A stretch of 41,179 nucleotides of DNA from Alphaproteobacteria bacterium (GTDB lineage Bacteria; Pseudomonadota; Alphaproteobacteria; Micropepsales; Micropepsaceae): NCBI GenBank assembly GCA_947473475.1, contig CANJBZ010000034.1, positions 1 through 41,179 on the forward strand. Direction: 5' to 3'. The translations under genes were made by a program, and so were the position numbers. Below the pieces are notes generated by a model that did no database searches, was not told where the DNA came from, and saw only the letters and a list, made by a program, of their open reading frames with translations. Every line of letters starts with the position of its first letter. Positions within the stretch are counted from its first letter, which is position 1. Positions 1-41,179 of this stretch are shown here, in pieces.

Positions 1-143
1 CATAAAGTTCCACTGTGAACATCCTTCCAGCCCCTCCATGCCCTTCAAGACATAAAGACGGCCTAGCAGGACCGGTACACTTTGCCGCCGCCTTCCAGCA
101 GCCAAATCAAAGCCGGTTCAGTGGTACACTTTGCTCCCGCGAT
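1..143. mobile_element. Possible terminal repeats of an insertion sequence (window edge)
   Basis: The 12-mer GGTACACTTTGC occurs twice in the same orientation, at 74-85 and 123-134. It lies immediately beyond the point where the kinase reading frame on the minus strand loses similarity to its family. Repeated short motifs of this type are known at the ends of IS21-like elements, whose termini carry several transposase-binding repeats. No transposase is visible, because the rest of the element would lie left of the window. The assignment is an inference from the repeats plus the broken gene; the repeats themselves are directly visible. Confidence 0.4.
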
Positions 144-956
144 TTATACAATGACAGCCAGCATGTTATTGAAATCATGCGCGAGGCCACCCGTCATTTG
201 GCCGAGCGCCTCCATTTTTTGAGCCTGGCGCAGCTGAGCGGCAAGCTTGCCTTGTTGCTCTGCCTCGACGACCAGCTTCTTATTTGCTTCGAGAAGATTA
301 TTGCGACCGGCCATGACGATACTGAGTTGTTGGCGAATCCGGGAGAAGGAGAGATAGGCGAGACTGACAATGACTATGAAGGCGGCCAATGCACCATCGC
401 GCAACAATTCGGCGCTGAAAGTGGCCAAATGAATTTCCTTCGTTGCGTGATCGTCCTGCGACACAAGCAACGCCTGCATTGAGACTCGAATGCCATCCAT
501 GATGATCCTACCTGAACCTGCCACGACGATGGCAAGTGCTTCATCGGCCTTTCCAGTCTCACGCATTTCTATGATGGAACTGGCCACCGTGAGTTTCTGG
601 GCGATCAGGGCGCGAAAAGTTGCGAACTCTTTCTGGTCGCCCGGGCTTTTCTCCATGGCAGGGGCCAGGAATTTCAAGTCACCAGTAACCACGGGCAATG
701 CGTCTTCATAGGGCGCCAGGTAAAGCTTGTTTCCTGTCAGCAGGTAACCGCGCTGACCGGTTTCGATATCCTGTATCGCGCTGAAAACACTACGCAGCTT
801 GTCCTTCGCTTCGACTGCTCTCTGGATGTTCGCATAGTATCCCGACTGCGCCGCCACGACGACGAAAATGCCCAAGAGCAACGCGCTGAGAACCAGAAAC
901 CCGGAATAGAGCATCGCGGTGCTGTTCATCGCATTCTGCGAACTGAAAGAAGCCAT
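144..956 (-). pseudogene. CHASE3-domain sensor histidine kinase, truncated after the H-box
   Basis: This is the N-terminal part of a membrane sensor histidine kinase. From the ATG at 956 there are 270 residues: a first membrane segment (about 14-35), a periplasmic CHASE3-type helical domain (about 37-170, with the IETGQRGYLLTG motif), a second membrane segment (about 185-207), a short coiled coil and the dimerisation motif GGLAHDFNNML with the phospho-acceptor His260. The frame stops ten residues later, so the rest of the DHp helix and the whole ATPase domain are missing. Beyond the stop lie repeats that look like an IS end. A TTG at 1055 would extend the N-terminus by 33 residues; neither start has a good ribosome site. 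It follows the response regulator gene with a short gap and was probably its partner. As it stands it cannot bind ATP, so signalling is presumably lost unless the rest is encoded elsewhere. Confidence 0.75.
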
Positions 957-1066
957 CAGACGATATACTTTGCTCGACCTGCCGGGACGAGGATCAGTCT
1001 CGTTATTCACTATCTGTATTCCCTTCAGTTCTTGTCGCAGTCTGCGGCAGTTCAATCTGGCCAGAT

Positions 1067-1492
1067 CTATGGTGCGGGAGTGGTTGCGGCAGATAGGAGT
1101 TCGAATCCGCGAGGAAAGGGCGGAGATGCAAGACCGGAAGAGAGAAGCTCGGTGACGATCTCTAAACTTCGCACAAGTTCCACATCTCGAAACGGCTTGG
1201 CAAGGCGGGCGTGACCATCGGTGGCCGTCAGGATAGTTTGCGAGGCGCCGGTAGTGTACAGGACACCAAGGTTCTTCATCTCGCTGAGCTGCGCTGCGAT
1301 CTCGGTGCCGAGCCCATTATTGGCAAGACGCAGATCGATGACCGCAAGGTCCGGCTTGTGTGATTTTGCGAGCGCAACCGCTTCGGCGACCGTGCTCGCG
1401 ATGCCACATACTTCGTAGCCATGGTCGACCAGGGTCTCTTCCGTAAGCATCGCAATCATTGCCTCATCTTCAGCAATCAAAACCTTGAGCAC
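1067..1492 (-). CDS. Stand-alone receiver-domain response regulator
   Basis: This is a single-domain response regulator of the CheY/Spo0F type (141 residues), which accepts phosphate from a histidine kinase. The receiver features are visible: acidic pair E8/D9, phospho-acceptor Asp53 in AVIDLRL, Thr80/Thr81 in YTTG and Lys99 in AKPF. No DNA-binding or enzymatic output domain follows; the last 30 residues are a low-complexity tail. The start is a GTG at 1492, preceded by AAGGA about eight bases upstream. The truncated CHASE3 kinase lies directly downstream on the same strand. Alphaproteobacterial receivers of this kind often act in phosphorelays or the general stress response; that role here is inference. 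Confidence 0.85.
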   Translation of the reverse strand: MLKVLIAEDEAMIAMLTEETLVDHGYEVCGIASTVAEAVALAKSHKPDLAVIDLRLANNGLGTEIAAQLSEMKNLGVLYTTGASQTILTATDGHARLAKPFRDVELVRSLEIVTELLSSGLASPPFPRGFELLSAATTPAP

Positions 1493-1816
1493 TAATGAAT
1501 CCTTTTAAGGGAGAAACTCGATATTTAAGACATGACCGGCCGTTTAGCAGGTCATTGGAGTTATCCTCGGACAACCTTTCTATTGGCCAAACTGGACGAT
1601 TTTGTTGTTAGTGCCCATAGACCCCGTATCGATACGCACTAGCTGCTAGAAGGTTCCAAGGGCATAAGAGAATTTCGGCGGCAAAAGATGAGGCGATAGC
1701 AGCCCGGTTGGGGGGCGCCCAAAGTGCCGCTCGCTCCAGACTTACCTATAACCCCTCTTCCTGCGGGGGCGAGGGAGACGGCGACAGCGTCAAAGCACGC
1801 ACGCTTTACGAAGCGG
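1493..1816. other. Gene-free spacer with two small palindromes
   Basis: This 324-bp spacer separates the response regulator from the histidine phosphatase, both on the minus strand. I see no convincing coding region. It holds two adjacent palindromes, GTATCGATAC at 1626-1635 and CTAGCTGCTAG at 1640-1650, and a possible ECF-type promoter that is listed separately. Confidence 0.5.
1631..1657 (-). promoter_or_regulatory. Candidate ECF (EcfG-like) promoter for the response regulator
   Basis: Read on the minus strand, GGAAC (1657-1653) is followed after 16 bases by CGTATC (1636-1631). The alphaproteobacterial general-stress sigma factor EcfG recognises GGAAC, a 15-19 base spacer and CGTT, so the -35 half is exact and the -10 half differs by one base. 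It lies about 140 bases upstream of the regulator start. The match is short and could be chance. Confidence 0.25.
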
Positions 1817-2440
1817 CTATTTCGCCAGCGCGGGCCAATCGCCGATTTTCAGCCGCGCCACTTCAGATGCGCCGCCTTTGCCGTCGGGTTTGAAGACCAT
1901 CGTCTCGCCGGCCGCAGCGTCGATGCCGAACGCGCCTTTGATGTTCGGGGCGTGCGTCACAACGATCGTGTTCGTCTGTGCCCGCGGCGCTTCCGCGGTT
2001 TTCGCTTTCAGCCAAGCAATACGCGCGGATTCCGGAATGGCCTGCATGCCGGCCGCGCCCTCATCCAATTCCGTCACATCTTTCTGCTGGCCTAATGCAG
2101 CATAGGTGACCGTTTCATGCGCGCGGAAGGTGGGGCTCGAAAACACCTCGCCAATCGGAAGGTCTATCTTTTTGACTGCCTCCCCCATCGCGCGAGCGGT
2201 GTCGCGGCCTGTTCCATCGAGCTGCCGTTCCAGATTCACGTTCTTTGGATCGGCGTCTTGCTTTGACGGTGGCTGCGCCGGGGAATTTGCGTGGCGCATG
2301 ACCAAAACATATCCGCCCTGCTTGAGCGCGTTGACCAGCTCGACGCCAGAGAGCGTCTGCGCATGCGCGCCCACCGATAAAATCGTCATGGCCGCCACAG
2401 CCGCCAACCGGAAGAAAACCCCCGTCTGTCTCGTCTGCAT
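1817..2440 (-). CDS. Periplasmic histidine phosphatase (phosphoglycerate mutase-like)
   Basis: This is a member of the histidine phosphatase superfamily (branch 1), which hydrolyses phosphate esters through a phospho-histidine intermediate. The 207-residue protein starts with a cleavable signal peptide ending near AHAQ (residues 25-28), so it should act in the periplasm. The catalytic motif appears as VMRHAN with Arg49-His50, in the variant form RHA rather than RHG. The second arginine is in SSPTFRAHET and the second catalytic histidine in VVTHAPN. The ATG at 2440 was chosen because GGAGG lies eight bases upstream; a longer frame back to 2509 would hide the signal peptide and overlap the next gene. 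The substrate cannot be told. It lies just downstream of a TPR gene on the same strand. Confidence 0.85.
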   Translation of the reverse strand: MQTRQTGVFFRLAAVAAMTILSVGAHAQTLSGVELVNALKQGGYVLVMRHANSPAQPPSKQDADPKNVNLERQLDGTGRDTARAMGEAVKKIDLPIGEVFSSPTFRAHETVTYAALGQQKDVTELDEGAAGMQAIPESARIAWLKAKTAEAPRAQTNTIVVTHAPNIKGAFGIDAAAGETMVFKPDGKGGASEVARLKIGDWPALAK

Positions 2441-2460
2441 AGCTGCATCCTCCGCATCAT

Positions 2461-3411
2461 CTAAAGACGGATGTTCAGCGCCTCTGCCCGCCCCAGGCCG
2501 GCCTGACATAATGCCCGGCCTTCCTGCGCGCTGGCGAGATCGGGGTTCAACCCGAGCGCCTTTTCGTAGCTCGCCAGTGCGTCCGAGAACCGCTCAAGCA
2601 GCCGCAACGCCAAGCCACGCGCCGCGAACAATTCGGGAAATTCCGGCCCCAAAGCGGCAGCGAGATCCAAACTGGCAAGCGCGTCCAGCACAACGCTTTG
2701 CTCAGGGCTACCAGTTTCCCGACTCAATCTTTCCAGCTGCTCGAGCACCAGTGCCGCGCGATTGTAATGCGCTTCGCCATAGTCGGGATCGAGCGCGATC
2801 GCCTTGTCGAAATCGCGCAAACCTTCCGTCAAGCGGCCCATGTTGTACAGCGCAAGACCGCGATTGTTGTAAGCGCGCGCATAGGCGGGAAGAATCGCTA
2901 TCGCCCGGTCAAAGGCGCGAGCGGCGTCTTCATGGCGGCCGTCAAAGGCAAGGCCGATCCCATAATCGTTGAAAAGATCGGCGTTGTCCGGCAGCAGAGG
3001 AACGCAGGCTTCATAGTCCGCGATCGCTTCCGCCAAACGTCCCAGATCGATGAGGACGCACGCACGCCCATAATACGCTTCGCCGAAATCGGCCTTGGCT
3101 TGGATCAGGTCGCCGTAAGCGGCCAGCGCCTCTTCGCTGCGCCCGAGCCCACGTAACACAGCCGCATAATGCAGTTTCGCATCGACGGACGCCGGATCGA
3201 GCACCAGCGCGCGCCGCAGGAATTCTTCGGCGCTCTCGAATTCGCCACGCCACATCACGAGGATTCCGAGCAAATGCGTCGCGTCGAAATCCTCCGGACG
3301 GGATTGGAGAATGGCGCGGCATAGACGCTCGGCCTCATCGACCCTGCCGCGGCGATAGAACTCAAACGCATCCTTCGCTTGGAGGGCTGGAGCGGTTTGC
3401 GGTGAGGCCAT
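2461..3411 (-). CDS. Tetratricopeptide-repeat protein
   Basis: This cytoplasmic protein of 316 residues is built almost wholly of TPR helical hairpins. At least seven units can be read, for example at ADLFNDYGIGLAFDGRHEDA and ARAYNNRGLALYNMGRLTEG. TPR arrays serve as protein-interaction scaffolds, and no catalytic domain is attached. There is no signal peptide. The ATG at 3411 is preceded by AGGAAA; a longer version from 3465 has no ribosome site. It is transcribed with the histidine phosphatase 20 bp downstream and is divergent from the RHH gene at 3503. The partner protein is unknown. Confidence 0.85.
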   Translation of the reverse strand: MASPQTAPALQAKDAFEFYRRGRVDEAERLCRAILQSRPEDFDATHLLGILVMWRGEFESAEEFLRRALVLDPASVDAKLHYAAVLRGLGRSEEALAAYGDLIQAKADFGEAYYGRACVLIDLGRLAEAIADYEACVPLLPDNADLFNDYGIGLAFDGRHEDAARAFDRAIAILPAYARAYNNRGLALYNMGRLTEGLRDFDKAIALDPDYGEAHYNRAALVLEQLERLSRETGSPEQSVVLDALASLDLAAALGPEFPELFAARGLALRLLERFSDALASYEKALGLNPDLASAQEGRALCQAGLGRAEALNIRL

Positions 3412-3502
3412 CGTGGTTTCCTGTTTTGCCGCGCCGTCATTCGCACGGCGGATAGGGTATGACAATGTGCCGTCCCGGCGGAAATCACGCTACACTGAGA
3501 GC

Positions 3503-3721
3503 ATGCTCAACAAGCGGTCCTTTTCCATTGCCGGACACCGCACCAGCATCGCGCTGGAGGCGGAGTTCTGGGCCGTCCTGGATACGGAAGCTAGCCGCCG
3601 GGGATTGGCGCTGGCAGCGTTGGTGGCAGAGGTGGACGCCAACCGCGGAGAGCGTGCCTTGGCCAGCGCCCTGCGTGTGCATGCCCTTGATCGCGCCTCG
3701 GTCCAAGCAAACGGCGGCTAA
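3503..3721 (+). CDS. Ribbon-helix-helix domain protein
   Basis: This is a small protein of 72 residues resembling the alphaproteobacterial RHH_4 family. A beta strand (RTSIALEAEFW) is followed by two helices (AVLDTEASRRGLALAALVAEVD and a second ending in SALRVHAL). Such proteins are thought to bind DNA as dimers, but most family members have no known target. The ATG at 3503 is the only start that leaves a compact domain. Its stop overlaps the convergent gene's stop by four bases in CTAA (3718-3721). Confidence 0.7.
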   Translation: MLNKRSFSIAGHRTSIALEAEFWAVLDTEASRRGLALAALVAEVDANRGERALASALRVHALDRASVQANGG

Positions 3722-4326
3722 CCGCACTTCACATAGGTGGTCTGGGTGTTGTCCTTCCCGAGCACCATGACGTGCATGGTGGCGCCGCCGATATCGAGGT
3801 CGCCCAGCAGTGCATCGCCCCACAGAAAACGCGAACGGGGTTCGTCACGCCAAGCGTTGTCTTGCCAGCTAGCATAAGAGACGAAACGCACGACGATGCG
3901 CGCCTGCTGCGCCGCCGTAACGTTCATCTTCTTGAGTGCGGGAAAGCGGCCGCGATCATCCTGCTTTCGCTCCGCCAGGACGAACACCCCATCGGCACGG
4001 AACATGGAAATATCGCCATGCGACGCGCCTTCGGCGGGGAACAGCGCCTCCAGCATTTTGTCCGGCCGCTGCGGATCGATCATAGATTCGTCGCAGCGGA
4101 TCATCGCCGCGTCGACTTCGGTTCCATTCGGCGGGCGGTCGAGCGGCGCAGCGGTTTTCACCCAGAGGCCGGTTATAAACCCCTCCACCTGACGGTTCAT
4201 TTGGACAAATTGCTGCGCGTCTGAAGCCGGCGCTCCCGCAAGCCCAAACACCAGCACCGTGGCTCCAGCGATGTGCAAAAAACGCAAGGACGCCGCCTTC
4301 AGATTGTTGTCTTCCGCATCGGACAT
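3718..4326 (-). CDS. Hypothetical exported or membrane-anchored protein
   Basis: I do not recognise a family. The 202-residue product has an N-terminal hydrophobic stretch (LHIAGATVLVFGLAGAPASDA, about residues 17-37) that reads as a signal peptide or signal anchor after a short charged tail, so the rest should be periplasmic. The mature part has two cysteines (in MIRCDESM and in the C-terminal YVKCG) that could pair. The ATG at 4326 was preferred over 4395 because the extra 23 residues look non-coding and run toward the divergent gene. It is convergent with the RHH gene and divergent from a secreted TPR protein. Confidence 0.65.
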   Translation of the reverse strand: MSDAEDNNLKAASLRFLHIAGATVLVFGLAGAPASDAQQFVQMNRQVEGFITGLWVKTAAPLDRPPNGTEVDAAMIRCDESMIDPQRPDKMLEALFPAEGASHGDISMFRADGVFVLAERKQDDRGRFPALKKMNVTAAQQARIVVRFVSYASWQDNAWRDEPRSRFLWGDALLGDLDIGGATMHVMVLGKDNTQTTYVKCG

Positions 4327-4409
4327 GAGAACGCCGCCGAGAGCAAGTTGTGCCTGACCGCGGGACCATGCCAGTCTGGCGCCCCTTTGCGCCAATCCGC
4401 GAGACGCCT

Positions 4410-5117
4410 ATGCGAATTCCGGTCCTTGTCATAGCCGCGGTCCTGACAAGCCTTACGGCCTCCGCGCAGACGCAAGACATTTGGATGTACTGCAAGGACC
4501 CGCATCCGCAGGTTCGCCTCGCCGCCTGCTCCGTCATCATCGAAAGTGGACGCGAGACCGGCAAAGCCCTCGCCGATGCCTATTCAAGCCGCGGCACCGC
4601 CTACAGCATCACAGGCGATCAGGATCACGCGATTGACGATTTCGACCAGTCGATCCAGCTTGATCCGACACGCACGCTCGTCTTCGGCTTTCGCGCTTCA
4701 GCCCATCTTGCACGCCAGGAATACGCACTCGCCATTGCGGACTACACCAAAAGCGTGGAACTCGACCCGCAGCACGTCGATGCCTTTTACGGCCGGGGCA
4801 ATGCCTATCGCGAGCAAGGCGACAACGCGCACGCGATTTCCGATTACACGCACGTCCTGGAACTCGACCCGGATTATCTGGAGGCGCTCGCCTATCGCGG
4901 TCTTTCGTATCAGGCCGAGAAGGATGTGGATCGCGCCATTGCCGATTTCGATCATGTCATTGCGCTAAGTCCCATGAGCGCGGAGGCGTTCGACCTTCGA
5001 GGCGCCGCCTATCTCGACAAGGGCGACTTGGACCGTGCGAAGGCCGATTACTCTGCCGCAGCCAGACTCGATCCGGCCGACGAAATGGCGGTCCGTGAAT
5101 TGAACCGGCTGCGCTGA
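4410..5117 (+). CDS. Secreted tetratricopeptide-repeat protein
   Basis: The 235-residue protein has a signal peptide (MRIPVLVIAAVLTSLTASAQ) followed by about five TPR units with the common D-Y-x-x-x-I-x-L-D-P pattern, as in AIADYTKSVELDP and AISDYTHVLELDP. Before the repeats, YCKDP and LAACSVII resemble the start of small secreted TPR proteins in which two cysteines may form a disulfide. It probably works as a periplasmic protein-interaction module. The start at 4410 places the signal peptide at the N-terminus; a frame back to 4350 would bury it. Its stop overlaps the next gene in TGATG. Confidence 0.8.
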   Translation: MRIPVLVIAAVLTSLTASAQTQDIWMYCKDPHPQVRLAACSVIIESGRETGKALADAYSSRGTAYSITGDQDHAIDDFDQSIQLDPTRTLVFGFRASAHLARQEYALAIADYTKSVELDPQHVDAFYGRGNAYREQGDNAHAISDYTHVLELDPDYLEALAYRGLSYQAEKDVDRAIADFDHVIALSPMSAEAFDLRGAAYLDKGDLDRAKADYSAAARLDPADEMAVRELNRLR

Positions 5118-5311
5118 TGGCCGAGATCGTTAACCTCAGGCGGGCGCGCAAGGAAAAGGCCCGCGAGACCAAGGCCGCCGAAGCGGGGCAAAACCGCGCC
5201 CGGCACGGAACGCCCAAGCATATCCGCGATCTCGCAAAGGCTCGTTCCGAAAAGGCGGATACAGCCCTGGGCGCACACCGGCTTGAACCCGATAAAGACC
5301 TGAAAGACTGA
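5117..5311 (+). CDS. DUF4169-like small basic protein
   Basis: The 64-residue protein is highly charged. It opens with MAEIVNLRRARKEKAR, has a central NRARHGTPKHIRDL and ends in HRLEPD. This layout matches the DUF4169 family of alphaproteobacteria, whose function is unknown. The start overlaps the stop of the preceding TPR gene by one base, so translation is probably coupled. The composition suggests a soluble helical protein, possibly binding nucleic acid or a protein partner; that is a guess. Confidence 0.75.
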   Translation: MAEIVNLRRARKEKARETKAAEAGQNRARHGTPKHIRDLAKARSEKADTALGAHRLEPDKDLKD

Positions 5312-5414
5312 AGCTTTCCGGGTTATTTACGGCTTACCCAATTTATGGTGAGGCGGACTGTTTTCGGCGCGGCAGCGCTTCCGCCGAAACGCTCTCTTGT
5401 GTATTGTCGCGGGT

Positions 5415-5434
5415 TGAAATTGCTAAAAATTTCA
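5415..5434. promoter_or_regulatory. Perfect inverted repeat upstream of the propeller gene
   Basis: TGAAATT (5415-5421) and AATTTCA (5428-5434) form a perfect 7-bp inverted repeat around a 6-bp spacer. It sits 21 bases upstream of the start codon at 5456, in an otherwise short spacer of 144 bp. The position suits an operator or a structure in the mRNA leader. No specific regulator can be named. Confidence 0.35.
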
Positions 5435-5455
5435 CCGACCACAAAAGAGGGATCG

Positions 5456-7150
5456 ATGTCCGGGAAGATCATAACGACGCTTTTGTCCGCTGTCGCGGCG
5501 GCCGCCTTGATGAACGTGGCGGCAGCTGAGGCCCAAGCCCCAGCCGCGCTCACCGGCACCGTTTCTTCCGCCCAGGAAGGCAACATGGAAGGCGTCATCG
5601 TCACGGCCAAGAAGGCCGGCTCCACGATGTCCATCAGCGTCGTGTCGGACGACAAAGGGCGTTATGCGTTCCCAGCCGACCGTCTCGAAGCTGGCCGCTA
5701 CACGATCCGCATTCGCGCGGTCGGCTATAACGCGCCCGGCCGTCCTGCCGCGGACGTTGCTGCCGGCAAGACCGCCACCGTCGATCTGAAGCTCGCCAAA
5801 ACCGACAACATCGCGCCGCAACTCACGAGCGCCGAATGGATGGCGAGCATGCCGGGCACCGACGATCAGAAGGCGTTCCTGCAGGATTGCGTCGGCTGCC
5901 ACACGCTGGTCCGTCCGCTCTCCAGCGGCTTCACGGCAGCGGATTTCATGAAGATCATTCCGCGCATGGGCACCTATGCGCCGGGCTCGCAGCCGCAGCG
6001 TCCGCAGATGCTTCTGCCGGGCCCGCGCGGCAATCGCGGCCAATTCCAGCCCACAAAGGATGACGAGGGTCCTGGCGCCGCGACCAGCGGTTCGCCGCTT
6101 GCAAAGGCCGCGAACTATTTGGCCAGCGTCAATCTGTCCAAGGGCGACAACTATTCGTACAAGTTGCAGCCCTTTCCCCGTCCGAAGGGCCGCGCCACGC
6201 ATGTGATCTATACGACGTATGACCTCAACCGTCCGGAGGCCATGCCGCACGACGTCGTCTTCCACCAGGGCAAGGTCTACTACACCGACTTCGGCAGCCA
6301 ATATGTCGGCGAGCTGGACCCGAAGACGGGCAAGCTCACCGATCACGAAATTCCGGTTCTGAAGCCGGAGCAGCCGCGCGGCGTTCTGGAACTGAAGCCC
6401 GATCCGGAAGGCAATCTGTGGGCCTCAATGATGTATCAGGGTGGCATCGCGCGCCTGAACACCAAGACGGGCAAGGTCGACACGTTCAAGGTCCCCGACA
6501 AGTGGCAGGGCCCGAACACCCAGGAATCCATGGTGTCGCCGGAGCACTGGACCGTCGATGGCTATGTCTGGACCAACAACCAGGAAGACCACTCGATCCT
6601 GCGCGTCAATGTGAAGACCGGCGAGTGGGAAAACCTCGGCGTCCTCAAAGACCCCAAGGGCCGCTCGATCAACGGCTATGACATCCCGACCGACAAGGAT
6701 AACAATTTGTTCCTTCTCGAATTCGGCGGCACCAAGATCGGCAAGATCGACGCCAAGACGAAGAAGCTCACCACCTGGGATCCTGATCTGCCGCACGCGC
6801 GCCCGCGCCGTGGCCATTTCGATACCAATGGCAATCTGGTTTACGCCGAGTACGGCTCGAACGCCGTCGGCGTGTTCGACACCAAGAAGGAGTCGATCAC
6901 CGAGTGGCAGATGCAGACGAAGTGGCAGATGCCGTATGACGCCCTGGCCAACAAAAAGGGCGACATCTACACCGGCTCCATGCTGTCGGATCGCGTCGTG
7001 CGTCTGAACCCAAAGACGGCCGAGCAGATCGTCTATCTGCTGCCCAGTTCAACGAACATCCGCCGCGTCGATTGGGATGAAGGCGGCCAAGCCCTTTGGG
7101 TCGGCAGCAATCACGGCAATTCCATCGTCAAGATGGAACCGTTGGATTGA
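5456..7150 (+). CDS. Secreted carboxypeptidase-regulatory / heme-motif / Vgb-like beta-propeller protein
   Basis: The 564-residue exported protein has three parts. After a signal peptide (about 1-27) comes a carboxypeptidase-regulatory-like beta-sandwich (about 30-113: LTGTVSS, DDKGRYAFP, AGRYTIRIRAVGY). Next is a short segment with the heme-binding motif C145-x-x-C148-H149 (CVGCH). The remainder (about 225-564) is a propeller of the virginiamycin B lyase (Vgb)/streptogramin lyase type with repeated blades such as GKVYYTDFGSQYVGELDPKTGKL and GNLVYAEYGSNAVGVFDTKKE. The heme motif suggests electron transfer or a heme-bound oxidoreductase. Vgb-like propellers are often annotated as lyases without proof, and I would not assume antibiotic inactivation. 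The ATG at 5456 follows AAAAGAGGGA. A polysaccharide-lyase-like gene starts 26 bp downstream, so extracellular sugar turnover is a possible context. Confidence 0.75.
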   Translation: MSGKIITTLLSAVAAAALMNVAAAEAQAPAALTGTVSSAQEGNMEGVIVTAKKAGSTMSISVVSDDKGRYAFPADRLEAGRYTIRIRAVGYNAPGRPAADVAAGKTATVDLKLAKTDNIAPQLTSAEWMASMPGTDDQKAFLQDCVGCHTLVRPLSSGFTAADFMKIIPRMGTYAPGSQPQRPQMLLPGPRGNRGQFQPTKDDEGPGAATSGSPLAKAANYLASVNLSKGDNYSYKLQPFPRPKGRATHVIYTTYDLNRPEAMPHDVVFHQGKVYYTDFGSQYVGELDPKTGKLTDHEIPVLKPEQPRGVLELKPDPEGNLWASMMYQGGIARLNTKTGKVDTFKVPDKWQGPNTQESMVSPEHWTVDGYVWTNNQEDHSILRVNVKTGEWENLGVLKDPKGRSINGYDIPTDKDNNLFLLEFGGTKIGKIDAKTKKLTTWDPDLPHARPRRGHFDTNGNLVYAEYGSNAVGVFDTKKESITEWQMQTKWQMPYDALANKKGDIYTGSMLSDRVVRLNPKTAEQIVYLLPSSTNIRRVDWDEGGQALWVGSNHGNSIVKMEPLD

Positions 7151-7176
7151 TCGATTGGGGTGCTGTTCGCGTTGGC

Positions 7177-8150
7177 ATGCGGAGGCACACCATCATTTCG
7201 AGAGTGAATGTGCGAAGCTTCAATTTGAGTTTGCTTTTGGGTGCCGCGGTTCTTGCCGCGGCACCTGTCGTTTTGGTGGCAACGGATGCCGGCGCCCGGC
7301 AGCCAGTCGATTACGTCAAGAAAGCCGCGGGCGCCTTTAAACGCGACGCCACCGTTTCATCGGCCCGTATCCCCGCTTGGCTCGATAATGACGGAACGGT
7401 CATAAAAAGCGTCAACGCTTCCGTGCTTGAAAACGACAAGCATCCCATGACCATAAAAGACGGCGTTGCCACGGCGTCGTTGGTGGAACGCAAACAACTG
7501 ACGTGGATGGCGAAGATGGTCGCCATCCCGCCCCAAAGCAAAGCCTGCACGACGGTCTATCTGAAATTCCACGACGACTTTAAGCCCGGCGACGGCGGCA
7601 AGCTTCCCGGCCTCTCGAACACGGGCATGGGACGGCCTGTGGGACGGGCAAAGCCCGAAATGGTCGATGGCATGCCTTACCCCAATTCCGGCTGGGGCGG
7701 CCGCAAAGCCGATGGCGTGCATTGGTCGGCGCGCACGGGCTTCGGCGGCTGGACAGAGACGATCGGGTGAGCATCCACAGCTACTTCTACGCAAATATGG
7801 ACGACGGAAAAATTCGCCACTCCCGTCCGCTCGGGTCGCTCAAGAAAGGCACTTGGACAGCCTATGTCGAGTGCCTGAAACTGAATACGCCGGGCCAAGC
7901 GGATGGTGGCCTATTCTATGCTACTGCCGATGACGGCCCTGTCCTTTCGGAGAATGACATTCCCTGGCGCGATAAGGACGTGCCCGAAAGCATGATCCGT
8001 GAGATGTGGATAGACGTTTTCTGCGGCGGCACGAGTTGCGGACCCAATCCGCCCGGCACCATTTCCTTTGCGGGGGCGACCGTCACCAAAGGCTTGCCCG
8101 ATATGAAAGATATCAAGGCAGAGATCGCCCGCCTCAATCGCCAATCCTAG
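7177..8150 (+). pseudogene. PL14-like polysaccharide lyase, split by a frameshift
   Basis: Two overlapping frames together make one protein resembling polysaccharide lyase family 14 (alginate or glucuronan lyases). The upstream frame (7177-7770) has a signal peptide (NLSLLLGAAVLAAAP), then VYLKFHDDFKPGDGGKLPGL and MPYPNSGWGG, and ends in GVHWSARTGFGGWTE. The second frame supplies RVSIHSYFYANMDDGK, then KKGTWTAYVECLKLNTPGQ and FCGGTSCGPN up to 8150. The join lies within about 7750-7765 and needs a -1 shift, as if one base had been lost. Both halves keep conserved family motifs, so the damage is recent or is a sequencing error. No slippery heptamer is evident. The start is uncertain: ATG 7177 or GTG 7204. 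It follows the propeller gene closely. Confidence 0.7.
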
Positions 8151-8151
8151 A

Positions 8152-8195
8152 GCGCAATCCGACGAAGTGGACGCCGGTTCGTCGTTAGATTGCGC
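8152..8195. repeat. Palindromic intergenic repeat (GCGCAATC hairpin)
   Basis: Two stems make a long hairpin: GCGCAATC (8152-8159) pairs with GATTGCGC (8188-8195), and CGACGAA (8160-8166) pairs with TTCGTCG (8178-8184). There is a 3-base bulge and the loop GTGGACGCCGG. The layout, with GTGGA and CCGGTTCG at the loop, resembles the dispersed palindromic repeats of Rhizobiales genomes. It begins two bases after the lyase stop and may also protect or terminate that transcript. Confidence 0.7.
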
Positions 8196-8210
8196 GCCAA
8201 ACCAAGGAAT

Positions 8211-8252
8211 CTAGAGCATGATCCGATTCATTTTGATCGGATCATGCTCTAG
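8211..8252. repeat. Palindromic intergenic repeat (GAGCATGATCC family)
   Basis: Arms CTAGAGCATGATCCGAT (8211-8227) and ATCGGATCATGCTCTAG (8236-8252) form a perfect 17-bp inverted repeat with an 8-base loop. GAGCATGATCC...GGATCATGCTC is a dispersed repeat I recognise from many alphaproteobacterial genomes, where it commonly follows a hairpin of the preceding type. It could act as a bidirectional terminator, although neither side has a clear T-tract. Confidence 0.8.
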
Positions 8253-8385
8253 GCAGGGTAATCGGGTGAACGGGATTTCCGGCAAGATTCGAATTCTGGC
8301 GTTCTTGGCGATGATTTTTTCGAATCCGCAGGCCCGGTCGGCTGAATGAAAAGAATCAAAACCCTCGTTCACCCGATTCCCCTGC
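8253..8385. repeat. 133-bp inverted-repeat element with nested palindrome
   Basis: The 20-base arm at 8253-8272 (starting GCAGGGTAATCGGG) and the arm at 8366-8385 (ending CCCGATTCCCCTGC) are complementary at 19 of 20 positions. Inside lie GATTCGAA (8286-8293) and TTCGAATC (8319-8326), a second perfect inverted repeat. The element abuts the GAGCATGATCC palindrome on the left and nearly touches the mlaC terminator on the right. It has no convincing open frame. It may be a small non-autonomous mobile element or a structured RNA; no transposase-type target duplication was found. Confidence 0.55.
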
Positions 8386-8390
8386 GTGCA

Positions 8391-8419
8391 AAACAAAAAG
8401 GCCGGCGGTGAGGCCGGCC
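8391..8419 (-). terminator. Rho-independent terminator of the mlaC transcript
   Basis: GGCCGGC (8400-8406) and GCCGGCC (8413-8419) form a 7-bp GC stem around GGTGAG. Read on the minus strand, the stem is followed by CTTTTTGTTTT (8400-8390), a proper U-tract. It lies 27 bases beyond the mlaC stop codon. Confidence 0.85.
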
Positions 8420-8446
8420 ATTTTGCTTCGAACGAATAGGTGCGTG

Positions 8447-9127
8447 TCAGCTCTTCTGGGCGCCGCCGTTCGCAGGGGCTGCGGTCAACTGCGCGGTCTG
8501 CCGTTTCAGGTCGTCCGTCAGCGCCGCCACGCTGCCATTGTGCTGTTGCAGGAAGGCGGTGAAGTCGGAACGCTGCGAGAGCGCCAGCCAGATACCTTCC
8601 ACCTGCATGTCCGTGATGATGGGCCGCCCGTCCATCGTCTTGCGCACGCGGAAGGCGGCCTTGAAGGTCGGGGTATTGGCCGCTCCGGGGGCACTCGTCA
8701 CATCGGCATTCACGACGACGTCGTCTGCCGCGCGCTCCTGCGAGCCCGTCACCTTCAGCGTCTGCCCTTTGTATTTGCTCAGCCGCGTTTCATAGACCGC
8801 GACGGCGTAATCGGTGAACGCATTGGTGAAAGCTTCCACATCCGCCTTCGGCGCGCTGTTGGCGTATTGGCCGAGCGTGAACGTGCCGATGCGCTTCGTG
8901 TCGGTCAACGCCAGCATATAATTGCGGAATTGCGTGCGGCGCTGCTCATCGGAAAGCTGCGTGCTGTTGAGGATGGTATAGCCTTTGTCGATATTCTGCT
9001 GGATGAACGATTCCGCCGGATTGGCCGCTGCCGCGCGGGCGGGCGCCGCCACTGAAAAAAGCGTCACGCCGAACGCAAGCGCATAGGCGATCCGGGCAGC
9101 CCAATTGCGCAAAGTGTAACCGATCAT
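8447..9127 (-). CDS. mlaC: MlaC family periplasmic phospholipid-binding protein
   Basis: MlaC (Ttg2D) ferries phospholipids across the periplasm between the outer-membrane MlaA complex and the inner-membrane MlaFEDB transporter, keeping the outer membrane asymmetric. The 226-residue product has a signal peptide ending near AAPARAAAA (about residue 34) and the family features FIQQNIDKGYTILN, the central FRNYMLALTDTKRIGTFTLGQY and the barrel strands MDGRPIITDMQVEGIWLAL. The length is typical. A good ribosome site (AAGGAGA) precedes the ATG at 9127. It is 119 bp downstream of mlaA on the same strand and ends at a strong terminator, so mlaA-mlaC is probably an operon. The transporter genes mlaFED are not in this window. 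Confidence 0.9.
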   Translation of the reverse strand: MIGYTLRNWAARIAYALAFGVTLFSVAAPARAAAANPAESFIQQNIDKGYTILNSTQLSDEQRRTQFRNYMLALTDTKRIGTFTLGQYANSAPKADVEAFTNAFTDYAVAVYETRLSKYKGQTLKVTGSQERAADDVVVNADVTSAPGAANTPTFKAAFRVRKTMDGRPIITDMQVEGIWLALSQRSDFTAFLQQHNGSVAALTDDLKRQTAQLTAAPANGGAQKS

Positions 9128-9246
9128 TGCCGTCTCCTTGGCCGCTCTATGCCGGCCTTAAAGTTCCAAACCGCGAACGTGCAGCATGCTGCATCGTTCC
9201 TTTCCGCAAATCCCAGACCGAGTGCCGGTCCGCGCCGTCCGATGCC

Positions 9247-9978
9247 CTAAAAATCCGGCAAATCCTGGACTTCCGTCGCGCCGTTGCGAATCTCGTTGTT
9301 GCGGCTCTGCCGGTACAGGCTGCGCACGGACGCGTAGAAGTCGAGTGAACTTTTTTCCAGATCGTCCAGAGTGTCGATGTTGCGGGCTCGAAGATCGGTA
9401 AAGTCCACCGCCGTCTTGCCGCCCAGCCAATAATATTTGCCGTCCCACTGCGCATAGGTGAAGGGATCGAACGCCAGATCCACCGCCCAGCCCAGAATGT
9501 CGCGCGGATTGGCCGGTCCGATCAGCGGCACGAAAATATAGGGGCCTTCTCCAATGCCATAGACCGCCAGGGTTTGGCCGAAATCCTCGTAATGGCGCAT
9601 GTAGCCCATGCTCCCCGCCACATCGAAAAGACCGGCCAGCCCGATCGTCGTGTTCACTCCGGCGCGAATCAGGGTGGTTCCGGCGCGGTCGGTTTCGCCC
9701 TGCAGCACGTCGTTGGCGAAGATGAGCGGCGAATCGAGGTTGTTCAGGAAATTGCGCACACCATTCCTGACCGGGGTCGGCACGACGCGCCGATACACAA
9801 TCGCAACGGGCCGCAAAATGCCCTTATCAAAGGCCAAGCTGACGTTGAAGCTGACCCGGTTCGCGCCTTCCAGCGGGTCATTGATGGTCTGGGGGCCGTC
9901 GACAGCGGGCATGGTCGCGCATCCTGTAACCAGGAAGCCCGCAGCCAACATCGCCATTAGTCCTTTGTAGATACGCAT
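9247..9978 (-). CDS. mlaA: MlaA (VacJ) outer-membrane lipoprotein
   Basis: MlaA removes mislocalised phospholipids from the outer leaflet of the outer membrane and hands them to MlaC. The product (243 residues from the ATG at 9978) has a lipoprotein signal with lipobox LVTGC and lipid-modified Cys20. It carries the family motifs NDPLEGANRVSFNVS, VRNFLNNLDSPLIFANDVLQG, VNTTIGLAGLFDVA, DFGQTLAVYGIGEGPYIFVPLIGP and NPRD. The longer frame back to 10107 adds an implausible hydrophobic leader and would destroy the lipobox position. It is divergent from the ArsR-methyltransferase gene, with 188 bp between the starts. Confidence 0.92.
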   Translation of the reverse strand: MRIYKGLMAMLAAGFLVTGCATMPAVDGPQTINDPLEGANRVSFNVSLAFDKGILRPVAIVYRRVVPTPVRNGVRNFLNNLDSPLIFANDVLQGETDRAGTTLIRAGVNTTIGLAGLFDVAGSMGYMRHYEDFGQTLAVYGIGEGPYIFVPLIGPANPRDILGWAVDLAFDPFTYAQWDGKYYWLGGKTAVDFTDLRARNIDTLDDLEKSSLDFYASVRSLYRQSRNNEIRNGATEVQDLPDF

Positions 9979-10124
9979 ATTCTCAAAATCTATCCGTATG
10001 AATGCCGTAGCCCACGCCAGCAATAGAACGCAGGAGACCCCCAATTGGTAACTATAAAATACCACAGACACGACGCCCGTATGTTTAACAAACTTGTAGG
10101 GCGGCAATGCGGCATTGCATAATG

Positions 10125-10144
10125 ATATAAAGATATGTTTATAT
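10125..10144. promoter_or_regulatory. Palindromic operator upstream of the met operon (SahR-like site)
   Basis: ATATAAA (10125-10131), GATATG and TTTATAT (10138-10144) form a 20-bp near-perfect palindrome, with one mismatched pair near the centre. It sits 22 bases upstream of the regulator start codon. The core ATAAAGATATNTTTAT resembles the operator I recall for the ArsR-family methionine-cycle regulator SahR in alphaproteobacteria. The most likely use is autoregulation and control of metF-metH. The palindrome is seen; the assignment is inference. Confidence 0.6.
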
Positions 10145-10166
10145 GATGTCGAGATAGGGAGGCGTC

Positions 10167-11156
10167 ATGGAGAAGCTTCTGGGCATGCTGCGAGCGGCGG
10201 GCGATGCAACGCGCCTGCGTCTGCTGCTGCTTTTGACCAAAGCCGAACTGACGGTAAGCGAGATCACCTTAATTCTCGGTCAAAGCCAGCCCCGGGTCAG
10301 CCGCCATCTGCGCCTGCTCTGCGAAGCGGGCCTGCTGGAACGCTTCAAAGAGGGGGCGTGGGTTTTCTACCGCGCTGCCGACCAAGCCAAAGCGGTAGAG
10401 CTGGCGCGTGCCATCTCAGCTTTGGCCGACGTCGAGGCCGATCCCGTCCTGGTCGATGACCAGCGCAGGCTGGCGGAGGTGCGTACGCAACGGGCACAGG
10501 AAGCCGCTGCCTATTTCCGCGCCAATGCCGCGGAATGGGAGCGCATCCGCTCGCTGCATGTGCCGGAGCAAGAGGTGGAGGCGGCGATTGTGCGCCTGCT
10601 TGGCCGCGACCGGCTTGATTCGGTGCTGGATGCCGGTACCGGCACAGGCCGGATGCTTGAACTGCTTTCTCCTTATATCCGGCGCGGCATCGGCATTGAT
10701 GGCAGCCCGGAAATGCTTGCGATCGGGCGCGACCGCTTGGGCCAGGCGAGCGCGTTCAACTGCCAAGTGCGGCGCGGCGATGTGTATCGCCTTCCCTTTG
10801 GCGACGGCCAAGTGGCCAACGGCTTCGATGCGGTGCTGTTTCACCAGGTGCTGCACTTCCTCGACGATCCGCAGGCGGCGCTACGCGAAGCGATACGGGT
10901 TCTAAAGCCGGGCGGGCGCATTCTGATCGCCGACTTCGCGCCGCATGCGCTGGAATTTCTGCGCACCGAACATGCGCACCGGCGCTTGGGCTTTTCCGAT
11001 GCCGAAGTGCAGGGCTGGTTCAAAGCTGCCGGACTGAAAACTCTGGCCAGCCAATCCTTGGTTCCTTCCGACACGGAAGGTTTGACCGTGATGGTTTGGC
11101 TTGGCGAAACCGTGGGTGCCGTTGTCCGCGAGAAAACGATAGAGGCCGTTCCATGA
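10167..11156 (+). CDS. ArsR-family HTH regulator fused to a SAM-dependent methyltransferase (SahR-like)
   Basis: The 329-residue protein joins an ArsR winged-helix domain (about 1-75; recognition region VSEITLILGQSQPRVSRHLR, then a wing with KEGAWVFYRAAD) to a class I methyltransferase domain (about 130-320; motif I VLDAGTGTG at 153-161, then GIDGSPEMLAIGR and DAVLFHQVLHFLDDP). The metal-binding cysteines of arsenic-type ArsR proteins are absent, so it should sense something else. Because the neighbours metF and metH make methionine, S-adenosylhomocysteine or SAM bound in the methyltransferase fold is the natural ligand, as for SahR. Whether it still methylates anything is unknown. The ATG at 10167 has GGGAGG just upstream. 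It overlaps metF by four bases (ATGA), so the regulator is translated with its targets. Confidence 0.85.
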   Translation: MEKLLGMLRAAGDATRLRLLLLLTKAELTVSEITLILGQSQPRVSRHLRLLCEAGLLERFKEGAWVFYRAADQAKAVELARAISALADVEADPVLVDDQRRLAEVRTQRAQEAAAYFRANAAEWERIRSLHVPEQEVEAAIVRLLGRDRLDSVLDAGTGTGRMLELLSPYIRRGIGIDGSPEMLAIGRDRLGQASAFNCQVRRGDVYRLPFGDGQVANGFDAVLFHQVLHFLDDPQAALREAIRVLKPGGRILIADFAPHALEFLRTEHAHRRLGFSDAEVQGWFKAAGLKTLASQSLVPSDTEGLTVMVWLGETVGAVVREKTIEAVP

Positions 11157-12049
11157 ATCTGAAGCGTCTCATCACGCCGGCCGGCGCCGGAGCGGTGTCG
11201 TTCGAGTTCTTCCCGCCGAAGTCGCCGGAGGCGGAGACACTGCTTTGGAATGCCATTCGCCGGCTTGAGCCGCTGAAGCCGAGTTTTGTTTCCGTGACGT
11301 ATGGTGCGGGTGGTTCCACGCGCGACCGTACGCACGCGACCGTTAAGCGGCTGGTGGACGAAACCAAGCTGAAGCCTGCCGCGCATCTGACCTGTGTCGG
11401 GGCGTCCAAGGAAACGGTCGATGCCGTGATCCGCGATTATTGGGACGCCGGCGTGCGCCATATCGTGGCGCTGCGCGGCGACATGCCAGAGACCGGACAG
11501 ACATATGCGTCCCACCAGGAAGGCTATCAGACCACCGCCGAATTGGTGGCGGCCATCCGCGCCATCGCGCCGTTCGAGATCAGCGTATCCGCCTATCCCG
11601 AAAAGCACCCGGATTCGCCCTCGCTCGAATGGGATATCGACGTGCTGAAAGCCAAAGTGGACGCGGGCGCCACCCGGGCGATCACGCAATTCGCCTTCGA
11701 TACCGAGCTGTTTCCCCGCTTCCGTGACCGTGCGCGCCGGGCGGGCATCAATGTTCCCATCGTGCCAGGCCTTATGCCCACGACCAATTTTAGAGGGGTT
11801 GCGCGCATGTCCAAACGTTGCGGCGCCAGCGTTCCCGATTGGCTGGCCGATCTTTATGACGGTCTCGATAACGATCTGGAAAGCCGCAAGCTCGTAGCGT
11901 CCGCCGTGCTCATCGAGCAGGTGCGCGAGCTTAAAGCCGAAGATTTTCACGACTTTCATTTTTACACGCTCAACCAGGCCGAGCTGACCTTCGCTGTCTG
12001 CAACATGCTCGGTATCAAGCCGGTTGCGCAAAATACGGTGGCTGCATGA
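11153..12049 (+). CDS. metF: 5,10-methylenetetrahydrofolate reductase
   Basis: MetF is a flavoenzyme that reduces 5,10-methylene-THF to 5-methyl-THF, the methyl donor used by MetH downstream. The 298-residue TIM-barrel protein shows the signature [10 protein letters not shown] with catalytic Glu18, [41 protein letters not shown] and [11 protein letters not shown] with the family's substrate-contacting residues. The length matches bacterial MetF. The start at 11153 is fixed by an ATGA overlap with the regulator gene, and its own stop overlaps metH in the same way. Confidence 0.96.
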
Positions 12050-15000
12050 ATCGCGCGCGTACCAAACGCCTGGAATGGCTGCATCAAACCGCGCGCGAGC
12101 GCATTCTGCTCCTCGATGGTTCCTGGGGCGTGATGATCCAGAATTACCGTCTTAGTGAGCGCGATTTTCGCGGCACGCGCTTTGCGGATCATGCCTCGGA
12201 CCTGAAGGGCAACAACGACCTTCTGGTGCTGACCCAGCCGGACATCATCCGCGAGATCGGACGCGCGTATTTGAGCGCTGGCGCCGATATCATCGAAACG
12301 AATAGCTTCAATTCCACCGCCATCAGCCAAGCCGATTACGCGCTGGAATCGACGGTCTACGAGTTGAACGAAACGGCGGCGCGGGTTGCGCGCGAAGTCT
12401 GCGACGAATTTTCCACCGCTGACCGGCCGCGCTTCGTCGCCGGTGTGCTCGGCCCCACCAACCGCACGGCATCGCTGTCTCCGGATGTGAACGATGCCGG
12501 TTTCCGCAATGTCAGCTTCGACGCGCTGACGGCGACATACAGAGATGCCACACGCGCGCTGATCAAAGGCGGCTCCGATCTGATCATGATCGAGACCATC
12601 TTCGATACGCTCAACGCCAAAGCCGCCGTCTATGCGATCGAGGAAGTGTTCGCCGAAATGGGTGAGCGCCTGCCGGTGTGGATTTCCGGCACGATCACCG
12701 ATCTGTCGGGCCGCACGCTCACGGGGCAGACTGTTGAGGCGTTTTGGCATTCGCTTCGCCACGCCAAATCATTTGCGATCGGGCTTAATTGCGCGCTGGG
12801 GCCGAAGGAGCTGCGGCCCTACATCGCCGATCTTTCCGAGGTCGCGGATACGCTGACCAGCGCGCATCCCAATGCCGGCCTTCCGAATGCGTTCGGTGGC
12901 TATGACGAGACGCCCGATTCCATGGGCGCTTACATTGGCGAGTTCGCCCGCGAAGGTTTGGTGAACATCGTCGGTGGCTGCTGCGGCACGACGCCGGAGC
13001 ACATTCGCGCCTTTGCCGACGCGGTCGCCGGTGTGCCGCCCCGGAAAATTCCGGAGAAGCCGAGACAGTTGCGGTTGTCGGGATTGGAGCCGTTCACGCT
13101 CACGCCCGAAACCAATTTCGTCAATGTCGGCGAACGCACCAACATCACGGGATCGGCGAAGTTCCGCAAACTGATCACTGCCGGAGACTATGACGCGGCG
13201 CTGGACATCGCGCGCGGCCAGGTTGAAAGCGGCGCCCAGATCATCGACATCAACATGGACGAGGGGCTTCTCGACTCCGAGGCCGCGATGGCGCGGTTCT
13301 TAAATCTTGCCGCCGGCGAGCCGGACATTGCGCGGGTGCCCGTGATGATCGATTCTTCCAAATGGAGCGTCATCGAAGCCGGGCTGAAATGCGTGCAAGG
13401 CAAAGCGATCGTTAATTCCATCAGCCTGAAGGAAGGCGAAGAAGCGTTCGTTGCTTGCGCCGAAAAGGTGCGCCGTTATGGCGCGGCGGTCGTGGTGATG
13501 GCATTCGACGAAAAGGGCCAAGCCGACACCGCCGACCGCAAATTCGAAATCTGCCGGCGTGCCTATAACATTCTCGTCGACCGCGTCGGCTTTCCGCCGG
13601 AAGACATCATTTTCGATCCGAATATTTTCGCGGTTGCGACCGGCATCGAAGAACATAACGATTACGGCCGCGCCTACATCGACGCGACGACGCGCATCCG
13701 CCAGGGCCTGCCGTTCTGTCATGTGTCCGGCGGTCTGTCGAACTTTTCGTTTTCGTTCCGCGGCAATGAACGCGTGCGCGAAGCGATGCATTCGGTGTTC
13801 CTGTACCACGCCATCAAGGCCGGCATGGACATGGGCATCGTCAACGCCGGTAACCTGCCGGTCTACGAAGACATACCGACGGAATTGCGCGACGCCATCG
13901 AGGACGTGCTGTTCAACCGTGGTGTCGATGCGACGGAGCGTTTGCTCGGCTTGGCGCAGAAATACCGCAGCTCGGGCCAAGAGGCTGACCCGGCCGTTGC
14001 ACTCGCGTGGCGCTCGCTTCCGGTGGGCGAACGGCTCACCTATGCGCTCGTCCACGGCATCGCCGATTTCGTGATGGACGATGTGGAAGAGGCAAGGGTG
14101 CTTGCCAAGAAGCCGCTGGACGTCATCGAAGGTCCGCTGATGTCCGGCATGAACGTCGTGGGCGATCTCTTCGGCAGTGGCAAAATGTTCCTGCCGCAGG
14201 TCGTGAAATCCGCGCGCGTCATGAAGAAGGCTGTGGCTCACCTGATCCCGTTCATGGAAGCGGAGAAGCTGGGCGCCAAACGCGAATCCGCCGGACGCAT
14301 CATCATGGCGACCGTGAAGGGCGATGTGCACGACATCGGCAAGAACATTGTCGGCGTGGTGCTGCAGTGCAATGGCTACGAGGTGGAAGACCTTGGCGTC
14401 ATGGTGTCCGCGGCACGAATTCTCGAAGCCGCGCGCGAGAAAAACGCCGATGTTATCGGGCTTTCCGGCCTTATCACGCCCTCGCTCGACGAAATGTGCC
14501 ATGTCGCGGCGGAAATGGAACGCGAAGGCTTCGACATTCCGCTGCTGATCGGCGGGGCTACGACCAGCCGCATTCATACGGCCGTCAAGATCCATCCCAA
14601 CTATTCGCGCGGACAAACCGTCTATGTGACGGATGCTTCACGCGCCGTGGGCGTGGTTGCGAACCTGATCTCTAAGGAAACGCGCGCGTCCTTCATCGGC
14701 AAATTGCGCGATGAATATGCCGCTATTATTGCATCGCATGACGCGAATCGCGGGCCGCAGCGGCGCCTGACGCTCGGGCAGGCGCGCGCCAACCGCTTTG
14801 CGCCGGATTGGGCAGCCTACAATCCGACCGCGCCGCGCTTTATCGGGACGCGTACGTTCGAAGCGTATGATCTGGGCGAACTCGTTCCCTATATCGATTG
14901 GGCGCCCTTCTTCCACGCTTGGGAGATGAAGGGGCGCTATCCCGATATTCTGAACGATCCGAAATTTGGAGAAGCGGCACGGCCGCTGTTCGCCGACGCG

Positions 15001-15762
15001 CAAGCCATGCTGAAGCGCATCGTCGATGAGAAATGGCTGACCGCGCGCGCGGTAATCGGTTTCTGGCCGGCGGAATCGGAAGGCGACGACGTCATCGTCT
15101 ATGAGGGCGAAGACCGCAAAACCAAGCTCGGCGCCTTTCACACGCTGCGTCAGCAGGTGGCGCGCGAGCGTGAGACGCCCAATCTGGCCTTGTCGGATTT
15201 TGTTGCCCCGGCGGGCGCGGGCAAGAACGATTACATCGGCGGCTTTGTCGTCACCACCGGCCATGGCGAAGACGCGATTGCCGAGCGCTTTAGGGCCGAT
15301 AAGGACGACTACAATGCCATCCTGCTTTCGGCATTGGCCGATCGTTTGGCGGAAGCCTTTGCGGAACGCCTGCATCAGCGCGTGCGTAAGGAGTTTTGGG
15401 CCTACGCACCGGACGAGGCGCTCTCAAGCGAGGAACTGATTGCCGAGGGTTACGACGGCATCCGGCCCGCGCCCGGTTATCCGGCGCAGCCCGATCACAC
15501 GGAAAAGGGCACGCTGTTCCGTCTGCTGGACGGAGAAAAGAACAGCGGCGTGAAGCTGACCGAAAACTATGCCATGTGGCCGGGATCGTCCGTATCGGGA
15601 CTATATTTCAGCCACCCGGACGCGCGGTATTTCGGCGTCGGCAAAGTCGAGCGCGACCAAGTGGAAGATTACGCCCGGCGCAAGAACTGGACGCTGCAAG
15701 AAGCCGAACGCTGGCTCGGGCCGATCCTCAACTACAACCCCCGCAAAATCGCGGCGGCTTGA
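12046..15762 (+). CDS. metH: Cobalamin-dependent methionine synthase, full length
   Basis: MetH transfers the methyl group of 5-methyl-THF to homocysteine through methylcobalamin. The 1238-residue protein has all four modules. The homocysteine domain (1-330) has zinc ligands Cys249 and Cys312-Cys313 in GLNCALG and GGCCGTT. The pterin domain (about 355-640) contains [14 protein letters not shown]. The cobalamin domain has D760-V-H762-D-I-G765 with the lower-axial histidine 762. The reactivation domain (about 900-1235) has [12 protein letters not shown] and [12 protein letters not shown] for SAM binding. The first motif reads [10 protein letters not shown] where E. coli has LDGGMGTMIQ. It is not split into separate proteins as in some alphaproteobacteria. 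The ATG overlaps the metF stop by four bases. It requires vitamin B12; no metE is in the window. Confidence 0.97.
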
Positions 15763-15774
15763 GGGTATTCAAAT

Positions 15775-15924
15775 ATCACCTCCCCACAAGGGGCAAGGCT
15801 ATCGCATGTACGGAACAGACCGAGAAACTTGGAGGCTTTGTTCCCGTCTCGATTCCAGTTTGTTCCCGGTCCGATTCCACAGATTTGCGAACATGCGATA
15901 GCCCTGCCACAAGGGGGAGGTGAT
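15775..15924. repeat. 150-bp MITE-like inverted-repeat element with internal tandem repeat
   Basis: The left arm 15775-15809 begins ATCACCTCCCC and ends GGCTATCGCATGT; the right arm 15891-15924 is its imperfect complement, with ACATGCGATAGCC and GGGAGGTGAT. Inside are two copies of a 22-bp unit beginning TTTGTTCCCG, at 15837-15858 and 15859-15880. The layout suggests a small non-autonomous element. It begins 12 bases after metH and may serve as its transcript end. Confidence 0.6.
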
Positions 15925-15932
15925 GGATCGTG

Positions 15933-15974
15933 GCCTATAACGCCGTTCGGTCGATCCAGGTGATACGCACGTTG
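15933..15974 (-). pseudogene. Fragment resembling the 3' end of the adjacent PepSY-like lipoprotein gene
   Basis: Positions 15933-15974 match 16110-16151 at 32 of 42 bases. Read on the minus strand they encode NVRITWIDRTAL-stop, against KLRIAWVDGAAL-stop at the end of the intact gene. The similarity stops where the following inverted repeat begins. This looks like the remnant of a tandem paralogue, or of a partial duplication whose body was lost. Confidence 0.5.
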
Positions 15975-15985
15975 ATGCGCTCCTG

Positions 15986-16099
15986 CGTGCTTCGAGGCGT
16001 TGCTGCGCAACGCACCTCAGCATGACGCAATTTTCTGTATGCCACCAAATCTTCGTCATGGTGAGGTGCTTCGCGTAGCGCAGCCTCGAACCACGCACG
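15986..16099. repeat. Inverted-repeat element (CGTGCTTCGAGG family)
   Basis: The arm 15986-16027 (CGTGCTTCGAGGC ... CACCTCAGCATGACG) is complementary, with some mismatches, to 16054-16099 (CGTCATGGTGAGGTGC ... GCCTCGAACCACGCACG), around a 26-base loop. Repeats with the theme TTCGAGGC...CACCTCACCATGACG are common in alphaproteobacterial spacers. No coding content is seen. Confidence 0.7.
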
Positions 16100-16112
16100 C
16101 CATCAGTGCGGC

Positions 16113-16676
16113 CTACAACGCCGCGCCGTCCACCCAGGCGATGCGCAGCTTGCCGTGGTCGACCAGTTTCAGCGTGTAGCCGGGGCGGCCGTTCTTTTCT
16201 TCGGCGCGCACTTCCATCGCTTTGCCGCCATCTTTTTCGGCTTTGTCGATGGCTTGGTGAACATGCACCTTCATTTGCGCGGTCACCTTGGCGTGTTCTT
16301 CCGGGCTGCCTTCAAACAGTCGTTCAAAAAACTGGCCGCCAAATTCGCGCCCGAAGCCTTGCTCCTTGCGCGGCTGGATTTGCTGTGTCGCGGCATCGAC
16401 GCTGACCATCGACAATTTACTCCCGATCAGCACCGTAACGTCGTAATAGCCGGCGTCGCGCTCCAGGCAGCCCATTTCGCGCACTTGGCGATAGGACCCA
16501 TCGATGGCTCGGCCGCCCTCGGTTTCGGCAGCTTCGACCGCATCGCGCAAGGAAACTTTAGCCTGCCCGAAGCAGGCAACTTCGCGATACGGCTCAATCT
16601 CTGCCAGATCATAGGCGCAACTGCTGAGGAAAACGGCGGACGCCATCAGCAACGCAAGGGTGACAGGACGCGTCAT
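16113..16676 (-). CDS. Lipoprotein with two PepSY-like repeats
   Basis: The 187-residue product begins with a lipoprotein signal; the lipobox LSSC gives Cys20 as the anchor, so it should sit on a periplasmic membrane face. The mature part holds two similar blocks, VSLRDAVEAAETEGGRAIDG ... YYDVTVLIGSKLSMVSVDAATQQI and VHQAIDKAEKDGGKAMEV ... GYTLKLVDHGKLRIAWVDG. This helix-then-two-strands pattern resembles PepSY domains, which are thought to modulate proteases or act as small periplasmic binding modules. The family match is by eye. The ATG at 16676 is preferred because the longer frame from 16745 would displace the lipobox. A fragment like its 3' end lies about 140 bp downstream. Confidence 0.7.
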   Translation of the reverse strand: MTRPVTLALLMASAVFLSSCAYDLAEIEPYREVACFGQAKVSLRDAVEAAETEGGRAIDGSYRQVREMGCLERDAGYYDVTVLIGSKLSMVSVDAATQQIQPRKEQGFGREFGGQFFERLFEGSPEEHAKVTAQMKVHVHQAIDKAEKDGGKAMEVRAEEKNGRPGYTLKLVDHGKLRIAWVDGAAL

Positions 16677-16772
16677 GGCTCGCTTCTCCTTCAAGGAAGC
16701 CTCACCAGAGAGCAGATGCGCGGCTGAAGCTTTGATTCTAATCAAGCGAGCAGGTGAGGGGAATCCCTTAGA

Positions 16773-17372
16773 CTAGGGGAGCCATTCGCGCCAAGCGGAC
16801 CATCCGTCGATCAGCTTGGCCCATTCCGCATAGCCGGCGGCGGAAGGGTGGGTGCCATCTACGCCTTTCACGCAGGGCGTCCAGGTCGGCGACGCCAGCA
16901 GCGGCGTGAATGAGTCGAAATAGGGCACGTTCAGCTCCGCGCACAATTTCGCCAGGTCCGGCAGCAAAACCTTCACGCGCCCGTTGCGGGCCTCGTCGCA
17001 TCCAGGCGGCGGGCCGATCATCAGTGTCGGCTTCCACTGAACGGCGGCGGAGAGAATGCCCCGCGCGGCGGCCAGCGATTGTTCGGGTGTCAGAAGCGCC
17101 TTGCCGTTCACTTCGCGCGCATCGTTGACGCCGAATTCGAAAACCAGGCGGCCTTCCTGCTGCGGTGATTGACGCGGCTCGGCCTCCGCGCGCCAGCGCC
17201 GCGCGATCTGCTCGCTGGTTTCGCCGCGAATGCCGAGATTGTACGGGCTGACATCATGGCCGCGCTTGCGTGCGCTGGCGGAGATGCGCCCGGCCCAACC
17301 CAGACATTCCTCGTCGAAGGCGCCGCTGACGAAGCTGTCGCCGATGAAACAAATCCGCATTGCCTTGCCCAT
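16773..17372 (-). CDS. SGNH/GDSL-family hydrolase
   Basis: The 199-residue protein belongs to the SGNH hydrolase superfamily of esterases and lipases. Block I is FIGDSFVSG with nucleophile Ser13, block II has the glycine in YNLGIRGETS, block III is the GVND in FEFGVNDAREV, and block V is DGTHPSAAGY with the catalytic Asp and His. No signal peptide is visible, so it is probably cytoplasmic. The start at 17372 is preceded by AGGTGA; Met5 is an alternative. The substrate is not predictable. It is on the same strand as the lipoprotein gene but 96 bp apart. Confidence 0.88.
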   Translation of the reverse strand: MGKAMRICFIGDSFVSGAFDEECLGWAGRISASARKRGHDVSPYNLGIRGETSEQIARRWRAEAEPRQSPQQEGRLVFEFGVNDAREVNGKALLTPEQSLAAARGILSAAVQWKPTLMIGPPPGCDEARNGRVKVLLPDLAKLCAELNVPYFDSFTPLLASPTWTPCVKGVDGTHPSAAGYAEWAKLIDGWSAWREWLP

Positions 17373-17404
17373 AAATCACCTATGTCGCGCGAGAGCTATG
17401 TGAA

Positions 17405-17575
17405 GGAAAAAGAGGTAACACAAAGGACACGAAGAGACACAAAGAACACAAAGATTATCGGCGTGCTTTGCGCGCCAGAATGCGCGGCAAGATCGAGCGC
17501 GCTAGCGCACGCAGGGAACCCCTTTGTGATCTTCGTGCCCCCTTCATGTCCTTCGTGTAACCCCTTTTTGTTGTC
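17405..17575. repeat. Degenerate inverted-repeat element (AACACAAAGGACACGAAG type)
   Basis: The arm near 17411-17455 (AACACAAAGGACACGAAG...CACAAAGATT) is imperfectly complementary to 17519-17567 (TTTGTGATCTTCGTG...TCCTTCGTGTAACCCC). The two flank a GC-richer centre. This sequence class is widespread in unrelated bacteria and gives spurious frames reading HEGHEGGTKITK and FVFFVSLRVLCV, as here on the minus strand. It should be treated as a repeat rather than a gene. Confidence 0.75.
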
Positions 17576-17586
17576 TCTTAACAACA

Positions 17587-17619
17587 AACAAAAGGGCCGG
17601 AAGCATCGCTCCCGGCCCT
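17587..17619 (-). terminator. Rho-independent terminator of the microprotein gene
   Basis: AGGGCCGG (17593-17600) pairs with CCGGCCCT (17612-17619) around an 11-base loop. On the minus strand the stem is followed by TTTTGTTTGTTGTT. It lies 25 bases beyond the stop of the 25-codon gene at 17645-17722. Confidence 0.8.
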
Positions 17620-17644
17620 CAATCCCTTCCCGCCAAATCTTCGC

Positions 17645-17722
17645 TTAGAAGACCCCCATGACGATTGCACCAAGGAATAAAAAGACGAAACCGACGGTCA
17701 GAAGATGCAACTCCCGAACCAT
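17645..17722 (-). CDS. 25-residue single-pass membrane microprotein
   Basis: This short frame encodes MVRELHLLTVGFVFLFLGAI followed by VMGVF: a charged N-terminus and one hydrophobic helix (about residues 6-24). Three things support it as a real gene: a strong ribosome site (GGAGG at 17732-17728, five bases from the ATG), a hydrophobic and membrane-compatible product, and a terminator placed 25 bases after the stop on the same strand. I do not recognise a named family. Small hydrophobic proteins of this size often bind and tune larger membrane complexes, but no partner is evident here. It is divergent from the DMT transporter. Confidence 0.6.
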   Translation of the reverse strand: MVRELHLLTVGFVFLFLGAIVMGVF

Positions 17723-17942
17723 GGAAACCTCCGTAAATCCTTAGGGACGCGCAAGTGTGGACACGTTCCCGCAGGCCTGCCAAGCGCAAAATTCTGTTGC
17801 GCTGCGTCATGAATTTTGGAACCTATCGAAGGCGCACACGGCCGTTCTAGCTTTTGCGTGCGCGCGACGCTGCTTCCGCCATATCTTGTTGGCCTCTTGC
17901 CGCCAGCCTTGGCGTCTTAACCTCTCCCGCCCGCGAAAGATC

Positions 17943-18818
17943 ATGCGCTTTTCTCATCTTATGCTTGCGCTTCTTGTCTGCGTCGCCTGGGGCTTGAACG
18001 CCGTCGCAGCGAAGATCGGCGTGACCTACATCCCGCCGGTGTTTTTCACCGGCTTGCGGTTCATCTGTGTGCTGACTGTTCTGTCGCCGTGGCTGAAGGC
18101 GGTGCCCGGCAAATGGAGCGTGCTGCTCCCGGCTGTTTTCTTCATGGGTGGGTTGCATTTCGCGCTGATCTTTTCGGGCGCGAAATATTCAGACGCGTCG
18201 ACCATGTCGATCGTCAATCAGCTCTACGTGCCGATCTCGGTTTTGCTCGCGCTGTTGTGGCTCGGTGAAACCGTTCCGGTTCGGCGCTGGATCGGGATTG
18301 GCGTCGCCTTTTGCGGGGTGGTGGTGTTCAGCCTGGATGCCAATCACACTGCGCATTTCCTGGGCGTGTTCCTGCTGATCCTGGATGCGGTTGCCATGGC
18401 CATCGGCACGGTGCTGTTGCGGCGACTGACGGGCGTGAAGCCTTTCGTCATGCAGGCATGGATGGCCGCGATCGGCATCCCCTTCTTGTTCATGACGAGC
18501 GCGGCGGTCGAAACCGGTCAGTTGCAATCCATCGGCGATGCGCCGTGGCAGGCCTGGGCCGCGCTTGCCTATACGGTCGTGGGCGGCAGCCTGATCGGCC
18601 ACACGTCCTATTACATTCTGTTGCAGCATTACGAAGTGTCGCTTGTCGGCTCGGTCCTGCTGCTCGGGCCGGCCATCGGCGTGCTAGGCGGCATCCTCCT
18701 CTTGGGCGAGCCGCTGAGCCCAATGATTATCGTCGGCGCGATCCTGACTCTCTCCGGCGTGGCTATCGTTCTCCGCCGCGCCCCGTTACGGGCGCTTGAA
18801 CCGGCGGAGGGCGTTTAA
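17943..18818 (+). CDS. EamA/DMT-family transporter
   Basis: This is an inner-membrane permease of the drug/metabolite transporter superfamily: 291 residues, about ten membrane helices and two EamA repeats. The first repeat starts LALLVCVAWGLNAVAAKIGV and the second near FLLILDAVAMAIGTVLLRR. Typical endings of each repeat are visible (LLALLWLGETVPVRRWIGIG and GILLLGEPLSPMIIVGAILTLSGV). Substrates in the family range from amino acids to nucleotide sugars and cannot be predicted. The ATG at 17943 places the first helix at the N-terminus; the longer frame from 17757 looks non-coding. Confidence 0.88.
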   Translation: MRFSHLMLALLVCVAWGLNAVAAKIGVTYIPPVFFTGLRFICVLTVLSPWLKAVPGKWSVLLPAVFFMGGLHFALIFSGAKYSDASTMSIVNQLYVPISVLLALLWLGETVPVRRWIGIGVAFCGVVVFSLDANHTAHFLGVFLLILDAVAMAIGTVLLRRLTGVKPFVMQAWMAAIGIPFLFMTSAAVETGQLQSIGDAPWQAWAALAYTVVGGSLIGHTSYYILLQHYEVSLVGSVLLLGPAIGVLGGILLLGEPLSPMIIVGAILTLSGVAIVLRRAPLRALEPAEGV

Positions 18819-18836
18819 TCGGGCGCCCATCTTGAT

Positions 18837-18863
18837 TGATGGTTTATTGATGTATATATGATG
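18837..18863 (+). promoter_or_regulatory. Three TGATG iterons at 11-bp spacing
   Basis: TGATG occurs at 18837-18841, 18848-18852 and 18859-18863, each exactly 11 bp apart and so on one face of the helix. The run ends 28 bases before the ATG of the His-rich membrane protein and overlaps the only AT-rich stretch that could hold its promoter. Ribbon-helix-helix proteins commonly bind short direct repeats one helical turn apart, and an RHH gene is the second gene of this operon. Autoregulation is therefore a reasonable inference. Confidence 0.45.
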
Positions 18864-18891
18864 TTCGTGGTTTCAGCCTAAGGAGGTTGTC

Positions 18892-19293
18892 ATGGCCAAG
18901 TTTGGCATCGGCGTTGGCGAGGAATTTCCGGTGAATGAACCGCCTGCCCGCAATGCTTCGGAAAGCGACGCGGATTACGCGGAGCGCCGCCGTTACTGGC
19001 GGCATCATCATTATCTTCACTTGGCGATGCGGCTTGCCGTCATCGCGCTGATTGTCTCTTTCATCGTCTGGATGTTCATCCCGCATCCTCCGATGCCGAT
19101 GCCCGGCGGAATGCATGGGCCTTACGGTTTCCACCACCATTTCTTCTTTCCGTTCCCGCTGTTGCTGATCGTGCTGTTCGTGCTGGCGTGGCGGGGCTTC
19201 GGCCGCCGCCATTGGCATCATCATCACCACCGGCAGGGCGGGCCGCCCGGGCGCGACGATCCGCGCTCTTGGCGCGACCGCGAGGAGGCGTAA
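18892..19293 (+). CDS. Histidine-rich two-helix membrane protein
   Basis: I do not recognise a family. The 133-residue protein has two membrane segments (about 44-63 and 84-100) separated by a Pro/Met/His-rich loop (PHPPMPMPGGMHG, GFHHHF). It has His clusters before the first helix (HHHYLH, 38-43) and after the second (HWHHHHH, 107-113). Fifteen of 133 residues are histidine, and several methionines sit in the loop. That pattern suggests binding of transition metals such as nickel, copper or zinc at the membrane. A strong AAGGAGG precedes the ATG. It is followed without a gap by a small RHH protein that also starts with a His cluster. Confidence 0.7.
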   Translation: MAKFGIGVGEEFPVNEPPARNASESDADYAERRRYWRHHHYLHLAMRLAVIALIVSFIVWMFIPHPPMPMPGGMHGPYGFHHHFFFPFPLLLIVLFVLAWRGFGRRHWHHHHHRQGGPPGRDDPRSWRDREEA

Positions 19294-19563
19294 ATGCACG
19301 GACGTCATCATCACCGCTCCGGCTGTGCGCCAGAGATGGCGAGCACCGAACGCTCGACCACGCGCGTTCAACTCGAAATGCCGCCGCAAGCGATGGAGCG
19401 ATTGCAGCGCCTGAAGGAAAGGACGGAAGCGGCCTCCTATGCGGAAGTCATCCGCAATGCGTTGCGTGTTCTGGAGGCGTTGGTCGACGAGCACGAAAAA
19501 GGCTCGGAATTCGCGCTTAAACGCCCAGACGGCGAAACCATCGCGTACAAAATTTTCGTCTGA
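19294..19563 (+). CDS. Ribbon-helix-helix (CopG-like) protein with His-rich N-terminus
   Basis: The 89-residue protein has an RHH fold: a strand (STTRVQLEMP, about 21-30), helix 1 (QAMERLQRLKERTEA) and helix 2 (SYAEVIRNALRVLEALVDEH). It begins with MHGRHHHRSGC, a possible metal-binding tag upstream of the DNA-binding strand. It starts directly after the TAA of the His-rich membrane gene and uses the GAGGAGG that overlaps that gene's end; an internal Met15 is the alternative start. No toxin gene is adjacent, so an antitoxin role is unlikely. A metal-responsive repressor of its own operon is more plausible. It lacks the C-terminal ACT-like domain of NikR. Confidence 0.75.
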   Translation: MHGRHHHRSGCAPEMASTERSTTRVQLEMPPQAMERLQRLKERTEAASYAEVIRNALRVLEALVDEHEKGSEFALKRPDGETIAYKIFV

Positions 19564-19575
19564 CGGCGGTGCTTC

Positions 19576-20268
19576 ATGGAGTGCGTGGCCGCGCCGTCTC
19601 CCAATTTCGATGACCGTCCGCCCAATACGCCGGTCGACATCCTCCTGATGCATTACACGGGGATGGAGACCGGCGCGGCGGCGGTCGCGCGGCTCACTGA
19701 TCCAGCCGCCCGTGTCAGCTCGCATTACACGGTCGATGAAGACGGCACGATTTACGCGCATGTGCCCGAAGACAAGCGCGCGTGGCATGCGGGCGTGTCC
19801 TATTGGGCCGGCGCGCGCGACATCAACGCGCGATCGATCGGCATCGAGATCGTCAATCCCGGCCACGAATTCGGCTATCGCTCGTTTCCCGATGCGCAGA
19901 TCGCGGCGGTGATTGCGCTGTCGCTCGATATTCTCTCGCGGCATGCCGTGCCGCCGGAACGTGTGCTCGGTCATTCCGATGTGGCGCCTGCCCGCAAGAC
20001 GGACCCCGGCGAGTTCTTTCCCTGGCGTGCTTTGGCGCTGGCGGGGATCGGACTGTGGCCCGAGGGCCGCGAACGCCATCTGGATGTTCCGTTCACGGAT
20101 GGTCTGCGTGCCTTTGGGTATGGGCTGGCCCCCGACATGGAGGTGACGGACGCTACCGTCATCGAAGCATTCCAGCGCCATTGGCGTCCGTCGCGCATAG
20201 ACGGCGTTGCCGACGGGGAATGCGAAGCGATTCTGGCCGCGCTGCTTAAAGCGATGGATTTCTCCTAA
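19576..20268 (+). CDS. N-acetylmuramoyl-L-alanine amidase, AmpD/AmiD-like
   Basis: This is a zinc amidase of the Amidase_2 family that cleaves the bond between N-acetylmuramic acid and the stem peptide, a step in peptidoglycan recycling. The 230-residue protein has zinc ligands His26 (LLMHYTG), His133 (VLGHSDVAP) and Asp143 (KTDPG), with Glu91 and Lys141 near the active site. Residues from about 160 to 228 form a PG_binding_1-like helical domain (LRAFGYGL ... VIEAFQRHWRP). No signal peptide is visible, which favours cytoplasmic AmpD-type recycling of anhydromuropeptides. The two-domain layout resembles AmiD. It starts 12 bp after the RHH gene. Confidence 0.9.
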   Translation: MECVAAPSPNFDDRPPNTPVDILLMHYTGMETGAAAVARLTDPAARVSSHYTVDEDGTIYAHVPEDKRAWHAGVSYWAGARDINARSIGIEIVNPGHEFGYRSFPDAQIAAVIALSLDILSRHAVPPERVLGHSDVAPARKTDPGEFFPWRALALAGIGLWPEGRERHLDVPFTDGLRAFGYGLAPDMEVTDATVIEAFQRHWRPSRIDGVADGECEAILAALLKAMDFS

Positions 20269-20270
20269 AT

Positions 20271-20373
20271 GTCATCCCGGACGGCGCGTTCAGCGCCGAT
20301 CCGGGACCCTCCAAGCCGTTTGCGCCGTGGGTCCCGGGTCGCGCGCCCCTTGCGGGACGCTGCCCGGGATGAC
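20271..20373. repeat. Palindromic intergenic repeat (GTCATCCCGG...CCGGGATGAC)
   Basis: GTCATCCCGG (20271-20280) is the complement of CCGGGATGAC (20364-20373). Nested complementarity continues inward with GGGACCCTCC and GGGTCCCGGG. This class of repeat is common between alphaproteobacterial genes. It begins two bases after the amidase stop and ends about a dozen bases before rnpB, so the rnpB promoter must lie within or upstream of it. Confidence 0.8.
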
Positions 20374-20385
20374 AGTTTGTAAAGT

Positions 20386-20823
20386 GTCAGATGGCCGGAT
20401 GACCGCCCGTCTTCGCCCTGCGCGATACGATGCGGCAAGCTCGAATAAGGGCCTGCCGCGACGTAGCGCGTAGCGCGAAGGCGGGAGGAAAGTCCGGGCT
20501 CCACGGAAATACGGTGCCGGATAACGTCCGGCGAAGGTGACTTCAGGGATAGCGCCACAGAAATCATACCGCTAACCGGCCAAGGTCTTCGGACCTTGGC
20601 CGGCAGTAAGGTTGAAATGGTGCGGTAAGAGCGCACCGCGGGTTCGGCAACGAAACCGGCACGGCAAGCCCCACCGGGAGCAAGACCAAATAGGGACGGC
20701 ACGTAACGCGTTTCCGCGTAGCCGTCCGGGTAGGTCGCGAGAGGCGTTCGGCGACGAACGTCCCAGAGGAATGGTCATCTCCGCGGCAACGCGGAACAGA
20801 ACCCGGCTTACAGGCCATCTGAC
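20386..20823 (+). ncRNA. rnpB: RNase P RNA (bacterial type A)
   Basis: This is the catalytic RNA of ribonuclease P, which removes 5' leaders from precursor tRNAs with the small protein RnpA. The ends pair as helix P1: GTCAGATGGCC at 20386-20396 with GGCCATCTGAC at 20813-20823. The universally conserved core is visible: GGAGGAAAGTCCGGGCTCCA near 20484-20505, GGCAGTAAGG after a hairpin, GGTAAGAGCGCACCG, the tRNA-CCA-binding loop region near GGCAAGCCCCACC, and AGAACCCGGCTTA near 20798-20810. The length of about 440 nt is usual for alphaproteobacteria. Exact ends are inferred from P1. Confidence 0.95.
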
Positions 20824-20855
20824 ATTTATTTTCCGGATGTCTGGGGGCACACGTG

Positions 20856-21302
20856 ATGGATAGCGATTTTGAGAAGGAATACCTTTCGCAACGCGTAGCA
20901 CAGTTTCAATCTTCAGATGGTGCGATATCTATGAATGCGGACCAGTGGTGGACCAGCATTCCCGTTTCGCCTGGGGTTTACGTAGTCTACGAAGACGGAA
21001 AAGTCATTTACTGCGGCGAGACGGCAAGTCTCAGGGCGCGCATGAAGGACTTGAGGGATACGAGAAATCATACCCTCCGCCGCAGCGTTGCCCGCCACAG
21101 ATTGACGAAGTCTGAGGGATTTGCCGAGGCGAATCAAAGCCGAAAATTTCCTCTGCACATCGAACTGATTTTAAATGAGCACATGTCGAAGTTGATGGTT
21201 AAGGCTGTTCCGATAAGCCTTGGTCGCAAAGAAATTGAGCATGAACTCATTAAGCTTCACGATCCGATTTACAATAGAGTTTCTCGTCGGGGCGGCCTTT
21301 AA
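20856..21302 (+). CDS. GIY-YIG nuclease-like protein
   Basis: The 148-residue protein carries a GIY-YIG-type core: GVYVVYEDGKVIYCGET (GVY and IYCG for the two signature strands), a following arginine in SLRARMKDL, the conserved Glu in EIEHELI and an Asn in PIYNRV. The fold supports endonuclease activity, but no partner domain is present. Its base composition is clearly richer in A and T than its neighbours, which suggests recent transfer. It starts 33 bases after rnpB. The ATG at 20856 or the GTG at 20853 could be used. The stop overlaps the convergent gene in TTAA. It might be a stand-alone mobile nuclease or a restriction-type defence relic. Confidence 0.7.
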   Translation: MDSDFEKEYLSQRVAQFQSSDGAISMNADQWWTSIPVSPGVYVVYEDGKVIYCGETASLRARMKDLRDTRNHTLRRSVARHRLTKSEGFAEANQSRKFPLHIELILNEHMSKLMVKAVPISLGRKEIEHELIKLHDPIYNRVSRRGGL

Positions 21303-21778
21303 ATCCATCGTCTTACGTGGTGGAGATAGTCCGTGTACGCATCGCCGTGCTGGGCTTGCATTTTCGCTTCTTCGTAGGGGATGAAGGCGAAATTGCAGAG
21401 CAGGAAAACCAATACGGGGACGGCGAGGAACGGCAGCGTGCCTTCGTAAAACGCGATGCCGAGCGCGATCAGGACGACGCCCACATACATCGGATTGCGC
21501 GTGAAGCGGAATGGTCCGGACGTCACGAGTTTCTTGTTGGTGCGCGAGGCCGGCATCACTTCGGTACCGGCCTTGTGAAAAGTGCGTTCGCCCCAAAGCC
21601 CCAACGCCATTCCGGCGATCGCCAAGACAACCGTGAGAGGAATCGACCGCGCATAGACAAGCGCGGCCCACGAAAAGCTGTTCTGGACACAGTAGGCATC
21701 CAGGAACAAAAGCAGCATCCAGACCGGCGGCGGGATGCGGTGATACCATCGGGCTGGAACCGGCGCGGCGGCAATCAT
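21299..21778 (-). CDS. PEMT/ICMT-like membrane methyltransferase
   Basis: The 159-residue integral membrane protein resembles the isoprenylcysteine carboxyl methyltransferase and phospholipid N-methyltransferase family. About four membrane helices are seen. The C-terminal half holds the family signature: LVTSGPFRFTRNPMYVG, then EEAKMQAQHGDAYTDYLHHVRRW, where the RNPMY and the E..KM...G..Y..Y pattern bind SAM. The acceptor in bacteria is mostly unknown. The gene is convergent with the GIY-YIG gene and its start faces the dcw promoter region. Confidence 0.85.
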   Translation of the reverse strand: MIAAAPVPARWYHRIPPPVWMLLLFLDAYCVQNSFSWAALVYARSIPLTVVLAIAGMALGLWGERTFHKAGTEVMPASRTNKKLVTSGPFRFTRNPMYVGVVLIALGIAFYEGTLPFLAVPVLVFLLCNFAFIPYEEAKMQAQHGDAYTDYLHHVRRWI

Positions 21779-21887
21779 CGCTTAAGCCTCGAACAAAAGA
21801 GGAACGCTCTAATGGGGGGATTCACTAAGGCGATTACTACCTGTATTCTCAGTTTTTGATTTGTTCAGGGCGATTTGTAGTCAAGGG

Positions 21888-21902
21888 TTAAGGAAAACCT
21901 AA
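21888..21902. promoter_or_regulatory. Candidate CtrA box upstream of the dcw promoter
   Basis: TTAA (21888-21891), seven bases, then CTAA (21899-21902) matches the CtrA consensus TTAA-N7-TTAA at seven of eight positions. It lies 42 bases upstream of the -35 element. CtrA is the alphaproteobacterial cell-cycle regulator and controls division genes in Caulobacter. A single short match is weak evidence. Confidence 0.25.
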
Positions 21903-21943
21903 ATATAGCACAGCCAAGTCCATAATTTATTTGTGCTTTTTCG

Positions 21944-21973
21944 TTGACGGGGCGGATTTTCCCATGATATACC
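21944..21973 (+). promoter_or_regulatory. Sigma70-type promoter of the dcw cluster
   Basis: TTGACG (21944-21949) and TATACC (21968-21973) are spaced 18 bases apart, close to the housekeeping consensus. The region is AT-rich against its surroundings and contains no competing signal. Transcription would start near 21980, giving a leader of about 80 bases if mraZ begins at 22058. Confidence 0.6.
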
Positions 21974-21984
21974 ACGCTATCCCA
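21961..21984 (-). promoter_or_regulatory. MraZ-type operator overlapping the -10 box
   Basis: On the minus strand the sequence reads TGGGA, five bases, TGGTA, five bases, TGGG, that is, repeats every 10 bp. In E. coli MraZ binds TGGG-type repeats separated by five-base spacers upstream of its own gene, so the geometry fits. The repeats run from just before the -10 box to the predicted start point, a position suited to repression. The orientation is opposite to the direction of transcription. Confidence 0.55.
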
Positions 21985-22057
21985 TGCTTTTGTGCATGGC
22001 GGGATGGCCGTGTTCGATGGCGTCGCATGGGACCCAAGGGGGCGAAAGCGCCGGACC

Positions 22058-22504
22058 GTGCAACCGTTCATCTCCACTGTTGTGAACAAGCTGGACGCAA
22101 AGGGACGCGTCAGCGTTCCCGCGCCCTTCCGGCAGGTGCTCGCACAGCAGAGCTTCCGCGGCTTTTATTGCTTCCCGTCTTTCGTCCACCCGGCCCTTGA
22201 GGGCTTCGGCGAGGACATGCTCGCCGAGATCCAATCGCGGCTAACGGGCGACCCCTTCTTCAGCGACGACTTCGACGCCCGCGCCCAAGCGATCATCGGC
22301 GAATCCCAGCTGATGAACATCGACGAGCAGGGCCGCATCAGCCTGCCGGAAGAATTCATCGCCCATGCCCGCATCAAGGACCGCGTCCTGTTCACGGGCA
22401 TGATCAAGAAATTCCAGATCTGGGACCCGGAAGTGTTCGAGCCGATCCGCACGGCGCGGATTGCGCGCGCGCTGGCCAGCCGCACCGCGGGAGAAGCCGC
22501 ATGA
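22058..22504 (+). CDS. mraZ: MraZ transcriptional regulator of the dcw cluster
   Basis: MraZ is a DNA-binding protein with two AbrB-like SpoVT domains that assembles into rings and controls the division and cell-wall cluster. Domain 1 shows NKLDAKGRVSVPAPFR and domain 2 shows LMNIDEQGRISLPEEFI, each with the DxxGR signature, followed by KFQIWDPEVFE. The start is uncertain. The GTG at 22058 gives the usual short N-terminus (FISTVVNKLDAKGR) and 148 residues; ATG 22004 or GTG 21992 would add 18-22 residues unlike the family. The stop overlaps rsmH in ATGA. The operator-like repeats at 21961-21984 suggest autorepression. Confidence 0.9.
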   Translation: MQPFISTVVNKLDAKGRVSVPAPFRQVLAQQSFRGFYCFPSFVHPALEGFGEDMLAEIQSRLTGDPFFSDDFDARAQAIIGESQLMNIDEQGRISLPEEFIAHARIKDRVLFTGMIKKFQIWDPEVFEPIRTARIARALASRTAGEAA

Positions 22505-23463
22505 GCGCCGGCCATGTCCCCGTGATGCTGGAAGAGGTGATGGCGGTCCTGCAGCCGCGCGACGACGCGATTTATGTCGACGGGACCTTCGGTGGCGGTG
22601 GCTATTCAGCCGCGCTGCTCGACCGCGCCAAGTGCCGCGTCTTCGGGATAGACCGGGATGCGGACGCCATCGCGCGGGGCCGCGCCATGGCGGACCGGTA
22701 TGACGGACGGCTGACGCTGATCCACGGCCGCTTTTCGGACATGGACGCTCTGCTTGGCGCCCAAGGCGTCGAGAAGGCGGACGGCGTTGCGCTGGATATC
22801 GGCGTTTCGTCCTTCCAGATCGATCAGGGCGAACGCGGCTTCTCCTTCGGCGCGGACGGTCCTCTGGACATGCGCATGGATACCTCGCAAGGCGCGACGG
22901 CGGCCGATCTCGTCAACACGCTGCCGGAGAGCGAGTTGATCCGCATTCTGGCCTCTTACGGCGAAGAGAATCGCGCCAAGGCCGTGGCCCGCGCCATCGT
23001 TGCCGCCCGGCCGATCACGCGCACGGGCGAGCTGGCCGGCGTCGCGGAACGTGTTCTGGGGCGGCGCCAAAAGATTCATCCGGCGACACGGACGTTTCAG
23101 GCACTGCGTATCGCCGTCAATGACGAGCTGGGCGAGCTCGAACGCGGCCTGGAAGCGGCGGAGCGCGTCCTCAATCCCGAAGGGCGTCTGGCCGTCGTTG
23201 CCTTCCATTCGCTGGAAGACCGCATCGTGAAGCGTTTCCTCGCCGAGCGCAGCGGCCGCATGGGCCAAGGCTCGCGGCACCTTCCGCAGCGCCCGGCCGG
23301 TCAACCGCCGACGTTCGACACGCTTAAGACCGGTCCCCAAACACCCAATGAGGATGAAATCCACGCCAATTCGCGGAGCCGTTCCGCGCGTTTGCGTGCC
23401 GCCGTTCGCAACCTTGCCCCCGCCTGGAAGCCGACGGCCCCAATCCGTGGAGAGTACGTATGA
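22501..23463 (+). CDS. rsmH: 16S rRNA m4C1402 N4-methyltransferase
   Basis: RsmH (MraW) methylates N4 of C1402 in 16S rRNA, in the decoding centre, using SAM. The 320-residue protein has HVPVMLEEVM at the start, the SAM-binding VDGTFGGGGYSAALLD, the conserved ALDIGVSSFQIDQGERGFSFGADGPLDMRMD split over several loops, YGEENRAKAVARAI, HPATRTFQALRIAVNDEL and VVAFHSLEDRIVKRF. Family and length are unambiguous. It sits in the standard place between mraZ and ftsL, with ATGA overlaps at both ends. Confidence 0.97.
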   Translation: MSAGHVPVMLEEVMAVLQPRDDAIYVDGTFGGGGYSAALLDRAKCRVFGIDRDADAIARGRAMADRYDGRLTLIHGRFSDMDALLGAQGVEKADGVALDIGVSSFQIDQGERGFSFGADGPLDMRMDTSQGATAADLVNTLPESELIRILASYGEENRAKAVARAIVAARPITRTGELAGVAERVLGRRQKIHPATRTFQALRIAVNDELGELERGLEAAERVLNPEGRLAVVAFHSLEDRIVKRFLAERSGRMGQGSRHLPQRPAGQPPTFDTLKTGPQTPNEDEIHANSRSRSARLRAAVRNLAPAWKPTAPIRGEYV

Positions 23464-23870
23464 TCCGCACCCTGAACTTCGCTTTCGTCGCCATCACCTG
23501 CGTGGTCTGCCTTGGCGTGTACCGCACCGCTGAGAAGGCGCGCGTCGAACAGGTTGAGATGACGACGACCCGGGCTGAGATACTCAAAGAGACGGCGGCC
23601 CTAAATGTGCTGGGCGCGGAATGGGCGCGGGTGACGGAGCCGAAACGGCTGCAAGCCCTCGTCGAACATCATCTGGATTTGACGGACAAGCCGGGTCGCG
23701 CGCTCACCTCCTTGTCGGAATTGCCGCTGAAGAATCCGCCGCTGGCGCCGGAAGGCGATATCCGCAGCATCAAGGACGTGGTCCCGCAGACGCCGTTGCC
23801 GCAAGAACCTGCCGCCGTGTCGCAGCCCGCGCCGAATGCGGCGTTCGCGACCACGCATACCGGCACCTGA
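23460..23870 (+). CDS. ftsL: Cell division protein FtsL
   Basis: FtsL is a bitopic divisome protein that forms a coiled-coil complex with FtsB and FtsQ and activates FtsWI. The 136-residue product has a short cytoplasmic start, one membrane helix (about 5-22, LNFAFVAITCVVCLGVYRT), a periplasmic coiled coil (about 24-60, EKARVEQVEMTTTRAEIL) and a Pro-rich tail. Sequence conservation is low in this family; position between rsmH and ftsI supports the call. Alphaproteobacterial FtsL often has such a C-terminal extension. The start overlaps the rsmH stop in ATGA. Confidence 0.88.
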   Translation: MIRTLNFAFVAITCVVCLGVYRTAEKARVEQVEMTTTRAEILKETAALNVLGAEWARVTEPKRLQALVEHHLDLTDKPGRALTSLSELPLKNPPLAPEGDIRSIKDVVPQTPLPQEPAAVSQPAPNAAFATTHTGT

Positions 23871-23872
23871 CC

Positions 23873-25474
23873 ATGGCAAAGCGGCCGGTCCAACCATCGC
23901 TTGTCCGGAACCGCATCGCGCTTGCGGCGATATTTTCCGCTGTCTGCTTCAGCGTCATCGCGGCGCGGTTGGTCGATGTGATGGTGTTGGGCGCTGGCGT
24001 CACGGGGGCGATCACGCCGGTTATCGTCCATCCCATGCGCGCCGATTTGGTCGATCGCAATGGCGTGCTGATCGCGCGCGATCTGCCGGTGAGCGACGTC
24101 TATGCATCGCCAAAAGTGTTTTGGGACGTCAGCGAAGCGGCGCACGGATTGGCTGAGGCCACCGGCGCCGAAGAAGGGCGATTGCTGGCGGCGTTTGCAC
24201 CCAAACGCGGTTACATCCCGGTGCAGCGCGGTCTTTCGCCCGACCGGCGCGAGGCGGTCATGCGGCTGGGTTTGCCCGGTCTCACCTTCGAAGATGGTTA
24301 CAAGCGCTTCTACCCGAGCGGCCGCATTGTTTCGCATGCCGTCGGTCAGGTCGACACCGACGAAAACGGTGTTTCGGGCCTGGAGCTTGGACTTGAGAAG
24401 CACCTGAAGGGTTCGAAGGATGGCGCGCCCGTTCAGCTCTCGCTCGACATGCGCGTGCAGTATGTGCTCGAGCACGAAATGGAGGAGGCACAACACGCCT
24501 TCAACGCCAAGGCGACCGCTGGACTTGTGCTGAACGTGCGCACCGGCGAAGTGCTGGCGCTCGCCTCGCTGCCCGATTACGAGCCCAATGCCCGGACGTT
24601 GAGCCCCGGCGATTCCATTCGTAACCGCATGACCCAGGACGTGTATGAGCTGGGCTCGATTTTCAAAATCTTCGCCTTCACGCTGGCGATTGAAGAGAAA
24701 ACCGTCCGGTTGGACGAACTGATCAATGTCGGCAAGCCGCTGAAACTCGGAAATCATTACATCCATGATTTCGAGCGCCTCGGCCCCCTGATTCCGGCTG
24801 CGATGGTGTTTGCCGAGTCTTCGAACATCGGCACGGCGCAAATTGAGATGCGTTCGGGACCCACAAAACAGAAGCCGTTCCTGAAAAAGCTTGGCCTTCT
24901 CGATCCTCTGAAAACGGAACTGCCGGAAATGGCATCGCCGCTTTATCCCCGTCACTGGGAAGAAGTGGAAGCCGCGACGATTGCGTACGGCCACGGCATC
25001 TCGGTCAACCCGTTGAGTTTTGCCGCCGCCGCAGCCTCTGTTGTCAACGGTGGAACCCGGGTCCGCCCGACCTTCCTGAAAGACGAGAAGGTTCAGGACG
25101 GTGAGCGCATCATCTCGGAAGAGACCAGCCGTACGATGCGCCAGTTGATGCGCCTCGTCGTCACCGACGGCACCGGCAGCAAAGCTGATGTGCCGGGTTA
25201 TGATGTCGGCGGAAAGACCGGAACCGCGGAGAAAGCGGAAAACGGGTCATACGCGCATCATTTGCTGATTTCATCCTTTTGCGGCGTGTTCCCGATCTCC
25301 GATCCGCAATATCTGGTTTTCATCATGCTCGACGAGCCGCATGGCAACAAATCCACTGGCGGCTTTTCCACCGGCGGCGCCGTGGCAGCGCCGTCCGTCG
25401 GGCGTGTCATCGCGAAGATCGCGCCTCTGCTGGGTGTTCGCCGTACCGATACGGTTGCCGCTGCAAATCCCTGA
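23873..25474 (+). CDS. ftsI: Division-specific peptidoglycan transpeptidase FtsI (PBP3)
   Basis: FtsI crosslinks septal peptidoglycan and works with the glycosyltransferase FtsW. The 533-residue class B penicillin-binding protein has one N-terminal membrane helix (about 13-33), a pedestal domain beginning RADLVDRNGVLIARD, and a transpeptidase domain with active-site Ser262 in YELGSIFKI (SxxK, Lys265), the SSN motif at 316-318 and KTG at 448-450. The motif usually reads EPGSTFK; here Leu and Ile replace Pro and Thr. There are no PASTA domains. The start at 23873 follows ftsL by two bases; a longer open frame to 23621 overlaps ftsL and is not used. Confidence 0.96.
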   Translation: MAKRPVQPSLVRNRIALAAIFSAVCFSVIAARLVDVMVLGAGVTGAITPVIVHPMRADLVDRNGVLIARDLPVSDVYASPKVFWDVSEAAHGLAEATGAEEGRLLAAFAPKRGYIPVQRGLSPDRREAVMRLGLPGLTFEDGYKRFYPSGRIVSHAVGQVDTDENGVSGLELGLEKHLKGSKDGAPVQLSLDMRVQYVLEHEMEEAQHAFNAKATAGLVLNVRTGEVLALASLPDYEPNARTLSPGDSIRNRMTQDVYELGSIFKIFAFTLAIEEKTVRLDELINVGKPLKLGNHYIHDFERLGPLIPAAMVFAESSNIGTAQIEMRSGPTKQKPFLKKLGLLDPLKTELPEMASPLYPRHWEEVEAATIAYGHGISVNPLSFAAAAASVVNGGTRVRPTFLKDEKVQDGERIISEETSRTMRQLMRLVVTDGTGSKADVPGYDVGGKTGTAEKAENGSYAHHLLISSFCGVFPISDPQYLVFIMLDEPHGNKSTGGFSTGGAVAAPSVGRVIAKIAPLLGVRRTDTVAAANP

Positions 25475-25535
25475 GTTCTTCACAATGGAACCATAATCAA
25501 AAGCGAGTGTTGGACGAGTGGGAGAGGCAGCCGTT

Positions 25536-26975
25536 GTGAGCAGAAACGTGCAGGAATTCCGGGGGCTCGCGGCGGACAGCCGTGAGGTTAAGCCCGGATT
25601 CTTGTTTGCGGCGCTCGCGGGCAGCAAGACAGACGGCGCAAAATTCATTGCCGATGCCGTTGCGCGCGGCGCGGTGGCGGTTTTGGGCGCACCCGACATT
25701 GCCGCACAGGTAAACGCGCTGGGCGTGGAGTTCATTCAAGCGGCCAATCCGCGCCGCCGCCTGTCGCTGATGGCGGCGGAATTTTACGGCGCGCAACCCT
25801 CTGTTGTTGCGGCGGTCACCGGGACAAACGGAAAGACCTCGGTTGCCTGCTTCGTGCGGCAGATTTGGGCGTATGAAGGCACGGCTGCCGCGAGCCTCGG
25901 CACCATCGGCATCGACGCGCCGTCGGGGCATGTTTCGCTCGAGCATACCACGCCCGATCCGGTGCGTTTGCACGCCGAACTGGCGCGGTTGAAAGCCGAA
26001 GGTGTGGATCATCTGGCGATGGAAGCGTCCAGCCATGGGCTCGATCAGTACCGCCTCGACGGCGTGAACGTCTCAGTGGCCGGTTTCACCAACATCACGC
26101 GCGATCATTTGGATTACCACGCGACGTTTGAAAATTATCTCGCCGCGAAGCTGCGCCTGTTCAGGGATTTGGTCGTGCCGGGCGGCGCGGCGGTCGTGAA
26201 TGTCGATGCAGAGGGCGCCGAGCACTTTGTCGCGGTTGCTAAAACGCGCGGTTTGAAGCTCCTGAGGGTTGGTTTGAACGGTGAGGAATTACGCCTTCTC
26301 TCGCAAACGCCCAGTGAGCGCGGACAAGATATCGTCGTGGGCTACGAAGGCCGCGAGCATAAAATTGCATTGCCGCTGGCCGGCCTGTTTCAGGCATCCA
26401 ATGCGCTGGTTGCAGCGGGCTTGGTGCTGGCGTTGGGCGATCCGGCGGAGAAAGTGTTCGCGGCGCTGGAGACGCTTAAAGGTGCGCCGGGCCGCTTGGA
26501 ACTGGTTGCACGGACACGCGCGCAGGCGGCGATCTTTGTCGATTACGCGCACACGCCCGATGCGATCGAAACCGTGCTGAAGGCGCTGCGCCCGCATGTG
26601 AAGGGACGGCTGCACATTCTGTTCGGCTGCGGCGGTGACCGTGATCGCGGCAAGCGTCCGTTGATGGCGCAAGCGGCTGCCCGCTTTGCCGATTCAGTGA
26701 TTATTACCGACGACAATCCGCGTTCCGAAGACCCGGCGGCGATCCGCCGTGAGGCGCTGGCGGGTGCGCCCACTGCCACGGAAATCACAGGCCGTGCCGA
26801 AGCGATCGCACAAGCTGTCGCGGCGCTCCAGGAAAACGATGCACTCGTGATCGCCGGCAAGGGACACGAGGATTACCAGATCATCGGCGGCGACGTGCTC
26901 CACTTTTCCGATCGCGAAGAAGCGGTAAAGGCGGCACGCGCGCTGGGCGGTTCGGCCGCAGGCGGGTCCGCATGA
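25536..26975 (+). CDS. murE: UDP-MurNAc-L-Ala-D-Glu:meso-diaminopimelate ligase
   Basis: MurE adds the third residue of the stem peptide in the cytoplasm, using ATP. The 479-residue Mur ligase has the substrate-binding ADSREVKPG near the N-terminus, the P-loop TGTNGKTS with Lys100, the central SSHGLDQYRLDGV and the C-terminal DDNPRSEDP. The DNPR motif marks specificity for meso-diaminopimelate rather than lysine. The start is a judgement: GTG 25536 has GGAGAGG eight bases upstream, while GTG 25518 gives six more residues but no ribosome site. The N-terminus is short for the family in either case. The stop overlaps murF in ATGA. Confidence 0.95.
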   Translation: MSRNVQEFRGLAADSREVKPGFLFAALAGSKTDGAKFIADAVARGAVAVLGAPDIAAQVNALGVEFIQAANPRRRLSLMAAEFYGAQPSVVAAVTGTNGKTSVACFVRQIWAYEGTAAASLGTIGIDAPSGHVSLEHTTPDPVRLHAELARLKAEGVDHLAMEASSHGLDQYRLDGVNVSVAGFTNITRDHLDYHATFENYLAAKLRLFRDLVVPGGAAVVNVDAEGAEHFVAVAKTRGLKLLRVGLNGEELRLLSQTPSERGQDIVVGYEGREHKIALPLAGLFQASNALVAAGLVLALGDPAEKVFAALETLKGAPGRLELVARTRAQAAIFVDYAHTPDAIETVLKALRPHVKGRLHILFGCGGDRDRGKRPLMAQAAARFADSVIITDDNPRSEDPAAIRREALAGAPTATEITGRAEAIAQAVAALQENDALVIAGKGHEDYQIIGGDVLHFSDREEAVKAARALGGSAAGGSA

Positions 26976-28366
26976 CCGCGCGCGATCTTTGGACTGCCTC
27001 AGAAGCCGCGCAAGCCACCGCCGGCACGGCGGTCGGAAGCTGGTTAGCCAGTGGCATCTCGATCGACACGCGCACGATCAAATCCGGCGATCTGTTCGTC
27101 GCGCTGAAGGGTGAGCGTGATGGCCATGAATTCGTTGCCGCCGCGCTCGGTAAGAATGCCGCCGCGGCCATGGTCAGCGCGCGCCCCGCAGACGTTTCCG
27201 CCGATGCTCCCTTGTTGCTGGTGCACGACACGCAGACGGGTTTGGAAGCGTTGGGCCGCGCCTCCCGGCAGCGTTCGAGCGCTAGGATTGTTGCGGTAAC
27301 GGGTAGCGCCGGTAAAACGACGACCAAGGAAATGCTGCGCACGATGCTGGGCGCGGCGGGGTCCGTGGCAGCGTCTGCGGCTTCGTACAACAATCACTGG
27401 GGTGTGCCGCTGAGCCTGGCGCGGATGCCGCGCGAGACTCAGTACGGCGTGTTTGAACTTGGGATGAACCACGCGGGCGAAATCCGCGCGCTGGTGAAAC
27501 AAGTCCGTCCTCATGTTGCGATCATCACCACGATTGCGGCGGCGCATCTGGAATATTTCGGCACGCTGGAAGCCATCGCTGACGCGAAGGCCGAAATCTT
27601 CGAAGGCATCGAGCCGGGCGGCACCGCCATACTTCCCGCCAACAATCCGCAATTCGAGCGCCTGAAAGCGCATGCTGTGGCAGCCGGCGTTGCACGTCTT
27701 CTGACCTTCGGCACGCGCGCCGATGCCGATGGCCGGCTGATGTCGTCCGAGTCTCATGGCGATGGACAGAAGATCACGGTGTCGCTTCGCGGGCAGTTCG
27801 TTCAATGTGTCATCGGCGCAGCCGGTGCGCACATCGCGATGAATGCCGTCGCGGCAATGCTGGCGGTTCAGGAACTCGGCGTCGATCTCGCACCCTGCAT
27901 TGCGCCGCTGGCGCAATTTTCAGCACTGAAGGGACGCGGCGCGCGCATTGCGATCAATGGGATCGAACTGATCGACGAAAGCTATAATGCCAACCCGGCC
28001 TCGATGGCGGCGGCGCTCGACCTGTTGGGGCAGACGCGTCCCAAGGCAAAAGGCCGTCGGATTGCCGTGCTCGGCGACATGCTGGAATTGGGCGAGAACG
28101 CGGCCGCTCTGCACCACGGGCTCATTGAGCCGATTACCGCTGCGGGCGCCGATCTTGTGTTTGCGTGCGGTCCGCACATGCGCGCACTGTGGGATGCCGT
28201 GCCGCAAAACCTTCGCGGTTCCTACGCGGAAAATTCCATCGGACTCGCCTCGCAATTGCTGGCGCTGTTGCGGGATGGCGATGTCGTTCTGGTGAAAGGT
28301 TCCTTCGGCAGCCGCATGGCCGTCATCATCGATGCGCTTAAAACGCGCAACGCCGCAGCGGCGTAG
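26972..28366 (+). CDS. murF: UDP-MurNAc-tripeptide:D-Ala-D-Ala ligase
   Basis: MurF adds the D-Ala-D-Ala dipeptide made by DdlB and completes UDP-MurNAc-pentapeptide. The 464-residue ligase shows SIDTRTIKSGDLFVALKGERDGHEF split over the first domain, the P-loop TGSAGKTTTK (residues 110-119, Lys115), YNNHWGVPLSLAR, ELGMNHAGEI and the C-terminal ESYNANPASM and LGDMLELGE. All are family signatures. It overlaps murE by four bases and is followed by mraY after nine bases. Confidence 0.97.
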   Translation: MTARDLWTASEAAQATAGTAVGSWLASGISIDTRTIKSGDLFVALKGERDGHEFVAAALGKNAAAAMVSARPADVSADAPLLLVHDTQTGLEALGRASRQRSSARIVAVTGSAGKTTTKEMLRTMLGAAGSVAASAASYNNHWGVPLSLARMPRETQYGVFELGMNHAGEIRALVKQVRPHVAIITTIAAAHLEYFGTLEAIADAKAEIFEGIEPGGTAILPANNPQFERLKAHAVAAGVARLLTFGTRADADGRLMSSESHGDGQKITVSLRGQFVQCVIGAAGAHIAMNAVAAMLAVQELGVDLAPCIAPLAQFSALKGRGARIAINGIELIDESYNANPASMAAALDLLGQTRPKAKGRRIAVLGDMLELGENAAALHHGLIEPITAAGADLVFACGPHMRALWDAVPQNLRGSYAENSIGLASQLLALLRDGDVVLVKGSFGSRMAVIIDALKTRNAAAA

Positions 28367-28375
28367 GGGGCGAGT

Positions 28376-29464
28376 GTGTTCTATCATTTCCTGGTGCCTT
28401 TGGCGGACGAGTATCGGATCTTCAACGTGTTCCGCTATCTCAGCTTTCGCACCGGCGGCGCGGTGATGACGGCGCTGTTGATCGCTTTCGTCTTAGGCCC
28501 GCGATTCATCCGCTGGCTGAAGCAGACGCAAGGCAAGGGCCAGCCCATTCGCGCTGACGGCCCGAAGCGCCACATTATTGAAAAGCAGGGCACGCCGACC
28601 ATGGGCGGCCTGCTTATCCTGGTGTCGCTCGTGCTCTCGACGCTGCTGTGGGCCGATCTATCCAATCTGCATGTGTGGGCCGTGCTGATGGTGACGCTGT
28701 CGTTCGGGCTGCTTGGGGCAGTAGACGACTATCTGAAGGTGACCAAGCGGTCATCGGAAGGCGTCAGCGGCCGTATGAAGCTGCTGTTCCAGTTCATCGT
28801 CGCGGCAGCCTGCATTGTATTTCTCATGCGTTTGCAACCGCCGCCGCTGACGGGTGCGGTTGCGGTGCCCTTTTTCAAGGGCGTGCTGATCCAACTGAGC
28901 TGGGGGTTCATTGTCTTCGGCGCTTTCGTCGTCGTCGGTTCATCGAATGCCGTAAACCTCACGGACGGCTTGGACGGTCTTGCCATTGTGCCGGTGATGA
29001 TAGCCGCGGGTACATTTCTTTTGATCGCCTATCTCGCCGGGAACATCCGGTTCGCCGATTACCTGCAGATCAATTACGTGCCCGGCAGCGGTGAGCTGAC
29101 AATTCTGTTGGGTGCGCTAATTGGTGCGAGTCTTGGCTTCCTCTGGTTCAACGCGCCGCCCGCCATGGTATTCATGGGGGACACGGGTTCGCTCGCGCTC
29201 GGGGGTATGTTGGGTGCAGCTGCCGTTGCCGTGAAACACGAGATCGTTCTGGTGATCGTCGGCGGCTTGTTCGTGATGGAAGCGGTGTCCGTCATGGTGC
29301 AGGTGGTGTCGTTCAAGATGACGGGCAAGCGCGTGTTTCGCATGGCGCCGATCCATCATCATTTTGAGCATCTGGGCTGGAGCGAGCCGACGATTGTGAT
29401 CCGGTTCTGGATCATTTCCGTGGTCCTGGCCCTGATCGGCCTTTCGACCTTGAAGCTGCGGTAG
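28376..29464 (+). CDS. mraY: Phospho-N-acetylmuramoyl-pentapeptide transferase
   Basis: MraY moves phospho-MurNAc-pentapeptide onto undecaprenyl phosphate to make lipid I at the inner membrane. The 362-residue protein has about ten membrane helices and the catalytic motifs [21 protein letters not shown] with the aspartate pair, [11 protein letters not shown] with the metal-binding Asp, and the cytoplasmic [12 protein letters not shown] loop. The start is a GTG at 28376, preceded by AGGGGG; no ATG is suitably placed. Confidence 0.97.
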
Positions 29465-29468
29465 GTCC

Positions 29469-30902
29469 ATGATCGAGGCCGTCGGTTTCAAAGGCAAAAC
29501 GGTTGGGGTATTCGGGCTGGCGCGCTCCGGCTTGTCGGTCGTTCATTCGCTCAAAGTGGGTGGCGCTTCCGTTTTTGCCTGGGACGACAAAAAGTCTGCG
29601 CGTTCTGCGGCACTGGCTGCGGGCGCGGATGTGCAAGCCATCGAGAATTGGCCCTGGGATACGATAACATCGGTTGTCCTGAGCCCCGGGGTTTCGCTGA
29701 CGCACCCGGCCCCGCACGCCGTGGTACGGCGCGCACGCGAGGCCGGCGCGGAAGTCATCGGCGATGTGGAAGTGTTCGCGCGCGCCATCCGCCCCGCCGG
29801 CAGCGACAAAGCCGCAGCGCCAATTATTTCCATCACCGGCACGAACGGAAAATCCACCACCACCGCGCTGATCGGGCACATCCTGCAGGCCTGCGGCTTC
29901 GATGCGCAGGTCGGCGGCAATATCGGCAAGCCCGCGCTCGACCTTTCGCCGCCGGACGGCAACACCGTCTATGTGCTGGAAGTCTCCTCCTATCAGATCG
30001 ACCTGTCGCCGGGACTGATTTCCGACGTGGCGCTTCTGACAAATCTGTCCCCCGATCACATCGACCGCCATGGTTCGATGGCGGGCTATATCGCTGTGAA
30101 AGAAAAGCTTCTGCAGCAGGCCGCGTCCAATGGCCAAGTCGCCGTGGGCGTGGACGATGCCGACTCGGCGGTCCTTTACACCAAACTGGCGGCGGCGCGC
30201 GGCCCCGGTGCCGTGCCCGTAGCGGTCGGCAAGGTGCTGGGACGCGGCATTTTCGTGATTGATGGAAAACTGTACGACGCCTGGGATCAACCCGCCGCGC
30301 TCGCCGGCGATCTGAACCAGGCGGCGCATCTTCCAGGCAGCCACAATTGGCAGAACGCGGCGCTGGCTTACGCCGCTGTGAAACGGCTGGTTCGCGATCC
30401 GCACCGTGTATTCGCCGCGATCACGCGCTTTCCAGGCCTTGTCCATCGCATCGAGGATGTCGGGCGCATCGGGAAGGTCCGCTTCATCAACGACTCCAAG
30501 GCGACGAACGCCGATGCCGCGGCGCGCGCGCTTGCGGTCTACTCCGACATCTTTTGGATCGCGGGCGGCAAAGCCAAAGAGGGCGGCATCGCCGATCTGG
30601 CGCCGTTCTTTCCCAAAATGCGCCGCGCTTATCTTATCGGCGAAGCGGCTGGTGCGTTTGGACAGACGCTGGCCGGCAAAGTCGGTATTGTGCAATCGGG
30701 CACGCTCGCCAACGCGCTGGAGCAAGCGTTCCAAGATGCACTTTCCAGCAATGCACGCGAACCCGTCGTGCTGCTGTCGCCGGCTTGCGCGTCGTTCGAT
30801 CAGTTTCGCGATTTCGAACAGCGCGGCGACATCTTCCGCGACATGGTGAAGACAATGATGGAAATGCACGGCGCGGCTGCGCCGAAGGATGGCGGAAAAT
30901 GA
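29469..30902 (+). CDS. murD: UDP-MurNAc-L-alanine:D-glutamate ligase
   Basis: MurD adds D-glutamate as the second stem residue. The 477-residue protein begins with VGVFGLARSGLSVVHSL (nucleotide-sugar binding) and has the P-loop ITGTNGKSTTTAL with Lys128, VLEVSSYQIDLSP, NLSPDHIDRHGSM, HNWQNAALA and FINDSKATNADAAARAL. The C-terminal LLSPACASFDQFRDFEQRGDIF is typical of the family. It starts four bases after mraY and overlaps ftsW in ATGA. Confidence 0.97.
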   Translation: MIEAVGFKGKTVGVFGLARSGLSVVHSLKVGGASVFAWDDKKSARSAALAAGADVQAIENWPWDTITSVVLSPGVSLTHPAPHAVVRRAREAGAEVIGDVEVFARAIRPAGSDKAAAPIISITGTNGKSTTTALIGHILQACGFDAQVGGNIGKPALDLSPPDGNTVYVLEVSSYQIDLSPGLISDVALLTNLSPDHIDRHGSMAGYIAVKEKLLQQAASNGQVAVGVDDADSAVLYTKLAAARGPGAVPVAVGKVLGRGIFVIDGKLYDAWDQPAALAGDLNQAAHLPGSHNWQNAALAYAAVKRLVRDPHRVFAAITRFPGLVHRIEDVGRIGKVRFINDSKATNADAAARALAVYSDIFWIAGGKAKEGGIADLAPFFPKMRRAYLIGEAAGAFGQTLAGKVGIVQSGTLANALEQAFQDALSSNAREPVVLLSPACASFDQFRDFEQRGDIFRDMVKTMMEMHGAAAPKDGGK

Positions 30903-32017
30903 ATCTGTCGCGCGCCGACACGTCCGGCTTTGCCCGCTGGTGGTGGACCATCGATCGCGTCAGCCTGACGGCGGTTCTTGGCTTGATGGCGATCGGCCTG
31001 CTGCTGGCGTTTGCGGCAAGTCCCGCCGCAACCGATCATGGCAGTGCGGCGGGAAATTTCTCGTACGCCATCAAACAGCTCGGTTTTGCCGCGACGGCTC
31101 TGGGCATCATGATCGGCGCCTCGTTCCTCAACTACCGCCAAACGCGCATGGTGGCAGCGGCGGTATTCGCCTTGGCGTGGGTCGGCGCCGTGATGGCGCT
31201 GTTGATCGGGCCGAACGTCAATGGCGCGCATCGCTGGCTCGAATTTGGCAGCTTCCGGCTGGAGCCGTCGGAATTCCTAAAGCCTGCGTTCGGCGTGTTG
31301 GCTGCGGCGTTCCTTGCCGACAAAATGAAACGCGGTTTTCCCGGCGAGGCTTGGACGCTGGGTTTTCTTGCCCCGGCCGTCATTATTCTGCTGATGCAGC
31401 CGGACGTCGGACAGACCGCGTTGTTATCGATCATCTGCGTCGCCATGCTGTTTTTCGCCGGTCTGCCCTATTACTGGATCGGTGCGCTGGGCGTCGGTGG
31501 CGCTGGGTTGGCAACGCTGGCCTATTTCATTCATCCGCATGTTCGCGAGCGCATCTCGCAGTTCATGAATGATGGCGGCTACCAGACGGGCCTTGCCATG
31601 AAGGCATTCGAGGCCGGTGGTGTGACGGGCGTTGGTCCCGGTGCGGGCACAATCAAATACCGGCTTCCCGATGCGCATACCGATTTTATTTTCGCGGTCG
31701 CGGGCGAAGAATTCGGCGTCTTTCTCTGCGTTCTGATCGCGGTGTTGTTCGGCGTCGTTACCATTCGCTTGATGCTGCGCTCGGCGCGCGCGCGTGAGCC
31801 GTTCCCGCAGCTTGCGGGTGCAGGACTTGCACTCGCTATCGGCTTGCAGGCCTTCATCAATATGGGCGTGTCGCTGTCGGTGCTTCCTGCCAAGGGCATG
31901 ACGCTGCCACTGATCTCATACGGCGGTTCATCGTTGTTTGCCGTGGCGCTGACTTTGGGGTTCGCGCTCGGCCTGACGCGGCAGCGTCCGGTTCTGCCGG
32001 AAGAGGCGAAGCGATGA
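30899..32017 (+). CDS. ftsW: Septal peptidoglycan glycosyltransferase FtsW
   Basis: FtsW is the SEDS-family enzyme that polymerises lipid II at the septum in partnership with FtsI. The 372-residue protein has about ten membrane helices with conserved GAHRWLEFGSFRLEPSEFLKP divided across two loops, MQPDVGQTALL (the Asp is in the catalytic region), and SVLPAKGMTLPLISYGGSS near the C-terminus. The start is fixed by an ATGA overlap with murD, and it overlaps murG in the same way. Confidence 0.97.
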   Translation: MNLSRADTSGFARWWWTIDRVSLTAVLGLMAIGLLLAFAASPAATDHGSAAGNFSYAIKQLGFAATALGIMIGASFLNYRQTRMVAAAVFALAWVGAVMALLIGPNVNGAHRWLEFGSFRLEPSEFLKPAFGVLAAAFLADKMKRGFPGEAWTLGFLAPAVIILLMQPDVGQTALLSIICVAMLFFAGLPYYWIGALGVGGAGLATLAYFIHPHVRERISQFMNDGGYQTGLAMKAFEAGGVTGVGPGAGTIKYRLPDAHTDFIFAVAGEEFGVFLCVLIAVLFGVVTIRLMLRSARAREPFPQLAGAGLALAIGLQAFINMGVSLSVLPAKGMTLPLISYGGSSLFAVALTLGFALGLTRQRPVLPEEAKR

Positions 32018-33114
32018 ACGCACCGTTCGTCCTCGCCGCTGGTGGCACCGGCGGTCATCTCTTCCCGGCACAGGCGCTTGCGGGCGAACTCGTTCGCCGT
32101 GGGTGGCGCGTCGTCGTGATGACGGATGGGCGCGGGCACAATTACAGCAGCGTCTTTCCTGGGGCGGAAATCCAAACCGTTCCGGCCGCGACATTTGCCG
32201 GACGCTCGGCGCTCGGAAAAATCGCGGCGTTCGGCGTTATTGCGCTCGGCGTTGCGTCGGCGTTGCTGAAGCTGATGAATTTGCGGCCGCGCGCTGTTGT
32301 TGGATTCGGTGGCTACCCCAGCCTGCCGGTGATGCTGGCTGCTTCGCTGGTCCGTGTGCCCGCCGCGCTGCATGAACAGAACGCGGTGCCTGGGCGAGTC
32401 AATCGCCTGCTGGCGCCTCGCGTGAAGAAGATCGCCGCGACATTTCCGTTCGTACGGCTGGCCCCGGCGCATCCCGAACGCGTCGTCTTCACCGGCAATC
32501 CGGTCCGCGCGGAAGCGGTTGCTTTGCGTGCAGCACCTTATGTAGCGCCCGATGCGAGCGGCCCAATCCGTTTGTTGGTGTTCGGCGGCAGCCAGGGCGC
32601 GCGCGCGCTGTCGGAAATCGTTCCGGCTGCTTTGGCGCAACTGCTCCCGGATTTGCGGGCCCGGCTTGTGATTACGCAGCAGTGCCGGCAGGAAGATTTG
32701 GAGATGGTGCAGAGCCTATACCGTGCCGCGGGCCTGCGGGCGGAAGTGGCCAAATTCTTCACCGATCTGCCGCGGCGCATGGCAGACGCGCATCTGGTGA
32801 TTGCGCGCAGCGGTGCATCCACGCTTTCTGAGCTGACCGTGATCGGCCGGCCTTCGATCCTGGTGCCCTATCCCGCGGCGATGGACGATCATCAGGCGGC
32901 GAACGCCGCGGTGCTCGAAAATGCCAATGCCGCGTGGGCGATCAAGCAGGATAAGCTCACGCCGCAAGGATTGGCGGGCTTGCTGGCCGAAATCCTTACG
33001 CATCCCGATATGCTCACGGCCCATGCCGCCGCCGCCAAGGCTCTCGGTCACCCTGATGCGGCAGCGAGGCTCGCCGACCTGGCAGAGTCGCTGTCGGAAA
33101 GCGAGGCCGCATGA
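32014..33114 (+). CDS. murG: Lipid II synthase (UDP-GlcNAc transferase MurG)
   Basis: MurG adds GlcNAc to lipid I on the cytoplasmic face of the membrane, giving lipid II. The 366-residue GT-B enzyme has the glycine-rich [64 protein letters not shown] and [14 protein letters not shown], all family signatures in the right order. It lies between ftsW and murC with ATGA overlaps at both ends. Confidence 0.97.
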
Positions 33115-34553
33115 GCAAGCCCCAAAGCCTCGACACCCAAATGCGCGTGCCGTTGTCCATTGGCGCCATCCATTTCATCGGCATCGGCGGCATCGGCATG
33201 AGCGGCATTGCCGAAGTGGTGAAGGACCTGGGCTATCGGGTGCAGGGCTCGGACGCTTCGGAGAACGCGAACGTAAAGCGGCTGCGCGAATTGGGCATTT
33301 CCGTCGCCATCGGCCAGCGGCCGGAAAACCTCGGCGATGCGCAAGTGGTGGTTTATTCGTCAGCCGTGAAGCCGGACAATCCGGAGTTCGCGGCAGCGCG
33401 TGCCGCTGGGCTGCCGATTGTGCGCCGCGCGGAAATGCTCGCCGAGCTGATGCGCTTGAAGCGGTGTGTCGCTGTTGCGGGCACGCACGGCAAAACGACG
33501 ACTACAACCATGGTCGCGGCGCTGCTGGACGCGGGTGGGCTCGATCCGACTGTGGTGAATGGCGGTATCGTCAACGCCTACGGCACGAACGCGCGGCTCG
33601 GCTCCGGCGATTGGATGGTGGTCGAGGCCGACGAGTCCGACGGGACTTTCCTGAAACTGCCCGCGACTGTGGCTATCGTCACTAACGTCGATCCCGAGCA
33701 TCTGGATTTCTACGGCGATTTTGACCGCGTTCGCGCGGCGTTCCAAAGCTTCGTGGAAAATCTGCCGTTCTACGGCTTCGCGGCGATGTGTATCGATCAT
33801 CCCGAGGTGCAGGCGATGGTCGCGCGCATCCGTGACCGGCGTGTGATCACTTACGGTTTCAGCCCGCAGGCCGATGCGCGCGCCGTCAATGTGAGCTTCT
33901 CGCAGGGTGCTTCTCATTTCGACGCGGTGTTTCGCGACCGCCGCAAGGGCACGGAAACGACGATCGCCGATCTCGTTTTGCCCATGCCGGGCGAGCACAA
34001 TATCTCCAACGCGATTGCCTCGATTGCGATTGCGCGCGAGCTGGGGGTCGGCCCGGACGCTATTCGTACCGGGCTCAATGGCTTTGGCGGCGTGAAGCGC
34101 CGTTTCACGCGCGTCGGCGAATTTAACGGTGCGGCGATCATCGACGATTACGGGCACCACCCCGTGGAAATTGCCGCGGTGCTGAAAGCCGCGCGGCAAG
34201 CCTATACCGGGCCGATTGTCGCCATCGTTCAGCCGCATCGCTATTCGCGCCTGCACGATCTGTTCGATCAGTTCTGCACCTGCGTGAATGCCGCCGATAC
34301 GGCGATTATTGCTCCGGTCTACGCGGCAGGCGAAGCGCCCATCGAAGGCATCAACCGCGATGCGCTGGCGGAAGGCTTGCGCGCGCACGGGCACAAGCAT
34401 GTGCTGACGATGAACGGCATGGAAGATTTGCCCGCGCTTGTTGGCCCGCTGGCCAAGCCCGGCGGCGCGATTGTCTGTTTGGGCGCCGGGTCGATCACGC
34501 AATGGGCGGCTGGTTTGGAAGCCGCGCTTAGGGAATGGGAGGCGAAGCGATGA
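33111..34553 (+). CDS. murC: UDP-N-acetylmuramate:L-alanine ligase
   Basis: MurC attaches the first stem residue, L-alanine, to UDP-MurNAc. The 480-residue ligase opens with [17 protein letters not shown], then the P-loop GTHGKTTTT (124-132, Lys128), [35 protein letters not shown] and [10 protein letters not shown], which mark MurC rather than the other Mur ligases. Order and overlaps (ATGA with murG and murB) follow the alphaproteobacterial cluster. Confidence 0.97.
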
Positions 34554-35458
34554 ATGCTGTCGCGTCGCTTCCCGTCGTGCGGGGTAGTTACACCGAACAT
34601 GCGCCCTTGAAAAATTTGGTGTGGTTTCGCGCCGGCGGCGCGGCGGACATTCTGTTTCGCCCCGCCGATCTGGAAGACCTTTGCGCTTTCGTCGCGGCCA
34701 AACCGGCCGATCTGCCGGTGACGGTCATTGGTGTCGGCTCGAATTTGCTGATCCGTGACGGCGGAATTCCCGGCGTCGTGATCCGCCTGCCGTCCTCATT
34801 CGGCAAGATCGAGAAGATCGACGGTACGCACCTGCGCGCAGGTGCGGCTGCGCTGGATGCCGCGGTAGCCCGCGCGGCGGCCGATGCAGGCATTGCGGGA
34901 CTGGAATTCCTGCGCGGCATTCCGGGCACCATTGGCGGCGCGCTGATGATGAACGCGGGTTGCTACGGGACCGAGACAAAGGACGTCTTTGTCAAAGCGC
35001 GTGCCATCGACTCCACGGGCAAGGTCATCACCCTTGGCCCCGATGACATGGGTTTCACCTATCGCCATTCCAAGCCCCAAGGGCTCATCTATATTGACGC
35101 CGTGCTGAAAGGCACGCTGGGGGAACCGGAGGCGATCCGCGCGCGGATGGAAGCTCTCGTTACGCAGAGGGAGAGCACGCAACCGGTGCGCAGCAAGACC
35201 GGCGGCTCCACCTTTACCAATCCGCCGGGCCACAAGGCGTGGCAGCTCATCGATCAATCGGGATGCCGCGGGTTGATGCACGGCGCGGCTCAGATGTCGG
35301 AGAAGCACTGCAACTTCCTCATCAACACGGGTGACGCCACGGCCACTGACATTGAGGCGCTGGGCGAGGACGTGCGCGCTCGCGTGAAAGCCAAATTCGG
35401 CGTCGCGCTGGAATGGGAAATCAAACGCATCGGGCGGGCGAAGGAGACGGCTGAATGA
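34550..35458 (+). CDS. murB: UDP-N-acetylenolpyruvoylglucosamine reductase
   Basis: MurB is the FAD- and NADPH-dependent reductase that turns enolpyruvyl-UDP-GlcNAc into UDP-MurNAc, the substrate of MurC. The 302-residue protein has [17 protein letters not shown], the FAD-binding [35 protein letters not shown] (split), a Tyr-Arg in TYRHSKPQ and the C-terminal GGSTFTNP and [13 protein letters not shown]. Length and the short insert place it in the type II group usual in alphaproteobacteria. The start at 34550 is set by the ATGA overlap with murC. Confidence 0.97.
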
Positions 35459-36378
35459 GCACGTTCCAGCGGATCGCTGTATTGCTGGGCGGTTTGTCGA
35501 CCGAGCGCCAAGTGAGTCTGGTCTCAGGCCGGGCCTGCGCGAATGCCCTGCGCGAAGAAGGTTTTGACGTCACCGAGATCGACGTTGGGCACGATCTGGC
35601 TCAGCGTCTCGCTGAGGCCAAACCCGACGCCGTATTCAACGGCCTGCACGGGCGCTGGGGCGAAGATGGCTGCGTTCAGGGTCTGCTCGAAGTGATGGAG
35701 ATTCCCTACACCCATTCCGGTGTGTTGGCGTCGGCCATCGCCATGCACAAGGAACGGGCGAAGGTTGCGTTCCGTGCGGCGGGACTGCCGGTCGCGGACA
35801 GCATCGTTGTGGATCGCCGCATTGCAGGGGCGACGCATCAAATGAAGCCGCCTTACGTGGTGAAGCCCGTCAATCAGGGATCAAGCGTCGGCGTTTATAT
35901 CGTCCGCGAGGGCGACAACCGGCCGCCCGCCGCCCTCGAAGCCGCCGATTGGAATCTCGGCGATACCGTGATGGTTGAAGATTACGTGCCGGGGCGCGAG
36001 CTGACCGCCGCAGTCATGGGCGACCGCGCGCTTGCTGTGACCGAGATCATTCCGAAAATGGCGTTCTACGATTACGACGCAAAATACGCGCCCGGCGGCT
36101 CCGATCACACCATCCCAGCGGTTATTCCCGACACCGTGCGCGATGAAGCGATGGCGCTGGCGCTCCGTGCGCATGAGGCGCTCGGGTGCCGCGGCGTTTC
36201 GCGCACCGACTTCCGTTATGACGATACGAAGGGTACGAATCGGCTCATTGTGTTGGAGGTCAACACGCAGCCCGGCATGACGCCGACATCGCTTGTGCCC
36301 GAGCAGGCTGCCTACAAGGGCATGAGCTTTCGCGCGCTGGTGCGATGGATACTGGAGGATGCCTCGTGCGACAGGTGA
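35455..36378 (+). CDS. ddlB: D-alanine:D-alanine ligase
   Basis: Ddl joins two D-alanines with ATP and supplies the dipeptide used by MurF. The 307-residue ATP-grasp enzyme has [83 protein letters not shown] and [12 protein letters not shown]. The tail [20 protein letters not shown] is diagnostic. The N-terminal loop contains the family's glutamate (STERQVSL). It overlaps murB in ATGA. Confidence 0.97.
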
Positions 36379-37253
36379 AGGGGAAACCACCCGCAGCGCG
36401 CCGCGGCGCGAAAGCCCCGGTGCGAACCGAACGCGGTGCGCGCAAACCCGACGCGGGGCGCAAGACGCGCTTGCTCCTGCAGCGGCCGATTTTGGGGCTG
36501 ACGCTCGGCTTGGTCATCGTCGTCGGCGTGATTGGCGTTTTCGCGGGCGGCTATGTGGCCCATGCCATCGGCCGCGCGGAAGCGGCGGCGATGGAACCGT
36601 TCACCGAGGCGGGCTTCGCGGTGCATAATGTTACGTTCAGCGGCTTGGAGCATACGCTGCGTGCAACGGTCGCATCGGCCGTTGCGGTACCCAATGGCGA
36701 ATCCATCTTTGGCGTCGATCCGGATCAGGCCCGTGCGCGCCTCTTGATGCTGCCCTGGGTAGCAGATGCGGAAGTGCGGCGGCACTTTCCCGACAGGGTC
36801 AGCGTACACCTTATCGAGAAACGCCCCTTTGCGCTGTGGCGGAATGGAACCGCGCTGATGGTTGTGGAACGTTCGGGCGCCATCATCACCAAAGTGGCTG
36901 ATGACAACGGCCTTGCACGGTTGCCCGTGATCCTTGGAGCCGGCGCACCGGAAGCGGCCGCGCCGATTGTTGATGCGCTGATCGGGCAGAAGGCGATTCA
37001 GGCGCGGCTCGCGGCGCTTCAGCGGATATCCGGACGCCGCTGGGACCTTCTGCTGTCTGGAAACGTCACGGTCCGGCTGCCGGAAGACGGCTGGGAGCGG
37101 CAGATCGCAGAATTGGAAAAGCTGATCGTCGAAAAAGGCGTCCTGGAACGCGATATCGAGATGATCGATCTTCGCTATCCCGACAATTATGTGTTTCGAT
37201 TGCATAATGGTGATTCGCGCCCGGTCCCGCGGGAACGGCGCGCGTGGAGATAG
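36366..37253 (+). CDS. ftsQ: Cell division protein FtsQ
   Basis: FtsQ is a bitopic divisome protein that links early and late division proteins and binds FtsB-FtsL. The 295-residue product has a basic Lys/Arg-rich cytoplasmic tail, one membrane helix (about 40-65, [20 protein letters not shown]), a POTRA domain (about 85-155, [12 protein letters not shown] ... [19 protein letters not shown]) and a beta domain ending near YVFRLHNG. The start is uncertain: GTG 36366 has GGAGGA at a good distance, GTG 36375 would make a GTGA overlap with ddlB, and ATG 36345 lies further inside ddlB. Confidence 0.9.
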
Positions 37254-38557
37254 AACTGGACCGGCCCATGGGGGACTCATTCCGCACACGGAATAGCAAG
37301 GCGAATAGCGTGCGCGGCAGTCATGCGCGCAGTGGGATCGTGGCCGCGCTTGACGTGGGCTCCTCGAAGGTCGCCTGCATCATTGGCCGCGCGGAACATG
37401 GCGGCATCCAGGTGCTGGGCTCGGCGCTGCACGAATCGCTGGGCATCCGCGCGGGCGCCATCACCAATCTGGATCTCGCCGAGCGCAGCATCCGTGAGGC
37501 GGTCGATGCCGCCGAGCAATTGGCGGACATGCGCATCCAGGATGTCATCCTGTCGGTGCAATGCGGCCAGCCCAAAAGTCTCATCGGACGCGCCGAAGGC
37601 ACGACGGATGGCGAACTGGTCGGCGATACGCATCTGCGTCAGTTGCTGGGCGAGGCGAAACGGCGCTGCCGCGAAGACGGCTATGAGACCATCCAAGCCG
37701 CCCCCTCGGGCTATGTTGTCGATCAGGCGCGCGGCGTGTCGGACCCGCGCGGCATGTATTGTGAACGGCTGGGCGTCTCCGTACACGCGGTTGCCGTCCG
37801 CTCCGGCACCTTGCAGAATCTGCGGCTGGCGGTAGAGCGTTGTCACCTGACCATCGCGCGCCAGCTTTATGCCCCTTACGCCAGCGCGCTTGCCACCCTC
37901 ACGCCGGACGAACTGACGCTGGGGGCAACCCTCGTCGACATCGGCGGCGGCTGCACCTCTGTGGCGGTCTTCATGGAAGATTCGCTCGCTTACGTGGACA
38001 CCGTCCCGCTCGGCGGCGCGTCCATCACGGCCGACCTCGCAAAGATGCTGTCCGCGCCGCTTTCGGCCGCCGAGCGCATCAAGACGCTGTACGGTTCGGC
38101 ACTCGGCGAACTCGACGGCAGCGGCGATCTTATCGAAGTCCCCCTGATGGGCGAGGAAAGCGATCGCGGTAGCGACCGCGTGCGCCGCTCCGTCGTGACG
38201 CGTATCATCCAGGCCCGGCTTGAGGAAATTTTCGGCGAAGTCCAGTCGCGGTTGAAGAAGAGCGGCTTCGATGTCGCCGCCGGACGCCGTGCGGTGCTCA
38301 CCGGCGGCGGCGCCCAGCTTTCCGGCACGCGGGAAGTCGCGGCGCAAATCCTGAACAAGCAGGTGCGTATCGGCCGGCCGCAGACGTTCCCAGGGCTCCC
38401 GGCGGCAACGGCAGGGCCGGCTTATGCCACCGCGTTAGGGCTTCTCATTTCGGGCGCGACGAGTCCGCCGGAAACCAACGATCCTAACCCGTCGCAAGAA
38501 CCGGAACGGCAGCGGCGCGGCGTGGTGCGTTGGCTCAACGAGACTCTCTTCAGATGA
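37244..38557 (+). CDS. ftsA: Cell division protein FtsA
   Basis: FtsA is an actin-like ATPase that tethers FtsZ to the membrane and recruits the divisome. The 437-residue protein has the phosphate-1 motif [15 protein letters not shown], the 1C region ([10 protein letters not shown] ... RAEGT), phosphate-2 [14 protein letters not shown], the adenosine motif [10 protein letters not shown] and a C-terminal amphipathic helix ([11 protein letters not shown]) for membrane attachment. The GTG at 37244 overlaps the ftsQ stop; ATG 37268 is an alternative. The N-terminal tail before the ATPase core is about 30 residues, longer than in E. coli. Confidence 0.95.
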
Positions 38558-38595
38558 AATCGCAAGGACACGGCTCAATTTTTGGAGGCACGGAC

Positions 38596-40170
38596 ATGAC
38601 CATAAATTTCAGGGCGCCCGACGAACTGGACCTTTCACCGCGCATCACAGTGCTCGGCGTCGGCGGGGCGGGCGGCAATGCCGTCAACAACATGATCAAT
38701 GCCAAACTGGAAGGCGTGAGCTTTGTCGTCGCCAACACCGACGCGCAGGCGCTGATGCAATCCAAGGCGGATCACAAGATACAGCTCGGCACGAAGCTGA
38801 CGGAGGGCTTGGGCGCCGGCGCAAAGCCAGAGGTTGGACGCGGCGCCGCCGAAGAATCGCTTCCGGAGATTCTGGAGCGTCTCTCCGGTGCGCACATGGT
38901 GTTCATCACCGCTGGAATGGGTGGCGGCACGGGCACGGGGGCGGCGCCGGTTATCGCGCGCGCGGTGCGTGAGCTTGGTATTCTCACCGTCGGTGTGGTC
39001 ACCAAGCCGTTCCACTTCGAAGGCGACAAGCGCATGCGGGTGGCCGAGCGCGGCATCGAGGAGATGCAGAATTACGTCGATACCCTCATCGTAATCCCGA
39101 ACCAGAATCTGTTCCGGGTCGCGACCGAGCGCACGACGTTCGCCCAGGCCTTTGCCATGGCCGATGACGTGCTGCATTCGGGCGTGCGCGGCGTGACCGA
39201 TCTGATCGTCATGCCAGGCCTCATCAATCGCGACTTCGCCGACATCAAAACGGTTATGTCCGAAATGGGCAAGGCGATGATGGGCACGGGCGAGATGGAC
39301 GGCGAGGGGCGGGCTCTGCGCGCGGCCGAAGCCGCCATTTCCAATCCGTTGCTCGATGACGTGTCCATGAAGGGCGCGCGCGCGGTGCTGGTCAACGTGA
39401 CCGGCGGGCCGGACCTGATGCTGTTCGAGGTGGACGAAGCAGTGAACCGCATCCGGGCCGAAGTCGATCCGGACGCCAACATCCTCTTCGGCAGCGCGCT
39501 GTCGGAAAACATGGAAGGCCGCGTGCGCGTGTCGGTCGTGGCGACCGGCATCGATGCGGAAAGCATGATGCGCGCCGGCAACAATGTCGAAACGCTGAAG
39601 GTCCGTCGCAGGGCTATCGATCTGGATGCGTCCGTCGCCGCTGCTGCCGCTGCCAATGCGCCGCTTACCAACGCATTGGCGCGGGCGCATTTCGAGCCGC
39701 TGACGTCAAGCTCGGTGCATCAGCACGTCGCCAATCTGACGCAGGAATTCACGCAAGCCGCGGAGGAGCCGCTGCCCGCGCCGGAAGAAGAACCTCTGAT
39801 GCTCGGCGGTACCGATGCTCCCATCGTCGAGGAACGTACACCGATGTCGTCCAATATGCGTGGCTATGCACGTGAGGCGGCGCCGGCGCCGGCGCCGCGC
39901 CGCGGCATGTTCGGCGGTCTTTTCGGTGGACGTAAACGCACCGAACGCGCGGAGCGCCCGGAACCTTCATTGGAAGCGCCGCGCAGGCAAGCCGCCCCGC
40001 CGATGCCCGTTCAGCCGGTTGCCCCGCCGCAGGCGATGCAACAGCCCGCAACGGCGCGTGGCGAACAGCGGCCGCAAGCTCCGGCGGACGATTTGTTTGC
40101 CGGCGTGGAAGATGGCGACAAGTTCGAAATTCCGGCATTTTTACGCCGGCAGGCCAAGACGGGTTCTTAA
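38596..40170 (+). CDS. ftsZ: Cell division protein FtsZ
   Basis: FtsZ is the tubulin-like GTPase that forms the division ring. The 524-residue protein has [17 protein letters not shown], the tubulin signature GGGTGTG at 109-115, the T7 synergy region [11 protein letters not shown], and a long acidic/Pro-rich linker (about 340-495). It ends with the conserved peptide [12 protein letters not shown], which binds FtsA. The linker makes it longer than E. coli FtsZ (383 residues), as is common in alphaproteobacteria. The ATG at 38596 follows GGAGG by seven bases; an open frame to 38530 overlaps ftsA and is not used. A 38-bp gap after ftsA may allow separate translation control. Confidence 0.98.
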
Positions 40171-41033
40171 TGGCGATACGGCGAACGCTCGCGCGCGAAG
40201 TTTCCGCTACCGGCGTGACACTTCATGCGGGCGTTCCCGTCCAAATGCGATTGTTGCCGGATGCGGCGGGAGCGGGAATCCGTTTCCGCCGCATCGACGT
40301 TTTGGGGTCTCAGCCGGTTGAGGCCCTCTGGTCAAATGTGACGGAAACCCGCCTGGGTACCGTGCTGACCGGGCCGGATGGCGTCAGTGTGGGGGTGGTC
40401 GAGCACCTGCTGGCGGCCCTTGCCGGTGCGGATCTGGACGATTGCCTTATCGAACTCGATGGTCCGGAGCCGCCCATCCTGGATGGCGATGCGCTGTCTT
40501 TTTTGGACGTGATCGACAGGGCGGGCGTGCAGGAGGCGCCCGGCGACCGGCAGGCGATCCGTGTCCTTCGGCTGGTTGAAGTCGAGGCTGGGCAAAGCCG
40601 CGTGGCCTTGCGGACTGCATCCGAGCCGCACTTCCAGGCCGAGATCGATTTTACCTCGGCCGCCATCGGCCGGCAGGAATTCGCGGTTGCGTTCACCCCG
40701 GACAATTTCCGCCGTGAGATCGCGCCCGCCCGAACCTTTGGTTTTTTTCACGAGGCGGAACAGCTTCGTAAGGCGGGCTATAGCCGGGGGGCCGATTTGA
40801 GCAATACGCTTGTGATCGACGGCGACCGGCTGATGAATCCCGAGATTCTGCGCTTCCCGGACGAATTCGTGCGGCACAAAATTTTGGATGCTGTGGGCGA
40901 CATGAAGCTCGCCGGAGCGGCCCTGCTGGCACGCTACGAGGGCCGCCGATCGAGCCACACCCTGAATAACGCGCTCTTGCGGGCGCTTTTCGCCGACCCA
41001 GCCAATTATGAAATCCTCCCCTGCGGAGCGTAG
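40170..41033 (+). CDS. lpxC: UDP-3-O-acyl-N-acetylglucosamine deacetylase
   Basis: LpxC is the zinc deacetylase that performs the committed step of lipid A synthesis. The 287-residue protein keeps the metal ligands His79 (VEHLLAAL), His236 and Asp240 (RHKILDAVGD) and the general acid His263 (SHTLNNALL), close to E. coli numbering (79, 238, 242, 265). Glu78 is also present. The start shares one base with the ftsZ stop (TAATG). The last five residues (LPCGA) are encoded by a palindromic repeat at 41016-41046, and the protein ends about 18 residues earlier than E. coli LpxC, so the original C-terminus may have been altered; the catalytic core is intact. Confidence 0.95.
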   Translation: MAIRRTLAREVSATGVTLHAGVPVQMRLLPDAAGAGIRFRRIDVLGSQPVEALWSNVTETRLGTVLTGPDGVSVGVVEHLLAALAGADLDDCLIELDGPEPPILDGDALSFLDVIDRAGVQEAPGDRQAIRVLRLVEVEAGQSRVALRTASEPHFQAEIDFTSAAIGRQEFAVAFTPDNFRREIAPARTFGFFHEAEQLRKAGYSRGADLSNTLVIDGDRLMNPEILRFPDEFVRHKILDAVGDMKLAGAALLARYEGRRSSHTLNNALLRALFADPANYEILPCGA

Positions 41034-41046
41034 CGCAGCGGGGGAG
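41016..41046. repeat. Palindrome at the end of lpxC (CTCCCCTGCG...CGCAGCGGGGGAG)
   Basis: CTCCCCTGCG (41016-41025) is complementary to the bases at 41034-41046 apart from a small bulge. It contains the last codons and the stop of lpxC. Repeats of the type CCTCCCC...GGGGGAGG are common after alphaproteobacterial genes. No T-tract follows, so a role as intrinsic terminator is doubtful. Confidence 0.6.
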
Positions 41047-41061
41047 CGACTGTCTTGTTGG

Positions 41062-41179
<118 letters not shown>

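Follow-up and report, generated by a model that had tools for sequence, protein, structure and literature searches.

The two genes described here, one for a small membrane protein and the other, directly following, for an RHH protein, form a variant, so far undescribed, of the autoregulated RHH operons. The comparison of homologous loci indicates that the RHH protein is most likely a dedicated autorepressor of its own operon, which it would control via an array of TGATG half-sites in front of the first gene. Our preferred reading, to which we assign an even chance, is an autorepressed bicistron with feedback from its membrane protein to the RHH repressor.

Organization of the locus

The features of the locus within the window, that is the whole 41,179-nucleotide stretch of DNA that was analysed, are compiled in Table 1. 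The initial annotation had reported three TGATG boxes 11 bp apart ahead of a two-gene unit. The spacing is indeed exact (starts at 18837, 18848 and 18859), the ORFs of the membrane protein and the RHH protein abut without a gap, TAA being followed by ATG, and the pair is kept in relatives. Its description of a two-helix membrane protein with fifteen histidines and of an RHH protein starting with MHGRHHHR likewise stands, as we count 15 histidines and hydrophobic segments at about residues 40-68 and 80-105 in the former, and as the latter matches Pfam RHH_1 (PF01402) with 24.3 bits as compared to a cut-off of 20.5.

Table 1. Coordinates of the features of the gene pair and its surroundings in the window
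Feature	Position	Strand	Remarks
Operator array, three TGATG half-sites with an 11-bp period	18837..18863	+	29-55 bp 5' of the start codon
AAGGAGG, likely ribosome-binding site of the membrane protein gene	18881..18887	+	Judged from the sequence
Small two-helix membrane protein, 133 aa, 15 His	18892..19293	+	N-terminal motif MAKFGIGVGEEFPVNE conserved
Codons of the conserved N-terminal motif	18892..18939	+	Sole near-invariant part of the membrane protein
RHH protein, 89 aa	19294..19563	+	His/Arg tail; ribbon TTRVQLEM, residues 22-29; predicted helices 31-44 and 49-68; predicted C-terminal β-hairpin 73-85
Amidase_2 (AmpD-like) gene	19576..20268	+	12 bp 3' of the RHH gene; outside the constant unit

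With its ribbon and two helices and its Pfam match above the cut-off the second protein belongs to the RHH (MetJ/Arc/CopG) superfamily. Its structure is predicted with a pLDDT of 83.5 to comprise the two helices and the C-terminal β-hairpin listed in Table 1, and this model most closely resembles the RHH domains of NikR and ParD; a PDB sequence search with the RHH profile gave no real match. In the family alignment 38 columns are invariant and the core, including R24 and Q26 of the ribbon, is nearly so. Judged from named records, the genome of the window falls into Micropepsaceae, the family that includes Rhizomicrobium. The gene is present in 50 of 96 genomes of this bacterial family, in 4 of 385 genomes of the class (members of the family counted in) and, when a broader profile was used, in 3 of 398 genomes of the proteobacterial phylum. 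A scan of named genomes detected it also in Parvibaculum-type genomes and turned up remote relatives in Acetobacteraceae, Qipengyuania, Massilia/Telluria, Methylobacter and an Isosphaeraceae bin. By these sequence comparisons the RHH protein is a distinct and very conserved family that is rare outside its bacterial family.

In the window the amidase gene is probably co-transcribed with the RHH gene, mraZ and rsmH lie a few kb 3' of the gene pair, and a small GIY-YIG-like ORF just under the Pfam cut-off (20853-21302) is located between the amidase gene and mraZ. In 21 of 80 loci an amidase gene lies immediately 3' of the RHH gene. It is no fixed third member of the unit, as in Rhodopila loci this place is taken by a gene that resembles miaA (by eye, from its start) and as other loci differ again. 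A gene for a siderophore-interacting FAD-binding protein is located between the RHH and amidase genes at L050:4219-4965, where it was assigned by Pfam (SIP/FAD_binding_9), and in L045, L049, L052 and L057, where it was assigned by sequence similarity.

The operator array

The triple TGATG pattern occurs once in the 41-kb window, both strands considered, and in none of 100 dinucleotide shuffles; nor did it arise when the 73-bp intergenic stretch was shuffled 200,000 times. Among 54 homologous loci, 50 contain TGAT-N7-TGAT at most 200 bp 5' of the membrane protein gene (shuffled mean 0.7, maximum 4), and TGAT repeats at a spacing of 11 were observed 91 times as compared to 0.6 expected. The shuffles and this conservation across loci rule out a chance array, and the boxes are thus conserved where the gene pair is, which the initial annotation had proposed as a check. 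The consensus of the operator is TGATGAT-N4-TGATGAT, with the aligned sites giving tTGATGATwTTtTGATGAT. A TTGAC box resembling a -35 element is typically found 8-10 bp 5' of the array in homologous loci; in the window itself a sigma-70 scan detected no promoter. Locus L037 lacks a clear array. Of the loci without TGAT-N7-TGAT, L038 and L067, read by eye, carry the array on the other strand, as TCATC repeated every 11 bp, with the gene orientation being the same.

The operator is not only conserved at but also restricted to the promoter of the gene pair. The exact 18-mer TGATGATN4TGATGAT is present in 24 copies in the 96 genomes of the family, all of them directly 5' of the gene pair: 22 immediately precede the RHH locus, and the remaining two lie at contig ends and run directly into the start of the membrane protein gene. 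The reversed control pattern has one match in the same 96 genomes, and a looser operator pattern has four scattered matches in the genome of the window. Since exact sites occur at no other place in the 96 genomes, a regulon-wide operator is ruled out and the array would be a dedicated autoregulatory site. Being conserved with and specific to the two-gene unit, it makes autoregulation, as assumed in the initial annotation, very likely. The term 'iteron' used there is nevertheless wrong, as the array is a promoter-proximal operator and not a replication origin; iterons of the plasmid replication type are ruled out by the chromosomal nature of the contig, with mraZ/rsmH nearby, and by the repeats being tied to the promoter of the RHH operon alone.

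The membrane protein and its pairing with the RHH protein

Searches of Pfam, NCBIfam, PHROGs and PADLOC gave no significant match to the membrane protein. Its constant part is the N-terminus, MxKxxVGVGEDFPxD, which nearly always conforms to M(S/A/T)KxxVGVG(E/D)xFPxD in loci of Micropepsaceae and of the Parvibaculum type. Past this motif the protein varies widely in sequence, composition and length (63-214 aa) and usually contains one or two hydrophobic segments; the partners in L046, L055 and L065 lack a clear membrane segment. Its middle and end, which are variable, basic and in many cases rich in His, are lineage-specific. As most of the protein is not conserved, its sequence found no match when used as query against genome contigs. 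The 96 genomes of the family were searched with an 18-residue profile of the N-terminal motif. Clear matches were obtained in 50 genomes, in 49 of which the motif adjoins the RHH gene; in the other one (G039) the gene is cut by the contig end just past the motif start. The motif is thus present in 49 of the 50 genomes with the RHH gene as opposed to 1 of the 46 others (Fisher p = 4e-25), and the conservation of the gene pair in relatives, another check put forward in the initial annotation, is borne out.

The sole RHH genome without the motif, G019, encodes a Cys/His-rich, soluble-looking partner under the same TGATGAT operator (locus L078). This partner (L078:3611-3910, sequence QCGCGEHGNKEHKAGECDG...CGCGHRH) has no Pfam or NCBIfam match, and the tail of the RHH protein at this locus contains CGC too. 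The motif is therefore not strictly required.

Remote relatives

The pair is retained in the remote relatives, from Acetobacteraceae and other groups, where the gene 5' of the RHH gene again encodes a small membrane protein. These membrane proteins mostly carry an N-terminal motif of the (I/V)Gx(D/E)F type, examples being MAYEPKIGKDFPIE and FRPRIGREFEL. The operator of this group is an inverted repeat, TGAG-N9-CTCA, in 13 of 24 loci, and no other gap lengths were seen. Loci with TGAG-N9-CTCA upstream of the membrane protein gene lie among L088-L110 and include L148, whose contig is classed as viral and contains the pair. The switch from direct to inverted repeats provides a natural case in which the architecture of the operator changes while the ribbon residues R24 and Q26 stay constant.

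A remote relative of the RHH protein is also encoded on the Klebsiella pneumoniae plasmid p72_5 (3 kb, ColRNAI; L154:1-563), 3' of a small ORF whose product has a hydrophobic C-terminus and lacks the N-terminal motif. This is possibly a mobile version of the gene pair. For the phage matches and a Paraburkholderia plasmid match to the RHH protein no clear gene pair was found.

Discussion

How would such a unit work? RHH dimers would occupy the TGATGAT half-sites, phased at 11 bp, next to one another along the same face of the DNA and over the promoter, much as RelB, whose RHH dimers bind repeated subsites on one DNA face with the spacing being essential (PMC2812701). The dimers so bound would shut off their own operon. 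Repression of the operon by RHH binding to the array is strongly supported by the comparison of loci; that it is brought about by promoter occlusion we infer. Held in the membrane by hydrophobic helices, the membrane protein would offer its constant N-terminal peptide x[VI]xVG[ED]xFP, which is presumed to be cytoplasmic, to the RHH protein, and the peptide would loosen or tether the repressor. Expression would then follow the state of the membrane or envelope, or just how much membrane protein is free. That the motif controls the RHH protein is suggested by the strict co-occurrence of the two and by the motif being the sole conserved part of the membrane protein. When the two ORFs, which share a frame, were joined in silico across the TAA and modelled with AlphaFold, the motif was not placed: residues 1-13 are modelled as unstructured, with a mean pLDDT of 36 for residues 1-10.

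If the N-terminal peptide controls the RHH repressor, the unit would represent a minimal way for a membrane protein to regulate its own transcription. With some reserve we extend this to an undescribed and widespread class, in which a small membrane protein would use a short, conserved peptide in the cytoplasm to capture the RHH repressor, the product of the following gene. The membrane would in this way directly control transcription of the pair and of its downstream envelope genes, with the operator switched between lineages from direct (TGATGAT, 11 bp) to inverted (TGAG-N9-CTCA). This wider proposal is tentative, and we hold it for somewhat doubtful. Operator, regulator and partner are in any case tied together by the comparative evidence well enough for a test in a few experiments.

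All the operator evidence fits equally well with plain negative feedback, in which the RHH protein acts as repressor of the operon while the membrane protein has an unrelated job in the envelope and makes no contact with the repressor; that the downstream gene is often an amidase gene, hence a cell-wall gene (21 loci), would suit such a job. However, the motif is conserved and accompanies the RHH protein across families, whereas the remainder of the membrane protein can change freely, and this suggests that the RHH protein is the partner of the motif. We therefore consider plain feedback unlikely as compared to a membrane protein that acts on the repressor.

RHH-autoregulated bicistrons are typical of toxin-antitoxin systems, and the unit might be such a module, with the free membrane protein being toxic and the RHH protein serving as antitoxin and autorepressor. 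Its distribution is patchy, with 3 of 398 genomes in the proteobacterial phylum and 50 of 96 genomes of the family, and there are the RHH relatives next to the small ORF on the Klebsiella ColRNAI plasmid and, together with the pair, in the predicted viral contig L148. Yet it occurs as a single chromosomal copy per genome and is rarely mobile, the amidase neighbourhood recurs, the order of the genes is reversed, and PADLOC reports no defence system. Moreover, the partners of known RHH antitoxins, as listed in PMC2701414, are soluble (RelE, PIN, MazF, GNAT or DUF497), and searches of Pfam, NCBIfam, PHROG and PADLOC place the membrane protein in no known toxin family. A toxin-antitoxin role thus seems improbable to us.

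Equally improbable in our view is a metal-sensing module, in which the His-rich segments of both proteins would bind nickel, copper, zinc or cobalt and the metal would control DNA binding. The 15 histidines of the membrane protein and the MHGRHHHR start of the RHH protein in the window had led the initial annotation to this idea, and it draws further on the His/Arg-rich N-terminal tails of the RHH protein in 27 of 39 Micropepsaceae loci, on the siderophore-interacting protein gene downstream in some loci and on the resemblance of the RHH fold to the DNA-binding domain of NikR. The putative metal ligands, however, are not conserved across homologues. The His content of the membrane protein ranges from 0 to 19% (median 6%, 46 homologues), the Met/His loop HPPMPMPGGMHGPYGFHHH is missing from two homologues of the same genus that retain the motif and both hydrophobic helices, in the outer groups the RHH protein has a His tail at just 2 of 17 and 1 of 24 loci, and the His contents of the two proteins correlate weakly (rho 0.29, p 0.054). 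Nor does the RHH protein, with its 89 residues, possess the C-terminal metal-binding domain of NikR. On the variable His content, the absent loop, the outer-group tails and the weak correlation, a conserved metal function of the pair is unlikely; a lineage-specific one is possible, for which the Cys/His-rich substitute partner under the same operator at L078 is the best hint.

What, then, are the closest described systems? In agreement with the initial annotation, which could assign the unit to none, the searches of Pfam, NCBIfam, PHROG and PADLOC yielded no such system and a literature search found no paper describing this gene pair. The closest profile to the RHH protein is PHROG 8557 (E 5.7e-9), a phage family of unknown function, whereas the close RHH homologues here are chromosomal. 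CdrS, the haloarchaeal RHH regulator of ftsZ2, is likewise a small RHH protein, and the pair in the window also lies near cell-division genes; but the match is weak (NCBIfam NF058555, 15.9 bits versus a cut-off of 100) and does not make the protein a member, the gene partner is another one, and the dcw neighbourhood is not constant in relatives. The modelled RHH domain superposes on that of NikR (Z 5.7, rmsd 1.4 over 48 residues), yet the structural matches cover just the first ~56 residues of NikR: its ACT-like C-terminal domain is replaced by a short β-hairpin after the RHH helices, and the operator is different. Finally, with the RHH autorepressors of bicistrons, RelB of RelBE, ParD of ParDE, CopG and Arc, the unit shares the RHH domain, the autoregulation and the repeated half-sites about one helical turn apart over the operon's own promoter. 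Different from these systems, the partner here is encoded by the first gene and is no soluble toxin but a small membrane protein whose N-terminal peptide is conserved, the RHH protein is predicted to end in a β-hairpin in place of a disordered toxin-binding tail, and the operator consists of TGATGAT direct repeats, which in the remote relatives give way to inverted TGAG/CTCA.
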